The translations under genes were made by a program, and so were the position numbers. Source: Sphaerochaetaceae bacterium (GTDB lineage: Bacteria; Spirochaetota; Spirochaetia; Sphaerochaetales; Sphaerochaetaceae). Taken from it: a stretch of DNA of 64,000 bases. Positions 1-64,000 of the stretch are shown in pieces (position 1 is the stretch's first letter; every line of letters begins with the position of its first letter). The notes under the pieces were generated by a model. The model worked only from the letters and a program-made list of their open reading frames with translations. It was not told the origin of the DNA and searched no databases. The stretch lies in the NCBI GenBank assembly GCA_028532765.1, contig JAQQAR010000008.1:124001-188000 (forward strand), read 5' to 3'.

Positions 1-156
1 CATATGGGAGAATACTAGTACATAAACCCTTCCTTCTAGCATTTTGCTTGAAAGCAGGTTCGAATCATTTCCCAAACATCCGAGTCTTAATATACAAGAA
101 AACAGCTTGGCCTATTCCCGTCTTCTTACATAATCCTGTGTAGTTTCTTTTTGCCC

Positions 157-1227
157 TCAGGAACCCAGGCACACCCCGATATCCTTCGCACAGGTGATCA
201 GGTAGTGGTCCTTGGGAATGTATTTGACAGGACCTGCGACTTTCTCCAGAGGAACGGTCACAATCTTGTTGTCCTGGACTGCCATCATATTCCCCCACTT
301 GTCCTTCATGATCTCCTGGGCACATCGACTGCCCAGTGAGGTTGAAAGCAATCGGTCGTAGGGAGTGGGAGTGCCACCACGCTGCACATAGCCGAGAATG
401 GTTACCCTGGCTTCCCTTCCGGTGAGACGCTCCAGGTTGGCTGCCAGCTGCGGGGTACGGGTCCTGAGCATCTCCTCAACCTTCTCCTTGCCATCCTCTT
501 CTTCAAGTACCTTTGCCATACTCTTTGACATGGCTCCCTCAGCAACCACCACAATACTGAACTTCTTCCCTTCCCTCGTACGTCTGAGAATTGCATCAGC
601 GACCACCTGTTCATCATAGGGAATCTCAGGAAGCAGAATGACATCAGCACCACCGGCAAGACCGGCACCGAGTGCAAGCCAACCCACCTTATGGCCCATG
701 GTCTCCAGAATGATAATTCTATGGTGGCTGCTCGCGGTACTATGCAACCTGTCGACTGCCTCGGTTGCAATCATCATCGCTGTATCATAGCCGAATGAAA
801 CATCTGTATGCATCACATCATTGTCGATGGTCTTGGGAAGCGTCAGGACATTCAACCCTGCACTGGCCAAGCGGTAGGAGTTCTTCTGGGTTCCCCCACC
901 CCCAAGACACACAAGACCACTGAGGTGATTGGAGTGGTAGTTCTCGACAATGACATCAGTCATGTCCATGATCTTCCCACCTACCGGCATCTTATGGGGT
1001 TTATCGCGGCTGGAGCCCAGAATGGTGCCACCCCGTGTGATGATACCCGAGAGGTATGCATCATTGAGCTCAACAAACCGATTCTCCATCAGACCACGGT
1101 ACCCATCAAGGTACCCGATCAAGGTGTAACCGCCCTCATGAAGCAATGTCTTGCCTACTGCTCGTATCGCCGAATTCAATCCAGGGGTATCTCCTCCAGA
1201 GGTCAGTATCCCAATCAATTTGCTCAT
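157..1227 (-). CDS. pfkA: 6-phosphofructokinase
   Basis: Phosphorylates fructose 6-phosphate to the 1,6-bisphosphate in glycolysis (cytoplasm). The 356-residue protein has the N-terminal GGDTPGLN loop (11-18), the catalytic PKTIDND motif (131-137) and the sugar-binding ETMGHKVGW block (175-183). The phosphoryl-donor loop is GGGGT (109-113) rather than GGDGS of ATP enzymes or GGDDS of PPi enzymes, so the metal-binding Asp is missing. Lys132 is the residue usual in PPi-dependent and mixed-clade enzymes. The donor (ATP or PPi) therefore cannot be settled here. The ATG has an AAGGAG site lying over the stop region of the parA remnant, so it is probably the last gene of the ppk operon. Confidence 0.93.
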
Positions 1228-1232
1228 CGATA

Positions 1233-1794
1233 TTACTCCTTTTTCCCAGTACGCTCACTCGGTGAACGCTGTCGTAGATATGGTACCAACTCGCCATACA
1301 GACCACGGAAAGCAGTTGCTCCTTTCCCCTTTGCATTGCTTGTCACTACCGGTTTCTGTATCTCACCCATTTTCTCTATCTCACTCGCGAAAGGAATCAC
1401 CGTTTGCAGTGCCTCTTTTCTCTGCAACAACTCCCGGGTAGTCTCTACCTGCAGTTTCTTTCTTCTGTCAAGCATGGAGACAACCATTCTCACTCGTGTA
1501 TCTTTCTGCTCCAATGGAAAGATAGCGATAAGCCGTTGAGGACGGCAGTACATCCAGGGAAGAGAAACTGGTGGCCTGGATTTGCTTCGTCAATTGCTTG
1601 CCACCCTTCACCAATGCAGTTGCATCATGACTTTTCCTCGGCTTTACATCCAGCAAGTAGCTGCTTGACCCCAAGGGGGCAAGATCGAGCAACAATGTCC
1701 GCTGTCCAGCCATCGCAGAGAGCACGGCCAGGTTCACACTGATGGTGCTCTTTCCTACTCCCCCCTTGATGCTGTACACGGCCAATGTTGTCAT
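1233..1794 (-). pseudogene. ParA/Soj-type ATPase, internally deleted and frameshifted
   Basis: Two reading frames carry the two ends of one ParA-family protein. The frame starting at 1794 has the deviant Walker A KGGVGKST (residues 10-17) and runs to about VLPSSTAYRYL. The frame ending at 1233 holds the C-terminal part, including SMLDRRKK, IPFASEIEKMG and a GATAFRGLY helix. They meet near 1505-1535 in different frames. The middle, roughly 60-80 codons with the Walker B/DCPPS region by comparison with the family, is absent, so a simple sequencing slip cannot explain it. The start overlaps the CHAD stop by ATGA. In other bacteria this ParA subtype is encoded beside CHAD and PPK genes; here it should not bind or hydrolyse ATP normally. 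Confidence 0.85.
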
Positions 1795-2777
1795 GTCATC
1801 TCCTCCCAGTACTCACTACTCAAATGACGGTACTCACCTACCAGGTGCTGTACTTCCTTCTCTACATCAACCAGGACCCGCAAGGTTTCAATGGGGGGTT
1901 TCTTCTGTGTTAACAGCAAGTCCTGCAAGAGGATGAGGTCGTGCCACTTGCCAAGAATCTTCTCAAGTTCATACAGCCTCTTATCCTGCTTGACGGATGC
2001 CATCCCGCTCACTGCAAGCAGAGAGCGCACCCGACTGCGCACCTTGTGCATCGCCTGTACATCCCTCGCTGAGTGCACCTTGTGAACAGCCTTCACCAAA
2101 CGCCTATGGGCCTTCGCCACCATAACCTTCGGGTGATAACCTGAAAAGGCGAATCGGTTCTCCTCCAGTAGCTGGCGAATGTCAGAAGCAAAGGAAGAAG
2201 GCAGCGCTTCCTTCAGAGCTGAAAGGTGCTTCTCCGTCTTCAGATGCTTCTTCTCATCCTCAAGTCCTTTCTCCTCCAACAGCTGGCTAAGAACATGGTC
2301 ATCACGGACTTTCCCTGCATATTTGACCAGTCTCTTCAGTAATCGTTTGATCTCCTTCCGCCTCTCCTTGGAGAGTCCAGCACCGATTAGAGGGACCATC
2401 TGGCGGAGATTGCACATTGCTGTCCTGAAAGCATGCAAGGATTTCATATCCTCCAGATTAGAAGCATGTTCAGAGAAAATGGCTACCTGCTTCTCACACC
2501 AACCAATAAGGGGACTGTTGCACATCTCCCTGAAGGCCGGCACTGCCAGCAAACCCTCCAGTTGTTCTTGGGTACCAGGGAGAGGAAAGAGTTCAAGGCG
2601 CAATTCCTCAGGGAAGTATCTCAACTCCCCTACAGGCTGTTCATCAAGAAGCAGAGTACCCTCAAGCGGAATGGAGGCCTCCTTCCAGAGAATTCGGTAG
2701 GGAGAAAATAGATTTTCCCATGTTTCAGGGGCGGACTGGGTTTCAAATAACAGGTAGTACGGGCCGTTGTTGTTCAT
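1791..2777 (-). CDS. CHAD domain protein
   Basis: A CHAD (conserved histidine alpha-helical domain) protein; members bind inorganic polyphosphate. The domain covers about residues 108-328, with the repeated basic pattern His115/Arg118/Arg125 in the first half and His244/Arg247/Arg251 in the second. The first 105 residues form a separate domain that I do not recognise; it is not an obvious CYTH domain. It overlaps ppk1 upstream (ATGA) and the parA remnant downstream (ATGA), which implies translational coupling and a job in polyphosphate handling or localisation. Predicted cytoplasmic, with no signal peptide or membrane segment. Confidence 0.85.
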   Translation of the reverse strand: MNNNGPYYLLFETQSAPETWENLFSPYRILWKEASIPLEGTLLLDEQPVGELRYFPEELRLELFPLPGTQEQLEGLLAVPAFREMCNSPLIGWCEKQVAIFSEHASNLEDMKSLHAFRTAMCNLRQMVPLIGAGLSKERRKEIKRLLKRLVKYAGKVRDDHVLSQLLEEKGLEDEKKHLKTEKHLSALKEALPSSFASDIRQLLEENRFAFSGYHPKVMVAKAHRRLVKAVHKVHSARDVQAMHKVRSRVRSLLAVSGMASVKQDKRLYELEKILGKWHDLILLQDLLLTQKKPPIETLRVLVDVEKEVQHLVGEYRHLSSEYWEEMT

Positions 2778-4837
2778 AGGTTTTCCTCCAACTGATGCTG
2801 ATACCAGAGATACAGATCCCGTTGTGCTCGTTTCTCATTTGGTTCACCTTTCTGGAGACGTTGATTGAAATTCTCTTCATGGAGGCTGAAGGAAGAGGCT
2901 GTATCGTTCCAGTGCGCCTGCAGGAACAACTCCAACTCCTCCTTGATCCTATCATCAAAGACAGGAACCATGACCTCGATACGCGTATCGAGATTACGTT
3001 CCATCCAATCGGCGGACCCAATGAAATAGAGTGGCTCTCCCTTGTTGTGGAACTTCACCACCCTGGTATGCTCAAGATAGCGGTCTATCAGGGCCTTTCC
3101 CCTTACATTGCTTTGCTCCGGAAAAAGGGCCATGGAACAGATTCCCCTGATCATCAAGGTAATGGAGACACCACTTCTCTCTGCCTTGATCAAATGCTTG
3201 ATCATCCCCTCATCAACCAGGTTGTTCAACTTGAGGGTAATCTCTGCAGGCCTGCCCTCCTTCGCTTCCTCCATCTCCTTCTTGATCAGTGAGATGAAAC
3301 GCTTACGGGTATGGAAGGGGGAGACGATCAGGTGCTTGAACTTGATATCTGCAAACCCTCGGTCCAGGAGCGTAAAGAGCAGGTCGATCTCCTGTGTTAA
3401 ATTGGGGTTGGAGGTTAGCAGGAGATGGTCACTGTACTGACTTGCCGTCACCTCGTTGAAATTCCCTGTACCGATGATGGCAATCTTTTTCTGTTTCTTG
3501 CCACTATAACGGGTGATAAGCCCAAGCTTGCTGTGCACCTTCATCCCCTCAACCCCACTGATCAGGGTGATGTGGCGCTCACGGGTGAGGGTCTCGGTCC
3601 ACTGCATGTTGATCTCCTCGTCAAAACGAGCCTGGAGCTCCAGGTACAGCACGATCTCCTTTCCGTTCCGTGCAGCATTTCTCAGCGCGTTGATTACATT
3701 GGAGTTTTCCGGTACTCGATAGAGGGTCATCTTGATCCCCTGGACCGTCCTATCCAAAGCTGCTTCACGTAGCAGGTCAATGATGCAGTCATAGCTCTGG
3801 TACGGGAGAGTCACCAAGTGATCACGCTCATCAATCTGGTCAAGCAGGCTTCTCTCCTCCCTCAATGTATGGTGAGGCAAGGGAGGCTGTTCCTCGAAAT
3901 ACAACTGTTCATTGCCTACCTTGGGAAAATGCAACAGGTCCCTTGCATTGTGGTATCTACCACCCGGTATGATGATTCGGCACTGTTTCAGCTGTGCATG
4001 TTCCATGATATAGTCAAGCATCGGCTTGGGTAACTCACGGTCATAGACAAACCTGACCGGATCCCCCTGGCTGCGTTGCTTGATGGAGGATGAGAGTTTC
4101 TCATAGAGACTTCTCGTGATCTCATCAGTCAGGTCATACTCACCGTCCCGGGTGATCTTGATGGTATAGGCATCATAGCAGTCATAACTGAATGCCTTGA
4201 ATATGTCTGCCAACTTGAATCTGATTACATCCTCAAGGGCAATGAAGTGATGCCAACCGCCCCGGGAAGGAAGCTTCACATACCGTTGGATCAGATCACT
4301 GGGAACCTCGATCAGTGCGTAGCGAAAATCCTTCGGATTACCCTTATGGTACATATGCACCGCTAAATAGAGGGTTACATGCTTGAGATAGGGAAATGGT
4401 AGTTTTGGGTCCAGGAGAATCGGGAACAAGCGGTTGCGGAGTGTCTGGCGGAAAAAATCCTGCAGGTAGCGTTTCTGTTCGTCGGTTAGGGATGATTCAT
4501 CCACAATGGATATGTGATGAGTCCTCAGTGTCCTGAAGAGCTGCTCAACCACCCGATCCATCCGGTCATTGAGCCGCTTCACTTCCTTGAGAATCTGCTT
4601 GATCAAGGTCTTGGGATTCCCGCTCTCCTTGAGCTTGTAGTGCTCTGGGTCGAGGAGAGCACGGTGAATTGAGCCAACCCGTACTGCATAGAACTCATCC
4701 AGGTTCGATGAGAATATTCCAATGAACTTCATGCGTTCCATCAAGGGAATATTCGGATTCTCGGCACTCATCAACACCCGTTCATTGAAACTCAGCCATC
4801 TCAGTTCGCGATTCACATATTCTTTTTTTGAACCCAT
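2774..4837 (-). CDS. ppk1: polyphosphate kinase 1
   Basis: Makes polyphosphate reversibly from ATP. The 687-residue protein has the N-terminal domain opening RELRWLSFNERVL, the first phospholipase-D-like domain with the phospho-acceptor VHSK (His435, same number as the E. coli active-site His), and the second with EHTRVVKFHNKG (His597, matching E. coli His592) and SADWMERNLD. At the place of E. coli His454 (HLGTGN) this protein reads IIGTGN, so the secondary histidine is absent. The ATG has a GGAG site 7 bases upstream. First gene of the ppk1-CHAD-parA'-pfkA operon, with a promoter at 4920-4949. Confidence 0.95.
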   Translation of the reverse strand: MGSKKEYVNRELRWLSFNERVLMSAENPNIPLMERMKFIGIFSSNLDEFYAVRVGSIHRALLDPEHYKLKESGNPKTLIKQILKEVKRLNDRMDRVVEQLFRTLRTHHISIVDESSLTDEQKRYLQDFFRQTLRNRLFPILLDPKLPFPYLKHVTLYLAVHMYHKGNPKDFRYALIEVPSDLIQRYVKLPSRGGWHHFIALEDVIRFKLADIFKAFSYDCYDAYTIKITRDGEYDLTDEITRSLYEKLSSSIKQRSQGDPVRFVYDRELPKPMLDYIMEHAQLKQCRIIIPGGRYHNARDLLHFPKVGNEQLYFEEQPPLPHHTLREERSLLDQIDERDHLVTLPYQSYDCIIDLLREAALDRTVQGIKMTLYRVPENSNVINALRNAARNGKEIVLYLELQARFDEEINMQWTETLTRERHITLISGVEGMKVHSKLGLITRYSGKKQKKIAIIGTGNFNEVTASQYSDHLLLTSNPNLTQEIDLLFTLLDRGFADIKFKHLIVSPFHTRKRFISLIKKEMEEAKEGRPAEITLKLNNLVDEGMIKHLIKAERSGVSITLMIRGICSMALFPEQSNVRGKALIDRYLEHTRVVKFHNKGEPLYFIGSADWMERNLDTRIEVMVPVFDDRIKEELELFLQAHWNDTASSFSLHEENFNQRLQKGEPNEKRAQRDLYLWYQHQLEENL

Positions 4838-4919
4838 CGCATTGCTCCATGTAGTTTCTCTTCCCTACAAAACCAGTATACGGGCCTCCATGAATCCCTG
4901 TCCACGTTGAATTATGAGA

Positions 4920-4949
4920 ATTATGTTAAATATACTACATTTATATCAA
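4920..4949 (-). promoter_or_regulatory. candidate sigma-70-type promoter of the ppk1 operon
   Basis: On the minus strand TTGATA (4944-4949) is followed by an 18-base spacer and CATAAT (4920-4925). Both boxes match five of six consensus positions and lie in an AT-rich gap about 85 bases before the ppk1 ATG. No operator-like repeat was noticed beside it. Confidence 0.5.
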
Positions 4950-5054
4950 TTTTGTTCTACATGTTACGGTTTTGGAAGTTTGGGAACCTTCTGATCCCCG
5001 AGGGTATGTTCCCCTGTAATTTTTTGGTATATTGAGAGCGTGAACGGAGGATTC

Positions 5055-6254
5055 ATGGAAACATTGCTTACACAATATGCACGTCTTGTCATCGAGGTGC
5101 AATTGAAACTACGCGAGGGTGACAGCCTCTCCATCAACAGCGAGGCAAGTACCCTGACTTTTGCCAGACTGCTTGCTCAGAAGGCCGCACTTGCAACCAG
5201 GCAGACGGTCACCATCGTACATACCAACCATGGGAAGGTGGTGGATGCCATCCCCATCGAGCCGACAGAGAAGGAAATCTTCCGTCCCCCAGTACAGGAA
5301 GCCGTCATGTGCCACATTGTCGACCTGGACGAGCACCCATACCTTACGCCAACCGACCTCGACACAGCAGCGGAGGAAGTAACCACCCTGGGGAAATACG
5401 GATTGCTCGCCGATCCCGTCTTCCTTGACCGGAGGATTGCCGTCCCCTGGGCCAATATACCCTATCCAGGCCCTCGCTGGGCGTTGCAGTTGCTTGGGAC
5501 CCAAGCAAGTGAAGAGGATATGTGGAAACTTTTCACCACGCTCTACCGAATAGAAGATGAGCATGGCTTCCGTTTCTGGGAAGAGCAGGGAAACCTCCTG
5601 GCTTACAGGATACAGAAACTGAATGAACGAGGAAGGTGCAAGATCCGTTTGATCGGGGACCTTTGGGAGATTGGTGCTACCATGGCCAAGGACACGCTCT
5701 GGGCCGGAGGCAGACAAACCCTGCCCAGCCAACGCTCGTTCTTCTCTTCACTCCCGGTGCAGGCAATTCATGCTGCCCTGGATGGAAAAAGTGCCAATGG
5801 AACCTTCATCTCCTCAAGACCCTTCTATGTCCTTGGACAGGAAGTAAAGGGAGCACGGTTCACCGTGGAAGATGGATTGGTCACAGAGTATGCAGCACAG
5901 AGTGGCGAAGAAGCGCTCACTGCACTCTTCTCAGTTGATGAGAATGCGAAGAGAGTGAGTGAAATCTCACTTGCCGATCATGATACCGTTGAAAGCCATT
6001 ACCTGGAAAAATCGATCCATCCCCACTTTGCACGGGAAATGACCAGCATGATTGTGCTGGGTGGATTCTCCCTGGACAATCTGACCACTCAACAGAATGA
6101 AGGGGATATAGAAGACAGTGCTCTTTGCACCTCCCTGGTGAGGGTGGCGGTACCAATTGGGGACAGCCATCTATCGGTAACGCTGCATAGCGAGGATGGG
6201 AGTGAGTCATCTGTAATGGAAGAGGGAATATTCACAGAGGAGGGACTGGTATGA
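5055..6254 (+). CDS. M29-family aminopeptidase paralogue lacking most metal ligands
   Basis: Same fold and length (399 aa) as the next gene, a member of peptidase family M29 (thermophilic metallo-aminopeptidases). Compared with that neighbour it keeps one of five metal ligands: Glu303 in VSEISL. The other four positions are changed: VQA near 236 instead of Glu, MTSMIVLGG instead of the DENASCH block, and RVAV at 363-366 instead of HID. It is therefore probably not a peptidase by itself and may be a partner subunit. ATG 5055 was chosen because GGAGG ends 4 bases before it; the GTG at 5040 has no ribosome site. A TATATT box at 5028-5033 may be its -10. Its TGA overlaps the next start. Confidence 0.8.
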   Translation: METLLTQYARLVIEVQLKLREGDSLSINSEASTLTFARLLAQKAALATRQTVTIVHTNHGKVVDAIPIEPTEKEIFRPPVQEAVMCHIVDLDEHPYLTPTDLDTAAEEVTTLGKYGLLADPVFLDRRIAVPWANIPYPGPRWALQLLGTQASEEDMWKLFTTLYRIEDEHGFRFWEEQGNLLAYRIQKLNERGRCKIRLIGDLWEIGATMAKDTLWAGGRQTLPSQRSFFSSLPVQAIHAALDGKSANGTFISSRPFYVLGQEVKGARFTVEDGLVTEYAAQSGEEALTALFSVDENAKRVSEISLADHDTVESHYLEKSIHPHFAREMTSMIVLGGFSLDNLTTQQNEGDIEDSALCTSLVRVAVPIGDSHLSVTLHSEDGSESSVMEEGIFTEEGLV

Positions 6255-7474
6255 ACAAACAGGAAATTGAGAGATATGCGGACCTGATCATCCAAGGGGG
6301 GATCAACCTACAGAGCGGGAAAGGGGTTGTCATCACCACAGGACCTGGTACCTATTATTTTGCCCGGGAACTGAGCAAGTCAGCTTATCGCCATGGGGCA
6401 AGCTATGTGCAGGTCCTGCTTGATGACCTGGATGTCCTCTCAGAGAGGTTGAAGCACCAGGATGAGGATGCATTGAAATTCAACCCGCATTTCCTCAAGG
6501 CATTCGACTATGAGTTTGTCAGTGAGGGTTGGTCACATATCAGGATCGACAGCACCGAGGAGAGGCTCGATCATGCACCACTTGACGGAGCGAAGAACCA
6601 GATACTGGGAAAGGCAAAACGTCAGTTCAGTGAAGCGAAAACCAAGAAACTGATGCGTCACCAGCTCCCCTGGTGTGTCTGTGTGGCCCCCGGGCCCCTC
6701 TGGGCAAAACAGGTACTGGGAGAGGATGCAACCACTGATGACCTCATGAAGGTCCTGACCCCTATCCTGCTCCTCGACGCAGATGACCCTATCAAAGCCT
6801 GGAATGAGAAAGCTTCTGTGCTGAGGAAACGACAGGAATATCTCAATGGGCTTGGGATCGACACACTGCACTACCAGAGCAGCAAGAGTGACCTGAGGAT
6901 CGGATTCACAGAGAGAGCACGATTCACCGGAGGAAGTGAGGCACTACCCGATGGGAGGGAGTTCTTCGCCAACCTACCCACAGAGGAAATATTCACCACT
7001 CCTGACAACCTCAGGGCAGAGGGATACATCACCACGACCAAACCTGTTGAGGTGCTGAACACCACCACCGAGGAGGTCCGCTTTGTATTCAAGGATGGAG
7101 AGGTGGTTGAGTACCAAGCCAAGAAAGGCCAGGAGGCACTGGACAGGTTCTTTGCCATAGATGAGGGCACCCGTAGACTCGGGGAGGTTGCCTTGGTGGA
7201 TGAGACCAGCCCGATCGCAAAAAGCAATCTTGTCTTCAACTCAATCCTGCTTGATGAGAATGCTTCCTGCCACCTTGCTCTCGGAGAAGGCTATCTCTCT
7301 GCACTCAAGGATGGTACAACCCTGGATACCAAGGAACAGCTGCAACAAGCACATTGCAATACCAGCCTTATGCACATAGACTTCATGGTCGGCTCCCCGG
7401 ATATGAAAATAACCGCCCATACTCGTGATGGACGGCAAGTGGTGATCATGGAAAACGGGATGTTTACCTTCTAG
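6251..7474 (+). CDS. M29-family aminopeptidase, complete active site
   Basis: Cobalt- or zinc-dependent aminopeptidase of family M29 (AmpS/aminopeptidase T), removing N-terminal residues from peptides in the cytoplasm. All expected ligands are visible in the 407 residues: Glu246 (PTEEIF), Glu312 (LGEVAL), His341 (NASCHLALG), His375 and Asp377 (MHIDFMVG), plus Tyr348. The spacing matches the Thermus enzyme. It overlaps the degenerate paralogue upstream by ATGA. M29 enzymes are dimers, so the pair could form a mixed dimer (inference). Its TAG shares CTAG with the TAG of the convergent coaX. Confidence 0.92.
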   Translation: MNKQEIERYADLIIQGGINLQSGKGVVITTGPGTYYFARELSKSAYRHGASYVQVLLDDLDVLSERLKHQDEDALKFNPHFLKAFDYEFVSEGWSHIRIDSTEERLDHAPLDGAKNQILGKAKRQFSEAKTKKLMRHQLPWCVCVAPGPLWAKQVLGEDATTDDLMKVLTPILLLDADDPIKAWNEKASVLRKRQEYLNGLGIDTLHYQSSKSDLRIGFTERARFTGGSEALPDGREFFANLPTEEIFTTPDNLRAEGYITTTKPVEVLNTTTEEVRFVFKDGEVVEYQAKKGQEALDRFFAIDEGTRRLGEVALVDETSPIAKSNLVFNSILLDENASCHLALGEGYLSALKDGTTLDTKEQLQQAHCNTSLMHIDFMVGSPDMKITAHTRDGRQVVIMENGMFTF

Positions 7475-8232
7475 TTGAGTTCCTGGATGAGTTTCAGACC
7501 ATCGAGGGTATGCATGGAGGCAATCTGGTTGATCCGGTCAATGAGCGGGGCGATGGTCCTGCTCAGACCACCGGTAGCTATGACATAGACCTCCTTGCCT
7601 ATTTCCTGCTCCACTCGCTCGATCATGGTTGTCACCATTCCCGCGTAGCCATACATGATACCGCTCCTGATCGAGTCCTGGCTGTTCTGGCCCAAGACAG
7701 AGGGGGGAATCTTCAGTTCTACCTGGGGAAGTTGCGCGGTATTCCCGAAGAGGGCGTTCACCGCAGTAACCAGACCGGGGGCGATGGAAACCCCAAGAAC
7801 GGAACCATCGCAGTCAACCGTAGCAAGGGTGAGTGCGGTACCAAAGTCCACCACAACCACCGCATGGTCCGGGCAAGCAAAATGTGCCTGGGCAAGGTTT
7901 GCCAACAAGTCACTTCCCAGTTCAGCAGGGATGGTCTCTTTTCTTAGGCCACTGTTCACGCTATGGTCTATCATCAAGGGCTGAACATCGAACAACCTGA
8001 TGATGTTTTTCTGCATTGACCTGGTCAGGTTGGGTACAACCGAGCTGATCACAGCCCGGTTAATATCATGCTTGAAGAGCTGGGAATGACTCAGCAGGCT
8101 CTCCAAGACAACAAAATACTCATCGCTGGTCTTTCGTTGGTCGCTGTAAATCCTGTAGGAGTGTATCCATTTCTGCCCATCATGGACAGCGATCACGATA
8201 TTCGTATTTCCAATATCTACAGCTAGCAGCAT
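7471..8232 (-). CDS. coaX: type III pantothenate kinase
   Basis: Phosphorylates pantothenate in the first step of coenzyme A synthesis. The 253 residues start with the actin-like phosphate loop DIGNTN (6-11) and contain VVDFGTALTLATVD and a C-terminal ATGGLSRTI loop. The motif usually written GADR is GSDL here, which may be a lineage variant. AAGGAGG stands 4 bases before the ATG. The stop codon overlaps that of the convergent aminopeptidase in a shared CTAG. The ABC-F gene lies just upstream on the same strand. Confidence 0.93.
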   Translation of the reverse strand: MLLAVDIGNTNIVIAVHDGQKWIHSYRIYSDQRKTSDEYFVVLESLLSHSQLFKHDINRAVISSVVPNLTRSMQKNIIRLFDVQPLMIDHSVNSGLRKETIPAELGSDLLANLAQAHFACPDHAVVVVDFGTALTLATVDCDGSVLGVSIAPGLVTAVNALFGNTAQLPQVELKIPPSVLGQNSQDSIRSGIMYGYAGMVTTMIERVEQEIGKEVYVIATGGLSRTIAPLIDRINQIASMHTLDGLKLIQELN

Positions 8233-8241
8233 GAGACCTCC

Positions 8242-9879
8242 TTATAGGGCCATGGCATGATGGGACCCACTGTACATCTCATCACGCAAGGCTTTGATGG
8301 ATTCGTCATTGAAATAGTCCTCGAATCCAATCAGCCTGTCAATGACACCTGCTGGGGTGAACTCTACAATGCGGTTTGCAATCGATTCAACAAACTGGTG
8401 GTCATGGCTGTTGAAGAGCAGGACGCCACTGAATTCAATCAATCCATCATTGAGGGCGGTGATGGCCTCCAGGTCCAGATGGCTTGTCGGTTCGTCCAGG
8501 ATCATGCAATTGGCCTGCTCCAGCATCATGCGTGCAAGCACGACGCGGACCTTCTCCCCTCCACTGAGAACCGTACAGTCCTTCAGTGCCTCGTCCCCGC
8601 TGAAGAGCATTCTTCCAAGGAAGGAGCGAATATAGGTATCGTCCTTATCACTGCTGTAGGTCCTGAGCCAATCGGTAATGGAGACGTGCTCATTGAAGAG
8701 GTGTGCGTTGTTCTTGGGGAAGTATGAGAGGCTGGTGGTTACCCCCCACTCAAAACTCCCTGCATCCGGTTCCATGTTTCCACTGAGAATCTCGAAGAGG
8801 ATCGTCTTTGCATAGTGGTTCGGCCCTACAAAGGCTACCTTGTCGTCTGCGTTGAGTACCATGGAGAAGTTGTCCAGAATCTTCTCGCCTTCAATGGTCT
8901 TGCTCAGGCCCTTGACCTCGAGGATCTTCTTTCCTACCTCTCGTTCAGGCTTGAATGCCACATAGGGAAATCTTCTGCTGGACGGCTTGATATCATCAAT
9001 GGTGAGCTTATCGATCAGTTTCTTACGGCTCGTTGCCTGTTTTGCCTTTGCCACGTTGCTGCTGAACCGTTGGATGAACTCCTTCAACTCAGAAATCTTC
9101 TCTTCCCTGCGCTTTTTCTGGTCCTTCATCTGCTTGGCAGCAAGCTGGCTTGAGAGGTACCAGAAATCGTAGTTACCGACATACAGCTGGATCTTGCCGA
9201 AGTCAATGTCTGCAATATGGGTACACACAGTGTTCAGGAAGTGACGGTCGTGGCTTACCACAATGACGGTGTTGTCAAAGTTGGAGAGAAACTCTTCAAG
9301 CCAGTGGATGGATTCAAGGTCAAGGTGGTTGGTGGGCTCGTCAAGCAAGAGAATGTCCGGGTTGCCGAACAGTGCCTGTGCAAGCAGTACACGAACCTTG
9401 ATGTTGTCCTCAACCTCATTCATCATCTTCTGCTGCATCTCTGTGTTGATGCCAAGCCCATCCAGCATCTGTGCTGCCTGGGCTTCGGCTTCCCATCCAC
9501 CAAGGTCTGCAAAGTCACCTTCGAGCTCAGCAGCCCTCAGTCCATCTTCCTCGGTGAAATCTTCCTTCGAGTAGATGGCATCACGTTCCTTCATGATCGA
9601 GTACAACTGCTCATACCCCATGATGACGGTTTCAAGCACGGAATACTCATTGAAGGCAAAGTGGTCCTGCCTGAGAACGGCCATACGCTGGCCGGAGGAG
9701 ATGATGACCTCCCCGCTATCAGCCTCGATCTCACCACTGAGAATTTTCAGGAAGGTGGACTTGCCTGCCCCATTTGCCCCAATTACCCCATAACAGTTTC
9801 CTGGGGTGAACTTTATATTGACTTCCTTGAAGAGTACTTGAGTCCCGTAGGCGAGACCAATGTTTGCAGCTGTAATCAT
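8242..9879 (-). CDS. ABC-F ATPase, YbiT type
   Basis: Ribosome-associated ABC-F protein with two nucleotide-binding domains in one 545-residue chain and no membrane segments. Domain 1 has Walker A GANGAGKST and LLLDEPTNHLD; the linker is basic and helical; domain 2 has LSGGEKVRV and MILDEPTSHLD. Walker A of domain 2 reads GPNHYAKT, with Ala for the last Gly, a form I recall from this subfamily. The start is the Met of MITAANIG, with an AGAGGA site 9 bases before it; the longer frame to 9921 would run toward the tRNA terminator. That terminator ends only 28 bases upstream and no promoter is visible between them. Confidence 0.9.
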   Translation of the reverse strand: MITAANIGLAYGTQVLFKEVNIKFTPGNCYGVIGANGAGKSTFLKILSGEIEADSGEVIISSGQRMAVLRQDHFAFNEYSVLETVIMGYEQLYSIMKERDAIYSKEDFTEEDGLRAAELEGDFADLGGWEAEAQAAQMLDGLGINTEMQQKMMNEVEDNIKVRVLLAQALFGNPDILLLDEPTNHLDLESIHWLEEFLSNFDNTVIVVSHDRHFLNTVCTHIADIDFGKIQLYVGNYDFWYLSSQLAAKQMKDQKKRREEKISELKEFIQRFSSNVAKAKQATSRKKLIDKLTIDDIKPSSRRFPYVAFKPEREVGKKILEVKGLSKTIEGEKILDNFSMVLNADDKVAFVGPNHYAKTILFEILSGNMEPDAGSFEWGVTTSLSYFPKNNAHLFNEHVSITDWLRTYSSDKDDTYIRSFLGRMLFSGDEALKDCTVLSGGEKVRVVLARMMLEQANCMILDEPTSHLDLEAITALNDGLIEFSGVLLFNSHDHQFVESIANRIVEFTPAGVIDRLIGFEDYFNDESIKALRDEMYSGSHHAMAL

Positions 9880-9907
9880 GATTGTGGTTCCTCTTGAATA
9901 GTATCCG

Positions 9908-9936
9908 AAAAAAAAGAGCAACCTGCAAGGCTGCCC
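9908..9936 (-). terminator. intrinsic terminator of the tRNA-Gln/tRNA-Glu transcript
   Basis: On the minus strand GGGCAGCC and GGTTGCTC form an 8-bp stem (two G-U pairs) with a TTGCA loop, followed at once by eight T. It lies 16 bases past the tRNA-Glu end and 28 bases before the ABC-F ATG. Confidence 0.8.
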
Positions 9937-9951
9937 CTTCCATATAAACTA

Positions 9952-10023
9952 TAGTTCCTAGGGGAATCGAACCCCTATTTAGAGACTGAGAATCTCCTGT
10001 CCTAACCATTAGACGAAGGAACC
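9952..10023 (-). tRNA. tRNA-Glu (CTC)
   Basis: A full cloverleaf on the minus strand: acceptor GGTTCCT/AGGAACT, D arm GTCT...GGAC, anticodon stem GGAGA/TCTCT with loop TTCTCAG (anticodon CTC) and T arm AGGGG-TTCGATT-CCCCT. It is 72 nt with discriminator A, and no CCA is encoded. It follows tRNA-Gln by 5 bases and is probably cut from the same transcript. Confidence 0.93.
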
Positions 10024-10028
10024 GGTGC

Positions 10029-10099
10029 CTGGGATGGAGGGATTCGAACCCCCAAAGGCAGAACCAGAATCTGCAGTGTTACCATTACACTACATCCCA
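10029..10099 (-). tRNA. tRNA-Gln (CTG)
   Basis: A full cloverleaf on the minus strand: acceptor TGGGATG/CATCCCA, D arm GTGT...ACAC, anticodon stem GCAGA/TCTGC with loop TTCTGGT (anticodon CTG) and T arm GGGGG-TTCGAAT-CCCTC. It is 71 nt with discriminator G and no encoded CCA. It lies between apt and tRNA-Glu on the same strand. Confidence 0.93.
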
Positions 10100-10166
10100 A
10101 TGTCAAAATCCTGTCGTAGGATACGGAAATGTGTATACTTTGTCAAGTACATGCAGGAATTTCTTC

Positions 10167-10700
10167 CTACTCTCCGTGATACTCCTGCAAAACGTCCACA
10201 GGATGCCCTTCCAGTACTTTTTCATAGTTCAGGAACGGCAACCCAATCACTCCCAAGAACCCTTCAACATGAGCCCCATGTTCCTTGAATATGGTAGCAG
10301 CAGCCTGCAGGGTACCCCCGGTTGCAATCAGGTCATCAACGAACAGAACATGGGAACCCTTTTCAATATCCACTTCCTGGACACATACCATGTCAGAGCC
10401 ATATTCGAGATCAAACCGTTTCTTGATGGTCTTGTTCGGCAACTTCCCGGGCTTCCTGACAAGAATCAGGGGAAGGGAGAGTCGTTCGGCCAAGGGGGCT
10501 GCAAAGACGAATCCACGAGCTTCGACGGCTGCAATGGCGTCAATCTTCCGTCCTTTGCAGAGTTCCTCCAGGCGATCGATACAGTAACGGAAAGCCTCCG
10601 GTACTGCCAGAATACCGGTAATGTCATAATACAGAACTCCCTGTTTCGGGAAATCGGGAACCTTTCTGATTACACTGTCCAAATCATAGTTAGTGTCCAT
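10167..10700 (-). CDS. apt: adenine phosphoribosyltransferase
   Basis: Salvages adenine to AMP with PRPP. The PRPP loop HVLFVDDLIATGGT is clear and the N-terminal PDFPKQGVLYYDIT is typical of the family; about 177 residues, normal length. The ATG at 10700 was chosen because GAGAGG precedes it by 4 bases; an in-frame GTG at 10712 overlaps the tsaD stop and has no good site. It sits directly behind tsaD on the minus strand, so the two are probably cotranscribed. Confidence 0.94.
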   Translation of the reverse strand: MDTNYDLDSVIRKVPDFPKQGVLYYDITGILAVPEAFRYCIDRLEELCKGRKIDAIAAVEARGFVFAAPLAERLSLPLILVRKPGKLPNKTIKKRFDLEYGSDMVCVQEVDIEKGSHVLFVDDLIATGGTLQAAATIFKEHGAHVEGFLGVIGLPFLNYEKVLEGHPVDVLQEYHGE

Positions 10701-10708
10701 AGAACCTC

Positions 10709-11731
10709 TCACTTGGCGTATTGTTTCTTAAATGCTGTAACCCGGGCACTTGGCGCCTCGGAAAAATCACTTCTTATCCCATCCTGGAGATACCGGTAGG
10801 CAAGGGCAGCTATCATGGCACCATTGTCGGTGCAGAGCTTCAGTGAGGGGAAGGAGACCTCATAGCCACCCTCCTGCAGGGAGAGCAGTTCACTTCTCAG
10901 GTAGCTGTTCGCAGCAACCCCACCCCCAGCACTCAATCGCCTAAGTCCTGTTTCCTTCAATGCCTGACGTACCCGCTTCATGAGCATATTCACAGCAGCT
11001 CGCTGGAAGGATGCTGCAATATTCTCAGGGCTCTTCTCACTCTCGCCATCCCAGAAGCTGTCGAGTTGGTTGATCACGGCAGTCTTCAGACCACTGTAAG
11101 AGATATCATACGGATGGTCCATGACATTGAGCTTAGGGCCGGGAAACAGAAAAGCAACAGGATTGCCTGTCCTCGCCAAACGGTCGATGGCAATCCCTCC
11201 AGGGTACCCAAATCCGTAATGCTTGGCGACCTTGTCGAAGGCTTCCCCGATTGCATCGTCTATTGTTGTCCCCAGGACCTCAATGGTATCGTAGTCATCA
11301 ACGCGACAGATCACCGTATGTCCCCCCGAGACCAGTACCCCAAGATATGGATAGTCCAGGGGATGTTCGATCTGGGATGCATACAGGTGTGCCCTGATAT
11401 GATCAATGGTGATAAAGGGAAGGTTCAGGGAAGAGGCAAAACCTTTGGCAAAGCTTACCCCGACAAGCAGTGACCCCAAGAGTCCCGGTCGGCTGGTAAC
11501 AGCTACTGCATCAATGTCATTGACGGTAAGATGGGCCTTATCAAGGGCCGATTGCACAACCTGGCCAATCCATTCAGTGTGGAGCCGGCTGGCTAGTTCA
11601 GGGACAACGCCCTCATAGGGTTTATGGAGTTCAATCTGGGTTGCAATGATATTACTGAGAATGGTATGCCCATCCTCCACCAGGGAAGCACTGCACTCAT
11701 CACATGATGTCTCGATACCAAGGACGATCAT
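10709..11731 (-). CDS. tsaD: tRNA threonylcarbamoyladenosine synthase subunit TsaD
   Basis: Transfers the threonylcarbamoyl group to A37 of ANN-decoding tRNAs, with TsaB/E partners. The 340-residue protein has GIETSCDECSAS, EGVVPELASRLH, the metal-binding DHIRAH (His111 and His115, the same numbers as in E. coli) and the CTDNGAMIA block near the C-terminus. The ATG overlaps the stop of a small upstream gene by ATGA, with TTGGAGG 4 bases before it. apt follows. Confidence 0.96.
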   Translation of the reverse strand: MIVLGIETSCDECSASLVEDGHTILSNIIATQIELHKPYEGVVPELASRLHTEWIGQVVQSALDKAHLTVNDIDAVAVTSRPGLLGSLLVGVSFAKGFASSLNLPFITIDHIRAHLYASQIEHPLDYPYLGVLVSGGHTVICRVDDYDTIEVLGTTIDDAIGEAFDKVAKHYGFGYPGGIAIDRLARTGNPVAFLFPGPKLNVMDHPYDISYSGLKTAVINQLDSFWDGESEKSPENIAASFQRAAVNMLMKRVRQALKETGLRRLSAGGGVAANSYLRSELLSLQEGGYEVSFPSLKLCTDNGAMIAALAYRYLQDGIRSDFSEAPSARVTAFKKQYAK

Positions 11732-11991
11732 AGATCCTCCAAGTCATAATCATCATCAAGCAATGCATAGTCCTCCGCTGTGAAGTTGATTACTTTCTCA
11801 CTGACCAACGGCGCAATATCCTTGAGCTCAAAACCGTACTCCAAGGCATTAGGAAACATGTCCAACAAAAATTGGGCGACATCCGGCTGCCACCCTACCC
11901 CAACTTTGGTACGTACTGCTTGTTTTTCTGTATTCAGCAAGACAACCACCTCCTGGGCGACAGCATGTCTGAACCGTCTCTCTCTATTCAC
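11728..11991 (-). CDS. small conserved-looking protein of unknown function
   Basis: I do not recognise this gene. From the GTG at 11991 it encodes about 87 residues: a basic start, a middle with VAQEVVVLLNTEKQAV and QPDVAQFLLDMFP, and a very acidic end (LLDDDYDLEDL). No signal peptide or membrane segment is seen. GTG 11991 is preferred because AGAGGG lies 5 bases before it; a TTG at 12012 would add seven residues. The ATGA overlap with tsaD argues that it is real and translated with it. Confidence 0.6.
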   Translation of the reverse strand: MNRERRFRHAVAQEVVVLLNTEKQAVRTKVGVGWQPDVAQFLLDMFPNALEYGFELKDIAPLVSEKVINFTAEDYALLDDDYDLEDL

Positions 11992-12077
11992 CGTATCCCT
12001 CTTCACCCGCAAGCCTACTCGACATTAGAGGGAAAGGTCAAGGTAAAGGTGAGCAGGTATTTTATACACAATCCGTC

Positions 12078-12106
12078 TTTACCTTCTTCCCTGTTTCGGG
12101 TAGAAT
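12078..12106 (+). promoter_or_regulatory. candidate promoter of tRNA-Thr
   Basis: TTTACC (12078-12083), a 17-base spacer and TAGAAT (12101-12106), with the mature tRNA starting 24 bases past the -10 box. The -35 matches four and the -10 five of six consensus positions. Confidence 0.5.
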
Positions 12107-12129
12107 GCTCCTGTTTTCATACGTTTATT

Positions 12130-12201
12130 GCCAAAATAGCTCAGCGGTAGAGCAGCTCACTCGTAATGAGCAGGTCAAGGGTTCAATTCCCTTTTTTGGC
12201 T
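12130..12201 (+). tRNA. tRNA-Thr (CGT)
   Basis: A 72-nt cloverleaf: acceptor GCCAAAA/TTTTGGC, D arm GCTC...GAGC, anticodon stem GCTCA/TGAGC with loop CTCGTAA (anticodon CGT), T arm AAGGG-TTCAATT-CCCTT and discriminator T. CCA is not encoded. It stands alone with its own promoter and terminator. Confidence 0.93.
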
Positions 12202-12207
12202 CAAGAA

Positions 12208-12232
12208 GCGGTTCCTTAGGGGACCGCTTTTT
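12208..12232 (+). terminator. intrinsic terminator after tRNA-Thr
   Basis: GCGGTTCC and GGGACCGC form an 8-bp stem with loop TTAG, followed by five T. It begins 6 bases after the tRNA. Confidence 0.85.
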
Positions 12233-12277
12233 CATATTGTTCTGCTGGTAATAACGCTCATATGAACAAAGGGAATC

Positions 12278-12991
12278 TCACTTTGATTTGCCCAGATAGG
12301 CATACTTGATATCTTCATTCTCCAGAAGTGTCATACCAGGTCCTGACAAAGTTATATTTCCTGTCTCCATAACATAGCCTTCATGGGCTGTACGAAGTGC
12401 CACATTCGCATTTTGCTCGATGAGCAGTACCGTTACACCCGCCTCATTTACACGCTTTATGATAGTAAATATGTCCCTTACCACCAGTGGAGCAAGTCCA
12501 AGCGAGGGTTCGTCCATCATGATCATCTTGGGACTTGCCATCAGGGCTCTTCCCACAGCAAGCATCTGTTGCTCGCCCCCAGAAAGGGTTCCAGCAAGTT
12601 GCCAATACCGTTCCTTGAGCCTGGGAAACAAATCGTATACTCGTTCGAGGTTTTGTTGCTCCTCTGTTTTATCCTGCAAATACCCACCGATCTTCAAATT
12701 TTCCAACGTTGTCAGATTGGCAAATACGCGTCTACCTTCGGGAACGAGAACCAATCCTCTCTCAACAATCTTACGGGTATCCATACCATTGAGTTTTTCT
12801 CCATTATAGGTGATGGTTCCACTGGTCACCGGAACCATGCCCATAATGGAGCGCAAGGTTGTAGATTTACCTGCACCATTTGCACCTATGAGGGTTACTA
12901 TCTGACCTTCTTGGACAGAGAAAGAAATACCGTTGAGTGCTACGATACCACCATAACAAACCTTCAGATTCTGTACTTCAAGCAAACTCAT
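12278..12991 (-). CDS. livF: branched-chain amino acid ABC transporter ATPase LivF
   Basis: One of two ATPases of a Liv-type importer for branched-chain amino acids or related compounds. The 237 residues have Walker A GANGAGKST, signature LSGGEQQML, Walker B MIMMDEPSLGLAP and the LivF-type IEQNANVAL H-loop region. The ATG overlaps the livG stop (ATGA). Last gene of livKHMGF. Confidence 0.94.
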   Translation of the reverse strand: MSLLEVQNLKVCYGGIVALNGISFSVQEGQIVTLIGANGAGKSTTLRSIMGMVPVTSGTITYNGEKLNGMDTRKIVERGLVLVPEGRRVFANLTTLENLKIGGYLQDKTEEQQNLERVYDLFPRLKERYWQLAGTLSGGEQQMLAVGRALMASPKMIMMDEPSLGLAPLVVRDIFTIIKRVNEAGVTVLLIEQNANVALRTAHEGYVMETGNITLSGPGMTLLENEDIKYAYLGKSK

Positions 12992-13827
12992 ATCTCTTCA
13001 TCCCCCAGATAGGCCTTGATAACCTTGGGATTGTTCTGGATTTCAGTGGCATTTCCCTCAGCAATCATCTTCCCGTAATCCAATACATAAATATGGTCTG
13101 AAATCTCCATGACCAAGTTCATATGATGCTCGATAAGAAAAACAGTAAGGTTGAACGAATTCTGTATCTCCTTGATGAAGGCAGAAAGCATCTCCGTTTC
13201 TTTTGGATTCATGCCTGCAGCAGGTTCATCAAGCAACAATAACTTGGGCCCGGTTGCCAGTGCCCTGGCAATCTCCAGCCTTCGCTGTTTCCCATAGGGT
13301 AAAGATGAAGAAATCTCGTCACGATTGGACAGTAAACCCACCCTATCCAGAAGTTCTTCTGTATCCTGATGCATTTCCAACTCTTCCGACCGGTTAAGCC
13401 TGAACGTTGAACGCAACAATCCTGCATTGATGTGGCAGTGCTTGGCTATCAGTACATTCTCAAAGACCGTAAGGTCCTTGAACAATCTGATATTCTGAAA
13501 TGTACGAGCCATACCAAGACGTGTTATCTTATCAGGTGTATTCACCACCTGCTCCCCATATGGCGTCTTATACGTCCCGTTGTAAATCTTTTTCATCTTG
13601 CCACGGGGAAAGTTCTCTCCGATTACCATATCTTCAAAAACCACCCTTCCATTCGTAGGTTGATAGCCTCCTGTTATTACGTTGAAAGCGGTAGTCTTTC
13701 CTGCTCCGTTGGGTCCGATGAGCGCAGTGATTCTCTCTTTCTGGATTTCAATAGAGAGATCGTCAACAGCCACAACTCCGCCAAACTGCATCGTTATATG
13801 TTCAGTCCTCAAGACCACATCGTTCAT
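12988..13827 (-). CDS. livG: branched-chain amino acid ABC transporter ATPase LivG
   Basis: The second ATPase of the Liv importer. Walker A GPNGAGKTT, signature SLPYGKQRRLEIARAL, Walker B LLLLDEPAAGMNP and the switch LIEHHMN are visible in 279 residues. The start is the Met of MNDVVLRTEH, which has GGAGGG upstream and an ATGA overlap with livM; the longer frame to 13884 lies inside livM. The stop overlaps livF. Confidence 0.94.
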   Translation of the reverse strand: MNDVVLRTEHITMQFGGVVAVDDLSIEIQKERITALIGPNGAGKTTAFNVITGGYQPTNGRVVFEDMVIGENFPRGKMKKIYNGTYKTPYGEQVVNTPDKITRLGMARTFQNIRLFKDLTVFENVLIAKHCHINAGLLRSTFRLNRSEELEMHQDTEELLDRVGLLSNRDEISSSLPYGKQRRLEIARALATGPKLLLLDEPAAGMNPKETEMLSAFIKEIQNSFNLTVFLIEHHMNLVMEISDHIYVLDYGKMIAEGNATEIQNNPKVIKAYLGDEEI

Positions 13828-14960
13828 TTCAAATTCCCTCCGGTACGTGATTTCTTGCTGAACCTGGAAAACAAACGATCCCAACTAAACTCATTGGAAC
13901 CCATCAATCCCCTGCGATAGATAAGCACTACCATCATCAACAAGAAGGAGAATATCACCATTCTGAAGCCAGTTTTAAACAGAGGAACCTGCCATCCAGC
14001 AATGACCAGCGGTTGGTCAAAGAAGCGTAACCACCACTCTTTGGCCGCAGTTACCAGGAAGGCACTGAGTATTGAACCAGAAACACTCCCGATACCACCG
14101 ATTACCACGATAAGTAAAATGTCGTAGGTCAAGGTAATGGAGAAGGTCTTGGCTTCGATGGACCGCATGTACATCGCCAGAAGGCCACCAGCGATTGCTG
14201 AAAAGAAGGAGCTGATGATAAAACTCATCTCCTTATGCTTGAATAGGTTTATACCCATCGCTTCTGCAGCAATCTCATCCTCCCTGATGGCCTTGAAAGC
14301 ACGACCATATGAGGACTTGATAAGCATCACCATGAAAATAATACAAAAAGCCACTACGACGAACGGGGTGATCAAGGACGGGACAAGCCCCCAGAGCATA
14401 GCCGGGAAATTGGGAATCTTGTTCAGTCCGTAGGATCCGTTTGTTATCTGGTCAAACTGCGGTGAAGAAAAAATCGCCCTTACAATCTCAGACAGCCCAA
14501 GGGTTGCTATTGCAAGGTAATCACTTTTCAATCTCAGCACTGCAATCCCCACCAGTGCGGCAGCAAAGGCAGCCAACAGACCACCCAACAGCAGAGCGAT
14601 GAATGGGTAGAGAATCTGTAAGGAAGCAGGGCTTGCAGCCATCAGTTCCTTCACAGCCCTGATTGCAGGATGCACCCCATTCATGTAATAGACCCCATCC
14701 AGATTCTTCACGGGAATCAAGAGTATTGCAGTAGTATATGCACCGATTGACATAAATCCCGCTTGTCCCAGACTGAACAAACCAGTAAAGCCATTGAGAA
14801 GGTTCATGGAAACAGCAACAAGGGAAAGAATCACAGCTTTAGTAAGAACTGAGACCAACATACCATTCTGCAATCGGTGTGCATCCAGCCAGTATAGAAA
14901 TAGTGTTATTAACACCAATGTTACCAATGTAAGTATCTGGTTTCGACGGATTTTCATCAT
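13824..14960 (-). CDS. livM: branched-chain amino acid ABC transporter permease LivM
   Basis: Inner-membrane permease of the Liv system, 378 residues, with about ten hydrophobic segments and the permease signature GRAFKAIREDEIAAEAMGIN. The N-terminus is basic (MMKIRRNQ), then a first membrane segment. It overlaps livH upstream and livG downstream by ATGA, so all cytoplasmic-side components are translationally coupled. The C-terminal tail of about 30 residues is basic and cytoplasmic. Confidence 0.94.
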   Translation of the reverse strand: MMKIRRNQILTLVTLVLITLFLYWLDAHRLQNGMLVSVLTKAVILSLVAVSMNLLNGFTGLFSLGQAGFMSIGAYTTAILLIPVKNLDGVYYMNGVHPAIRAVKELMAASPASLQILYPFIALLLGGLLAAFAAALVGIAVLRLKSDYLAIATLGLSEIVRAIFSSPQFDQITNGSYGLNKIPNFPAMLWGLVPSLITPFVVVAFCIIFMVMLIKSSYGRAFKAIREDEIAAEAMGINLFKHKEMSFIISSFFSAIAGGLLAMYMRSIEAKTFSITLTYDILLIVVIGGIGSVSGSILSAFLVTAAKEWWLRFFDQPLVIAGWQVPLFKTGFRMVIFSFLLMMVVLIYRRGLMGSNEFSWDRLFSRFSKKSRTGGNLK

Positions 14961-15838
14961 ACTTTCTCCACTGTTTTCTCGCCGAACAAACCGGTCGGTC
15001 GCACGAGCAACATCACAATCAACAAAAGAAATGTGAATGCATCCGAATAGGTTGAATATCCCAAGGCAACAAGCAATGTTTCAACAATTCCTATAAAGAA
15101 CCCTCCTATGACCGCCCCTGGAATATTGCCGATACCCCCGAATACTGCTGCAACAAAGCATTTAAGACCCGGGAGTGTACCAGAGAAAGGAGTTACCGAC
15201 ATACGATCGGTAAAATAGAGAATTGACCCTACACCAGCCAAAAATGAACCAATGGCAAAAGTTACTGAAATAATCCTGTTGATATTGATACCCATCAGTT
15301 TAGCGGTTTCAAAATCCTTACTTACAGCCCGCATCGCCATTCCAGTCTTTGTCTTATTGACCAAAATCATGAGGATGATCACCAAAAACAACGTAAGTAC
15401 GGGAGTGAGCAACGTTACCAGGGAGGCACTGAGTGTACCCAACTGGAATATTCGCTTAAGAAAAGGAATTTCAGGATAACCCCTCGGGATTGCAGTAAAG
15501 AGGTACGTCGATACATTCTGAAGAAGATACGATACTCCTATGGCACTTATCATGATTGACATCCTGGGAGCACTTCTCAGGGGTTTGTAGGCAGCACGTT
15601 CGATACCAATACCCATGAGGGTTGTAACTGTCAAGGTTATTATGATGGCAATAGGCCATGGAAAACTTGCCAAGGCAAAAATCATAAAATACCCGGCCAT
15701 CATGAAGATATCCCCATGGGCGAAATTAATTAATCGGAGAATGCCATATACCAAGGTATAGCCAATGGCTATCAAGGCGTATGCACCTCCTAAAGAGATC
15801 CCTGTCAAGCAATGCTGCAGGATAGTCGTCATACTCAT
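14957..15838 (-). CDS. livH: branched-chain amino acid ABC transporter permease LivH
   Basis: The second inner-membrane permease, 293 residues, with the LivH hallmarks NFAHGDIFMMAGY near residue 38 and MRAVSKDFETAKLMGIN in the ATPase-contact loop. GGAG lies 8 bases before the ATG. It is separated from livK by about 110 bases that hold a stem-loop, while livHMGF themselves overlap. This suggests lower expression than the binding protein. Confidence 0.94.
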   Translation of the reverse strand: MSMTTILQHCLTGISLGGAYALIAIGYTLVYGILRLINFAHGDIFMMAGYFMIFALASFPWPIAIIITLTVTTLMGIGIERAAYKPLRSAPRMSIMISAIGVSYLLQNVSTYLFTAIPRGYPEIPFLKRIFQLGTLSASLVTLLTPVLTLFLVIILMILVNKTKTGMAMRAVSKDFETAKLMGININRIISVTFAIGSFLAGVGSILYFTDRMSVTPFSGTLPGLKCFVAAVFGGIGNIPGAVIGGFFIGIVETLLVALGYSTYSDAFTFLLLIVMLLVRPTGLFGEKTVEKV

Positions 15839-15916
15839 CAGCTGTTCTCCATGTCCAAGCTAGGCAACTGAAAGTTGCTGGTAAAATGAGAAAACGGGCA
15901 TCGGAAAAAGGGTTTA

Positions 15917-15936
15917 GCCGGAAATTGGTTTCCGGC
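15917..15936 (-). promoter_or_regulatory. intercistronic stem-loop between livK and livH
   Basis: A perfect 8-bp hairpin (GCCGGAAA, loop TTGG on the plus strand, TTTCCGGC) placed 15 bases past the livK stop. No T-run touches the stem; a short CTTTTT follows six bases later on the minus strand. It probably protects the livK message or causes partial termination. Confidence 0.65.
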
Positions 15937-15951
15937 CAACAGAAAGAATCA

Positions 15952-17118
15952 TTACTTTGCGATACTGACAGTTTTCAAGAACTTGAACTGCCCGTTTTCA
16001 ACTACCTTGATGAATGCCATATCTTTATTAGCATCACCATTTTCATTGAATACGATTCGCCCTGTAACACCTTCAACATCCACGTCTACCAAAGCAGAAC
16101 GAATGGCAGGTCCTTTTGTTGAGTTTGCTGCTTCTATGGCTTTGATTGCAGTTATATACGCATCATAGCCAAGAGCGGAAACAGCTGGAATGATATCGGG
16201 TTGCTTGTTTGCAACCAAGTATTTCTTGAAACCCTCGATAAACTTTGCTGCTTCATCGGTAGCTGGGTCAGCATCATCAAAGAATGTGGAGAGCGCAACA
16301 CCTTCTGCACTTGAACCTGCATTTTCAATGATTGATGAATTTTCCCAGGTATCGCCTGCCATGATCTTTGCGGTAATGCCGAGCTCTCTTGCCTGCTTAA
16401 TGATGAGCGGAGCAGTAGCAATGGAAGAAGGGGCAAAGATTACATCAGGGTCAGCTGCCTTGATATTTGTAAGAATTGACTTGAAGTCTGTGGTATTGGT
16501 CTGGAACCGTTGTTCACTCACAACCTGACCACCAAGACCAGAGAAGGCCCTACTGAAGAAGTTACCAAGACCGGATGAATAATCATCACCCAATTGCGTG
16601 ATGACCGCCGCTTTCTTCGCGCCTTCTTGCCAAGCATAGTTGGCCATCACCGTCCCCTGGAAGGGATCAAGAAAGCATACACGGAAATAGTAGTCATTAC
16701 CCAAGGTTACCTGTGGATTGGTACAAGAGGCGCCAATAGCAGGTACTTGGTTGTCAAGGAAAATATCTCCAGCGGCAATGGAAACTCCAGACCCATAGGA
16801 CCCGAGAATCACAGAAGCTCCACTGGAAATCAGACTCTGAGCAGCAGTAACTGCTTCTGTCTTGTCAGACTTATTATCAGCTTCCACAAGTCTAACATTG
16901 TAGGTCTCCCCATTGATTTGCACGGTGGGATAGACTTCATTCGCATACCGCATTCCCAGTACTTCCTGATACCCTCCTCCACCATTCTCTCCGGTTTGAG
17001 GCTCGAACACTCCAATTACCACTTCTTTGACATCACTTGCTTGTTCGGAAGAACCATTGGCAAACATGAAGGAAGAAGCAAAAAGGAGCACCAACAAAAA
17101 CACAGTCAGTCTTTTCAT
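15952..17118 (-). CDS. livK: branched-chain amino acid ABC transporter substrate-binding protein
   Basis: Periplasmic binding protein of the Liv system, 388 residues. It starts with a signal peptide (MKRLTVFLLVLLFASSFMFA, cleavage near residue 20) and has no lipobox cysteine, so it is likely soluble in the periplasm. The mature part has the type I fold with VVIGVFEPQTGENGG at its start. The Met at 17118 was chosen because GGAGGG precedes it and the signal peptide begins there; the frame to 17142 adds eight unlikely residues. First gene of livKHMGF. The ligand cannot be fixed from sequence. Confidence 0.92.
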   Translation of the reverse strand: MKRLTVFLLVLLFASSFMFANGSSEQASDVKEVVIGVFEPQTGENGGGGYQEVLGMRYANEVYPTVQINGETYNVRLVEADNKSDKTEAVTAAQSLISSGASVILGSYGSGVSIAAGDIFLDNQVPAIGASCTNPQVTLGNDYYFRVCFLDPFQGTVMANYAWQEGAKKAAVITQLGDDYSSGLGNFFSRAFSGLGGQVVSEQRFQTNTTDFKSILTNIKAADPDVIFAPSSIATAPLIIKQARELGITAKIMAGDTWENSSIIENAGSSAEGVALSTFFDDADPATDEAAKFIEGFKKYLVANKQPDIIPAVSALGYDAYITAIKAIEAANSTKGPAIRSALVDVDVEGVTGRIVFNENGDANKDMAFIKVVENGQFKFLKTVSIAK

Positions 17119-17173
17119 ACAAGCCCTCCAAAATGAATACATATGTAAACATTATTGCTTTCAGGACATACTA

Positions 17174-17202
17174 TTTACAAGATAAATTTTACCGAATATC
17201 AA
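17174..17202 (-). promoter_or_regulatory. candidate livK promoter
   Basis: Minus strand: TTGATA (17197-17202), 17-base spacer, TGTAAA (17174-17179), about 56 bases before the livK ATG. The -35 is good and the -10 only moderate. Confidence 0.4.
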
Positions 17203-17395
17203 CAAATACTATGGTTGTATTCTGCTTGCAATAGCAGGAATCTGATTATTTCATTTGTTTTTTCAAATATCATTTCTGCATGACTAATCTAATTGTAAAT
17301 TTTATGAGATTTTAATGAATTTATAGAGTTATTACAGATTTTGTAAAAAGTGATTCACCTGCTAAGGATAAGGAGATGAGGAGCTTATTCTAAGA

Positions 17396-17426
17396 ACCTC
17401 CCACCGGAACAAATCCAATGGGAGGT
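17396..17426 (-). terminator. strong hairpin after ppdK
   Basis: The two arms pair over 13 bp (two G-U) around a five-base TTTGT loop, beginning 26 bases past the ppdK stop. The T-rich tail is poor (TCTTAG), so it may act as a 3' stabiliser or a factor-assisted terminator rather than a classical intrinsic one. Confidence 0.6.
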
Positions 17427-17451
17427 ATACAAATTGACATGAATAAAGCTC

Positions 17452-20163
17452 TTATGCCTTCTTCTTTGCCTCAATCACAGCCTGTGCTGCAGCAAGACGG
17501 GCAATGGGAACACGGAACGGAGAACAAGAGACATAATCAAGGCCAACCTTGTTACAGAAGGCAATGGTCTTCGGGTCTCCACCATGCTCACCACAGATAC
17601 CCAACTTGATAGAGGGGTTAGCAGATCGACCAAGCTTGACGGCCATCTCCACGAGCTTGCCCACGCCATTCACATCGAGGGTGGCAAACGGGTCATACTC
17701 ATAGAACTGCTTGTCAGCATCATTGACATATGCACCGAGGAAAGAAGCCGCATCATCACGACTGAATCCACAGGTAAGCTGGGTCAGGTCATTGGTACCG
17801 AAACTGAAGAACTCTGCTTCCTTGGCGATCTCGTCTGCGGTGATGGCAGCACGAGGAACCTCAATCATGGTACCGATCTTGTAATGCACCTTGAGAGACT
17901 GTTCAGTGAAGATTCTCTCGATTACCTCGAGGGCATGTTTCTTGGTGAACACAAACTCCTTGTAGTTGCCTACCAACGGGATCATGATCTCAGGCAGTAC
18001 TTCCACTCCCTTGCGCTTCACGTTGATCGCAGCCTCGATGATCGCCCTTACCTGCATTCTCAGAATCTCAGGATAGATGATCGCAAGACGACAACCGCGG
18101 AAACCAAGCATCGGGTTGAACTCATGCAAGGCAGATGACTTCTGTGCTACTTCCTCAACCGTGATACCCATCTGCAAGGCAAGTTCATGCCTGCTGGTAT
18201 GGTCATTGGGAAGGAACTCATGCAACGGGGGATCAAGCAAGCGGATGGTAGCCGGTCGGCCATCAAGTGCAAGGAAGATCTCCTCAAAGTCACTCCTCTG
18301 CATGGGAAGCAATTCAGCAAGCGCTTTCTCTCTTTCCACTATATTGTTGGCAAGAATCATCTTTCTGATCGACATGATCCTGTCACCACCAAAGAACATG
18401 TGTTCTGTTCGGCAGAGTCCGATGCCTTCAGCACCGAAAGCAACAGCCATCTGTGCATCATGCGGTGTATCGGCATTGGTGTACACACCCAGTTCCTTCA
18501 GGTCCTGGACGAATCCCATGAAAGCCTTGTAATCCTTGTACAGGATTGACTCACTCTCTTTCATGGCACCATTGAGCACCTGGACGATCTCGGAAGCACG
18601 GACAGGTATCTTTGCACCATACACTTCACCAGTGAAGCCATCGATGGAGATGAAATCACCCTCACTGAGCTTGGTCCCGTTCACTTCCAGGAAACGCTTG
18701 GGTTCATTGATTTTAATCTCTCCAGCACCACTGACACAAGGACAACCCATACCACGAGCCACTACTGCTGCATGGCTGGTCATACCACCACGACAGGTGA
18801 CCACTCCCTTTGCAACAGCCATACCGCCGATATCTTCAGGACTGGTCTCGGTTCTCACGAGAATGACATCCTTCCCTTCTGCAGCCATCTCTTCTGCCCT
18901 CTCGGCAGTGAAGTAGATCTGGCCACATGCACCACCGGGGCTGGCATTCAGACCACGAGTGACAACCTCCAGGGAGTTGTCCCTGATGTACTTGCCGTCG
19001 AGAATCGGGGCAAACAACTTGCCGAACTCACCAGAGGGGACACGACTTACGGCCGTCTCCTTGTCGATCAAGCCTTCCTCGACCATCTCGACCTGGGTGC
19101 GCAACCAGCTGAAAATGGTTCTCTTACCATTTCTGGTCTGCAACATGTACAGCTTGCCTTCCTGGATGGTGAACTCAAGATCCTGCATATCCTTGTAGTG
19201 TTTTTCCAGGATGCCTCTGATATCAACCAACTGGTCATAGACCTTTTCATTGACTTTCTTGAGCGTAGAGATCGACTGTGGGGTACGGATACCTGCAACA
19301 ACATCCTCACCCTGAGCATTCATCAGGTACTCACCATAGAACTGGTTCTCACCAGTTGAGGGGTCACGGGTGAAGGCTACACCAGTACCACTGGTCTCCC
19401 CCATGTTGCCGAATACCATGCTCTGGATGTTTACCGCAGTACCCAGGAGACCTCGAATGTCGTTCATCTGGCGATACTTGTTTGCACGTTCATTGTTCCA
19501 GGACTTGAATACTGCATTGATGGCCTTGAACAACTGGTCGAGGGGATCGGTGGGGAACTCCTCACCTGTGAAGCGCTTGTACAGTCTCTGGTAGCGGGCA
19601 ATCACTTCCTGCAGATCCTTGCTGTCAAGGTCGGTATCGAGCTCAACACCACGAGTGTCCTTCACATCCTGCAATGCACGTTCGAACTCATGTTGGGGAA
19701 CACCCATAACGACGTCACCGAACATCTGCATGAAACGGCGATAGCTGTCCCAGGCAAATCTCTCGTTGTTTGTTTTCTTGATCAACCCCTGAACGGAGTC
19801 GGGGGTAAGTCCCAGGTTGAGGATGGTATCCATCATTCCTGGCATGGACTGGGCAGCTCCACTTCTTACGGAGACAAGCAAGGGATCATTATTGTCACCC
19901 AGTTTTGCACCCATCGTCTTCTCGAGTCTGGCAAGGTGTTCCAGCACTTCTTCTCTCAATCCTTCAGGATAGGTACCTTTATTGGCACTATAAAAGGCGC
20001 AAGCCTCAGTGCTGATTGTAAAGCCCGGTGGGACAGGAAGCCCAATGCTGGTCATCTCGGCAAGGTTTGCACCCTTTCCTCCGAGTAAATCCTTCATCTG
20101 GGCAGTTCCTTCTGCCTTACCGGAGCCAAAAAAATAGACATACTTTGTGTTCTTTGTTGCCAT
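17452..20163 (-). CDS. ppdK: pyruvate, phosphate dikinase
   Basis: Interconverts pyruvate + ATP + Pi and PEP + AMP + PPi. The 903 residues hold the N-terminal ATP-grasp domain (LLGGKGANLAEM, 26-37), the swivelling domain with catalytic His464 in GGMTSHAAVVARG, and the C-terminal PEP-binding barrel with LCRTEHMFF, SFGTNDLTQ and CGEHGGDP. The ATG has AGAGGAG 6 bases upstream. It is a single-gene unit with its own TTGACA promoter at 20204-20232 and a palindrome further upstream. Next to a sugar-acid catabolic module that ends in pyruvate, it could supply PEP for gluconeogenesis, or run in the glycolytic direction with PPi. Confidence 0.97.
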   Translation of the reverse strand: MATKNTKYVYFFGSGKAEGTAQMKDLLGGKGANLAEMTSIGLPVPPGFTISTEACAFYSANKGTYPEGLREEVLEHLARLEKTMGAKLGDNNDPLLVSVRSGAAQSMPGMMDTILNLGLTPDSVQGLIKKTNNERFAWDSYRRFMQMFGDVVMGVPQHEFERALQDVKDTRGVELDTDLDSKDLQEVIARYQRLYKRFTGEEFPTDPLDQLFKAINAVFKSWNNERANKYRQMNDIRGLLGTAVNIQSMVFGNMGETSGTGVAFTRDPSTGENQFYGEYLMNAQGEDVVAGIRTPQSISTLKKVNEKVYDQLVDIRGILEKHYKDMQDLEFTIQEGKLYMLQTRNGKRTIFSWLRTQVEMVEEGLIDKETAVSRVPSGEFGKLFAPILDGKYIRDNSLEVVTRGLNASPGGACGQIYFTAERAEEMAAEGKDVILVRTETSPEDIGGMAVAKGVVTCRGGMTSHAAVVARGMGCPCVSGAGEIKINEPKRFLEVNGTKLSEGDFISIDGFTGEVYGAKIPVRASEIVQVLNGAMKESESILYKDYKAFMGFVQDLKELGVYTNADTPHDAQMAVAFGAEGIGLCRTEHMFFGGDRIMSIRKMILANNIVEREKALAELLPMQRSDFEEIFLALDGRPATIRLLDPPLHEFLPNDHTSRHELALQMGITVEEVAQKSSALHEFNPMLGFRGCRLAIIYPEILRMQVRAIIEAAINVKRKGVEVLPEIMIPLVGNYKEFVFTKKHALEVIERIFTEQSLKVHYKIGTMIEVPRAAITADEIAKEAEFFSFGTNDLTQLTCGFSRDDAASFLGAYVNDADKQFYEYDPFATLDVNGVGKLVEMAVKLGRSANPSIKLGICGEHGGDPKTIAFCNKVGLDYVSCSPFRVPIARLAAAQAVIEAKKKA

Positions 20164-20203
20164 ACAAGACTCCTCTTAATTTTCACTATTACTAGACGTG
20201 CAA

Positions 20204-20232
20204 ATCCTACCTGCTTAGCTCCTGACTGTCAA
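20204..20232 (-). promoter_or_regulatory. ppdK promoter
   Basis: Minus strand: perfect TTGACA (20227-20232), 17-base spacer, TAGGAT (20204-20209). It lies about 40 bases before the ppdK start codon. Confidence 0.6.
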
Positions 20233-20306
20233 TGAATCCGGAGCGTAAAAGAAGCAGTTTGGGTACTTCCAACTTCTTATTAGATAAATATTTGTTAATA
20301 TCCTTT

Positions 20307-20323
20307 TTGGAACATTATTCCAA
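20307..20323. promoter_or_regulatory. operator-like palindrome upstream of ppdK
   Basis: TTGGAA-CATTA-TTCCAA is a 17-bp inverted repeat. Its core TGGAA-N5-TTCCA has the same half-sites and spacing as the repeat at 25250-25264 in the iclR-dctP region. This suggests the same regulator, though the site is about 85 bp upstream of the -35 box. Confidence 0.45.
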
Positions 20324-20498
20324 TTTGGCCTTAGCACTCGGTATTGAGCAAATCCTAAGACAAATCGTATTTTGCTAGTTCCTATCAGCTTTTAATTGAA
20401 TTTTACGCGTTTACGCAATTCCTAATTAAAATTTGATCGAATCCCTCATCTTTGCAACAAATAGCAACAATCATTACTTATCATCTCAGCCTTAAGCC

Positions 20499-20535
20499 AA
20501 AAAAAATCACCCACACCCCCTGAAGGGAATATGGG
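20499..20535 (-). terminator. intrinsic terminator after kduD
   Basis: An 11-bp stem with loop TTCA (three G-U pairs) followed by TGA and eight T on the minus strand. It closes the dctPQM-kduI-kduD operon. Confidence 0.85.
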
Positions 20536-20556
20536 CAAAGTAAAAAGAAGGACTAA

Positions 20557-21360
20557 TTAGGGCTGTTTGCCAATATAGGCAAGAATGACACCATCGACAT
20601 ACAGGACATGACCATTCACGAAATCACTTGCACCGGAGGCAAGGAACAAGGCTGGACCGGTGAGATCCTCGGTTGTCCCCCAACGCTCTGCAGGTGTCTT
20701 TGCTACGATGAATGAGTCAAACGGGTGACGACTACCGTCGGCCTGTCGCTCCCTGAGAGGAGCGGTCTGCGGGGTTGCTATGTAGCCAGGTCCAATCCCG
20801 TTGCACTGGATGTTGTACTTGCCGTACTCACTGCAGATGTTTCTTGTCAACATCTTCAGGCCACCCTTTGCAGCAGCATACGCTGCGACAGTCTCTCTGC
20901 CCAGCTCACTCATCATTGAGCAGATATTTATGATCTTACCGCTCTTTCTCTCCATCATCCCGGGAAGGACAGCCTTGCTCACGATGAAGGGTGCGTTCAG
21001 ATCGATGTCGATTACCTTGCGCCACTCCTCTGCACTCATCTCGTGCATCGGAACACGGCGGATAATCCCAGCATTGTTTACCAGGATGTCAACCGCTCCA
21101 AGATCTTTGATTATCTTCTCCGTGGTCTCAGCTACCGCTTTCTCATCGGTGACATCACACACATAGCCCTTGGCATCGATGCCTGCTTCCTTGTAGGAAG
21201 CAAGGCCCTTGTCCACCAAATCCTGGTTGATATCGTTGAACGCAATCTTCGCACCAGCAGATGCATAGGCACTTGCAATGGCAAAACCGATGCCGTAACT
21301 TGCCCCGGTCACCCAGGCCACCTTCCCCTCAAGGGAGAACTGTTTTTCAATATATCCCAT
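20557..21360 (-). CDS. kduD: SDR dehydrogenase, KduD / gluconate 5-dehydrogenase type
   Basis: Short-chain dehydrogenase of 267 residues: TGASYGIG nucleotide loop (18-25), NNAG (95-98) and catalytic Ser148/Tyr161/Lys165 (YAAAK). Placed right behind kduI it most likely reduces the keto-deoxyuronate intermediate to 2-keto-3-deoxygluconate (KDG). By sequence alone gluconate 5-dehydrogenase activity is also possible. The GAGG ribosome site lies over the kduI stop, so translation is coupled. Confidence 0.88.
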   Translation of the reverse strand: MGYIEKQFSLEGKVAWVTGASYGIGFAIASAYASAGAKIAFNDINQDLVDKGLASYKEAGIDAKGYVCDVTDEKAVAETTEKIIKDLGAVDILVNNAGIIRRVPMHEMSAEEWRKVIDIDLNAPFIVSKAVLPGMMERKSGKIINICSMMSELGRETVAAYAAAKGGLKMLTRNICSEYGKYNIQCNGIGPGYIATPQTAPLRERQADGSRHPFDSFIVAKTPAERWGTTEDLTGPALFLASGASDFVNGHVLYVDGVILAYIGKQP

Positions 21361-21365
21361 ACAAT

Positions 21366-22208
21366 TTACCTCAAATCCTTCGTTGCTACATGGTCCATGT
21401 CAGTGTAGGTTCTGTTCTCACCACACATTGACCAGATGAACGTATAGTTGCTTGTACCGACTCCGCTGTGGATCGACCAAGACGGGCTGATAACAGCCTG
21501 TTCGTTGTGCACAATGATGTGCCTTGTCTCACTCGGTTCCCCAAAGAAGTGGAACAGTGTCTGTTCTGCATCAATGTCAAAGTAGAAGTACACTTCCATT
21601 CTTCTCTCATGCGTATGTACCGGCATCGTATTCCACACACTGCCCTCTTTCAGTTGTGTCAGTCCCATGGAAAGCTGGCAGGTATCCAATACATCGGGGT
21701 GAATATACTGGTTGATCACCCGTTCATTGCTCTCTGCCTTGTTGCCTGCTGGTACATGCTTTGCATCAGCAAAGACAATATGCTTTGCTTCAAATGCATG
21801 GTGTGCAGGAGTACTGCTCATATAGAACTTTGCAGGCTTATTCCCGTCATTGCTTCCAAGAGTCACCTTTTTTGTTCCCATCGGCAGGTACAATCCATCA
21901 AGGCTCACCAGGTCATAGCGCTTGCCATCGGCCACCACGTAGCCATCGCCACCGATGTTGATCATTCCAATCTCGCGGCGCTGCAGGAAGTACTCGACAC
22001 CAAAATCCTTCATCGGATCGATGTTCTTTTCCAGGTCCAGCTCCCCTTTCACCGGCATTGCACCCATGGTGACAATCCTGTCGATGTGAGAATAGACACC
22101 ACTGACCTCATCAGCGAGAAATATTCCGTCAACCAAGAACTCATCCCTGAGCTCCTGTGTCGTCATATGCTTGAATGCTTCTTTGCCAGTCGAATACCTT
22201 GTATCCAT
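21366..22208 (-). CDS. kduI: 5-keto-4-deoxyuronate isomerase
   Basis: Converts 4-deoxy-L-threo-5-hexosulose uronate to 3-deoxy-D-glycero-2,5-hexodiulosonate in the breakdown of uronate polymers. The 280-residue cupin has the zinc ligands His198, His200 and Glu205 (HTHERRME) and His247, shifted by two from the E. coli numbers. The start at 22208 (MDTRYSTGKEAF) has AAGGAG 7 bases before it; the longer frame to 22277 overlaps dctM and adds an unrelated leader. Confidence 0.95.
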   Translation of the reverse strand: MDTRYSTGKEAFKHMTTQELRDEFLVDGIFLADEVSGVYSHIDRIVTMGAMPVKGELDLEKNIDPMKDFGVEYFLQRREIGMINIGGDGYVVADGKRYDLVSLDGLYLPMGTKKVTLGSNDGNKPAKFYMSSTPAHHAFEAKHIVFADAKHVPAGNKAESNERVINQYIHPDVLDTCQLSMGLTQLKEGSVWNTMPVHTHERRMEVYFYFDIDAEQTLFHFFGEPSETRHIIVHNEQAVISPSWSIHSGVGTSNYTFIWSMCGENRTYTDMDHVATKDLR

Positions 22209-22255
22209 ATCGTAACTCCTTACAATTAATTTTTTTCTTATATCAATACCACCAT

Positions 22256-23533
22256 CTAGATGATGGACGGCAACCACAAACTCAAAGCGGGAACAAAAGT
22301 TATACCCACTAATACTATCACATTACAGATGATAAATGGGGCGGCAGACTTGAATACGCTTACAATATCCATTCTACATATTTTGCTTGCCACATTCAAA
22401 CACATCCCTACCGGCGGGGTCACCAAACCGATTGCCAGGCCCACGATGATGATAGCCCCGAACTGCAATTCATTCATCCCGAACTGCTGCATTACAGGTA
22501 GCAGTATCGGACTGATGAGGAGAATACAGGGAGTCACATCAAGGAAGGTACCTAGCAGAAGGATGATGATATCCAGGAACAGGAACACCATCCAAGCGGG
22601 GATATTTGAATCTATCAGGAAGGCGCCGATAGCTGCAGGAACCTGCTCAACAGCAAGAATCCAAGTGAAGATCATGGTAAATCCACCTATGATCATGATC
22701 GAGGAGGACATCATGAAGGTCTTCTTCAATGCATTCTTCACTTCAGACCACTTCAGTTCCTTGTAGACAAAGAATCCAAGGATGGTTGCATAGAGAACAG
22801 CAAGACCTGCCGATTCACTAGCCGTTGCAATACCAAAGGAGACGCTGACGATGATCAAGAGAGGCATAACAATGGCAAGCGATCCATCTTTGGTCACTTT
22901 CAAAGCCTGTCTCCACTCGACTTTCTCCTTCTCAGGGTGGTAGCCCCTGCGCCTGGAGATCACAAAGGTCATGATCAACTGTGTTGCACCAACCAAAATG
23001 CCAGGGATGAGTCCTGCAAGAAACAGCTTTCCTACCGAGGCACCACTGACCATGGCGTACATGAGCATGGGTACCGAAGGGGGTATGATCATGCCAATGG
23101 TCGAGGAAGCTACCGTGATACCAGCTGAAAACCCCTTTGGATATCCTTTTTTAACCATATCTGGAATCAGAATGGAACCGAGGGCGGAGGTATCGGCAAC
23201 AGATGAACCAGAGATACCACCGAATATCATCGATGCGACAACGTTCACTTCCCCGAGTCCTCCACGAACAGGACGCACCAGAAGCATGGAAAAATCAATC
23301 AGTCTCCTGGTTAGCCCACTGTGGTTCATCAACTCCCCGGTAAGCATGAACAGCGGCATGGCAACTATGATGAAACTTTCAGTTCCCGACCATACCCGCT
23401 GGGGAAAGGTCAAGAGAAACGTCGGGTTGCTCATGAGCATATAGATGATCCCAGAGGCTCCAATGGCATATGCAATCGGCACACCAATGACGAGGAGGAC
23501 GATCAAGGCGAAAAACATCAATGAAAGTTCCAT
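22256..23533 (-). CDS. dctM: TRAP transporter large membrane subunit (DctM)
   Basis: The 12-helix transport subunit of a tripartite ATP-independent periplasmic transporter. The 425 residues are hydrophobic throughout and include the family loops PLFMLTGELMNHSGLTRRL and GGISGSSVADTSALGSI. AAGGAGG stands before the ATG, which overlaps the dctQ stop as TAATG. With kduI and kduD downstream the substrate is probably a uronate or an unsaturated uronide product. Confidence 0.94.
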   Translation of the reverse strand: MELSLMFFALIVLLVIGVPIAYAIGASGIIYMLMSNPTFLLTFPQRVWSGTESFIIVAMPLFMLTGELMNHSGLTRRLIDFSMLLVRPVRGGLGEVNVVASMIFGGISGSSVADTSALGSILIPDMVKKGYPKGFSAGITVASSTIGMIIPPSVPMLMYAMVSGASVGKLFLAGLIPGILVGATQLIMTFVISRRRGYHPEKEKVEWRQALKVTKDGSLAIVMPLLIIVSVSFGIATASESAGLAVLYATILGFFVYKELKWSEVKNALKKTFMMSSSIMIIGGFTMIFTWILAVEQVPAAIGAFLIDSNIPAWMVFLFLDIIILLLGTFLDVTPCILLISPILLPVMQQFGMNELQFGAIIIVGLAIGLVTPPVGMCLNVASKICRMDIVSVFKSAAPFIICNVIVLVGITFVPALSLWLPSII

Positions 23534-24063
23534 TATACGCCTCCTTCGGTATCAGACATACCCAATTCATAATCATCCTTGTACCCTTTCACGGGCTGCG
23601 GGATGTCAATAAACTCTTTTAGAATATTCACCACACCATAGAAGGTGGTGAAGAGAAAGGAAATGGGGATCATTGCGTAGTAGTACCCACGAGGTATCCC
23701 TGTTGCGGGTGAAGGAACTTTCCCCACCTTCATGATCATCCGGTAACTGTAATAAATCATTCCCATGGAAACCACGATAATCACTACCTGCCCAATGACA
23801 GCAAAAACCTTACGAGGCTTTGCAGGCATTGCCGAGACAAAATTGGAAACTGCAATATGCTCAGATTCCCTGAGACCAAGGGCAGCCCCGAAAAACGTGG
23901 TGGCCACAAAGACCATCGTCAACAACTCCTCAGACTGGACGAAGGCAATAGAAAACACATAGCGGAGTATCACCGAGATGATTACTCCTGTTGCAAGAAT
24001 TGCGGTTAGGGCAATGCCTACCACTGAAAGGAACCGATCGATTCCCAGAATGAGTTTTTTCAT
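23533..24063 (-). CDS. dctQ: TRAP transporter small membrane subunit (DctQ)
   Basis: A four-helix membrane subunit of about 176 residues that pairs with DctM. Typical features are QSEELLTMVFVATTFFGAALGLRESEHIAVSN over helices 2-3. The Met at 24063 (MKKLILGI) is the likely start although its ribosome site is weak; a GTG at 24075 lies three bases after AAGGA and cannot be excluded. A stem-loop separates it from dctP. Confidence 0.88.
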   Translation of the reverse strand: MKKLILGIDRFLSVVGIALTAILATGVIISVILRYVFSIAFVQSEELLTMVFVATTFFGAALGLRESEHIAVSNFVSAMPAKPRKVFAVIGQVVIIVVSMGMIYYSYRMIMKVGKVPSPATGIPRGYYYAMIPISFLFTTFYGVVNILKEFIDIPQPVKGYKDDYELGMSDTEGGV

Positions 24064-24095
24064 ACAAAACCACACTTATCCTTTAGACATAGATT

Positions 24096-24119
24096 GCCCG
24101 TCCCCCGAAGAAGACGGGC
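24096..24119 (-). promoter_or_regulatory. intercistronic stem-loop between dctP and dctQ
   Basis: GCCCGTC and GACGGGC form a 7-bp perfect stem with a 10-base loop, 9 bases past the dctP stop and not followed by a T-run. Same position and style as the hairpin after livK. Confidence 0.65.
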
Positions 24120-24127
24120 CCACAGCA

Positions 24128-25138
24128 TCATGTTTCGTTGACAATTCTGCGCATCTCATCCAGTTCAGCCTGAGTGAAGATACCTTTATTTACGAAATAG
24201 GAGTATACCGGCTGACAAGCATCGATGAACTTCTGGATTTCTGCATCACTTGGTGAATAGACAGTCACACCACCATCAACAATCATGTCATAGTAATACT
24301 CGTTGAGCTCGCGGCGAAGACGGTTCTGCTCATCGGTATAGATCCATGCACCAGCCTGAAGAACTTCCTGCAGATCGCTGGGAAGGGAGTTCCAGACATC
24401 GAGGTTCACATCAATCGGCTCTGGATGGAATTGATAATCGATCATGGTCATGTACTTCTGCACCTCAAAGAACTTCATGTCGCCGATATTGGCCAAGGGG
24501 TTTTCCTGACCGTCTGCAACACCGGTCTTGAGTGCCATGTAAGTGTCTCCATAGGGAATGGAAACAGGATTTGCACCCAATGCTTCCATACTCTTGATGA
24601 TGGATTCAATCGGTGGAGTCCTGATCTTCAAGCCTTTCATGTCAGCAGGGGTCTTGATAGGACGAACGTTATTGGTAATCTGGCGGGAACCACCGTCACC
24701 AACTGCCAACATCTTGATCCCATACTCTTCTGCGGTTGCCATGATTTCTGCACCGAAATCACTGCGGGAAACCTTCATCAGGTCTGCCTGAGTGGGGAAG
24801 AAGAACGGCATCAGGAAAATCTCAAGTTTCGGGGTCTGTGAAGCAAAGACACCACCAACAAACATCTCCTGGGTACCGAGTTTCATCGCCTCAATCATGT
24901 CGGATTCGTTTCCGAGGGTTCCTGCTGGATAAATCTCTATCTGCAAGCGACCATCAGATTCTTTCTCTACATACTCCTCCATAACCAGCAGGGCCTTATG
25001 CCTTGTTGACTCTGTTGTTGAAGCGTGCCCCAATTTCATAGTAAACGTCTTCTCCCCTGCTGCCTCTTGTTGTCCTTGTGCAAAGACTGCAGAGAACACA
25101 AGCAACATGCAAAGCACCAAACACACAGTTTTTTTCAT
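24128..25138 (-). CDS. dctP: TRAP transporter substrate-binding protein (DctP)
   Basis: Periplasmic binding protein of the TRAP system, 336 residues. The signal peptide MKKTVCLVLCMLLVFSAVFA is probably cleaved after residue 20 (AQGQQ); the cysteines are too early for a lipobox. The conserved binding block spans GGSRQITN, MKGLKIRTPP and ADGQENPLANI. AGGAGG lies 5 bases before the ATG. First gene of the operon, controlled from the operator-rich gap to iclR. Confidence 0.94.
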   Translation of the reverse strand: MKKTVCLVLCMLLVFSAVFAQGQQEAAGEKTFTMKLGHASTTESTRHKALLVMEEYVEKESDGRLQIEIYPAGTLGNESDMIEAMKLGTQEMFVGGVFASQTPKLEIFLMPFFFPTQADLMKVSRSDFGAEIMATAEEYGIKMLAVGDGGSRQITNNVRPIKTPADMKGLKIRTPPIESIIKSMEALGANPVSIPYGDTYMALKTGVADGQENPLANIGDMKFFEVQKYMTMIDYQFHPEPIDVNLDVWNSLPSDLQEVLQAGAWIYTDEQNRLRRELNEYYYDMIVDGGVTVYSPSDAEIQKFIDACQPVYSYFVNKGIFTQAELDEMRRIVNET

Positions 25139-25157
25139 GCTTTCCTCCTAAATTTAT

Positions 25158-25174
25158 GTTCCATATCGTGGAAC
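25158..25174. promoter_or_regulatory. operator O1 (TTCCA-N5-TGGAA)
   Basis: GTTCCA-TATCG-TGGAAC is a 17-bp inverted repeat between the dctP -10 box and its start codon, so binding there would block transcription. It shares half-sites and spacing with O2 at 25239-25255. Confidence 0.7.
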
Positions 25175-25195
25175 TGCTTTTCATATTGAAGAATT

Positions 25196-25225
25196 AATAT
25201 ATGATTATGTACACATATTTCTCAA
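25196..25225 (-). promoter_or_regulatory. dctP operon promoter
   Basis: Minus strand: TTGAGA (25220-25225), 18-base spacer, TATATT (25196-25201). Both boxes match five of six positions, and the promoter is flanked by operators O1 and O2. Confidence 0.6.
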
Positions 25226-25238
25226 TATTCCCAATTTT

Positions 25239-25264
25239 GTTCCACATGGTGGAATCTAATTCCA
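25239..25264. promoter_or_regulatory. composite operator O2/O3 between dctP and iclR
   Basis: GTTCCA-CATGG-TGGAAT (25239-25255) overlaps a second palindrome TGGAAT-CTA-ATTCCA (25250-25264), giving three half-sites in a row. It covers the likely -35 zone of iclR, whose -10 is TATAAG at 25266-25271. The centre lies about 81 bp from that of O1, close to a whole number of helical turns, so DNA looping is possible. Confidence 0.7.
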
Positions 25265-25335
25265 TTATAAGACACCTTCCTCTCTTGTCAAGGGGAAATA
25301 AATGGAATATATTGAAATAACAAGGAGGATGAGAG

Positions 25336-26124
25336 GTGCCATCAGAATTGAAAGTACAATCACTTGATCGAGCCTTTGACATCTTGGAGTTGTTGGGAAA
25401 CGAGCAGAACGGCTACAACCTGATTCAAATTTCTGAGATGCTCAAGCTCCCCAAAAGCACGGTACACCGTCTCATCGGAGTGCTCATTCAACGTGAATAT
25501 GTGAGAAAATCAGAAGATACCGGCCGATATCGCCTTGGCCCTGGTTTCATTGCTCTTTGCAGCAACTATCTCAACAACCTTGAACTGAAGACTGAGAGCT
25601 CCCCTGCCATGGACGAACTTTCCGTTTCTACAGGCAATGTGGTCTTTCTTGCCATCCGACAGGAGGACAAGATGGTCTATGTGGATAGCAAGGAACAAAT
25701 CAACAGCCTTCGTAAGTATGCTATCGTGGGACAGAGAAAACCCCTCTATTGCACATCACTTGGAAAGTCCTTGTTGATGGGTTTGGGTGACGAAGAAATT
25801 CGGGCTCTCCTTGCCCATGAAACCTTCTCTCGTCAAGGACCAAACACCCATACCAATATTGAGAGTCTGCTCCAGGACATTCGTGAATGCAGAAGAAGGG
25901 GATGGTCACTTGATGACCAGGAGGCGGAGCCTGCAATTAACTGTGTGGCTGCCCCTATCCACGACTACCGTGGACAGGTCATTGCTGCAGTATCTACTTC
26001 CTGGGTACTGGCCCAGCACCCAGAGATGAGGCCTGAGACCATGGCTGTGTTGGTTATGCGTTGTGCAGCTACCATCAGCTACAATATGGGGTATACGGGG
26101 AAATCCAATCGTCCAGAATTCTAG
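25336..26124 (+). CDS. IclR-family transcriptional regulator, KdgR-like
   Basis: A 262-residue regulator with an N-terminal winged helix (VQSLDRAFDILELLG, LPKSTVHRLIGVL as recognition helix, about 5-50) and a C-terminal ligand-binding GAF-like domain ending around MRCAATIS. The start is a GTG with AAGGAGG 7 bases before it. It is divergent from the dctPQM-kduI-kduD operon and faces the operator cluster, so it most likely represses that operon and itself, relieved by KDG or a related keto-acid (inference from KdgR relatives). Confidence 0.9.
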   Translation: MPSELKVQSLDRAFDILELLGNEQNGYNLIQISEMLKLPKSTVHRLIGVLIQREYVRKSEDTGRYRLGPGFIALCSNYLNNLELKTESSPAMDELSVSTGNVVFLAIRQEDKMVYVDSKEQINSLRKYAIVGQRKPLYCTSLGKSLLMGLGDEEIRALLAHETFSRQGPNTHTNIESLLQDIRECRRRGWSLDDQEAEPAINCVAAPIHDYRGQVIAAVSTSWVLAQHPEMRPETMAVLVMRCAATISYNMGYTGKSNRPEF

Positions 26125-26145
26125 CAACCTATTTACAGGAATAGC

Positions 26146-26184
26146 AAGAAACAGGAGACCGAGTAAATCGATCTCCTGTTTCTT
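26146..26184 (+). terminator. hairpin terminator after iclR
   Basis: A perfect 13-bp stem (arms 26146-26158 and 26172-26184) around a 13-base loop that can pair further. The distal arm ends TTTCTTGTTG, only moderately T-rich. Confidence 0.65.
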
Positions 26185-26235
26185 GTTGTCGAAATCACGT
26201 ATCCGAGCCTATTGTCAGATTGGGCTAGAGAGGGA

Positions 26236-26264
26236 AAAAACCGGACAGCCTGTGCCCGGTTTTT
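26236..26264. terminator. bidirectional terminator between iclR and the sigma gene
   Basis: AAAAACCGG and CCGGTTTTT form a 9-bp stem with an 11-base loop. The A and T runs at either side let it act in both directions between these convergent genes. Confidence 0.75.
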
Positions 26265-26296
26265 CCAATATATATAGATACACCCTTTTGGTGCTG

Positions 26297-27181
26297 TTAT
26301 GCGATATAACTCTCAACCATCTTTGATCGGGAGGGGTTACGCAATCTCTCGATTGCTTTCTTCTCAATCTGGCGGATTCTCTCCTTGGTCAGGTTGTACA
26401 GTTCCCCGATCTCCTTGAGAGACATTGGATTCTTTCCTTCAAGACCAAAGCGTAACTCTATAATTTCCCGCTCCTTGTCACTCAATGTGGAAAGCAGCGA
26501 ACGAACGTCCTCTTCCAAGGAGTGCTCAAGAAGACTGTCCTCAGGACTCATCTGTGACTCATCCTCTATGAAATCACCAATATTACTTGCACTTCCATCA
26601 TTGAAGATGGGTGCATCGAGGCTAACCATATCCCGGCTGATGGCGAGCAAGTTACCTACATGCTCAGGATCGAAACCGGTGAGAGCCCCAATCTCTTCTG
26701 CACTCACGTCCTCAGAGTTATTGTCCTTCATCAGTGCCTTCTGGGCTTTCTGGATCTGCAACAACTCATTGGTCCTATTGAGTGGGAGACGAACAGCCCT
26801 ACTCTTTTCATTGATTGCCTTCATGATTGCCTGGCGGATCCACCACACAGCATAACTGATGAAATGGTATCCTCTTTCAACTTCAAATTTCTCAAGTGCT
26901 GTCATCAATCCAATGTTTCCCTCATTGATCAGATCAACCAACGGCAAGCCCTGGTTCTGGTATTTCTTTGCCACATTGACAACGAAGCGAAGATTTGACT
27001 CAATCATTTTCTTTCGTGCAAACTCTTCGCCGTTCTGTGCGCGTTTTGCAAGTTCCACTTCCTCTTCAGGAGTAAGCAAGGGAATCCTGTTGATTTCCTT
27101 GAAGTACATGCTCAGAATGTTTGCGTCATCATAAGCGTAAGATTTTTCAACTGCATTCAACATCGTTTGGTTTCTTTTCAT
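26297..27181 (-). CDS. RpoS-like group 2 sigma-70 factor
   Basis: RNA polymerase sigma factor of 294 residues. Regions 1.2 to 4.2 are complete: DANILSMYFKEINRIPLLTPEEE (1.2), NLRFVVNVAKKY and DLINEGNIGLM (2.1-2.2), GYHFISYAVWWIRQAI (2.3-2.4), region 3, then RFGLEG and LTKERIRQIEKKAIERLR (4.2). Region 1.1 and the long non-conserved insert of primary sigmas are absent, so this is an alternative, RpoS-type factor. ATG 27181 has AGGAAGG 6 bases upstream. A consensus sigma-54 promoter lies at 27217-27232, so this gene seems to be switched on by RpoN and an enhancer-binding protein. Confidence 0.9.
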   Translation of the reverse strand: MKRNQTMLNAVEKSYAYDDANILSMYFKEINRIPLLTPEEEVELAKRAQNGEEFARKKMIESNLRFVVNVAKKYQNQGLPLVDLINEGNIGLMTALEKFEVERGYHFISYAVWWIRQAIMKAINEKSRAVRLPLNRTNELLQIQKAQKALMKDNNSEDVSAEEIGALTGFDPEHVGNLLAISRDMVSLDAPIFNDGSASNIGDFIEDESQMSPEDSLLEHSLEEDVRSLLSTLSDKEREIIELRFGLEGKNPMSLKEIGELYNLTKERIRQIEKKAIERLRNPSRSKMVESYIA

Positions 27182-27216
27182 TATGTACCTTCCTGTTTGG
27201 TCGTTGGAAAGGTAAA

Positions 27217-27232
27217 TGCAACTAGCGTGCCA
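27217..27232 (-). promoter_or_regulatory. sigma-54 (-24/-12) promoter of the RpoS-like sigma gene
   Basis: Minus strand: TGGCACGCTAGTTGCA, followed by T. This fits the RpoN consensus YTGGCACG-N4-TTGCW at every fixed position, with exactly ten bases between GG and GC. The expected start site is near 27206, giving a leader of about 25 bases that contains the AGGAAGG site. Confidence 0.85.
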
Positions 27233-27299
27233 ACTTATCATAATGATTTTTAATTGCTTTTATTTTATATACATACATATTCGTTTCCAGATAAAATAA

Positions 27300-27314
27300 G
27301 TGAAATATGATCAC
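27300..27314. promoter_or_regulatory. possible enhancer site for the sigma-54 promoter
   Basis: GTGA-AATATGA-TCAC is an imperfect palindrome about 70 bp upstream of the -24 box, in the range used by NtrC-type activators. A shorter GTCA-TTT-TGAC palindrome lies at 27342-27352. Only position and symmetry support either. Confidence 0.3.
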
Positions 27315-27356
27315 ATTGAGTAGAGGTTTTTAGAAAAAAGTGTCATTTTGACTCAT

Positions 27357-27386
27357 AAAAAAAATATCCCAGGATTTCCGGGACAT
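27357..27386 (-). terminator. intrinsic terminator after the 27423 gene
   Basis: A stem of seven outer pairs and two inner pairs with one bulged T, then eight T on the minus strand. It isolates the unknown gene from the sigma gene downstream. Confidence 0.75.
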
Positions 27387-27422
27387 TCTGACTCGAACCA
27401 AGCATAAGATGGCAATTCATCG

Positions 27423-27869
27423 TTACCCAACTGACCATTTTGGCTCAGATTCAGTAACCAGCCAGGGGAAATCAAGCTCGAGTGAAGCAAACCATGGGGC
27501 AAGGCATTCTCCTTTGAAAGGAATCTCACTTTCGCTGAGTTCCTTCTTGATCTGCTCATATTCCATCTTCAGGAAATCGTGAATCATGTCCCCCTCACTG
27601 AGAGAGCAGGAGATTCTCTTTTTCCCGAAAAGGTAGATGGCAAACTGACGCCTGAAGAAATCAATCCAATCCTTGTCTGGATTGTGCATTTCATTCCCCC
27701 TGATCAAAAACACATCAACAAAGCAATTGAGACTCCTGTCCAAATCCTTGGAACGGGCGAATAGACAGGCCAGACGATAGAAATGCCTCCAAACCTGTTG
27801 GGTGCCCCAATCTGCAGGATTGTCTTTGAGGGCCAGAGGATAGTTACTGTCTTTGTGCCTGTTCTCCAT
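27423..27869 (-). CDS. unknown cytoplasmic protein sharing a mirrored promoter with groES
   Basis: I do not recognise this 148-residue protein. It is rich in aromatic and charged residues, with an amphipathic helical middle (VWRHFYRLACLFARSKDLDRSL, then WIDFFRRQFAIYLFGKKR). No signal peptide, membrane segment or metal motif is visible. ATG 27869 has GAAGGA 7 bases upstream; the longer frame to 27962 would start upstream of the -10 box. It has its own terminator. The promoter is a mirror image of that of groES, so it may be a stress-induced gene. Confidence 0.65.
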   Translation of the reverse strand: MENRHKDSNYPLALKDNPADWGTQQVWRHFYRLACLFARSKDLDRSLNCFVDVFLIRGNEMHNPDKDWIDFFRRQFAIYLFGKKRISCSLSEGDMIHDFLKMEYEQIKKELSESEIPFKGECLAPWFASLELDFPWLVTESEPKWSVG

Positions 27870-27900
27870 ACCAGTTTCCTTCTTTTTTTGCTTCGCACTG

Positions 27901-27929
27901 AATATAGTAATACTTCCTACTAGGGGCAA
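27901..27929 (-). promoter_or_regulatory. promoter of the unknown gene, mirror of the groES promoter
   Basis: Minus strand: TTGCCC (27924-27929), 17-base spacer, TATATT (27901-27906). The -35 lies in the left arm of the AGGGGCAAGC/GCTTGCCCCT inverted repeat (27922-27931 and 27976-27985). Confidence 0.65.
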
Positions 27930-27977
27930 GCCTCTTTTGCACAGTGAGAAGGATCTGCGCACTAAAGAAGAATCAGC

Positions 27978-28006
27978 TTGCCCCTTCTCCTTCTTTTGAC
28001 TATATT
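27978..28006 (+). promoter_or_regulatory. groES promoter
   Basis: TTGCCC (27978-27983), 17-base spacer, TATATT (28001-28006). The -35 lies in the right arm of the same inverted repeat. No CIRCE element (TTAGCACTC-N9-GAGTGCTAA) is present. Confidence 0.65.
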
Positions 28007-28073
28007 ATCCCCAGCGAGGGTACATCCCTCTCTACTACACTTTCACATTCATATTTGGTTGGAGGAAGATACA

Positions 28074-28346
28074 ATGACCATTAAGCCTTTGGCAGACAGA
28101 GTATTGGTAAAGATGGAAGAGCTGCAGGAGAAGACCGCAAGCGGTCTCTACATTCCCCAGACAGCACAAGAAAAGACCCAGATCGGAGTGGTCGTGGCAG
28201 TCGGCGAAGGAACCGAAGACGTAAAGATGAACGTCAAGGAAGGGGATCGCGTCATGCATGACAAGTATGCCGGAACTTCTGTAAAAGCCGATGGCACCGA
28301 ATACCTGATTCTCAGCATGAAGGATATTCTTGCAATCATCGAGTAG
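28074..28346 (+). CDS. groES: co-chaperonin GroES
   Basis: The 10-kDa cap of the GroEL chaperonin, 90 residues, beginning MTIKPLADRVLVK. The mobile loop lies around EEKTASGLYIPQTAQEKTQ and the C-terminus is YLILSMKDILAIIE. GGAGGAAG precedes the ATG. groEL does not follow: a terminator and then dinG on the other strand come next, so the usual groESL operon is split. Confidence 0.97.
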   Translation: MTIKPLADRVLVKMEELQEKTASGLYIPQTAQEKTQIGVVVAVGEGTEDVKMNVKEGDRVMHDKYAGTSVKADGTEYLILSMKDILAIIE

Positions 28347-28364
28347 TTGCTAGCATCAAATCAG

Positions 28365-28404
28365 AAAAGCTGTTTCCAGGCATCTGCCGGGAAGCAGCTT
28401 TTTT
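28365..28404 (+). terminator. terminator after groES
   Basis: AAAAGCTG and CAGCTTTT pair, extended inward by TTTCC/GGGAA with one bulge, followed by a T-run. The A-rich left side may also end dinG transcripts from the other strand. Confidence 0.8.
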
Positions 28405-28409
28405 ATATA

Positions 28410-30509
28410 TCATCCTCCATAGAGGAAATTCTCTACCTTATCTGATAATCCTGAAGTCTCACTCTCAGGGTGATAGCTCTCAGGTAATGAACGAATCATG
28501 TACATACCATAGTTCTTGCTCACCACCCGGCTATCCAGAATGAGGACTACACCACGATCGCAGGCTGAACGCAACAATCGTCCAAATCCCTGCTTCAGTT
28601 TCATGGTTGCCGATTGCAAGGCAAGTTGGTAGAACCCACTTCCCCCATTGGCATCTATTGCCTCACAACGAGCCTTGAACACCGGGTCAGAGGGAACAGT
28701 GAATGGCAGCTTCACGATGATGACCATGCGAAGAGTCTCCCCTGGTGCATCAACCCCTTCCCAGAAGGAGGAGGTAGCGAAGAGAACACTGTCCTTCTCA
28801 TTGATAAACCTGTTGAGCAATGTATACCGGTCATACTCCCCTTGGCAGAGCAAGGTCAAACCCTCTTTCTCAAACGTTTCACTGAGTCTCTGGTGTACCT
28901 TCTTCAGCATGGAGTAGCTGGTGAACAAAACCAGCACTCCCCCTCCTGCTGAAAGTACTGAGGACATAATGGTATCTACAAGATACGCCTCATATGCCTC
29001 TTCCTTATCCTTGCTGTACAAGGGAGCATCTGATGGGGTTAGAAGCAACAATCGGTTTCGGTAATCAAAGGGGGAGGAGAAAGCTCCCTTGAGAAAGGGA
29101 CGTTCCTCATCATAGGGAAGTCCAACCCGACTGGACCAAAATGCAAATTCATCATTCAGGTCAAGGGTTGCAGAAGTACATACCACGGTATCGAGTTTCT
29201 GGAAGACCGCCTCTACAAGCAGGGGGGCAATGGAAAGGGGGGTTATGCATACCTGCACCTGCCGGTGGGATCCATAGGATTCAGCATTGAACCAGTGCAC
29301 TTCATCTTGCCAGAGTGTGAAATTACAGAACTTGGTCAGCACCTCGCTCATCATGGCAATCCGTGTACCGCGTACCTTCAGCTCATTAATCTTGGTATCC
29401 AGTTCCTGGGGAGCCTTGTTCTGTTCCAGAAAGGTATTGATCTTCGCAGCAAGTCTCCCGCTTGCCTGGGATACACTGGTGGCCGCCTCAACAAACTGTT
29501 GCAAACGACCTTGGTGTTCCGGTTTTATCAGCACCGGCTGGTAGTCGTTCTTCTGGAAAACACCAAGCAGGTACTGGTCGAGCGTACCCACGTTCTGGGT
29601 CAGGAGATGGATGTCATCCTGGATTCGGTCAATGATATCAGCTTCGCTGCTGTATTCTCCCAGTTGCTCCAAGAGACTTTTTCCCCTGAACCGGCCGGAG
29701 CGTTGGATCTTCGAGATCTGGCGCAACAATTGCTGTGAGTCATACACCTCGGTGAAATACTCGGTTGCATTCGACTCAATATTGTGAGCCTCATCGATGA
29801 TCAGGCGATTGAACGGAGGAAGAATCATCTCCTCTTCGTAGCCTACATCACTGATAAATCGACTCTGGGCATCGGTAAAGAGCAAGTGGTGGTTGCTGAT
29901 AATGATTTTCGCATCCTTCGCCTTTGCCTTTGCCTTGAAATAGAAACAGTCTCGAAAGTATGCACAGGCGTGGTTCTGGCAGAGGTCCCCGTCACTGCAG
30001 ATCTCCCCTTTCAGTTCTCCACTCAGTCTTCCAGGAAAGTCGGCAAATAGGCCTGTTTCGCTCTCCTTGATCCACTGCCCAACCTGGTAAAGCTCACTGG
30101 CCGGGTCTTGGGCAAGCAGAGAGGAATCAGCTTTTGCCTGCATGAATCGGTTTATGCAGAGATAGTTCCCCCTGCCCACAGCAAGTGCAATCTTGCAGGA
30201 TAAACCGAGAAATTTGAACAGCATGGGAATATCCTTCTCATACAGCTGTTTCTGTAAGTTGATCGTACTGGTTGCGACCACCGTGCGCTCATCAGGGGAT
30301 TGCATGGCTGCATAGAGTGCAACAGCAAGATAGGCAAAGGATTTACCGATACCTGTCCCCGCCTCGATTGCTGCTATGGCATTGCGTTCAAAACTCTCCC
30401 TGACAAGGTCAGCCATATTGAGCTGTCCCTCGCGATACTCATAAGAGGGGAAGTTCTGCTCCAACAACCCATCCTTATCAAAAATCTGATAGATGTCATG
30501 CTTGGTCAA
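28410..30509 (-). CDS. dinG: DinG-family iron-sulfur ATP-dependent helicase
   Basis: XPD/DinG-type 5'-3' DNA helicase of about 700 residues. Motif I is EAGTGIGKS, motif II IIDEAHNIE and motif VI GFGRLLRS. Four cysteines for an iron-sulfur cluster lie between motifs I and II (NYLC, then GDLC, HAC and RDC). The likely start is the TTG at 30509 (LTKHDIYQIF) with AGGA 8 bases before it, overlapping the ntrC stop by 14 bases. A frame to 30599 exists but runs deep into ntrC. Confidence 0.88.
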   Translation of the reverse strand: MTKHDIYQIFDKDGLLEQNFPSYEYREGQLNMADLVRESFERNAIAAIEAGTGIGKSFAYLAVALYAAMQSPDERTVVATSTINLQKQLYEKDIPMLFKFLGLSCKIALAVGRGNYLCINRFMQAKADSSLLAQDPASELYQVGQWIKESETGLFADFPGRLSGELKGEICSDGDLCQNHACAYFRDCFYFKAKAKAKDAKIIISNHHLLFTDAQSRFISDVGYEEEMILPPFNRLIIDEAHNIESNATEYFTEVYDSQQLLRQISKIQRSGRFRGKSLLEQLGEYSSEADIIDRIQDDIHLLTQNVGTLDQYLLGVFQKNDYQPVLIKPEHQGRLQQFVEAATSVSQASGRLAAKINTFLEQNKAPQELDTKINELKVRGTRIAMMSEVLTKFCNFTLWQDEVHWFNAESYGSHRQVQVCITPLSIAPLLVEAVFQKLDTVVCTSATLDLNDEFAFWSSRVGLPYDEERPFLKGAFSSPFDYRNRLLLLTPSDAPLYSKDKEEAYEAYLVDTIMSSVLSAGGGVLVLFTSYSMLKKVHQRLSETFEKEGLTLLCQGEYDRYTLLNRFINEKDSVLFATSSFWEGVDAPGETLRMVIIVKLPFTVPSDPVFKARCEAIDANGGSGFYQLALQSATMKLKQGFGRLLRSACDRGVVLILDSRVVSKNYGMYMIRSLPESYHPESETSGLSDKVENFLYGG

Positions 30510-31857
30510 TGTGATATTCCTGTACTTTTCTATGCAAGGTTTTCCTTCCAATACCCAAGACTTCTGCTGCCTTGGTCTTATTTCCCCCACACTGTGCAAG
30601 GGTGCTGATGATCAACTGCTTTTCCGCCTCAGCCAAGGTTATGCCGACATCGAGGGAGAGATTCTGTGAATTCTCCGCCTTGGTGACACTTGGGGGCAGG
30701 TCATCATACTCAATGACCGACCCACGGGCAAGCACAACGGCGCTCTCTATGCAATTCCTGAGTTCCCGGATATTCCCCGGCCAGTCGTAACTGAGCAAGG
30801 CGCGTTTTGCCTGAGGGGAGAACCCCTCAATACTACGGTTGTTCTCCTTGCTGAACAAAGTAAGGAATGAGGTCATCAGGAGTGGAATATCATCTTTCCT
30901 TTCCCTCAGTGGAGGTACCTCGAGATGAACGACATTAAGTCTGTAGTATAGATCCTCACGGAAATTGCCTTTCTCAATCTCCTTGAGCAGATCCCGGTTG
31001 GTTGCACACACGATACGGACATCGACAGAAATGGGTTTCTCTCCACCTACCCGTTCAAACTGCTTCTCCTGCAACACCCTCAGTAGTTTCACCTGGGTGG
31101 CTGCATCAATCTCTCCGATTTCATCGAGGAAGATTGTTCCTCCATCAGCTAGTTCGAACCGTCCGCGTTTCTCTTTCACCGCCCCGGTAAAGGACCCCTT
31201 CTCGTGTCCAAACAACTCACTTTCCAACAAGCTCGAAGTCAGGGCAGCACAGTGCACTTTCACCAAGGGCCCCTTGCTTCTATTGCTCAGTTCATGGATT
31301 GCATCGGCAACAAGCTCCTTGCCTACACCACTCTCCCCGGTGACCAGCACCGAGGCCTTTGTTGGCGCAACCTGGCTTACAATGTCCATCAGCTCCACCA
31401 TTTTCTGGCTCTTGCCGATGATTCTGTCATACCGATTACGAGCCTTGAGTTGGGCAACTTCCTCTTTCAGCCGCTCATGTTCTACATAGAGATCATTATT
31501 GGAGAGTGCTTTCTTAACCACCAGGGTCAAGCGGTCCAGGTCCACCGGCTTGGTGAAGAAATCGATGGCTCCCGAGCGCATTGCTTCCACTGCAGTCTCA
31601 ATGGTCCCATGACCGGTGAGTACAATAACCGGCATGCGGGGATAGGCACTGTTGATCTTCTTCAGCAATTCCTCTCCACTCATGTTCGGCATTCTCAGGT
31701 CAGTGATGACAAGATCAACCGACTGCTTGTTCACCATATCCCAGGCTACCTTTCCATCCTCTGCCTCAAGGGTTTCAAAACCTTCAAGTTCCATGGCTAA
31801 GGCTAGGCCGTTTCTGATATTTCTCTCATCATCACATATCAGGATGTTACGACTCAT
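30496..31857 (-). CDS. NtrC-family sigma-54 response regulator
   Basis: Three domains in 453 residues: receiver (phospho-acceptor Asp53, Lys103), AAA+ ATPase and a Fis-type DNA-binding helix pair (NKTKAAEVLGIGRKTLHRK). The ATPase has Walker A GESGVGKE (174-181), Walker B IFLDE (242-246) and the sigma-54 contact loop GSFTGA (221-226), where Ser replaces the usual Ala of GAFTGA. It overlaps the histidine kinase by 11 bases, a clear two-component pair. A candidate target is the -24/-12 promoter at 27217-27232. Confidence 0.94.
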   Translation of the reverse strand: MSRNILICDDERNIRNGLALAMELEGFETLEAEDGKVAWDMVNKQSVDLVITDLRMPNMSGEELLKKINSAYPRMPVIVLTGHGTIETAVEAMRSGAIDFFTKPVDLDRLTLVVKKALSNNDLYVEHERLKEEVAQLKARNRYDRIIGKSQKMVELMDIVSQVAPTKASVLVTGESGVGKELVADAIHELSNRSKGPLVKVHCAALTSSLLESELFGHEKGSFTGAVKEKRGRFELADGGTIFLDEIGEIDAATQVKLLRVLQEKQFERVGGEKPISVDVRIVCATNRDLLKEIEKGNFREDLYYRLNVVHLEVPPLRERKDDIPLLMTSFLTLFSKENNRSIEGFSPQAKRALLSYDWPGNIRELRNCIESAVVLARGSVIEYDDLPPSVTKAENSQNLSLDVGITLAEAEKQLIISTLAQCGGNKTKAAEVLGIGRKTLHRKVQEYHIDQA

Positions 31858-33040
31858 AGTGCACCTCCGCTACCGTATCCCACTTCAGCGCAAGCCGTTC
31901 ACTCTTGGGAACCGGGAATGTAAGGGTAAAAACAGTTCCCTCTCCAAGCTTGCTCTGCACCGTAATATCTCCCTTGTGTTCTTTCAAAATCTTGTAGACC
32001 ACTGTCAGTCCAAGCCCCGTACCGGTTGCCTTGGTCGTGAAGTATGGCTCAAATATCTTCTGTTGCGTCTCCTCATCCATACCAATACCGGTATCCTGGA
32101 TCTTCAAGACCACATGGTCCCCATCAAGTCTGGTCTGGAGAATGAGTTTACCCCCACCCTCCATGGCGTTCATTGCATTCTTTATTAGGTTGAGTACTGC
32201 CTGTTTGAGCAGATGTTCATCATATTCCAACCTGGGCAGGGAAGATGCAAAGTCCTTGATCAAATAAACGCTATGCTCTTCCAGTTCCGGCTCCACGAAC
32301 GAGCAGATATCCTCCAATGTCTTGGTCATCTGAGCAAGGCGGAGGCGTGTATCCATGGGCCGTACCGCAAAGAGAAAATCCACCACAATACCGTTGAGGC
32401 GACTGATTTCCTCCTCCAAGACAGAGAGATACCGCTCTGCATCATCAAGGGTAAGTGACTCCTTCCTTTCAAATGCTTTTTTCAGGAGTTGCAAATGAAT
32501 TCCCATCGCTGCAAGCGGATTCTTGATTTCATGGGCTACCCCTGCGGCCATGGTGGTCATCGATGCAAGGTTTTCACTTCTGCGGAGCCTTGCCTCATTT
32601 GCATTATGCTCAGTGACATCACTCAACATGATCACAAAGGAAGACCTCATTCTCTCAGAGCTGTTCAAGTAGGAATAAACCGTCACAGCGATGGTCTGCA
32701 TCTTGGTTCCTTTCTGGAACGTGAACTCGTTCTCTTCATCCTGATGCTTTCCCTTGAGTGCCAGCATAATATAGTGGAGGACATGTTCATCCTCAATAAC
32801 CCTGGAGAGGGCCATCCCTTCATAATTCCGCATTCTTGCCATGGGAATAAGGGTACGGCATCTGCTGTTTGCATAGTGAACGATTTTTCTCTCGTCGGTC
32901 AGGATTACCCCATCCTGGATTGACTCAAGCACACTCTCCAGCATCTCAAGATCACTGGATTGACTCTTCAGAATCTCCACTATCTGGTTGGTATCAAGTT
33001 GGTCAATCTTCTGGATTGCCCGTTGGACAAAGTTTTTCAT
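31847..33040 (-). CDS. cytoplasmic PAS sensor histidine kinase
   Basis: Kinase partner of the NtrC-type regulator, 397 residues. A PAS domain (about 33-145) is followed by HisKA with His170 in AAGVAHEIKNPLAA and by a HATPase domain with the N-box NLIKNAMNAM, DTGIGMDEE and GTGLGLT. There is no membrane segment or signal peptide, so it must sense an internal signal, like NtrB. Its ATG overlaps the holB stop by ATGA. Confidence 0.93.
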   Translation of the reverse strand: MKNFVQRAIQKIDQLDTNQIVEILKSQSSDLEMLESVLESIQDGVILTDERKIVHYANSRCRTLIPMARMRNYEGMALSRVIEDEHVLHYIMLALKGKHQDEENEFTFQKGTKMQTIAVTVYSYLNSSERMRSSFVIMLSDVTEHNANEARLRRSENLASMTTMAAGVAHEIKNPLAAMGIHLQLLKKAFERKESLTLDDAERYLSVLEEEISRLNGIVVDFLFAVRPMDTRLRLAQMTKTLEDICSFVEPELEEHSVYLIKDFASSLPRLEYDEHLLKQAVLNLIKNAMNAMEGGGKLILQTRLDGDHVVLKIQDTGIGMDEETQQKIFEPYFTTKATGTGLGLTVVYKILKEHKGDITVQSKLGEGTVFTLTFPVPKSERLALKWDTVAEVHYES

Positions 33041-34209
33041 GCTTCCTCCATCATTTGATAGTACAGGGATTCAAGCATCAAGCGGTTGTTCTGGTTGTAG
33101 AGCTGCGCCCTATTGTAGGCAGTATTGACCAGCGATGAGAGAGAGAGTAGTGACCTGGAAGGCATCACCCGCCTAAGCGATTCAAGCATTGCCTTCAATA
33201 CAAACTCATACCCTTGCATATCATCAATTTCCTTGAGCAGTGATGCAATCTCACTACTCTGTAGGTATCGCTGCTCCTGTATTGAAGCAACGAAAAGCTC
33301 CGCAATCTGTGTGGCGCGGGAGAGATCCATACCACCACCTTCAAGGAAGAATGACTCCAAGGAGTCGTACTGTTTGTCGTGAAGATAAAATGGTTGGAGG
33401 TACGTAGCAACGGCCTCCGGGGAGAGTGGCGGAAATGCGTACCTGCGCACCCTGGAAAGGATTGTCTGCATAATCCGGTTTGGATACTCGCTGATCAAGA
33501 AGAAGTAGGTATCTTTCGCTGGCTCCTCAAGCATCTTCAGCAAGCTGTTGCGCGCAGAGCTGTTTGTCATCTCCATCGCCTCCAGAATGATGAATCGCTT
33601 CCCATCCCCCATGCTGGTCTGGCCACTCCAATGTTCCAGTGCCCGCACCTGAGAGATGGTCACCGTGGTATTCTTCTTGGCTGCAGTAAAGAGTCCTTTA
33701 AGTGAACTTCGTATTTCCTTTGCTGCTTTCTTGGCCTGGGAGGCATTCCCTATCTCCATCCGTGCAAAATCCACCAGGAGTTCATTGACCTGACCCGCAA
33801 GTGATGCAGCTGCATTCTGACTCTGTGTCTGTGCACCTGAGAGCAAGGCTGGATGATACTGCAGCAACATCCGCCGGATACTCTGTATGACGAATTGCCG
33901 GGAAAAATCATTATAAAGCCTTTCAAAGGTGGAGAGGCTTGTCTCGATAACACTTCGGTGATCCCTCTGACTGATGATGACCACATTTGAGACGGTGAGG
34001 TTTCTAAATTTCTGACAACTATCACAACTACAGTGATCATCTCCCCCTTGATTGCAGGAGAGACCCCTTGCAGTCTCAAGGGCAAAACTCATTCTGAGGC
34101 TATACCGACTTCCTTCAAACAGGTTTACCTGACTCAGGGTACCAGAGGTTATCTGGTCCTGCAATTGGTCAGCCACTCCCTGTTGATATTCCCTCAATAC
34201 TTCAAACAT
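33037..34209 (-). CDS. holB: DNA polymerase III clamp-loader subunit delta prime
   Basis: An AAA+-fold clamp-loader subunit without a working Walker A, as expected for delta prime. The 390 residues contain a zinc-binding cysteine set (CNQGG..CSCDSC, about 52-65), the family block SARNSLLKMLEEP and the ILSRVRRY motif in place of SRC. A charged helical insert of about 90 residues around 120-210 makes it longer than the E. coli protein. It overlaps the kinase and cvpA genes at either end. Confidence 0.85.
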   Translation of the reverse strand: MFEVLREYQQGVADQLQDQITSGTLSQVNLFEGSRYSLRMSFALETARGLSCNQGGDDHCSCDSCQKFRNLTVSNVVIISQRDHRSVIETSLSTFERLYNDFSRQFVIQSIRRMLLQYHPALLSGAQTQSQNAAASLAGQVNELLVDFARMEIGNASQAKKAAKEIRSSLKGLFTAAKKNTTVTISQVRALEHWSGQTSMGDGKRFIILEAMEMTNSSARNSLLKMLEEPAKDTYFFLISEYPNRIMQTILSRVRRYAFPPLSPEAVATYLQPFYLHDKQYDSLESFFLEGGGMDLSRATQIAELFVASIQEQRYLQSSEIASLLKEIDDMQGYEFVLKAMLESLRRVMPSRSLLSLSSLVNTAYNRAQLYNQNNRLMLESLYYQMMEEA

Positions 34210-34729
34210 TCGGTGCCTGCACTGTTGAAGCGAACCAGTTTACGGTCTCAGGAACCAATGGCCTCACTACATTGAGGGTAAATTGGCTTTTATCGAATAT
34301 TTGCGAGAGGTCAAAGACCGTTTGAAGTTCCAGCACATAGATCACCAGGGCACACACAATGCCAACTTCAACGACTCCCCACAGGAAACCAAGCAGGCCA
34401 TTGACCGAGCGAAGGCCGGTTGCATTCAGTGCTGTTTCCAAGAGGTTTCCTACAAATCGCATCAAGGCATAGCCAATCAAGAACAGGATTACAAAACTGA
34501 TAAGACTTGCAAGCAGACTGGGAAGTGCGAATGATTGAACCAACAATGCAGCGATCAGCTTGGTGAACATCAGTGCAGAGAAAAACCCGACAATGTAACC
34601 ACTACGATGGCTGAATGCATCAGCAAACCCGCTAAGGGTGTCTGCGATTCCTCCAATGATTGCAAGCGAGAAAACGATAATATCAATCGAATTGAAATAT
34701 ACAGAACCTATAGTCAAACCCCACTGCAT
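34202..34729 (-). CDS. CvpA-family membrane protein
   Basis: A 175-residue inner-membrane protein with four hydrophobic segments and the CvpA-type pattern (NSIDIIVFSLAIIGGIADTLSGFADAFSHRSGYIVGFF at the start, RSVNGLLGFLWGVVEVGIV later). Members are linked to colicin V production and envelope stress, but the molecular role is unclear. AAGGAG stands before the ATG. It overlaps holB by 8 and murG by 16 bases. Confidence 0.85.
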   Translation of the reverse strand: MQWGLTIGSVYFNSIDIIVFSLAIIGGIADTLSGFADAFSHRSGYIVGFFSALMFTKLIAALLVQSFALPSLLASLISFVILFLIGYALMRFVGNLLETALNATGLRSVNGLLGFLWGVVEVGIVCALVIYVLELQTVFDLSQIFDKSQFTLNVVRPLVPETVNWFASTVQAPNV

Positions 34730-35802
34730 GTTGACTCCTTCACTGTTTTCAGCACAGTTGCTATTTGTTGTGCACTCGTTTCATGAGCAAGCTTTCCCAG
34801 ATTGCCACGCAACCTGAAGCGAAGCTTCTCGTCAGTAACCAAGGAAGAGACACCTTCCAGAAATTGCTTCACATCCAAGGTGTCTGGATAGAGCACTGTT
34901 GCCGCTTCCCTCTCTTCAAACAGACGAGCATTGTCTATCTGGTCACCTCTGCTCGTTGCCCCACCAAGGGGAATGAGCAGGGATGGACACCCAAACAACG
35001 CAATTTCAGCCAAGGTATTCGCCCCTGATCGGCTAACAACCACTGTGGCATGTTTCAACAGGAGGGGCAACGCCTCATCAATGAATGGCACCTCCTGATA
35101 GTGGTCATGTACTATATGTTGTACATCCTTTGCCCCGCACTGATGATAGACATATCCCATCTCAGTGAGGGAATCAAGAGACTCTCGCACCAACTCATTA
35201 ATCTGTGCAGAACCACTACTGCCTCCCAGTATAAGAATCAAGGGCTCTGCCGGCCCTAAGAACGCTGGCCTTTGCAATGCATCTTGTCTTGATGCGAGCA
35301 CCAGAGATCGGCGTACCGGGTTGCCGGTGACCACCAGCTTATGCTTCTTCAGCGATGTGAACCCCTCGGGAAAGGGAACACAGATACGTGATGAAAACCT
35401 TGCATTTATCCTGGTCGCCAGACCGGGTGTTGCATCGCTCTCATGACTTACCACCGGAATACGCAATACTGCCGCCGCCAATACTGGGGGTACTGATACA
35501 AACCCTCCCTTGGAGAAGAGTACCTCAGGTCTCTCGTCTCTCAGGATACGAAGCGCCTGGAAGAATGCAATACATATATTTCCGATGTCGAGAAAGTTCC
35601 TAAAGGACCAGTATCTTCGTAGCTTTCCCCACCGTATGGAAAAGAAGGGAATACCATAACGCCCTACAGCCTCCTTCTCCGAGGCCTCTTCACGCCCAAT
35701 CCAAAGGCAGCGGTACCCCGGAGAAAGAGCAAGCTCCTCATGAACTGCCAAGGCAGGAAAAACGTGTCCGAGGGTTCCTCCCCCTGTGTAACAGACTACC
35801 AT
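34714..35802 (-). CDS. murG: lipid II synthase MurG
   Basis: Transfers GlcNAc from UDP-GlcNAc to lipid I on the cytoplasmic face of the membrane (GT28). About 362 residues: N-terminal [44 protein letters not shown], and the C-terminal donor site with [12 protein letters not shown] and [12 protein letters not shown]. The start at 35802 (MVVCYTGGG) has no ribosome site; a TATAAT box ends exactly 6 bases before the ATG, so the message is probably leaderless. The longer frame to 35946 would run past that promoter. First gene of the murG-cvpA-holB-kinase-ntrC-dinG chain. Confidence 0.93.
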
Positions 35803-35808
35803 GGCATC

Positions 35809-35817
35809 ATTATAGCA
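35809..35817 (-). promoter_or_regulatory. extended -10 promoter for leaderless murG
   Basis: TGC-TATAAT on the minus strand is an extended -10 box (hexamer 35809-35814). Six bases separate it from the ATG, so the usual +1 falls on the A of the start codon. The -35 region is poor. Confidence 0.6.
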
Positions 35818-35976
35818 CAACAGAAGTGGTTGCTCCAGTGGAATTGTATCAATTTGATACACCATGGGCAGAATTGTCCCATCTTTTCCAGACACTTCTA
35901 CTTTTCTTGCAACTCCAGTATGAGTATACTTACAAGAAGGGGCCAAGCCCCTATATTCGCAACAAGAGAGAAATTC

Positions 35977-38742
35977 ATGGGCACCTCACTATTTACCAAA
36001 CTGTTCGGAACCAAACAAGATAAGGACCTCAAATCCCTCAAGCCACTCGTAGAGCTGGTTAACAAGGAAGCAGCCTGGGCAGAGAGCCTCAGTGCTGAAG
36101 AGGTGCGCCAGCAAACCCAAAGCTTCAAGGATCAGGTGGAACAAGGTGCAAGCCTTGACTCCCTCTTACCCAAGGCATTCGCACTGGCACGAGAAGCAGC
36201 AAGCCGAGTATTGGGCGAACGACACTACGATGTGCAGATCATGGGAGCGGCGGTGCTTCATCAGGGAAAGATCCTGGAAATGAAAACCGGTGAAGGAAAG
36301 ACCCTCACCTGTGTTCCGGCTGCATATTTGAATGCGCTTACAGGAAAGGGTGTCCATGTAGTGACCGTCAACGACTATCTTGCAGGTCGTGATGCTTCCT
36401 GGATGGGCCCTGTCTATGAGTACCTGGGCCTTTCTGTGGGTGTAATCCTCTCATCCATGGATAATGAGGCAAAACGGAGTTCTTACTCCAAGGATATTAC
36501 ATACGGTACAAACAATGAGTTTGGGTTTGACTATCTCAGGGATAACATGAAGTGGTCTGAGCAGGAAAAGATACAGCCAAAACACCACTACTGTATCATC
36601 GATGAGATTGACTCAATCCTTATTGATGAGGCAAGGACCCCCTTGATCATCAGCGGACAGAGTGAGGATGACTCTGCACAGGTACTGGGAGCAGCTAAGA
36701 TAGCACCTCTACTCACTGAATGTGAAAAGAATCCTGATACCGGTGATTACTATGAACCCGACCCACTCGCCCGTTTCGACCGCAAGGCTCCCGTATTCGA
36801 GGAACATGGGGACTATAAGCTGGACGAAAAGCAAAAGCGGGTTTCCTTCACCAACCAAGGGATGAACCATATCGAGGAATTACTGAACAAGTATCATATC
36901 ATCAACGGTTCACTCTATGAGGATGAGAACTTCGAGTATGTCCACTACGTCACCCAGGCAGTAAAGGCTCTTCGTCTCTATACCGCCGATGTAGACTATG
37001 TGGTCGTTGAAGGACAGGTGCAGATTGTTGATGAATTCACCGGCCGTATACTCCACGGCAGGCGCTACAGCGAGGGTCTTCATCAGGCAATTGAGGCAAA
37101 GGAAAAAATCAAGATCCTTGGACAGAACAAGACGCTCGCCACAATCACATACCAGAACTTCTTCAGGATGTACGACAAGATCAGTGGTATGACCGGTACC
37201 GCAGATACCGAAGCTCCTGAGTTCCTCAAGATCTACGGCCTCGATGTTGTGGTCATACCGACCAACAAGCCGATCGTCAGAAAAGATTTTCCGGATTTGG
37301 TCTACTATAATGAAGAGTTTAAGTTCAAGGCCATCTGTGAGGAGATCCAGAAGGTCCATAGTACCGGTCAACCGATCCTTGTCGGTACCATCAGTATTGA
37401 GAAGAGCGAGCTGCTCTCAGTCCTGCTTCGCAGGATGGGCGTCAAGCACGAGGTACTCAATGCCAAGAACCATGCCAGAGAGGCCTTGATCATCGAGAAC
37501 GCTGGTGCCAAAGGTGCGGTTACCATTGCCACAAACATGGCAGGAAGAGGAACCGATATCAAGCTTGGTGGCAGCCTTGACGGGAGAGCAAGAGCCATCT
37601 GTGGGGCTGATGCTACTGCAGAGGAGCTTGCTGAAGCAATCAAGAAAGTATATCCAGCATGGAAGCATGATTATGAAGAGGTAAAGGAGCTCGGCGGGCT
37701 CTATATCCTTGGCACTGAAAGACATGAATCCAGACGTATCGATAATCAGCTGCGTGGTCGAAGTGGCCGTCAGGGTGACCCTGGTGCAAGCCGGTTCTTT
37801 GTCTCCCTGGATGATCCCCTGATGCGCCTGTTCGCCTCTGAAAACCTGAAGACCATGCTCGGCAAGATTGGCATGCAAGATGGGGAGCCCATTGAACACC
37901 GTATGCTGAGCAATGCAATCGAGAAAGCCCAGAAGCGTGTAGAGGATCGCAACTTTGAAATCAGGAAACACCTTCTTGATTATGATGATGTGCTCAATGA
38001 ACAGAGAAATTATCTCTATGACGAGCGTGATGCAATCCTTAGCGATGAGCATCTACTGGAACGTGTCAGGGGCATTTGTCATGATATCAGCGATGATATG
38101 GTTGACCAGGTATTCTCCGATGGCAAGGATGACAAGAAAGGAATCAAATTACTTGAGGAGATGCTCACCACATTCCACCTTGAGATTCCTCCCCTTCCCG
38201 AGCAAGCTTCTGCAGAGGAGTACAAACAACAACTACGGCAGTATATCGACAAGGAGATTGATGACAAGGTTGCCCTCACTGGAGAGAAACCATTCAACGA
38301 TTTCCTCCGTTTCAACTACCTCCGTCAGATCGATCTCAGATGGCAGGACCATCTCACTGCTCTTGAGGATCTTCGTGATGCCGTGGGCTTGAGAAGCTAC
38401 GCACAACGTAATCCCCTGGTTGAGTACAAGGTGGAAGGATTTGAGATTTTCACTGAGATGCTTGAAGGAATCAAGGTATTCATGGCACAAACCCTGGTCA
38501 GGGTGAAGATTACCAAACCGGAACAGCAGTACCGACAGAAGGCCAAGGAAGCCAAGACGGTGGAGAGTCACCAGGCACAAGGTGCTTTCAGTAGTGCAAG
38601 CCAAGGCCCCAGGAGAGTACAAGGTGGAGGAGACACGGCTCCCGTTACGGTAAGAAGACAGACCCCAAAGGTGGGAAGGAATGATCCATGCCCATGTGGG
38701 AGCGGTAAGAAATACAAGCATTGCTGCGGAAAGAATGCTTGA
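35977..38742 (+). CDS. secA: preprotein translocase ATPase SecA
   Basis: Motor ATPase of the Sec pathway, 921 residues. Walker A is MKTGEGKTL (102-110), Walker [18 protein letters not shown], with [13 protein letters not shown], motif III/VI blocks [14 protein letters not shown] and [13 protein letters not shown], and a C-terminal SEC-C zinc finger ([13 protein letters not shown]). ATG 35977 is chosen over the frame open to 35740, which overlaps murG. AAGAGAG precedes it. A TATACT box at 35925-35930 would start transcription near 35937, just at a GGGGC-CAA-GCCCC hairpin (35939-35951) in the leader. Confidence 0.96.
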
Positions 38743-38761
38743 GGATTTGCCCGTCATACTG

Positions 38762-38794
38762 AAAAAGGAGACTGCATTTGCGGTCTCCTTTTTT
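38762..38794. terminator. bidirectional terminator between secA and the LysM/LytM gene
   Basis: AAAAAGGAGAC and GTCTCCTTTTT form an 11-bp perfect stem with a 10-base loop, with an A-run and a T-run at the sides. It serves both convergent genes. Confidence 0.85.
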
Positions 38795-38818
38795 GCTATG
38801 CTTTAAAAACGTTTGATT

Positions 38819-39934
38819 CTAGAAGAATTGCATGGGATCAAGCGCAATTCCAGATTGTTCGATACTGAAAAAGAGCGTCGGCTGCTCATAATCGGTGCCA
38901 CTGGTTCCGATACTTCCTATAACCTGTCCCTTTTCGAGACTTGCACCTATGCGCACATCATTACTTACATTCTCCAGATGGTAATAGCTGCTTCGATATC
39001 CACCCTCATGGCTGAGAATTACAAACCTTCCCCTGCCCTTCTGCTCATATCCTGCATCTACCACTTCACCCTTGGCTGAAGCTACAACAGCTTCTCCCCA
39101 ATCTCCTTCAATGAGGATTCCAGTGAGAATTTCACTGGCCCCGGTTGTCGGGTTCTCGAAAGACTGGCCAAAGAGCCTGCTGATAGATCCTAGGGACGGT
39201 TTCTGGAACTGGATGGGGGAAACATCAGTGAGCTGAGCAAGAGACGATGATGAGGTATCAGGAATGAAAAGCTCCTGACCAACGAAAATTCTCTCATTCT
39301 TCAGGTTGTTGAGCTCCTGCAAGGTCTTCCAGCCCAAGGTAGGACTGTACTTTCGGGCGATTGTGCTGAGCATATCCCCTTCCCTGACCGTATAGAGCTG
39401 ACCATCACGGTCGGGAATGGTAAGGGTAACCCCTTCCTTGACAGCTTGGATGTTCCGGATTTTGTTCACACTGATCAGGGTCTGTGGCTTGAGACTATAC
39501 AATTCTGCGATGGACGCAAGATCCTCACTCTCCTTGACCTGATGTTCTGCATACTGGATGGAAGCACTACTGGTGGTGGGAGCTCTACGAAGGGGAGAAG
39601 AATCATCGATTGCCCTGGCACTCTCCGTATCCACTACCGGTGCATCAGATGGAGATACTGCTCCCTCTGGTTTTTCATCACTACTGATTTGCGGTGCATC
39701 AGCAATTTCTTTCACCTCAGGCAGTACTTCTTCTATCACCGTAGCTTGGTTTTCAGAACCTTGATTCTGCGCTGGAAAAAACTGATACCAGATCACGATT
39801 ACCACCACACAGATAGCGATACCCAGTGCAATCGTCCAGATCAGCCCTTTGCTCGGTCGGTTATTTTCAGAGCCATCCCTTCCTGAACGCCAAGAAGGCC
39901 GCTCTTGCATGTCATCATAGTAGTCTTTTCCCAT
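38819..39934 (-). CDS. membrane-anchored LysM protein with degenerate LytM (M23) domain
   Basis: A 371-residue envelope protein: cytoplasmic N-terminus, one membrane helix (about 31-52), an acidic linker, two LysM peptidoglycan-binding repeats (about 121-165 and 166-215) and a C-terminal M23/LytM domain (about 255-371). The metal ligands are lost: the HxxxD site reads GILIEG and the final HxH reads FFSIEQ, while the YYHLE histidine remains. It is therefore likely a non-catalytic amidase activator like EnvC or NlpD. It is divergent from the penicillin-binding protein with a 41-base gap, which supports a role in septal wall splitting. Confidence 0.85.
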   Translation of the reverse strand: MGKDYYDDMQERPSWRSGRDGSENNRPSKGLIWTIALGIAICVVVIVIWYQFFPAQNQGSENQATVIEEVLPEVKEIADAPQISSDEKPEGAVSPSDAPVVDTESARAIDDSSPLRRAPTTSSASIQYAEHQVKESEDLASIAELYSLKPQTLISVNKIRNIQAVKEGVTLTIPDRDGQLYTVREGDMLSTIARKYSPTLGWKTLQELNNLKNERIFVGQELFIPDTSSSSLAQLTDVSPIQFQKPSLGSISRLFGQSFENPTTGASEILTGILIEGDWGEAVVASAKGEVVDAGYEQKGRGRFVILSHEGGYRSSYYHLENVSNDVRIGASLEKGQVIGSIGTSGTDYEQPTLFFSIEQSGIALDPMQFF

Positions 39935-39963
39935 AGCTCGACATTACCTTTCCTACATAGTAG

Positions 39964-39969
39964 TATAAA
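39964..39969 (+). promoter_or_regulatory. -10 box giving a leaderless penicillin-binding protein message
   Basis: TATAAA ends 6 bases before the ATG at 39976, placing the expected +1 on the A of ATG. No Shine-Dalgarno sequence is present. The -35 region is not recognisable, so confidence is lower than for murG. Confidence 0.4.
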
Positions 39970-39975
39970 TCAATC

Positions 39976-41643
39976 ATGGCTACCAGTCCAAAACATACAT
40001 ATATCAAATTCTTCACCATGCTTATTTCCCTTGTTCTTGGGATTTTTTTCGTCAGATTGGCCTCTCTGATGCTTTTTAACCAGCCACAGACAAAAACATA
40101 CGACAATCCTGAGGTAGCAGAAAGCGTGATAAGAGGTACAATATATGACCGAAATGGAAGAATTCTCGCCATTGAACGCCCCTATTGGGGCGTTTACCTT
40201 CATCTTAACAAGATCGTGGACATCGCTCAGGTAAGTGAGGTCATTGCGCCTTTTGTAGAGATGAGCCCATCAGAGATACAACAGAAAGCTAGCAACTACA
40301 CCACCTATGCACAGATCAAGAAGGAGATAGACGACAGACAGGTAGAACCCCTTCGCAGCATCTTACAGGAACATGGCCTGCAGAACCAAGTAAACGTTGA
40401 GAAACGGATAGGGCGTTCCTATCCTGCACAATTTCACGCATCGCAGACCATTGGATTCACCAATGTAGAGATGGAGGGAATTGAAGGAATTGAGTTGAGT
40501 CAGGAAGAATTCCTCAATCCTTATCCAGAAATCGGGAACCGCGGCACTACCTATGGGGAGGATGTCATACTCACCCTGGATGTAAATATTCAATACGCCT
40601 TGGATGTACAGCTGCAACAAATTGCCGATGAATTCAACCCTGATTATGCAATGGCACTCGTACTCGATGCCCAAAATGGTGATATTCTTGGTATGTCCAG
40701 CTACCCTTGGTACGATATCAATGCACTGGGGCGTAGTAAGGAAGAACAGAGAAGAAACAATGCAGTGAACCTTCTGTATGAGCCAGGATCAGTGTTCAAG
40801 CTCTTCAGTATGGCTTCTATCCTACAGATTGGAGAAGCACAGACTGAAGAACCCTTTCTCTGTGATGGTTCCTACACCTTCAATGCAGGATCCAGCAATG
40901 TGACAATCAACTGCACCTCAGTCCATGGGGAGGTTGATGTGGAAACCATGCTTGCAAAATCATGTAATGGGGCAATTTCGCATTGGGCACTCCAGACTGA
41001 CCCTATTTCTTTTTATACTATGTTGGAACAAATGGGATTCACCTCCAGCTATGATATCTCGCTCCCATCCAAGGCAAAGGCATATATCGCAAACCCTTCC
41101 CAGTGGTCCGGAAGAACCCTCCCAACCATTGCCTTTGGACAAGAGCTCTTGGTAAGTGCCTTGCATCTCTGTACTGCAGCTACCGCACTCTCTCCTAAAG
41201 GGGAACTCATTGCTCCACATCTTATCCTCTCCCGCTCCTCTCCCGTGAGCGGAGAGAAAAGCTACCAACGGGAACGTACGGTAATCTCACAGGTGCTGGA
41301 ACCTTCGGTCACTGAACGTATCCGAGAAGGAATGCACCAAGCTACACTTCCAGGAGGCACGGGAATCCAGGCAAGTGTTGAAGGTGTGGACCTAGGGGTC
41401 AAGACGGGAACAGCCCAACTGTTCAATGAGGAGACAAAAAGTTATGAGGATGGAACCATCCTCGTATCGACACTTGGCATGGTACCGATTGAGAACCCAC
41501 AGTATATACTCTATGTAGGGGCGGGTAATCCAAAAGGGGCTTCTTTGTATGGATCAAATGTAGCAGCACCAGCGGTTGGAGCCATCGTCAGAACGCTTAT
41601 AAGTCAGGGGAAACTGATTGCAAGCGATACACCCCTCCTCTAG
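39976..41643 (+). CDS. class B penicillin-binding protein (FtsI-like transpeptidase)
   Basis: Cross-links peptidoglycan at the septum or sidewall. The 555 residues show an N-terminal membrane anchor (11-33), a class B dimerisation domain starting IRGTIYDRNGRILA (52-65), then the transpeptidase motifs: SVFK with Ser272, SCN (329-331) and KTG (476-478). No PASTA domains follow. In the usual dcw order ftsI follows ftsL; here that place is empty and this gene, 13 kb away, is the best candidate for FtsI. The TAG shares CTAG with the stop of the convergent FlhF-like gene. Confidence 0.92.
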   Translation: MATSPKHTYIKFFTMLISLVLGIFFVRLASLMLFNQPQTKTYDNPEVAESVIRGTIYDRNGRILAIERPYWGVYLHLNKIVDIAQVSEVIAPFVEMSPSEIQQKASNYTTYAQIKKEIDDRQVEPLRSILQEHGLQNQVNVEKRIGRSYPAQFHASQTIGFTNVEMEGIEGIELSQEEFLNPYPEIGNRGTTYGEDVILTLDVNIQYALDVQLQQIADEFNPDYAMALVLDAQNGDILGMSSYPWYDINALGRSKEEQRRNNAVNLLYEPGSVFKLFSMASILQIGEAQTEEPFLCDGSYTFNAGSSNVTINCTSVHGEVDVETMLAKSCNGAISHWALQTDPISFYTMLEQMGFTSSYDISLPSKAKAYIANPSQWSGRTLPTIAFGQELLVSALHLCTAATALSPKGELIAPHLILSRSSPVSGEKSYQRERTVISQVLEPSVTERIREGMHQATLPGGTGIQASVEGVDLGVKTGTAQLFNEETKSYEDGTILVSTLGMVPIENPQYILYVGAGNPKGASLYGSNVAAPAVGAIVRTLISQGKLIASDTPLL

Positions 41644-42641
41644 AGTGATGGGAAGAATTGATCAAGCTCAAGAGTAAATCCACGCAATCGGGGGACCAAT
41701 ACCGACGCATCAGCGCGATGAAAATCCTCAGGCACTCCCTGTCCATCAGCAAGGAAAGAGAGAGGAATCCCAGCCTCCTTGGCAAAGATCAGAATATTAC
41801 CTATTCCTTGTGTCTCATCGAGCTTGGTCACCAGTAATTTTCGTAGGTTATATTCACTGAACAGTTCATACTGCGCGATAAGGTCGGTGAATTTACTGCT
41901 TGCACTGACCACCAAGGTGTACTCACGTTCCTTGTCATCAAATGAGGAAAACAAGTCGGAAAGAGAATCCCTAAGCATCACATCCTTGCTGCTATGACCG
42001 GTGGTATCGACCAGAACATGGTCATAGGTCTCCAGGACATCTAGCAATCCAGACAATACTCCTGCATCGGTGGCCTCATATAGCGGGAGAGAGTACTCTT
42101 TTGCAAAGAATCTGACCTGCTCCAACGCACCAGGGCGATGCACATCGAAACTGAGCAAAGCAACTTTCTTTCCTTCTTTTGCCCGGAGATGGATAGCAAG
42201 TTTTACCAGGCTGGTGGTCTTCCCCACCCCTGCCGGTCCTACCAACACTACATACCGATGTTGGACTGAATCCTCAAATTGCAGGTCCTCAAGAAGATAC
42301 TGGAAAAACTGGACTTCAAGCTCTGCTTGCCCCAAGGTCTTCTCATCGGGTAATAACATGCTCCTGATTTGTTCGATTCTGGCAGAAGGAATTTCATTCT
42401 GCTCCATGAGGTAGGAAAGATGTTCCTCTGCATTGAAGACAGGCTCCTCAACTACCGCTTCTTCAATGGGTTCCTGCTCCTCCACCAGGAAGAAGGTGAT
42501 GCGGCAACGTTTTTCCTTGCGCATACCCTTTTTCACTTGGAAATCCTTACGCGTATGAACACGCACTGCACTTCCCCACTGGGTGCGGGCTTCTTTCAAT
42601 GCATGTTCATAGTCTTCTGCCTCGAGCGTTAGGAATTCCAA
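41640..42641 (-). CDS. FlhF-like SRP-family GTPase
   Basis: An SRP-type GTPase of 333 residues. The NG domain has G1 GPAGVGKTT (135-143), the DVHRPGALEQVRFFA insertion-box region, G3 DTTGHSSKD and G4 TKLDE. The first 110 residues form the FlhF-type basic and acidic leader (LEAEDYEHALKEARTQWGS). FlhF places the flagellum in motile bacteria, but no flagellar gene is near: it closes the run behind hslVU. The start is a TTG with AGGGGG 4 bases upstream. G3 has His where most SRP GTPases have Arg. Confidence 0.85.
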   Translation of the reverse strand: MEFLTLEAEDYEHALKEARTQWGSAVRVHTRKDFQVKKGMRKEKRCRITFFLVEEQEPIEEAVVEEPVFNAEEHLSYLMEQNEIPSARIEQIRSMLLPDEKTLGQAELEVQFFQYLLEDLQFEDSVQHRYVVLVGPAGVGKTTSLVKLAIHLRAKEGKKVALLSFDVHRPGALEQVRFFAKEYSLPLYEATDAGVLSGLLDVLETYDHVLVDTTGHSSKDVMLRDSLSDLFSSFDDKEREYTLVVSASSKFTDLIAQYELFSEYNLRKLLVTKLDETQGIGNILIFAKEAGIPLSFLADGQGVPEDFHRADASVLVPRLRGFTLELDQFFPSL

Positions 42642-42650
42642 ATTGCCCCC

Positions 42651-44030
42651 TTAGAGAATGAACTTGGAGAGGTCCTGATCCTGGAGAACATCACGCAACC
42701 GCTCATCGACGTATGCTGCGGTGATGGTGATGGTCTGCCCTGAAAGCTCATCTGCACTGAAGGATAGTTCTTCCAAGAGCTTTTCCATGATGGTGAACAG
42801 TCTCCTGGCACCTATATTATCATTCGTTGCATTCACTTCATAGGCTATCTCACTGACTTTCCTGATGGCCGCATCATCGAATATGATCTCCACACCTTCG
42901 GTCTTGAGCAACTCATGATACTGCATGGTCATCGCATTTGCAGGCTCTGTAAGTATCCGGTAGAAATCGTCAGAACTCAGGTCATCCAATTCAACACGAA
43001 GCGGGAAACGTCCCTGCAACTCAGGGATCAGATCACTGGGTTTGGAAACATGGAATGCACCACTGGCAATGAACAGAATATGTGTGGTATCGATCACGCC
43101 CCATTTGGTGGAAACGCTGGTACCTTCAACGATGGGGAGGATATCACGTTGAACACCTTCCCTGCTTACATCAATGCTGGATCCACCACCACCGCTTTTA
43201 GCGACCTTATCGATCTCATCGAGGAATACAATCCCCATCTGTTCTACCCGTTCCTTGGCCTCATCAATGGCACGGTCATTGTCCACTGCCTTCTCAGTCT
43301 CTTCCTCGGTAAAAATCTCCCGGGCACGTTTAACGGTCAACTTTCGGTTATGTCCACGTCCGTTCCCAAAGATAGATCCAAGGCTCTGCATTGCATCCTG
43401 CAGCTCTTCCATATTCGGCTGACCAAGGACCTCAATTCCGACCCGCTTCCTACTCTGGACATTGACTTCTATCTCTCGGTCATCGAACTTACCGTCCCTA
43501 AGCATCTCCCTGAAGCGTTCACGGGTAGCCTTCTGACTGTCGGTGAATGTACTGCCGGCCGGCACCACATCACTCTTCTCATCACCCTTGGCCTGGGGAA
43601 GCAACATATCGAGAAGACGCTCCTCTACCCTGCTTGCCACCTTTTCCTTCTCAGCCTCGGCAAGTTCAGCTTTCACTTGCTGGACAGCAATGCTCATAAG
43701 GTCCCTGATGATCGATTCAACATCCCTACCGACGTACCCTACCTCTGTATACTTGGTAGCCTCTACCTTGATAAATGGAGCGTTGGACAGCTTTGCGATA
43801 CGCCTTGCTATCTCGGTCTTTCCCACTCCAGTGGGGCCGATCATGATGATGTTCTTGGGAGAGACTTCATCCCTGATTTCCTCAGGAAGCCGCTTCCTGC
43901 GAGTCCGGTTGCGAATCGCAACTGCTATGGTTCGTTTGGCCTTCTGCTGGCCAATGATATATTTATCTAGTTCTGAAACAATCTGAGAAGGCTTGAGCTC
44001 ATCAAGCTTCCTGCTTGCTGAATATCCCAT
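42651..44030 (-). CDS. hslU: HslU ATPase of the HslVU protease
   Basis: AAA+ unfoldase of 459 residues that feeds HslV. It begins LKPSQIVSELDKYIIGQQKAKR; Walker A is GPTGVGKTE (65-73), the pore region is EVGYVGRDVES, the charged I-domain spans about 110-240, Walker B is IVFLDEIDKVA and the C-terminus ends DLSKFIL, the tail that inserts into HslV. Four bases separate it from hslV. Confidence 0.97.
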   Translation of the reverse strand: MGYSASRKLDELKPSQIVSELDKYIIGQQKAKRTIAVAIRNRTRRKRLPEEIRDEVSPKNIIMIGPTGVGKTEIARRIAKLSNAPFIKVEATKYTEVGYVGRDVESIIRDLMSIAVQQVKAELAEAEKEKVASRVEERLLDMLLPQAKGDEKSDVVPAGSTFTDSQKATRERFREMLRDGKFDDREIEVNVQSRKRVGIEVLGQPNMEELQDAMQSLGSIFGNGRGHNRKLTVKRAREIFTEEETEKAVDNDRAIDEAKERVEQMGIVFLDEIDKVAKSGGGGSSIDVSREGVQRDILPIVEGTSVSTKWGVIDTTHILFIASGAFHVSKPSDLIPELQGRFPLRVELDDLSSDDFYRILTEPANAMTMQYHELLKTEGVEIIFDDAAIRKVSEIAYEVNATNDNIGARRLFTIMEKLLEELSFSADELSGQTITITAAYVDERLRDVLQDQDLSKFIL

Positions 44031-44034
44031 ATGC

Positions 44035-44571
44035 TTATAGTACCTCTACGTTAATCTGATCATCTGTGTAGATGCAGACTGATGCTGCTATCTGTACACT
44101 CTTTCTCGCAATCTCCTCCGCTGACATGGTGGAGTCTGCCTCCAAATATGCCAATGCAGCACTGAGTGCGTAATTACCCCCACTTCCGATGCCGATTGCA
44201 TCTCGTTCGGGGTCGACCACATCCCCTGCTCCATTGATCAGGAAGATTCTCTTCCCATCACTTACAAGCATCATTGCCTCAAGTTGGCGCAGCTGCTTAT
44301 CGGTTCTCCACTGCTTTGCCAGTTCCACTGCAGAGCGAGTCAGATCCCCATTGTACTGCTTCAATTTTCCCTCAAAAAGTTCAAAGAGGGTGAATGCATC
44401 GGCAGTTGTGCCAGCAAAGCCGGTAATTACCTTCCCGTCATATAGTGTTCGCACCTTATGTGCGTTTGACTTTAAAATCGTATCTCCTGCAGTGACCTGA
44501 CCATCGCCAGCTATGGCGACGTGTCCGTTTCTTCTCACTGCGACGATGGTTGTTCCTTTAAAACTACTCAT
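44035..44571 (-). CDS. hslV: HslV peptidase of the HslVU protease
   Basis: Threonine peptidase with 178 residues. MSSFKG is a short propeptide before the catalytic pair TTIVAVRR (Thr7), followed by GDGQVT and the family block [17 protein letters not shown] 44571 is chosen because AAGGAAG lies just upstream and it gives the normal length; the open frame to 44712 is within xerD. It overlaps the xerD stop by 8 bases, the same neighbour order as in many Firmicutes. Confidence 0.96.
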
Positions 44572-45454
44572 GTTGCTTCCTTCCATGGGGGTGACAGGAT
44601 GCGTAGACCCGTGCCAGCCTCTCTTTCGATACATGGGTGTAAATCTGGGTGGTAGAGATGCTGGCATGACCAAGCAATTCCTGTACCAATCGGATATCTG
44701 CCCCGTTGTCAAGAAGATGGGTAGCGTAGGTATGCCTCAGTACATGGGGCGTAAATTGTTTCTGCCACCCAAGCCTTCTTCTATATGTAGCAAACATACT
44801 ACCAACAGTGCTCATCGGCAACTGTTTTCCCTGTATTGAACAGAACAAGAAGGGACATTCGAATCGTTCCCTTTTCAGGCTCAAATACGTTTGCAAGACA
44901 TTCCTGCAATGATTGGTGAAAAAGACATAGCGGCTTTTTGATCCCTTTCCCAAGACTCGTATACGTCGTTTATCCCATTCAATTGACTCTTCTTTGATAC
45001 CAAGCACCTCACTGATTCTACAACCAGTGTCATAGAGCAGGAAAAAGAGTGAAATAGAGCGAGCGGAGCGGAAATCATCACAGCTCTGGCTGAGCAGCTG
45101 AGCCACTTCCTTGGCAGTAAGAACAGTGGGAAGGTGTTTCTGGCTCCTATGTGTAGCCACAAGTGAGAATGGGTTCACCGAACATACCCCACGTTTACAT
45201 AGTGAGGTATAGAAAGTTCTTACACAGCTGATCTTCCGGTTCACTGTTGTCTCACTGTAGTGGTTGTCGAATTTCAGGAACCGAAGATACATCCTCCCGT
45301 CCTCCCTTCCAGCCTCTTTCAGGCCAATCCCAAGGGAAGAGAAATAAGCGGACAGCTGTTCCAGGTCCCTCCTATAGGCAAGCAGTGTATGGTCACTGAG
45401 ATTGCGGATTTGTTTCTGGGTTTCCAGGAACTCCTGGATCAAGGATTCATGCAT
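44564..45454 (-). CDS. tyrosine recombinase, XerC/XerD type (hslV-linked)
   Basis: Site-specific recombinase of 296 residues with an N-terminal SAM-like core-binding domain and a C-terminal catalytic domain. Catalytic residues are Arg146 (GCRISE), His237 and Arg240 (HVLRH), His263 (LGHAS) and Tyr272 (IYTHV). The normal role is dimer resolution at dif. A second Xer gene lies at 47105-47998; which is XerC and which XerD cannot be assigned by position. The ribosome site is weak, and the start overlaps dprA by 8 bases. Confidence 0.92.
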
Positions 45455-46325
45455 ACTCTAGACTATACCATGCCCGTCCAAAACAGTACAACGTACCCGC
45501 TCCCCCTCTTCTCTCTTCCACCTTGCATGGGCTTTCCCAACCAAGAAGGGAAGCAAGGTCACGGAAGGAGGCAACATCAGTGGCTCCCATCTCTGCAAGA
45601 GAGGCGATGCCAGCATCCAGTGATCCACCAAAGAGCCCATCAGTGTGGACAAATACGTCCTTTCCCTGGTCCAGCGCAGAGGTGGCACAGTGCAGGCATC
45701 CGCTTTTCTCAGGGGACTGTATGACCATCGTAGCACTCCCAAGTGCAGTTGAGAGCATATTACGGCTCAGGCAACGGGAAGGGAAAGCTGTATCATCAGG
45801 TTCATAGGGGGAGAGCAATGAGACAAACGGTAATGCATGATATGCCTTGACGCGATGTGTAGCCAATCCACAGTCACAGATGACGAAAGCATTGACTTTC
45901 AGGTCCTCGCTGGCATAGAGCGCAGTCCTATCAATCCCTCGGCTGTTGCTTGTCACCAGAGTGGTGTTGTTTGCGCAGGCTTCCAGTGCAAACCGGTATG
46001 CCCGTTGAGAACCGTTGCCATCCGGATAACGGGTTCCACAGAGGGTAAGCAGAGGGGAAGAGGGGTCAGGAAGAAGCTTATTGTACATAAGCCTGAATGG
46101 AGGGTTCTCCATCTGGTAAAGCACGGATGGATACCCTTCCATTCCCCAGAAACAGACTTTGAGTGATTGCTCTTCATAAAGAAACCTGAGCATCCGCTTC
46201 ACCCGGGCCATGCTTGCTCCACGGTTTACGAGTTCCTGCAATGTAACACCAGAATGAGCCAACGCTATCCTCTTCTCACATGAGAGTGGCAGGAGACTGA
46301 GTGCCAGTAGTATTGAAAGTTTCAT
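45447..46325 (-). CDS. dprA: DprA/Smf-family DNA processing protein, divergent
   Basis: Single-stranded DNA-binding RecA loader of natural transformation, 292 residues. The N-terminal SAM-like start LLALSLLPLSCEKR and the Rossmann core (TLCGTRYPD, VTSNSRGIDRTALYA, IQSPEKSGCLHCATSALDQGKDVFVHTDGLFGG) fit the family, but the usual GSR and SGLARGID motifs are altered (GTR, TSNSRGID). It may be a weakened or lineage-specific form. AGGAG lies before the ATG. The order dprA-xer-hslVU matches Firmicutes synteny. Confidence 0.85.
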   Translation of the reverse strand: MKLSILLALSLLPLSCEKRIALAHSGVTLQELVNRGASMARVKRMLRFLYEEQSLKVCFWGMEGYPSVLYQMENPPFRLMYNKLLPDPSSPLLTLCGTRYPDGNGSQRAYRFALEACANNTTLVTSNSRGIDRTALYASEDLKVNAFVICDCGLATHRVKAYHALPFVSLLSPYEPDDTAFPSRCLSRNMLSTALGSATMVIQSPEKSGCLHCATSALDQGKDVFVHTDGLFGGSLDAGIASLAEMGATDVASFRDLASLLGWESPCKVEERRGGAGTLYCFGRAWYSLEYA

Positions 46326-46358
46326 ATCTCCTAAAGGCAGGAAGACAGGATCCTTGCT

Positions 46359-47102
46359 TCAAAACCGTTCAAACACAACCTTGATGAGCAAGAGGGAGAG
46401 TACCAGCAACATGACCGGTTTCACTACCTTCCCTCCGATTCTCAGTGCCAAGTGACTGCCGATGTACCCACCAATGATGGCACTGATGGCACAGGGAATT
46501 GCAATGGAGAAATCAATCACCCCATGGTAGAGAAACATGGACAAGGCTGCGATATTGGAGGCAAGGTTCACTATCCGTGCAGTTCCACATGCCTTAAGCA
46601 GGTCCAGACCGAGTACAGCGGTAAAAATGATGGTAAGGAACATGCCTGTCCCTGGCCCGAAGAAGCCATCATACATCCCAACTACCAATCCTGTGATGCC
46701 ACTGAGGGATAGGGTGAAAGCCCTTCCCCTTGGTTGGGCCTTCCCGAAATTCGGGTTTACCAACATGAATACGGCAAGGGAGGGTACCAGTATGATCAAG
46801 AGATAGGAAAGATAGGTTGCTGCATATTGTGTAGCCAGGTAGGATCCATAGGAAGACCCTATGAAGGTTGTAACAATGGCTATCCCCCCTACCAGAAAGC
46901 TGACCTGCTTATTGGCCAGATACTGGATGGTGGCAACCAGTGTCCCACTTGCAGAGGCAAATTTATTATTCCCCAGGGCGGTGGTTGGAGGAAGCCCCAC
47001 CGCTACATAGGCGGTCAGGGTGATCAGGCCACCACCACCAGCGATGGCATCCACAGCAGAACCGAAGGCGATGATGGGACAGAGAATCCATAAAACACTC
47101 AC
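46359..47102 (-). CDS. TSUP-family permease (TauE/SafE, YfcA-like)
   Basis: A membrane protein of 247 residues with about eight helices and the TSUP repeat motifs GGGGLITLTAYVAVGLPPTTALGNNKF near the start and YDGFFGPGTGMF in the second half. Family members export or import sulfonates, sulfite or other organic anions; the substrate is unknown here. The start is a GTG with GAGGAG 5 bases upstream, over the xerC stop. Its place inside a division/recombination run is unexpected. Confidence 0.88.
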   Translation of the reverse strand: MSVLWILCPIIAFGSAVDAIAGGGGLITLTAYVAVGLPPTTALGNNKFASASGTLVATIQYLANKQVSFLVGGIAIVTTFIGSSYGSYLATQYAATYLSYLLIILVPSLAVFMLVNPNFGKAQPRGRAFTLSLSGITGLVVGMYDGFFGPGTGMFLTIIFTAVLGLDLLKACGTARIVNLASNIAALSMFLYHGVIDFSIAIPCAISAIIGGYIGSHLALRIGGKVVKPVMLLVLSLLLIKVVFERF

Positions 47103-47104
47103 GC

Positions 47105-47998
47105 TTACTCCTCACTTCCCTGTTCGTCATGGTACGCATCATATGCATGCTGCAGGGAGGCAGTATCCACATGGGTGTAGATTTGCGTTGTCTTGATATC
47201 TGCATGTCCAAGCAACTCCTGGACACTTCTCAGGTCAGCTCCCCCCTCGAGGAGGTGGGTGGCAAAGCTATGGCGAAGCGTATGCACCTTTGCATCAAGG
47301 CCGCACTCCCCACAGTAGCTGACAAAACGCTTATAGATAGCCTGCCTGGTGAGCTTCCTGCCCCTACGTCCGACAAAAAGGGCTTTGTTGGCCAAGCGCA
47401 TACCAATAAGATCCGGACGGATATCCTTGAGATACTCATCCAGATAGTAGGCTGCAATATCCCCTACAGGAACAATACGAAGCTTATCCCTCTTTCCCAG
47501 CACACGCAGTTTTCCATCCTGATAATCGGAAACCTCAAGATTACATGCCTCACTGATTCTCAATCCGCAGGAGTAGATCAATTCAAACAGGGTCCTATCC
47601 CGATATCCCAGAGGGGAGCTTGTATCAATACTTTCAAGGAGTACATCAATCTGCTTGACACTTGCCACCAGGGGAAGCGTGAGCGGTTTCTGTGAATGAC
47701 TGATCAGGAGAACAGGGTTGTCCTGTCTTATCTTCTGGAGTTGCAGAAAGGAAAAGAATGACCTAAGTGCACTGAGCGCCTTTGCAAGACTTGCAGGACT
47801 GAGGTTACGCTCCTTTCTCTCCCCGATCAGATAGGTTTCCAGTTGGGTTGCATCCACTTTTTCAAGGGGGAGTGCTGTTTCCAGCAAACGAGAAACTTCG
47901 TATAGATAGACCGACAGCGTCGCCTGGGATAGACGACGCTGTATCATTAGATAATCCTCGTACTCTTCGAGCAAGAGCTGGTCAACGGGGAGAGCCAT
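47105..47998 (-). CDS. tyrosine recombinase, XerC/XerD type (ftsZ-linked)
   Basis: The second Xer-type recombinase, 297 residues, with Arg148 (GLRISE), His239 and Arg242 (HTLRH), His265 (LGHAD) and Tyr274 (IYTHV). It starts two bases after the ftsZ stop, so it should be made together with the division proteins, which fits chromosome dimer resolution at the septum. It shows the same domain order as the hslV-linked paralogue but a different N-terminus. Probably one half of a XerC/XerD pair. Confidence 0.92.
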   Translation of the reverse strand: MALPVDQLLLEEYEDYLMIQRRLSQATLSVYLYEVSRLLETALPLEKVDATQLETYLIGERKERNLSPASLAKALSALRSFFSFLQLQKIRQDNPVLLISHSQKPLTLPLVASVKQIDVLLESIDTSSPLGYRDRTLFELIYSCGLRISEACNLEVSDYQDGKLRVLGKRDKLRIVPVGDIAAYYLDEYLKDIRPDLIGMRLANKALFVGRRGRKLTRQAIYKRFVSYCGECGLDAKVHTLRHSFATHLLEGGADLRSVQELLGHADIKTTQIYTHVDTASLQHAYDAYHDEQGSEE

Positions 47999-48000
47999 AC

Positions 48001-49245
48001 CTACTTCTCTTCTGCTTTATTCCTGGAGTACCTCAGTACGGCAGGGATGGTATAGTCGTTGGAATTACTACCCGGCCCCTTGCCCAACTGTTTCTGCAGA
48101 TCCTGCCAACGATTTACCTGGATTGCGGGAATTGGTTCCTCGTCCTCCTGGGTGTTCTTGGCTGCAGGAGCCTCTTCTTCCTGCCTCTTTTCGTCAACTT
48201 TTGCAGCGGCATAGTGGCGCTTGACCATATCCATCTCAGGCACTTCAGCACCAACGACCTCTTCCTTCCGTTCAAAGCCAGTAGCAACTACCGTGACCTT
48301 GATACGGTCACCCAGTTCAGGATTGAAAGCCTGACCAGCGATAATCAGGGCATCATCACTGCACTTGTCGGTTACCAACTCAACGACATCCTGATACTCC
48401 TGGAGGGTAAGGTTGTCGCTACCCGAAAGATTGACCAGGACACTCTTGGCCCCTTCTATGCTGGCATTTTCCAGGAGGGGGTTGTTGATGGCTTGGCGAG
48501 CAGCATCAACTGCACGATTCGCCCCTTCTCCAAATCCGATACCCATGAGAGCATCACCCTTGCCTTTCATGACAGTCCTGACGTCTGCAAAGTCAATGTT
48601 GATCTCACCTGGTTCAGTTATCAGCTCACTAATTCCCTGTACACCCATATACAAGACTTCATCCGCCATCAGGAAGGCTTGCTTGATAGGGGTATTGTTC
48701 TCCACTACCTTCAGCAAATATTGGTTGGGGATGATGATAAGGGTATCAACCTGTTTTCGCAGCTTTTCAATTCCTGCCTGAGCCAACAGCAATTTTTTCT
48801 TCCCTTCAAAAGCAAACGGGGTGGTTACCACCGCAACAGTGAGGGCATTGCAGCTCTTGGCAATCTCAGCTACTACCGGGGCAGCACCAGTGCCGGTTCC
48901 GCCTCCCATACCGGCGGTAATGAAAACCATATCGGCATTCTCTATCTCGCGGCGGATGTCTTCCTTGCTCTCCTGGGCGGCTTTCTCACCCACCTCAGGG
49001 ACGCCCCCAGCACCAAGGCCTCCTGTCAACTCCTTGCCGATGGGAAGACGGACCTGTGCGTTGGATCGCTGTAAGGCCTGCATATCGGTGTTCATGGTAA
49101 CGAACTGCACCTTTTTCAGGCCACTGGCAATCATACGATTAACCGCATTTCCACCAGCACCGCCTACCCCGAGCACCTTGATGACCGTGGCAGTGGTTTG
49201 TTCATCCTGAACCATATCCTCAACTTCAAACATTCCAAAATCCAT
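48001..49245 (-). CDS. ftsZ: cell division protein FtsZ
   Basis: Tubulin-like GTPase forming the division ring, 414 residues. [11 protein letters not shown] (26-36), the tubulin signature GGGTGTGA (114-121) and the T7 loop region with [11 protein letters not shown] are intact. A charged linker (about 325-395) leads to a C-terminal peptide [17 protein letters not shown] for FtsA binding. AAGGA stands 7 bases before the ATG. It follows ftsA by 27 bases. Confidence 0.98.
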
Positions 49246-49272
49246 ACTCTATTCCTTCGCCATTCGGCACGA

Positions 49273-50520
49273 TTAAAACAGTGTCCTGAAAAAACCACGG
49301 AGCTTCGAGACTGCCCCACCTTCCTTGCGACGCGTCCGCTCCTTGCGTGAACGTGTTCCGGTAGCAGTGTCCCTTACCTTACGGGCTTCACTCTTCATCA
49401 AGCCAAGTACCGTTGTGTACTGGGGACTGATATAACTCCGATCCAAGCCCCCAATCGCCTCAGGAAATCCGAGACGTGCGGGAAGCTGGAAAATCTCACT
49501 TGCCAGTTCGGTAACCCCACTGAGCAGGGCTCCTCCTCCTACCAATACCACTCCACCACCAAAGGAACCATGCACCTGGGCCTTTTCCAAGTCACTCTGC
49601 AATCTACTGAAGATTTCAGCCATTCTTGGTTCAATGACCTTGCTGAGCTCTTTCTTGGGCATCTTGATGGGAGGAAGGCCTCCCACCTGGGGGATAAGTA
49701 CCATATCTTCACTACTGACAGAAGGTACATAACTGTGACCACTTTCACACTTTATCTGCTCCGCAGTTCCCCGCGTCTTGTTCAGAATGTAGGCAATATC
49801 ATTGGTGACAGCATCGCCTCCAAGGTTGACCCCACCTGTGTAGACGGGAGCTCCATTGGTATAAGCGATCATATTCGTGATACCACTGCCGATATTGATA
49901 AGGATGGTACCCATCTCTTTTTCCTCACCGCTGAGGACTACCTCAGCATCAGCAAGGCTCTGCAATACCATTCTCTGTACGCTCAAACCAGATCGCTGGA
50001 TGCACTTTCGCTCATTCTGGCAAATTGCAGAAGAAGCAGTTACGATCAGCACTCGGCTCTCGAGCCGATGCCCAAGCATATCGATGGGATCCTTGATACC
50101 CATCTGGCCATCAATCTGGAAGTCCTGGACCAAGGTATGGAGAATCTCTCGGTCCTGGGGTAGTTCGAACGCCCTGGCAACCTCAAGACTGCGAAAAATA
50201 TCTTCTCTTTTTATTTCCTGGTCCTTGCTATTGATTCCGACCACCCCGGTGCTGGGGATACCAACAATATTCTCCCCACCGATTCCGATAATGACCTCAC
50301 TCATCTCAGCTCCTGCCTGGAGCTCCGCTTCGTTGATTACCGTTTGGATGGTCTTCAAGGTCTGCTCAATATTAACGATGGAACCGGCTCGAACTCCTTC
50401 ACTGGAGTGCTCACAGATGCTGTCTACCATCAACTGGCCATCCCGACTCACTGAGCCGATAACGCATCTAGTTCGGCTTGAGCCTATATCCAGTCCCATC
50501 AACATCTTATCACCAGCCAT
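49273..50520 (-). CDS. ftsA: cell division protein FtsA
   Basis: Actin-like membrane tether of FtsZ, 415 residues. It has GLDIGSSRTRCVIG at the start, the 1C domain, NIGSGITNMIAY (phosphate 2) and VLVGGGALLSGV (adenosine loop), with a C-terminal amphipathic helix ending VSKLRGFFRTLF. The start at 50520 (MAGDKMLMGLDIG) has AGGGGG 8 bases upstream; the longer frame to 50583 overlaps ftsQ. Confidence 0.96.
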   Translation of the reverse strand: MAGDKMLMGLDIGSSRTRCVIGSVSRDGQLMVDSICEHSSEGVRAGSIVNIEQTLKTIQTVINEAELQAGAEMSEVIIGIGGENIVGIPSTGVVGINSKDQEIKREDIFRSLEVARAFELPQDREILHTLVQDFQIDGQMGIKDPIDMLGHRLESRVLIVTASSAICQNERKCIQRSGLSVQRMVLQSLADAEVVLSGEEKEMGTILINIGSGITNMIAYTNGAPVYTGGVNLGGDAVTNDIAYILNKTRGTAEQIKCESGHSYVPSVSSEDMVLIPQVGGLPPIKMPKKELSKVIEPRMAEIFSRLQSDLEKAQVHGSFGGGVVLVGGGALLSGVTELASEIFQLPARLGFPEAIGGLDRSYISPQYTTVLGLMKSEARKVRDTATGTRSRKERTRRKEGGAVSKLRGFFRTLF

Positions 50521-50545
50521 TACAGCAACCCCCTTCTGGTCGGTC

Positions 50546-51304
50546 TCATTGCCTGCGCACCAAACCCTCTCGATAGAGGTCATAACGCTTGTCTTCCGAG
50601 CTGAGGAAGGAGAGTGTATCCTTCTGGTCCTGTTGGGCCAGTGCTACGGCCGCTTGTATCTGGGCCGTCCCTACAGGCTCTCTCACCCAAATCTGGGCAT
50701 TGAGAGAGGAGATTTCCAAAACCATCTTTCCAAAGCTGTTACTACTATTATTATCGTATTTTATACTTGTTATCAAGGTAGTTTTCTCTCCAAGGGAATT
50801 TGCCAATTCCATAACCTGATGAAATGAGCTATCAAGTCCATAGACTCTCAGCATCTGTGCATAGGAGGGAGGTACCAGTATGGTAACCATCTCCTGTTTC
50901 CATGCATCAATTTCTTCGGCAGGCAATCTCACTAATGCATTTTCCTCAACCAGATAGGTCTCTAACCCATCAGTGGTCTGCACCAAGGCAGGACTTTCCA
51001 CCAAGGAGATGGTTGCCACAAGAGAGGAAGGCAAGACTCGTTTAAGCTTCAGGGTTTTGATTGTCGGGTATGAGCTCAACTCCCGCTCGAGATGATTGAG
51101 ATTCAGTTCAAAAAGTGAGAGCCCCACGTAGGTTGCCAATTGTTCCTTGAGTGTAGTGGGAATTCTCTCCTTCCCATTTTCTGCAACAACCTTGATTGTG
51201 GTGATCTTGAACTGCGGAACTGTGCGCAGTGCAATGAATACCAGGAACACAACCAAGGGGAGAATCATCGCGGTCAACTTCACCCCAATCGGTATGCGTC
51301 TCAT
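50546..51304 (-). CDS. ftsQ: cell division protein FtsQ/DivIB
   Basis: A bitopic division protein of 252 residues: a short basic N-terminus, one membrane helix (about 9-28), then a POTRA domain (FKITTIKVVAENGKERIPTTLKEQL) and the FtsQ beta domain with LKRVLPSSLVATISLVE. Placed between ftsW and ftsA as in many bacteria. The ATG overlaps the ftsW stop by ATGA. Confidence 0.88.
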   Translation of the reverse strand: MRRIPIGVKLTAMILPLVVFLVFIALRTVPQFKITTIKVVAENGKERIPTTLKEQLATYVGLSLFELNLNHLERELSSYPTIKTLKLKRVLPSSLVATISLVESPALVQTTDGLETYLVEENALVRLPAEEIDAWKQEMVTILVPPSYAQMLRVYGLDSSFHQVMELANSLGEKTTLITSIKYDNNSSNSFGKMVLEISSLNAQIWVREPVGTAQIQAAVALAQQDQKDTLSFLSSEDKRYDLYREGLVRRQ

Positions 51305-52536
51305 TCAACGCCCCCTTGGGAGGGAAACTGAATCGCTGCTCGCTCCTCTTTGCCCAAGGAACTCTTGTACAGTGGTATCCTGCCACTGCTGATCAGTAGA
51401 ATTCGGTAAAGCATCGCACAGCTCAATAATACCACCAGAATATTGGTTCCCCCTTGGCTGAAGAACGGTAGGGGGATACCGGTGGGTGGTAACAATGCAG
51501 TTACCACTCCGAGATTCAGGATAGCTTGGAATAGCACCATACTGGTCAGGCCGAAGGCCATCAAGCTGAGAAATCGATCCCTGTCCTGCATCTTTCGGCT
51601 TGCATGGTATCCAAGAATCGCAAACATGAGAAAGAGTGCAAGGATGAAAGCTCCCCCCACAAGTCCCAACTCCTCGCAAACTGAGGCAAATATGAAGTCA
51701 CTCTGGACTTCAGGCAGGAGTCCAAGCTTGTAGGAACCATTGCCCAGGCCTACCCCAAACAGCCCTCCTGAAGAGATTGCCTTCAACCCGGTACTTACCT
51801 GATAACTCATCCCACTAGGATCGAGGGAGGGAAACAGGAAAGAGAAAATGCGTTTGACACGGTAGGATTGGCTGAACATCGCAACAATCGCTGGGGGAAC
51901 CAGGAATGCAAGGAGAATGACCATGTGAAGAATCCTGAACCCACTGGCGATCAACATGGCAAAACAGATAAACAGGAACAAGATCGCTGAAGAGTAGTCC
52001 CGCTGAAGAAAGATCAGCAAGGTAATCACCAAGCTGATCACTATGGGCAGTCCATGACGGAGAAGCATGGATTGCCCGCTGCGGTCCTTCCTATGGTAGG
52101 CAGCAAAGAAAAGAATGATCCCTACTTTTGCAAACTCTGAAGGCTGGAAGGATGGAATGGGTCCAATCTGCAGCCAACGCTTGGAACCCAGACGTTCCTG
52201 TCCAAAGGGAGTGAAGAGGGTCATCAGGAGGAGAATCATGGATACAACCAATGCAAAATAGGAAATATGCTCTATCCAACGAAGGGGTATATAACGGATG
52301 ACAAACCAACCAACCACTGCCAAGGCGACAAACATCATTTGTCTTGTAAAGAAATAGTGATGAGGTAGTCCATGTACCAAGGCCTCATTGTATGAGGCGC
52401 TGTAGAGCATGATCAGCCCTAGAGAGGTAATGAGGATGACGACACAAAGGAAAGTGAAGGCACTCAGGTTTCTTCCGCTCTCCTCAAGTGGTTCCTCTAT
52501 TTGCCGCCAATCATCAAAATCTCTTCGTATATCCAT
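51301..52536 (-). CDS. ftsW: septal peptidoglycan polymerase FtsW (SEDS)
   Basis: SEDS glycosyltransferase partner of a class B PBP, about 411 residues with ten hydrophobic segments after a charged N-terminus of about 30. Typical blocks are GLIMLYSAS, IGPIPSFQPSEFAKVG, QRDYSSAILF and LLPPTGIPLPFFSQGG. ATG 52536 (MDIRRDFDDW) is preferred because AGGTG lies 6 bases before it; a GTG at 52545 overlaps the mraY stop. Confidence 0.93.
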   Translation of the reverse strand: MDIRRDFDDWRQIEEPLEESGRNLSAFTFLCVVILITSLGLIMLYSASYNEALVHGLPHHYFFTRQMMFVALAVVGWFVIRYIPLRWIEHISYFALVVSMILLLMTLFTPFGQERLGSKRWLQIGPIPSFQPSEFAKVGIILFFAAYHRKDRSGQSMLLRHGLPIVISLVITLLIFLQRDYSSAILFLFICFAMLIASGFRILHMVILLAFLVPPAIVAMFSQSYRVKRIFSFLFPSLDPSGMSYQVSTGLKAISSGGLFGVGLGNGSYKLGLLPEVQSDFIFASVCEELGLVGGAFILALFLMFAILGYHASRKMQDRDRFLSLMAFGLTSMVLFQAILNLGVVTALLPPTGIPLPFFSQGGTNILVVLLSCAMLYRILLISSGRIPLYKSSLGKEERAAIQFPSQGGVE

Positions 52537-52541
52537 GGCAT

Positions 52542-53477
52542 TCACCTACTAATCAGCAGTGAGACTGCTGCAAACAACCAGGATACCAAAGTGAAAGCAA
52601 CCACTATACGGCTCTCTTTCACTCCCTTGAGTTCATATGCATGGTGCAGTGGCGCAATGGTAAATACCTTTCTGCCAAACCGTCTGATGGAAATGATCTG
52701 AATCAGGCTGGAAGCCAGTTCAAGAAGGAATAATCCGCTGGCAAGAAACAATACCAGCTCCGAGCCCATCAGCAGAGCTGACATTGCAATATATGCCCCA
52801 AGCGCATGGCTCCCACAGTCCCCCATGAAATAACGGGCAGGAGGAAGATTAAAGAAAAGGAAGGCAATCAAGGAACCAAGCAATGCACTGGAAGCTATAC
52901 TCCCCGTCTTCAAGGAAAGCATCACCAGCAAGAGAAGCATTGGAAGGCTGCTTCCTGCAGCCAGTGCATCAAGCCCATCGGTAATGTTCACTGCATTCAC
53001 GAAATAAAGGATGTACAGCAAAGCAAACAGATAGTAGCCTATACCCAAATCAAGCTGGAATACCACCAAATCGATACGGGTACTGAGCAGGTTCTGACCC
53101 TTGGCAAGGACCAGGAGCAAGAGGGCTCCCTGCATCTGCAACAACAGTTTCACTACCGAAGCCAAGCCATCGCCATTGGTGTGTTTGCTCTTCATATGGT
53201 CATCAAGGAAACCGATACCGGCAAATATGACCAATGCAAGCAAGGGAAACAACACCTGTGGATTGGAAAGCGAAGGGTCGAAGAGGGAAACCAACAAGGT
53301 GCCCAAGGTGAATGCCAAGCCTCCAAGGACGGGAGTCCCAGCTTTTTGCTTCTGGAAGGCCCTCAGCTCCGGTTTGACCGCAATGTCGCTCTGTTTTACA
53401 AAAGACAACAGAACCTTCGAGATAACGAAGGTTACGACAAAGGAGAGTACAAACAGGAGCAGCAACCTATCAGGCAT
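52542..53477 (-). CDS. mraY: phospho-MurNAc-pentapeptide transferase MraY
   Basis: Makes lipid I from UDP-MurNAc-pentapeptide and undecaprenyl phosphate. The 311-residue polytopic protein has KAGTPVLGG (45-53), Asp92/Asp93 (GFLDDHMK), NITDGLDALAAG and FMGDCGSHALG. The HHH loop reads LHHAYELKG (277-285), with Ala280 in place of the third His. Short length is usual for the Gram-positive-like form. It overlaps murF by 8 bases. Confidence 0.92.
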   Translation of the reverse strand: MPDRLLLLFVLSFVVTFVISKVLLSFVKQSDIAVKPELRAFQKQKAGTPVLGGLAFTLGTLLVSLFDPSLSNPQVLFPLLALVIFAGIGFLDDHMKSKHTNGDGLASVVKLLLQMQGALLLLVLAKGQNLLSTRIDLVVFQLDLGIGYYLFALLYILYFVNAVNITDGLDALAAGSSLPMLLLLVMLSLKTGSIASSALLGSLIAFLFFNLPPARYFMGDCGSHALGAYIAMSALLMGSELVLFLASGLFLLELASSLIQIISIRRFGRKVFTIAPLHHAYELKGVKESRIVVAFTLVSWLFAAVSLLISR

Positions 53478-54867
53478 ACCTCATCGGCCTCCTTGCAGCA
53501 TATTCAGTGAGGGACGGAATAAGCCGTTCCATACCAACTGAGCGAGAGGCCTTGAGTAAGAACAGATCACCTCGGTTGCTCTGCCTCTCTACAGTATTTT
53601 CCAACTCCTCGAAGCTCTCAGTAAATGAGACTTTCTTTGCATATCCCTGACGTCTAAGCTGGCTTGCCGCCTCTTTCATTTCACTTCCATAGAGGTAAGC
53701 TCTGCCAAAAGAGGATCTTGCAAGCAGATTCGCAACCGAGCGATGTGCAATACGAGACTGGTTACCCAGTTCCTTCATAGGACCGAGCACAACTTTCTTC
53801 TCCCCCTCCCATTTGAGGCTGGAAATATAGGAGAGAATGCTTCTGGTGGAATCCAGGCTGGCATTGTAGGAGTCATCGATGATGGTGATGTCACTACGGT
53901 ATACCGAGCTTCTTCCCTGCATCGGGGTAAATCCCTCCAGTGCTTGGGCAATCTCCCTCGGACTTGCCCCAAGATAGGCTCCAATGGCAATGGCACCAAC
54001 GACATCTTCGAGCAAATGTTTGCCCACTGCCCTGATCTGGAAGGTTTCCCCTTCATAGGTCACCAACCAGCCTTCCAGCCCAAGGTCAACAGCCTTCACT
54101 GCATCCCCATCATAGCGATGCAAGGTCCTTGAGGCTTGTTTCTCAATGCTTGGCAGATGCTTGCAGGAACGACTGACAAACCCTGCTTCGATCCCTGGAT
54201 GGAAAATCTTGGCCTTCTCCTGAGCGATGATCTCCTGACTCCCAAATTTCTCAAGATGGGAAATCCCAATATTCGTGAGAAGTGCAATATCGGGTTTGAG
54301 GATTGAAACCATTCTATCCATCTCCCCGACATGATCGATACCCATCTCAAAGATCCCATAGCGGCTTTGCTTCTCCAAAGAGAAGGTACTCAGGGGAAGT
54401 CCATACTCACTGTTGAGATTTCCAGGGGTCTTTGCTGTAGGGCCGAGTTGTCCTGCAATGCATGCGATGGCTTCCTTGGTGGTACTCTTCCCACAACTGC
54501 CGGTGATGCCCACCGTTTTCAATTGGGGGAACAGGGATAGATAGGAACGGGATAGTGCATGCAAACCGGCAAGTACGTCATCACTGGCCAGAACTGCACA
54601 GTCACATGAGCGCAAGGCTTCCTGTGCACGTTCAGTAGGCACTACAACTGCAGCAGCCCCTTTATCTGATACTGACTTGATGTACGCAAAACCGTCGGTA
54701 CGTTCCCCTTTCAAGGCAAAGAAAAGGCTTCCCTTTCCACAGAGCCTGCTGTCAATCTGCACATCAACAATGCGTAAGGAACCACCTCTGATACATGTTG
54801 CCTGACAAAGAGGAGCAATGGATGAAGGAGTAAAGGAGAACTGGTCTATATGTTGGTAGGTGTTCAT
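53470..54867 (-). CDS. murF: UDP-MurNAc-tripeptide D-Ala-D-Ala ligase MurF
   Basis: Adds D-Ala-D-Ala to the nucleotide precursor, the last cytoplasmic step before MraY. The 465-residue Mur ligase has DSRLCGKGSLFFALKGERTDG, the ATP loop GITGSCGKSTTKE, a carbamate-lysine region around NIGISHLEKFGS and the C-terminal DDSYNASLDSTRS. It overlaps ftsL by ATGA and mraY by 8 bases. murE, usually next to it, is not in the window. Confidence 0.95.
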   Translation of the reverse strand: MNTYQHIDQFSFTPSSIAPLCQATCIRGGSLRIVDVQIDSRLCGKGSLFFALKGERTDGFAYIKSVSDKGAAAVVVPTERAQEALRSCDCAVLASDDVLAGLHALSRSYLSLFPQLKTVGITGSCGKSTTKEAIACIAGQLGPTAKTPGNLNSEYGLPLSTFSLEKQSRYGIFEMGIDHVGEMDRMVSILKPDIALLTNIGISHLEKFGSQEIIAQEKAKIFHPGIEAGFVSRSCKHLPSIEKQASRTLHRYDGDAVKAVDLGLEGWLVTYEGETFQIRAVGKHLLEDVVGAIAIGAYLGASPREIAQALEGFTPMQGRSSVYRSDITIIDDSYNASLDSTRSILSYISSLKWEGEKKVVLGPMKELGNQSRIAHRSVANLLARSSFGRAYLYGSEMKEAASQLRRQGYAKKVSFTESFEELENTVERQSNRGDLFLLKASRSVGMERLIPSLTEYAARRPMRYA

Positions 54868-55208
54868 TGGCTACTCCGTGAGATGGGGAGCATTGCCGCG
54901 GCCTTGATTGGTTGGAATACAATTCCCTCTCTCCAGGCACCGTCAGCCAACGACTCAGGCATACTTAGTGAGGAAATGCTGGCACGCAGGACCTGTTGTT
55001 CCTCTTCCAATGCCTGGCGATTCTCCAAGAGTGTCTGGTATTCCACTTCAAGCGAGCGATTGATCCCCCGCTGCCAGAGCGGCAGGAAGATTGCGACCAT
55101 CAGGAGAAGTAGCATGACCAGAATCATGGCGTGCTGGAGGCGCTCAGCGTAGCAAGGTTTAGCAGACGTCTGTCTGTCAATCTCCACGGTGTACCAGTCA
55201 TGTACCAT
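54864..55208 (-). CDS. ftsL: FtsL-like cell division protein
   Basis: A 114-residue bitopic protein identified by place and architecture: cytoplasmic N-terminus of about 25, one membrane helix (about 27-45) and a short coiled coil (SLEVEYQTLLENRQALEEEQQ). Sequence conservation in FtsL is low everywhere, so the name rests on its position between rsmH and murF. AAAGGAGG lies before the ATG. Confidence 0.75.
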   Translation of the reverse strand: MVHDWYTVEIDRQTSAKPCYAERLQHAMILVMLLLLMVAIFLPLWQRGINRSLEVEYQTLLENRQALEEEQQVLRASISSLSMPESLADGAWREGIVFQPIKAAAMLPISRSSQ

Positions 55209-55220
55209 AGCTCGCCTCCT

Positions 55221-56111
55221 TTACAGCTTTTCGATGATTCTCAGTTTTGCACTCCTGCTTGCTGGGTTCTCACTTACTTCTTGCTCACTGGGTATCAGGG
55301 GTTTTTTAGTAAGGATCTTTATGGTTGCCTCACTCCCCTCTGCCATTCCCTTGAACAGCCACTTCACCGGCCGGTCCTCCAATGAATGGAAGCTTATGAC
55401 TGCAAGTCTTCCTCCACTCCTCAAGGCCTGTACGGCACCTTTTAGTGCCGGTTCAATTCTATCCAGCTCCCGGTTCACCTCGATTCGGATAGCCTGGAAG
55501 CTTCTGGTAGCTGGATGAATCCTTCCATAGCGATAGTTGGGGGGAACTGATTTGTAGATGATGGAAGCCAGTTCCTCACTACCTGTTATCTTATGGAGCT
55601 TGCGTGCCTCCACGATCGCCCGGGCAATACGACGGGAGTATCGTTCCTCACCAAATTGATAGATGACATCAGCCAGACGTTTTTCCTGGTATCCATTCAC
55701 CACATCCTGGGCACTGATGGGGGCATCCTTGTCCAACCTCATATCGAGCTCTTCACCCTTCCTGAAAGAAAAACCGCGTTCGGACTCTTCAAAGTGGAAG
55801 CTGGAAATGCCCAGGTCAAAGAGAACCAGATCCAGATCCTGCTGCCCATATTCAGAAAAGAAATCATCAAACCAGATATTCCTGGGGGTAAAACGTTCTC
55901 CAAAGGGTTCCATCCGTTTGATCGCTTTCTTCTGGATTTCACGGTCACGATCCAACCCTGTCACTTCCAGATTTGGGTATTTGGAGAGGAAGAGGAACGT
56001 ATGTCCGCCTTCTCCACAGGTGCAGTCGACCATCTTAGCCGGCCGATCATTCGGTGGTACCAAGTACTCGAGGATTTCTTGGGTCATTACCGAGTAGTGA
56101 ACGTACTCCAT
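55221..56111 (-). CDS. rsmH: 16S rRNA (cytosine-1402-N4) methyltransferase RsmH
   Basis: Methylates C1402 of 16S rRNA using SAM. The 296 residues show HYSVMTQEILEYL, the SAM loop DCTCGEGGHT, LGISSFHFEESERGFSF, NGYQEKRLADVIYQFGEERYSRRIARAIV and the C-terminal ISFHSLEDRPVK. The start overlaps the mraZ stop as TGATG, with GGGAGG upstream. Second gene of the dcw run. Confidence 0.97.
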   Translation of the reverse strand: MEYVHYSVMTQEILEYLVPPNDRPAKMVDCTCGEGGHTFLFLSKYPNLEVTGLDRDREIQKKAIKRMEPFGERFTPRNIWFDDFFSEYGQQDLDLVLFDLGISSFHFEESERGFSFRKGEELDMRLDKDAPISAQDVVNGYQEKRLADVIYQFGEERYSRRIARAIVEARKLHKITGSEELASIIYKSVPPNYRYGRIHPATRSFQAIRIEVNRELDRIEPALKGAVQALRSGGRLAVISFHSLEDRPVKWLFKGMAEGSEATIKILTKKPLIPSEQEVSENPASRSAKLRIIEKL

Positions 56112-56566
56112 CAGAAGTCCTCCCTGATCATTTCGCTGAGCGACTGTGCAGCGTCAAGGAACTCGTCCATGCTTGCATGCAGGTATTGCTCATAGGCACT
56201 TCGGTTCCAGAGCTCCAGATAATTGCCGGTGCCAAGGAGTACCGACTCCTCTTTGGCGGCAAGGGAGACACTCTCCCTGAGGCTCTGTGGGATATTGATT
56301 CTCCCAACCTTGTCGAACTCACACAACTGCGCCGGAGCTATCATGCCGCGTTGCAGAATCCTGAGCTTCCGGTCGAACATTGCACCGGGACCATTCATGA
56401 TCGTGTTCTTGAGTTTCTCAAAATCGGTGGGAAGCATCAGCCAGAGACAGTTCTCCAAACCTCTGGTCACATAGAGGGCCTCCCCTTCCAAAGCGCTCCG
56501 CAATCGGGAAGGGATGAGTATACGACCCTTGTCGTCTATGGTGTTGTAAAATTCACCAGTCAACAT
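56111..56566 (-). CDS. mraZ: transcriptional regulator MraZ
   Basis: DNA-binding regulator of the dcw cluster, 151 residues with two SpoVT/AbrB-like halves. The DXXXR motifs are DDKGRILIP (about 11-19) and FDKVGRINIPQSL in the second half. Start 56566 (MLTGEFYNTIDDKGR) has AGGAG 7 bases upstream; the frame to 56650 adds an unlikely leader. GTGG-type repeats lie upstream, consistent with autoregulation. Confidence 0.95.
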   Translation of the reverse strand: MLTGEFYNTIDDKGRILIPSRLRSALEGEALYVTRGLENCLWLMLPTDFEKLKNTIMNGPGAMFDRKLRILQRGMIAPAQLCEFDKVGRINIPQSLRESVSLAAKEESVLLGTGNYLELWNRSAYEQYLHASMDEFLDAAQSLSEMIREDF

Positions 56567-56605
56567 GACCAGGCTCCTCACCTTTTTCATTATTTGGGAT
56601 TTTTT

Positions 56606-56682
56606 CCCACTTACATCCATAAATGTACACTTCTTACCACTACAGCACAACCGAACTTTTCCATCTTTCCACCGGTATAATA
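56606..56682 (-). promoter_or_regulatory. mraZ control region with GTGG-type repeats
   Basis: Minus strand order: a possible -10 TATTAT (56677-56682), then GGTGGAAA-GATGGAAA (56656-56673), GTGGTAAG and GTGGGAAA further down, with irregular spacing. MraZ proteins bind tandem GTGG/TGGG boxes at this place. No good -35 box is seen. Confidence 0.4.
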
Positions 56683-56755
56683 GGTAAAAATGTCACTCAC
56701 TGCTTAACAAGCGTAGACTAATTAGCGATATTTTGAGGTTTTTGCCTGGATACAG

Positions 56756-56781
56756 AAAATCCCCCTCCAAAAAGGAAGGGG
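56756..56781 (-). terminator. terminator after the GH57 branching enzyme
   Basis: CCCCTTCC and GGAGGGGG form an 8-bp stem (one G-U) with a TTTTT loop, followed by ATTTT on the minus strand. It separates the GH57 transcript from the mraZ control region. Confidence 0.7.
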
Positions 56782-56805
56782 ACAGAGTAATGAATAATTT
56801 TCTAT

Positions 56806-58401
56806 TTATCTTTCAGGATTGAAGATGTTGTAGTCGATATCGCTGAAGAGAATATCTCGCTTTTCGGCCTTTACCAACCACTCAGTATTCACGGCATTTT
56901 TGCACATATTCCCATAGACAACATTGAAGTTCCTCAGGTGGTCTCCAATTCGTTTCTGTGCATATTCAGTACTGCTCTTGTTGAACAGGATGAACGGCCA
57001 GTCACTTGCCATGGAAAGCAACACTTCCCGTGCAGCCTGATTAAGGAATCTCTGCTTCAGGCTGATCTGGTCATTGAACCGAACAGCAAGTTCCTCCATC
57101 CTCTCAATGGCCTTGTGGATATGCCGGTAGGTCCAAGCATTTGAACCATCAAGCCATACTGCACTATAGCCACCTTGTCCCCATGAGGACAAAGCAGGTC
57201 TGACCTTCTGCAAGGTATCTTTCTCTTGTCCCAGGAAGGAAGAGGGAGAGACAAAGGCAGTTGGCTGTTCAAGTTCCGCATTCTGGCGAAACACCTGTTC
57301 AATCCAATCGATGCCCTCAAACCACCAGTGGCCGAACAGCTCAGCATCATATCCCAAGGTAAAAACGGGATCCTTGTCCAGTACACCTTCCAGGGTCTTT
57401 GCTTTATTGTTGACGTTGTACAGGAAATTCCTTGCATGATCTGCCACACGCTTCTGGGCAAGATCCCGACGATAGGGAACTTTCTGGTCTGTCTGACCAG
57501 TGATCGCCCAGTACTTATACCCGGTGAACACCCGTACCGAGGGTTCATGGATATAGGGCTTGATGTAGTCCATCGGCAGATCATAACCGATATCGCGGTA
57601 GAACTCACGATAGTAACGGTCGGAAGGATACCCAGAGGCGTTGGACCAAACCAGACTGGTAGTCTGGAAATCCCTCGGGAAGGCAGCCACTCCGTTAGGG
57701 GTCTGTACAGGACGATAGGTACCATACTCAACCTTGTCAGGTGAGAGCAACATGGACTGGCTGGCTGTCTGGAACCATGAGATACCATGATATTTCAACG
57801 ATTCCTCTAGTCCGGGATAATATCCACATTCAGGCAGCCAGAATCCCTTAGGAAGGTGGCCGAAGGTAGTAAGAAAGGACTGTACCCCCAGCTCCACCTG
57901 CGCATTGATCGCAGTTGGATAATCCTTGTAAAGCGGGAGGTATGCGTGGGTTGCAGCGGTGGTTGCAAGCTCCAGATGACCACTCATCTCCAGTGCCTTG
58001 AAACCATCGAGGATATTGCCACGATATCGGTCCTGGAAATCTCCAAGGTTCTCTCGTGCCTGGTCCAGGTAGAACTGAGCCATCTCAAGGAACTCTGGTT
58101 GTTCCTTGGTACAACGTGCAACCTCCTTCTCCCCCAGCTCAATATGCCGTTCAAGATACTCGAGGAACCGTTCCTGAAGTACAGGATCGGTGAGCATGCA
58201 GCAAAGCGTGGGAGAGAGGCTTATGGTCATCTTGAAAGGAATCTTGTCTTGGACAAGTCGGTTGAGCATCCTCAGCAGGGGAAGATAACTCTCACTGATG
58301 GATTCAAAGAGCCAATCTTCCTCAAGAAATCGCGGGTATTCAGGATGTCTGACAAAGGGGAGATGTGCGTTCAGTATGAATGCAATTGATGGTTTGGCCA
58401 T
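56806..58401 (-). CDS. GH57 1,4-alpha-glucan branching enzyme
   Basis: GH57 protein of 531 residues of the branching-enzyme type (DUF1957). It starts with the barrel motif ILNAHLPFVRHP. The nucleophile is Glu191 in GFWLPECGYYPG and the acid Asp352 in TLGYDAELFGHWW, followed by a helical C-terminal domain. It would form alpha-1,6 branches in glycogen in the cytoplasm. The start overlaps the DUF4912 stop as TAATG, so the two are coupled. Confidence 0.9.
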   Translation of the reverse strand: MAKPSIAFILNAHLPFVRHPEYPRFLEEDWLFESISESYLPLLRMLNRLVQDKIPFKMTISLSPTLCCMLTDPVLQERFLEYLERHIELGEKEVARCTKEQPEFLEMAQFYLDQARENLGDFQDRYRGNILDGFKALEMSGHLELATTAATHAYLPLYKDYPTAINAQVELGVQSFLTTFGHLPKGFWLPECGYYPGLEESLKYHGISWFQTASQSMLLSPDKVEYGTYRPVQTPNGVAAFPRDFQTTSLVWSNASGYPSDRYYREFYRDIGYDLPMDYIKPYIHEPSVRVFTGYKYWAITGQTDQKVPYRRDLAQKRVADHARNFLYNVNNKAKTLEGVLDKDPVFTLGYDAELFGHWWFEGIDWIEQVFRQNAELEQPTAFVSPSSFLGQEKDTLQKVRPALSSWGQGGYSAVWLDGSNAWTYRHIHKAIERMEELAVRFNDQISLKQRFLNQAAREVLLSMASDWPFILFNKSSTEYAQKRIGDHLRNFNVVYGNMCKNAVNTEWLVKAEKRDILFSDIDYNIFNPER

Positions 58402-59132
58402 TACAGTACCCCCTTACTCAGATGCTGTGCGAGATCCCTGATCACTGGATTATCAACAATCTCCCCTTCCTTTGTCACCAGGGAGGAGAAGTTTGCCAGG
58501 AATGAGGAGTAATCTCCCACCAATTCTTCACTATGCTTCTGCCAGTAGGCAGGATAGGTTTCGATACTCTTGCTCTGTGCCAAGGACATCTCATTTCCCT
58601 TACGGTCACGCCAGCAAAGATCAACCAGATACGAAGATCCCATATTGGGAAGGTTGATATTCCATTGTGTATCTTCACGTTCCACTGAGATATCGAAGGA
58701 CAACACTTCCCCGCTCTCGAGTCGGGTTTCCTGAACACGAAGGAACAAGCTGCTGGGAGCTTGTCCATCCTCACCGAAAACCATTTGCAGGGAAGCCGGT
58801 GACAGGGACCAATAGGCATAGGCCCACTGAGGGTCACGAATCAAGAGATGGATGGATGTATCCAGATAGGATTCAGGCAACTGTTCAACGCCAGGGAGAT
58901 CACTCAGATTCTGCTTGTCCCCCCGATAGTCGGTAAGGGAGTTGCAAAACCTGTTTCTATGGATTTTTCCCTTCTGTGCCGAAGAGACTTCATCGTCTTG
59001 TTCGCCGAAGGCTTCCTCCAAGGCGTCGATGAGCTCCTCCCGATCGAGTGTCTGCCAATCTTCCAAACATTCCTGTTGGGCGATATATTGCAACTCGGTA
59101 GTAGACAAGGAATCAATGTTGATGAGAATCAT
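58401..59132 (-). CDS. DUF4912 domain protein
   Basis: A 243-residue protein with a small N-terminal helical segment (INIDSLSTTELQYIAQQE, a Rho-N-like SAP fold), an acidic linker and a C-terminal DUF4912 beta domain (SIHLLIRDPQWAYAYWSLSP to YLVDLCWRDRKGN). The function is unknown; members are often coded beside GH57 proteins and may bind glycan. ATG 59132 has GGGAG 5 bases upstream; a TTG at 59144 is an alternative. Translationally coupled to the branching enzyme. Confidence 0.85.
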   Translation of the reverse strand: MILINIDSLSTTELQYIAQQECLEDWQTLDREELIDALEEAFGEQDDEVSSAQKGKIHRNRFCNSLTDYRGDKQNLSDLPGVEQLPESYLDTSIHLLIRDPQWAYAYWSLSPASLQMVFGEDGQAPSSLFLRVQETRLESGEVLSFDISVEREDTQWNINLPNMGSSYLVDLCWRDRKGNEMSLAQSKSIETYPAYWQKHSEELVGDYSSFLANFSSLVTKEGEIVDNPVIRDLAQHLSKGVL

Positions 59133-59221
59133 GCTTACTCCCAAAAAGTATCCTGACGGACGTTCTTCTACGCAATCGTAAAAGAATCACAGCGCTTAGT
59201 CAACCAATGGCTCTTTTTCCC

Positions 59222-59929
59222 TTAGTCAAAGAGGGTTTGCAAGGCAAGATCTACCATCGAATCGAAGGTTGTCTGCCTCTCTTTTGGAGCAACCTGTTCA
59301 CCGGTAAGCAAGGAGTCACTAACGGTAAGCAAGGTCAGGGCCTCGATGCCCTTGAGACGGGCCAAGGTATAGAGTTCACATGTCTCCATATCGACCGCCA
59401 TTGTTCCCACTGACTGTGCAATTGCCTTTTTCTCATCACCCTTCATGTCATAGAACTGATCACTGGTGAATACATTCCCTACGGCATACCCGATGCCCAT
59501 CGACTTTGCATTCTCATAGGCTCTCATAAGCAAGGGGAAGGTTGCAGTAGGGGCGAATTGGTAGGTTCCGAAACGGCTCACGTTCATCCCACTGTCAGAG
59601 TCTGCTCCCTGGACAATCAAAACATCCTTGAGCTTGAGTAACTCACTCATGGTCCCACAGGTACCCACACGTACCAGACGCTTGGCTCCATAGCTGTCAA
59701 TCAATTCCTGGGCATAGATGGAAAATGAAGGCATGCCCATCCCTGTGCCCTGTACTGAGACACGTTGCCCATGGTACAGACCGGTAAAACCATACATTCC
59801 CCTTATTTCATTATACTGCACCACATCAGCCAGGTAGGTTTGTGCAATATGCTTTGCTCTCAGTGGATCACCGGGCAATAAGACGGTATCAGCAATGCTG
59901 TTTTTATCTGAAACAATATGAATACTCAT
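59222..59929 (-). CDS. deoD: purine-nucleoside phosphorylase DeoD
   Basis: Splits purine nucleosides with phosphate to base and ribose 1-phosphate. The 235-residue trimeric-fold (hexameric) enzyme has TVLLPGDPLRAKHIA, RVGTCGTM and the family end AVDMETCELYTLA with the purine-contacting Glu. AGGAGG precedes the ATG. It is divergent from the DUF3536 gene across about 100 bases. Confidence 0.96.
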   Translation of the reverse strand: MSIHIVSDKNSIADTVLLPGDPLRAKHIAQTYLADVVQYNEIRGMYGFTGLYHGQRVSVQGTGMGMPSFSIYAQELIDSYGAKRLVRVGTCGTMSELLKLKDVLIVQGADSDSGMNVSRFGTYQFAPTATFPLLMRAYENAKSMGIGYAVGNVFTSDQFYDMKGDEKKAIAQSVGTMAVDMETCELYTLARLKGIEALTLLTVSDSLLTGEQVAPKERQTTFDSMVDLALQTLFD

Positions 59930-60032
59930 GGCTTCCTCCTACCGTATCATTCACCAGAATGCAACAATGTGCAAGATAGGGCGCCAACCGGTAGTCCGTC
60001 CTCTCGGTATTATGATATACTAGGCAAGCTAT

Positions 60033-62363
60033 ATGAAAACAAACAAACCGGACAAGACGTCCTTGATTCTTCATGGACATTTCTATCAACCACCAAGAGA
60101 AAACCCCCAGACGGGACTCATCGGCAAACAGCTTACTGCTAGTCCGTTCCCAGACTGGAATGAACGCATACATGCAGATTGCTACAGAGCAAACAGCCTC
60201 TCTCGATATCTTTCAGGAGTCAGGAGAATCCTCAGCCTGACCAACAATTATAAGTACCTGAGCTTCAATTTCGGGCCAACCCTGCTCAGCTGGATGGAAA
60301 AGTATCATCAGAATACCTATCAGCTCATCCTGGAAGCGGACAGATTAAGCAAAGAACGTCTCGGCTTTGGCAATGCCATCGCCCAAGCGTACAATCATAC
60401 CATTCTCCCCCTCTGCACAGAAGAGGACGCAAGAGTCCAGATCCGTTGGGGGCTGGAGGACTTTGCACAGCGTTTTTCCAGGAAGGCTGATGGAATCTGG
60501 CTGCCAGAGACAGCAATCAGTCCTATGGTCATTGATATCCTTGCTGAAGAAGGTGTTTCCTACGTCATCCTCTCCCCTTGGCAATGCAAGGCAATCGAAG
60601 ACATAGAGAAAGGACGAATTGAACTGGATGGCAGAGGAGCCCCCTACGACAGACCATTTCTCCTGCAAGGTGCCAAGGGAAAGACCATCAGTGCATTCTT
60701 CTATAATCCCCAGTTGGCAGAAGGCATCAGCTTTGGCCACTACCTAAGGGACGCAGATTCACTGTACCAACGGCTGGTTTCCATCAGGGAAGATGAGAAA
60801 CCAAACCTCATTCATACCGCTACCGATGGTGAGATTTACGGTCATCATGAACCCTATGGAGATATGGCTCTTTCCGCCCTAATCAAGAAGGTCGAAGAGC
60901 GAGAAGACTTTACGTTCACCAACTATGCCACCTATCTCAAGGATCATCCGGCTACTGAGCTGGCTTACCTGCATGATGGGGAAGACAACAAGGGTACCAG
61001 TTGGTCATGCAGTCATGGCGTTTCACGATGGTACAAGGATTGTGGTTGCCATACAGGCGGTGAAGAGAGCTGGAACCAAGCATGGAGAAATCCTCTTCGT
61101 CTTGCCTTTGATAATCTCTCAAGAGAAATCGATGTAATGTATGCTGATGAAGTACAGAAAATCCTGGGCAAAGACTTTGATTCCAGGGAATTGCTCTACC
61201 AATTCTCCTCCGTTGCCAGCCATCTCAAGGATATGGACAGCTTCCTCTCTTCATTTACGCATGATGCTGAGAAGAAACATATCTTGGCAATGTTGCTTGA
61301 AGGGCAGAAATACAAGCATTTCTCCTACACCAGTTGTGGTTGGTTCTTCAATGACCTTGCCGGATTGGAACCGAAACAAAATATTGCCTATGCGCTCATG
61401 GCTGTCGATTTATACAATCCGTTCAGCAAAAAGGACCTTCTGGGTCAACTTCTGGAAGATCTGGCAAAGGCAAAGGCAAACAGGAAGCAGGACGGAAATG
61501 GAAAGACCATAGCCAAGGAACTCATGAATACACTTCCCGGTGAGGTAGAGGCAGCACTTTTCTTTGCGCTCAATCGACGCATTGCCGAGAAAGCGGATTA
61601 TGAGGACACCTATGGATGGTTCCACTTGGAATCATACATAGAAGAAGATGAACATACTGAACGGCTCCATGTCACCAATACAGAAACACTGACGCAATAC
61701 CTCTGCACGGCACGTGACCCAAATCCAAAACAAGCCACGCTCGAGTATCTCATGGAAGTTCAAGAGCAAGGCTCTGAGACAGTCAAGTCCACGAATATCG
61801 GGCATAAGCAGATTCCCTTGCGCATGCGTGACCAACTATTCGACCAAATTGACAGGAGTGTATGCTCCCTTGACTATGAAGCGCTCAGGAGATTGTCAAA
61901 GAACATTTTCCACTATGCCACACTGGCTAAGCATGTACCATATCTACCAATGGGGTCCCTCTACGAAGAGTTGATTGGTTCATCCTTGAGTTCCATCAAG
62001 AGTCTGTTCATGTATGGCAGCCTGGATAAATGGAATGAATACAAACAGGATTTTGCCTTGATGCTCGAGTTCCTCAAGAAGTATGGAAAACAACCGGATA
62101 TTGATCTGGTCGCTACCATCTTCCACACCCAAATGACCAACCTAGGTGAAAAGATTCAGGAACATGGGCTGTATGAGGACAATATTCGTTTCATTCTGGA
62201 GTTCTTGCAGATTGTCAGGGAGAGAGGATTCCAGCCTGACCTGACAGCACTGCAGAATGCAGTATATCCGTATGTAAGCATGCAAAAACAACCGAAGGAA
62301 GAGGATATTATCTCAATCAACGCGTTGGCGAAGGAATTGAACTTCGATATCTATATCAATTAA
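60033..62363 (+). CDS. GH57/DUF3536 glycoside hydrolase-like protein
   Basis: A 776-residue protein with an N-terminal GH57 barrel (LHGHFYQPPRENP, nucleophile Glu159 in GIWLPET, acid Asp265 in TATDGEIYGHH) and a long helical C-terminal region including DUF3536 (about 330-776). The exact substrate is unknown; alpha-glucan amylase-like or transferase activity is likely given the branching enzyme nearby. The ribosome site is weak. Its TAA shares TTAA with the stop of the convergent GNAT gene. Confidence 0.88.
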   Translation: MKTNKPDKTSLILHGHFYQPPRENPQTGLIGKQLTASPFPDWNERIHADCYRANSLSRYLSGVRRILSLTNNYKYLSFNFGPTLLSWMEKYHQNTYQLILEADRLSKERLGFGNAIAQAYNHTILPLCTEEDARVQIRWGLEDFAQRFSRKADGIWLPETAISPMVIDILAEEGVSYVILSPWQCKAIEDIEKGRIELDGRGAPYDRPFLLQGAKGKTISAFFYNPQLAEGISFGHYLRDADSLYQRLVSIREDEKPNLIHTATDGEIYGHHEPYGDMALSALIKKVEEREDFTFTNYATYLKDHPATELAYLHDGEDNKGTSWSCSHGVSRWYKDCGCHTGGEESWNQAWRNPLRLAFDNLSREIDVMYADEVQKILGKDFDSRELLYQFSSVASHLKDMDSFLSSFTHDAEKKHILAMLLEGQKYKHFSYTSCGWFFNDLAGLEPKQNIAYALMAVDLYNPFSKKDLLGQLLEDLAKAKANRKQDGNGKTIAKELMNTLPGEVEAALFFALNRRIAEKADYEDTYGWFHLESYIEEDEHTERLHVTNTETLTQYLCTARDPNPKQATLEYLMEVQEQGSETVKSTNIGHKQIPLRMRDQLFDQIDRSVCSLDYEALRRLSKNIFHYATLAKHVPYLPMGSLYEELIGSSLSSIKSLFMYGSLDKWNEYKQDFALMLEFLKKYGKQPDIDLVATIFHTQMTNLGEKIQEHGLYEDNIRFILEFLQIVRERGFQPDLTALQNAVYPYVSMQKQPKEEDIISINALAKELNFDIYIN

Positions 62364-62635
62364 TTGGCAATAAGCTTGGCAAGCTCAGGGTCCTCCTCAA
62401 GGACCATCTGGGCATAGGAACAGAGGGGAACTATCATCTTCCCCTCTTTCCTTACCTCTTCTACAACAAGCATCACCAGCTTCCTTGCAATACCCTGTCC
62501 CCTCAGGCTGGGAGAAACATAGGTATGATCAATTGCGATTCGTTTATCACCAAGGGAGCGCATGGTGATTCTGGCCATGGGAATCTCATTCTCTTTTCCG
62601 TAGGCAAATCCATTATCTGCTTTGTAATAGTCCAT
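62360..62635 (-). CDS. small GNAT-like N-acetyltransferase (YjdJ type)
   Basis: A 91-residue minimal GNAT domain: VSPSLRGQGIARKLVMLVVEE is the acetyl-CoA loop and following helix, and IVPLCSYAQMVLEEDPE is the typical C-terminal end of the YjdJ/DUF4110-like group. The substrate is unknown. The ATG overlaps the recN stop as TGATG, so it is coupled to the repair gene. Confidence 0.88.
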   Translation of the reverse strand: MDYYKADNGFAYGKENEIPMARITMRSLGDKRIAIDHTYVSPSLRGQGIARKLVMLVVEEVRKEGKMIVPLCSYAQMVLEEDPELAKLIAN

Positions 62636-64000
62636 CAGCTCCTCCCTGTTTGCAGTAGCTTCTTTGCATGCCCAAGGCTTTCGCTACTTGAATCATCACC
62701 ACTGAGCATCCTGGCAATTTCCTTTTGACGTTCTTCCTCTTCCACCCTTCTGATCATGGAGTAACTCATCTGGTTCCGTATCTCCTTGTGCACCACCAGA
62801 TGGGTATCTGCCTTGCTTGCAATGGAAGCAAGGTGGGTGATGACAATAACCTGGTGGGAATGGCTGAGGTTCATCAGCTGGTCAGCTACAGAGAGCGCCA
62901 CACTGCCTCCAATACCGGCATCAACCTCATCGAAGATCAGAGTCGGAACGGCATCACTCTCTGCCAGACTGGTTTTCACTGCAAGCATGATACGTGACAG
63001 CTCCCCTCCACTGGCTACATCCTTGATCGAACGCATTTCCAGACCTGGGTTTGCGCAGATATCATAGCTTACCTCATCAATTCCCTGTGGTCCTGGCTGT
63101 ATTTGGGTGAAGGCGATAGAGAATACAGCCTCTTTCATCCCGAGGGTCCTGAGTTTCTGCTCGACCTGGGAGGAAAGCCTCTGTGCAGCCTTCTGTCGTT
63201 TTTGTGAGAGCACTTCGGCTTTGCTGGCCACCAGATCTGCTGCAGAAGCAATCTGTTTCTCCAGTTTGCTTAGCCAGATTTCCTGTTCCTCAGTAAGATT
63301 GAGACGACTCTGGCTCTCCTGGTAGAAGGAACAGACCGCTTCAAGCGTGTGTCCATATTTTTTCTTCAACCGTTGCAGGCTGGCAAGCCTACCTTGCAAC
63401 CTGTCGAGCTCTTCCTCACTGTAGCTCATGGATGAGCGGTAGTCGCGGATACTCTCATAGATATCTTCGATCTCAATGGTAGCACTTTCAAGACGGGAAA
63501 CATACTCCGCCAAGGATTGGTCGGCTTTTGCAGCATTGGAAATCTCGGAACCTGCAAGGGAGAGAGAGGCAAGGGCACTGGTCCCCACCTCCCCACCGTG
63601 CAATGCTCCAATGGCTGAGCTCAAGGATTCATGGATCTGCTCATAACTAGCGATCACCCTAACCTGCTCAGCTATCTCGTCATCTTCCCCTACTTTTGGA
63701 TCTATCTTTGCAATCTCTTCAACAGCAAACCGAAGAAAATCCTCTTCCTTCTGTGATTGTTCAAGCTGTTGTTTCTTCTTCACCAGTTCATCTTTCAGTG
63801 CCTGGTATGATTCATATGCAGAGCGGTAGGCGCTTCTCTCTTCCTCGCAATTTCCATAGACATCAAGCACCGCAAGCTGGTTTGACGCGCTGAGCAAACT
63901 CTGGTGATCTCTCTGTGCACTGATATCAAGCAGTTCCTTGCTGATCGCAGCCAACTCTGTCCGGCTGGATAGACGACCTTGCAAGGATACCGATGATCGC
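62635..64000 (-). CDS. recN: DNA repair protein RecN, 5' end outside the window
   Basis: SMC-like ATPase of double-strand break repair, of which the C-terminal 455 or so residues are present. It includes a coiled-coil region (about 30-270 of the visible part), the ABC signature VASGGELSRIMLAVK and Walker B LIFDEVDAGIGG. The frame stays open to the window edge (RSSVSLQGRLSS), matching the middle of RecN, so the Walker A part lies beyond 64000. The TTG near 63984 is not a start. Confidence 0.95.
   Translation of the reverse strand, partial: RSSVSLQGRLSSRTELAAISKELLDISAQRDHQSLLSASNQLAVLDVYGNCEEERSAYRSAYESYQALKDELVKKKQQLEQSQKEEDFLRFAVEEIAKIDPKVGEDDEIAEQVRVIASYEQIHESLSSAIGALHGGEVGTSALASLSLAGSEISNAAKADQSLAEYVSRLESATIEIEDIYESIRDYRSSMSYSEEELDRLQGRLASLQRLKKKYGHTLEAVCSFYQESQSRLNLTEEQEIWLSKLEKQIASAADLVASKAEVLSQKRQKAAQRLSSQVEQKLRTLGMKEAVFSIAFTQIQPGPQGIDEVSYDICANPGLEMRSIKDVASGGELSRIMLAVKTSLAESDAVPTLIFDEVDAGIGGSVALSVADQLMNLSHSHQVIVITHLASIASKADTHLVVHKEIRNQMSYSMIRRVEEEERQKEIARMLSGDDSSSESLGHAKKLLQTGRS

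Follow-up and report, generated by a model that had tools for sequence, protein, structure and literature searches.

Results

The M29 gene pair and its surroundings

The window, a stretch of 64,000 nucleotides from a Sphaerochaeta genome, carries two overlapping genes on its forward strand, here called ORF1 and ORF2 (Table 1). The relatives of this locus that bear a name belong to Sphaerochaeta species, the others to unnamed Spirochaetales. Both match the Pfam family Peptidase_M29 over their full length, at 194.9 bits for ORF1 and 426.2 bits for ORF2 (cut-off 27), and both find the M29 enzymes AmpS, PepS and AmpT by sequence, the match of ORF2 to AmpS (1zjc) having an E-value of 1.2e-69. For ORF1 an ATG start is favoured over a GTG at position 5040 because of the GGAGG that stands before the ATG. 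The two reading frames overlap in the tetranucleotide ATGA, and in the window genome they are translationally coupled.

Table 1. Features of the M29 locus, in positions of the window
Feature	Position	Strand	Basis
Ribosome-binding site of ORF1 (GGAGG), 4 nt upstream of its ATG	5046..5050	+	sequence
ORF1, M29-fold pseudopeptidase, 399 aa	5055..6254	+	Pfam PF02073, alignments, AlphaFold2 model, dN/dS
Residues 1-170 of ORF1, N-terminal domain corresponding to the dimerisation domain of M29 enzymes	5055..5564	+	model, conservation, papers
Conserved loop of ORF1, L118..P121..DRRI (residues 118-130)	5406..5444	+	alignment, models (low confidence, flexible)
AGGAGG, ribosome-binding site of ORF2, within the 3' end of ORF1	6238..6243	+	sequence
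ORF2, intact M29 aminopeptidase (predicted), 407 aa	6251..7474	+	Pfam, 1zjc match, EEHYHD motif
coaX (type III pantothenate kinase), convergent neighbour, 3' edge of the conserved slot	7471..8232	-	Pfam PF03309, NCBIfam NF009855
ABC-F ATPase, second conserved neighbour	8242..9921	-	Pfam, NCBIfam (NF011646 best match, below its cut-off)

Divergent from ORF1, at window positions 1791-4837 on the reverse strand, lies a polyphosphate gene pair in which a CHAD-domain protein is encoded beside polyphosphate kinase 1. The same genome holds a third M29 gene (C24:11053-12036, 369 aa), which keeps every ligand and belongs to a distinct subfamily that recurs in Sphaerochaetaceae. Further along the window, positions 39976-41640 of the forward strand encode an intact class B penicillin-binding protein with Transpeptidase and PBP_dimer domains and the motifs SVFK, SCN and KTGT. 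Sphaerochaeta has been described as lacking penicillin-binding proteins, a description that was not found in the open-licence full texts searched.

The metal site is complete in ORF2 and dismantled in ORF1

The original prediction had held that the second gene carries all five metal ligands of an M29 enzyme, and that the first gene keeps the equivalent of a single glutamate. The ligands of ORF2 are indeed all present and correctly numbered (Glu246, Glu312, His341, His375 and Asp377), together with the active-site Tyr348, which gives the pattern EEH-Y-HD. In the same columns of the profile alignment and the multiple alignments, ORF1 has Ala237, Glu303, a methionine, a gap in the tyrosine column, Arg363 and Ala365, so that one of the five ligands, the bridging Glu303, is kept and the other four are lost, as had been claimed; the proposed comparison of both genes with other M29 proteins turned up no full metal site in ORF1. 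Judged by the EEH-HD set and the tyrosine that mark a competent M29 enzyme, ORF2 should be catalytic and ORF1 should not, and ORF1 is very probably no M29 peptidase, despite what a family-level annotation would call it. The possibility that misalignment merely hides the metal site was considered and appears untenable: the profile alignment and the multiple alignments show the same columns as lost, and the match of the predicted fold spans the whole chain. Among spirochaetes, several lineages have otherwise intact M29 enzymes in which the active-site tyrosine is replaced by phenylalanine, giving EEHFHD (most of loci L074-L090, and loci L118, L156, L158 and L160).

The AlphaFold2 model of ORF1, built on 22 aligned sequences, has a mean pLDDT of 90.4 and a pTM of 0.89. 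Its best fold matches are AmpS (1zjc, Z 39.0 over 371 residues), AmpT (2ayi, Z 38.9) and PepS (Z 38), followed by 2,5-dihydroxypyridine dioxygenase (7cup, Z 20.4) and the crocagin proteins CgnE (Z 11.5) and CgnB (Z 11.0), with the remaining rows of the search at Z 5.7 or below, a background of about 5. The model aligns to 1zjc from residue 1 and so keeps the full N-terminal domain. Profile score and predicted fold (Z 38-39) alike place ORF1 in the M29 fold family, and the fold is predicted to be intact though the metal site has gone.

The pseudopeptidase lineage spans the family

Our survey covered 100 relatives and then 139 Sphaerochaetaceae genomes in 22 genera. The pair ORF1-ORF2 recurs in nearly every Sphaerochaeta genome examined, and in every full-length member sampled the first gene has a broken metal site, so the tandem arrangement and the ligand losses, whose conservation in relatives had been left to be checked, both hold up. 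By our own count the lineage of ORF1 is found in 19 of the 22 genera: 12 have full-length proteins, and in 7 the proteins are mostly shortened (about 330-400 aa), these being mostly genera with small genomes. Shortened members were recognised by their similarity and also by gene order wherever the contigs were long enough to show it. Sequences of the ORF1 type group in a single clade apart from the active M29 outgroups (100% SH-aLRT), and the ligand set is broken in every one of the 63 non-redundant full-length members. The pattern of loss varies from lineage to lineage, reading AE-M-RA in the window and S-E-S-RE, H-E-H-RD, R-E-S-RR, D-E-Q-RE or D-E-S-TS in others; the sole ligand column that is mostly kept is that of Glu312 (48/63). 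The adjacent full-length active partners have EEH...HD without exception.

Within the 395 Spirochaetia genomes searched, no protein outside Sphaerochaetaceae scored in the range of the clear pseudopeptidases, and each of the 19 M29 loci from outside the family that were read closely has an intact site (EEHYHD or EEHFHD) and no further M29 gene next to it; weaker relatives outside the family, or members in other phyla, are possible. The family shares a conserved slot, in which the pseudopeptidase and the active M29 gene are followed by convergent coaX (cluster c2, 53 loci) and ABC-F (cluster c1, 57 loci). Recurrent neighbours are coaX, ABC-F, RNase HII, SMC, a ZIP transporter and DUF3276. As a clue to function we set the neighbourhood aside, for the conserved neighbours are housekeeping genes that point nowhere. 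In genus g11, DUF3276 (PUR-like) and a ZIP metal transporter recur upstream of the pseudopeptidase (loci L037, L038, L105 and L110-L116).

The active partner has been lost repeatedly

In many species of three genera (g4, g11 and g16) the active gene is absent from its slot. In most of these solo loci the pseudopeptidase gene runs into coaX at its 3' end or stops at most a few tens of bases short of the next gene, and no trace of an active gene was found. Most of the solo genomes are draft assemblies, and 24 solo genomes are at least 90% complete; in these 24 (at most 5% contaminated) a dedicated search found no M29 protein other than the pseudopeptidase. The pseudopeptidase tree has the paired state at its base, and parsimony places seven changes on the tree, at least five of them forced by well-supported branches. 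The tree of the active genes shows broadly the same groups as that of the pseudopeptidases, and because the two run in parallel we prefer loss of the partner over its regain by transfer, which is disfavoured. The active gene has thus been lost several times from between the pseudopeptidase and coaX, while the pseudopeptidase was kept. The reverse case, in which the active gene is kept and no pseudopeptidase was found, turned up only in two genomes of genus g13 and in the draft genome G161. In another genome (G059, L053 2010-3208) the pseudopeptidase is intact but the active M29 gene next to it is broken across two reading frames, which is either a loss in progress or a sequencing error.

ORF1 is under purifying selection, and its conservation has shifted to the N-terminal domain

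Between close species pairs the dN/dS of ORF1 is mostly 0.06-0.13 (0.26 in one very close pair, 0.02 in one other pair), that of ORF2 mostly 0.04-0.07, and that of the solo pseudopeptidases mostly 0.06-0.15, similar to paired species. ORF1 is maintained by purifying selection. Decay within a single strain was rejected as an account of the broken site on two grounds, the recurrence of the pair in Sphaerochaeta and the dN/dS of ORF1.

In M29 enzymes the dimer is made by the N-terminal domain (PMC5587760, PMC10070186). Active copies are better conserved in their C-terminal, catalytic domain, where mean pairwise identity is 0.60, than in their N-terminal domain, where it is 0.48; in the pseudopeptidases the order is reversed, 0.40 for the N-terminal against 0.34 for the C-terminal domain, a modest bias in pairwise means that are not independent. 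When every sister pair is counted once, 19 of 22 pairs of pseudopeptidases are better conserved in the N-terminal than in the C-terminal domain (p 0.0009), and in 9 of 10 comparisons the ratio of N- to C-terminal conservation is higher in the pseudopeptidase than in its active partner (p 0.02). This ratio is the same in paired and in solo species. Residues that are near-fixed in the pseudopeptidases and not in active proteins include N28, T48, G60, L118, P121, F257 and P367; every one of the 63 non-redundant full-length pseudopeptidases has P121, and each of 75 active proteins lacks it. L118 and P121 start a loop that both models predict with low confidence, as if flexible, and that is nevertheless strongly conserved, and this combination of conservation and flexibility would fit a candidate binding loop at residues 118-130.

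Discussion

A probable role for ORF1 apart from its partner

A dead copy that is kept even where the working enzyme has been lost points to a job other than cutting. We propose that ORF1 is probably a dedicated non-catalytic protein of the M29 fold that can work without ORF2, its mechanism perhaps that of a peptide-binding dimer. The pseudopeptidase lineage would go back to an ancient gene duplication, no younger than the base of Sphaerochaetaceae, and would then have lost the dimetal site differently in different lineages while staying in place upstream of an intact aminopeptidase, ORF2. The activity under selection would lie mainly in the N-terminal domain and at the pseudopeptidase-specific positions rather than in the former catalytic centre, and it could run in a cell that has no M29 peptidase at all. 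Through its retained N-terminal domain ORF1 may form a dimer of the M29 type. CgnB and CgnE of the crocagin pathway are derived from M29 proteins and bind their precursor peptide with no aminopeptidase activity, and in their second copies metal ligands have been lost repeatedly and in different ways (PMC10070186); from this peptide binding without cutting, and from the similar ligand losses, we propose by analogy that the ORF1 dimer may bind a peptide or peptide-like ligand and leave it uncut. Where ORF2 is present, ORF1 may hand peptides on to the enzyme, protect peptides from it or join it in mixed dimers, and the adjacency of the two genes in about eleven genera suggests some link between them. 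A fuller version, in which a duplicated aminopeptidase became an independent peptide sensor or carrier on a dead M29 dimer and the parent enzyme became dispensable, is conceivable, though we lean against it in that specific form.

Alternative explanations

The alternative that survives best is the heterodimer of a catalytic and a pseudo-enzyme subunit that the original prediction had put forward. The two subunits would be joined through their N-terminal domains, one of the two active sites facing the shared cavity would be dead, and ORF1 would control access or specificity, a part that alpha-MPP plays for beta-MPP. Several features of the paired genomes speak for such a complex: the ATGA overlap and the strong ribosome-binding site, translational coupling, the adjacency and co-inheritance of the two genes over many genera, and the dimerisation domain that ORF1 keeps. 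In four Sphaerochaeta genomes ORF1 and ORF2 lie in the same frame with a stop and 3-4 codons between them, and the natural ORF1-stop-ORF2 read-through, modelled with AlphaFold2 as a single chain, reaches a pLDDT of 81.4 and a pTM of 0.76, where by our estimate about 0.5 would be expected for random placement; the model is suggestive, and packing of ORF1 with ORF2 plausible, but the two halves are tethered, the alignment of the second half is shallow and the fusion relied on five paired rows. Adjacent active and inactive metallopeptidases of family M16B are known to heterodimerise (PMC12731061), and ORF1 and ORF2 resemble them in being adjacent genes with and without the catalytic motif; the inactive member, however, is not lost together with the active one, as the 24 genomes show. 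Against a heterodimer as the main or only function stand these genomes, at least 24 of good quality with a pseudopeptidase and no other detectable M29 protein, and the solo loci, in which the pseudopeptidase mostly abuts coaX, the active gene having gone without trace. The dN/dS of solo pseudopeptidases and their equal ratio of N- to C-terminal conservation argue in the same direction. We therefore consider it unlikely that the heterodimer accounts for ORF1; it may be an added function in paired species, and it does not explain why a pseudopeptidase persists where the enzyme is missing.

It is improbable that ORF1 is instead a different enzyme, one with another metal or residue set on a related fold, as in 2,5-dihydroxypyridine dioxygenase (NicX/DHPD). 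That dioxygenase is the next-best fold match after the M29 enzymes, residues specific to the pseudopeptidases are conserved (N28, T48, G60, L118, P121, F257 and P367), and arginine stands in the column of the lost His375 in 38 of 63 proteins. The former ligand columns, however, vary between lineages (D, S, H, R, A, G and others), unlike those of an active site, and no conserved set of replacement His, Asp or Glu residues was found in the catalytic domain. That ORF1 is a decaying duplicate heading for loss is scarcely credible: it does evolve somewhat faster than ORF2, its catalytic domain is less conserved and the protein has shrunk to about 350 aa in genera with small genomes, but the low dN/dS largely refutes decay, the frame is open in nearly all species sampled with 19 of 22 genera retaining it, and the copy that is lost or broken in frame is the active gene.

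The reading that we prefer, a non-catalytic protein with a role of its own, matters since the usual explanation of a pseudoenzyme is that it regulates an active relative. Sphaerochaetaceae offer a natural series of repeated losses of that relative, with the dead copy still under selection, and culturable Sphaerochaeta make it possible to test what a pseudopeptidase does by itself. An M29 pseudopeptidase that occurs throughout a family and persists after its enzyme is lost appears to be new: the open-licence full texts held nothing specific on a conserved M29 pseudopeptidase that outlives its partner, or on M29 in Sphaerochaeta, and a 2024 review of pseudopeptidases among the metallopeptidases does not mention M29 (PMC11266112).

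Comparison with known systems

Set beside AmpS (1zjc), AmpT (2ayi) and PepS (4icq), ORF2 is an ordinary member with all ligands. ORF1 belongs to the same Pfam family and is predicted to share their fold along the whole chain; it differs in its single remaining ligand, in the missing active-site tyrosine and in the shift of conservation to the N-terminal domain. NicX/DHPD (7cup, 7cn3) offers a non-peptidase use of a related, M29-like fold, but the lineage of ORF1 conserves no equivalent set of metal ligands.

CgnB and CgnE (6zsv, 6zsu) are the only studied degenerate M29-derived proteins that we found, and they are known from one natural-product pathway. ORF1 is like them in its predicted M29-like fold and its degenerate metal site, but they are shorter and monomeric, with the dimer interface largely missing, whereas ORF1 keeps the full N-terminal dimer domain; and they are encoded in natural-product clusters, whereas ORF1 adjoins an intact M29 gene or coaX. 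In the M16B pairs (alpha/beta-MPP, SPH2681/SPH2682, TTHA1264/TTHA1265 and AlbF/AlbE) a catalytic homologue is matched with a non-catalytic one, much as ORF2 is with ORF1, and in prokaryotes the two are encoded by neighbouring genes (PMC12731061, PMC11266112). M16B proteins differ in being clam-shell enzymes with an HXXEH zinc site, and they differ from the M29 pair in this respect too, that the inactive M29 member persists without the active one.
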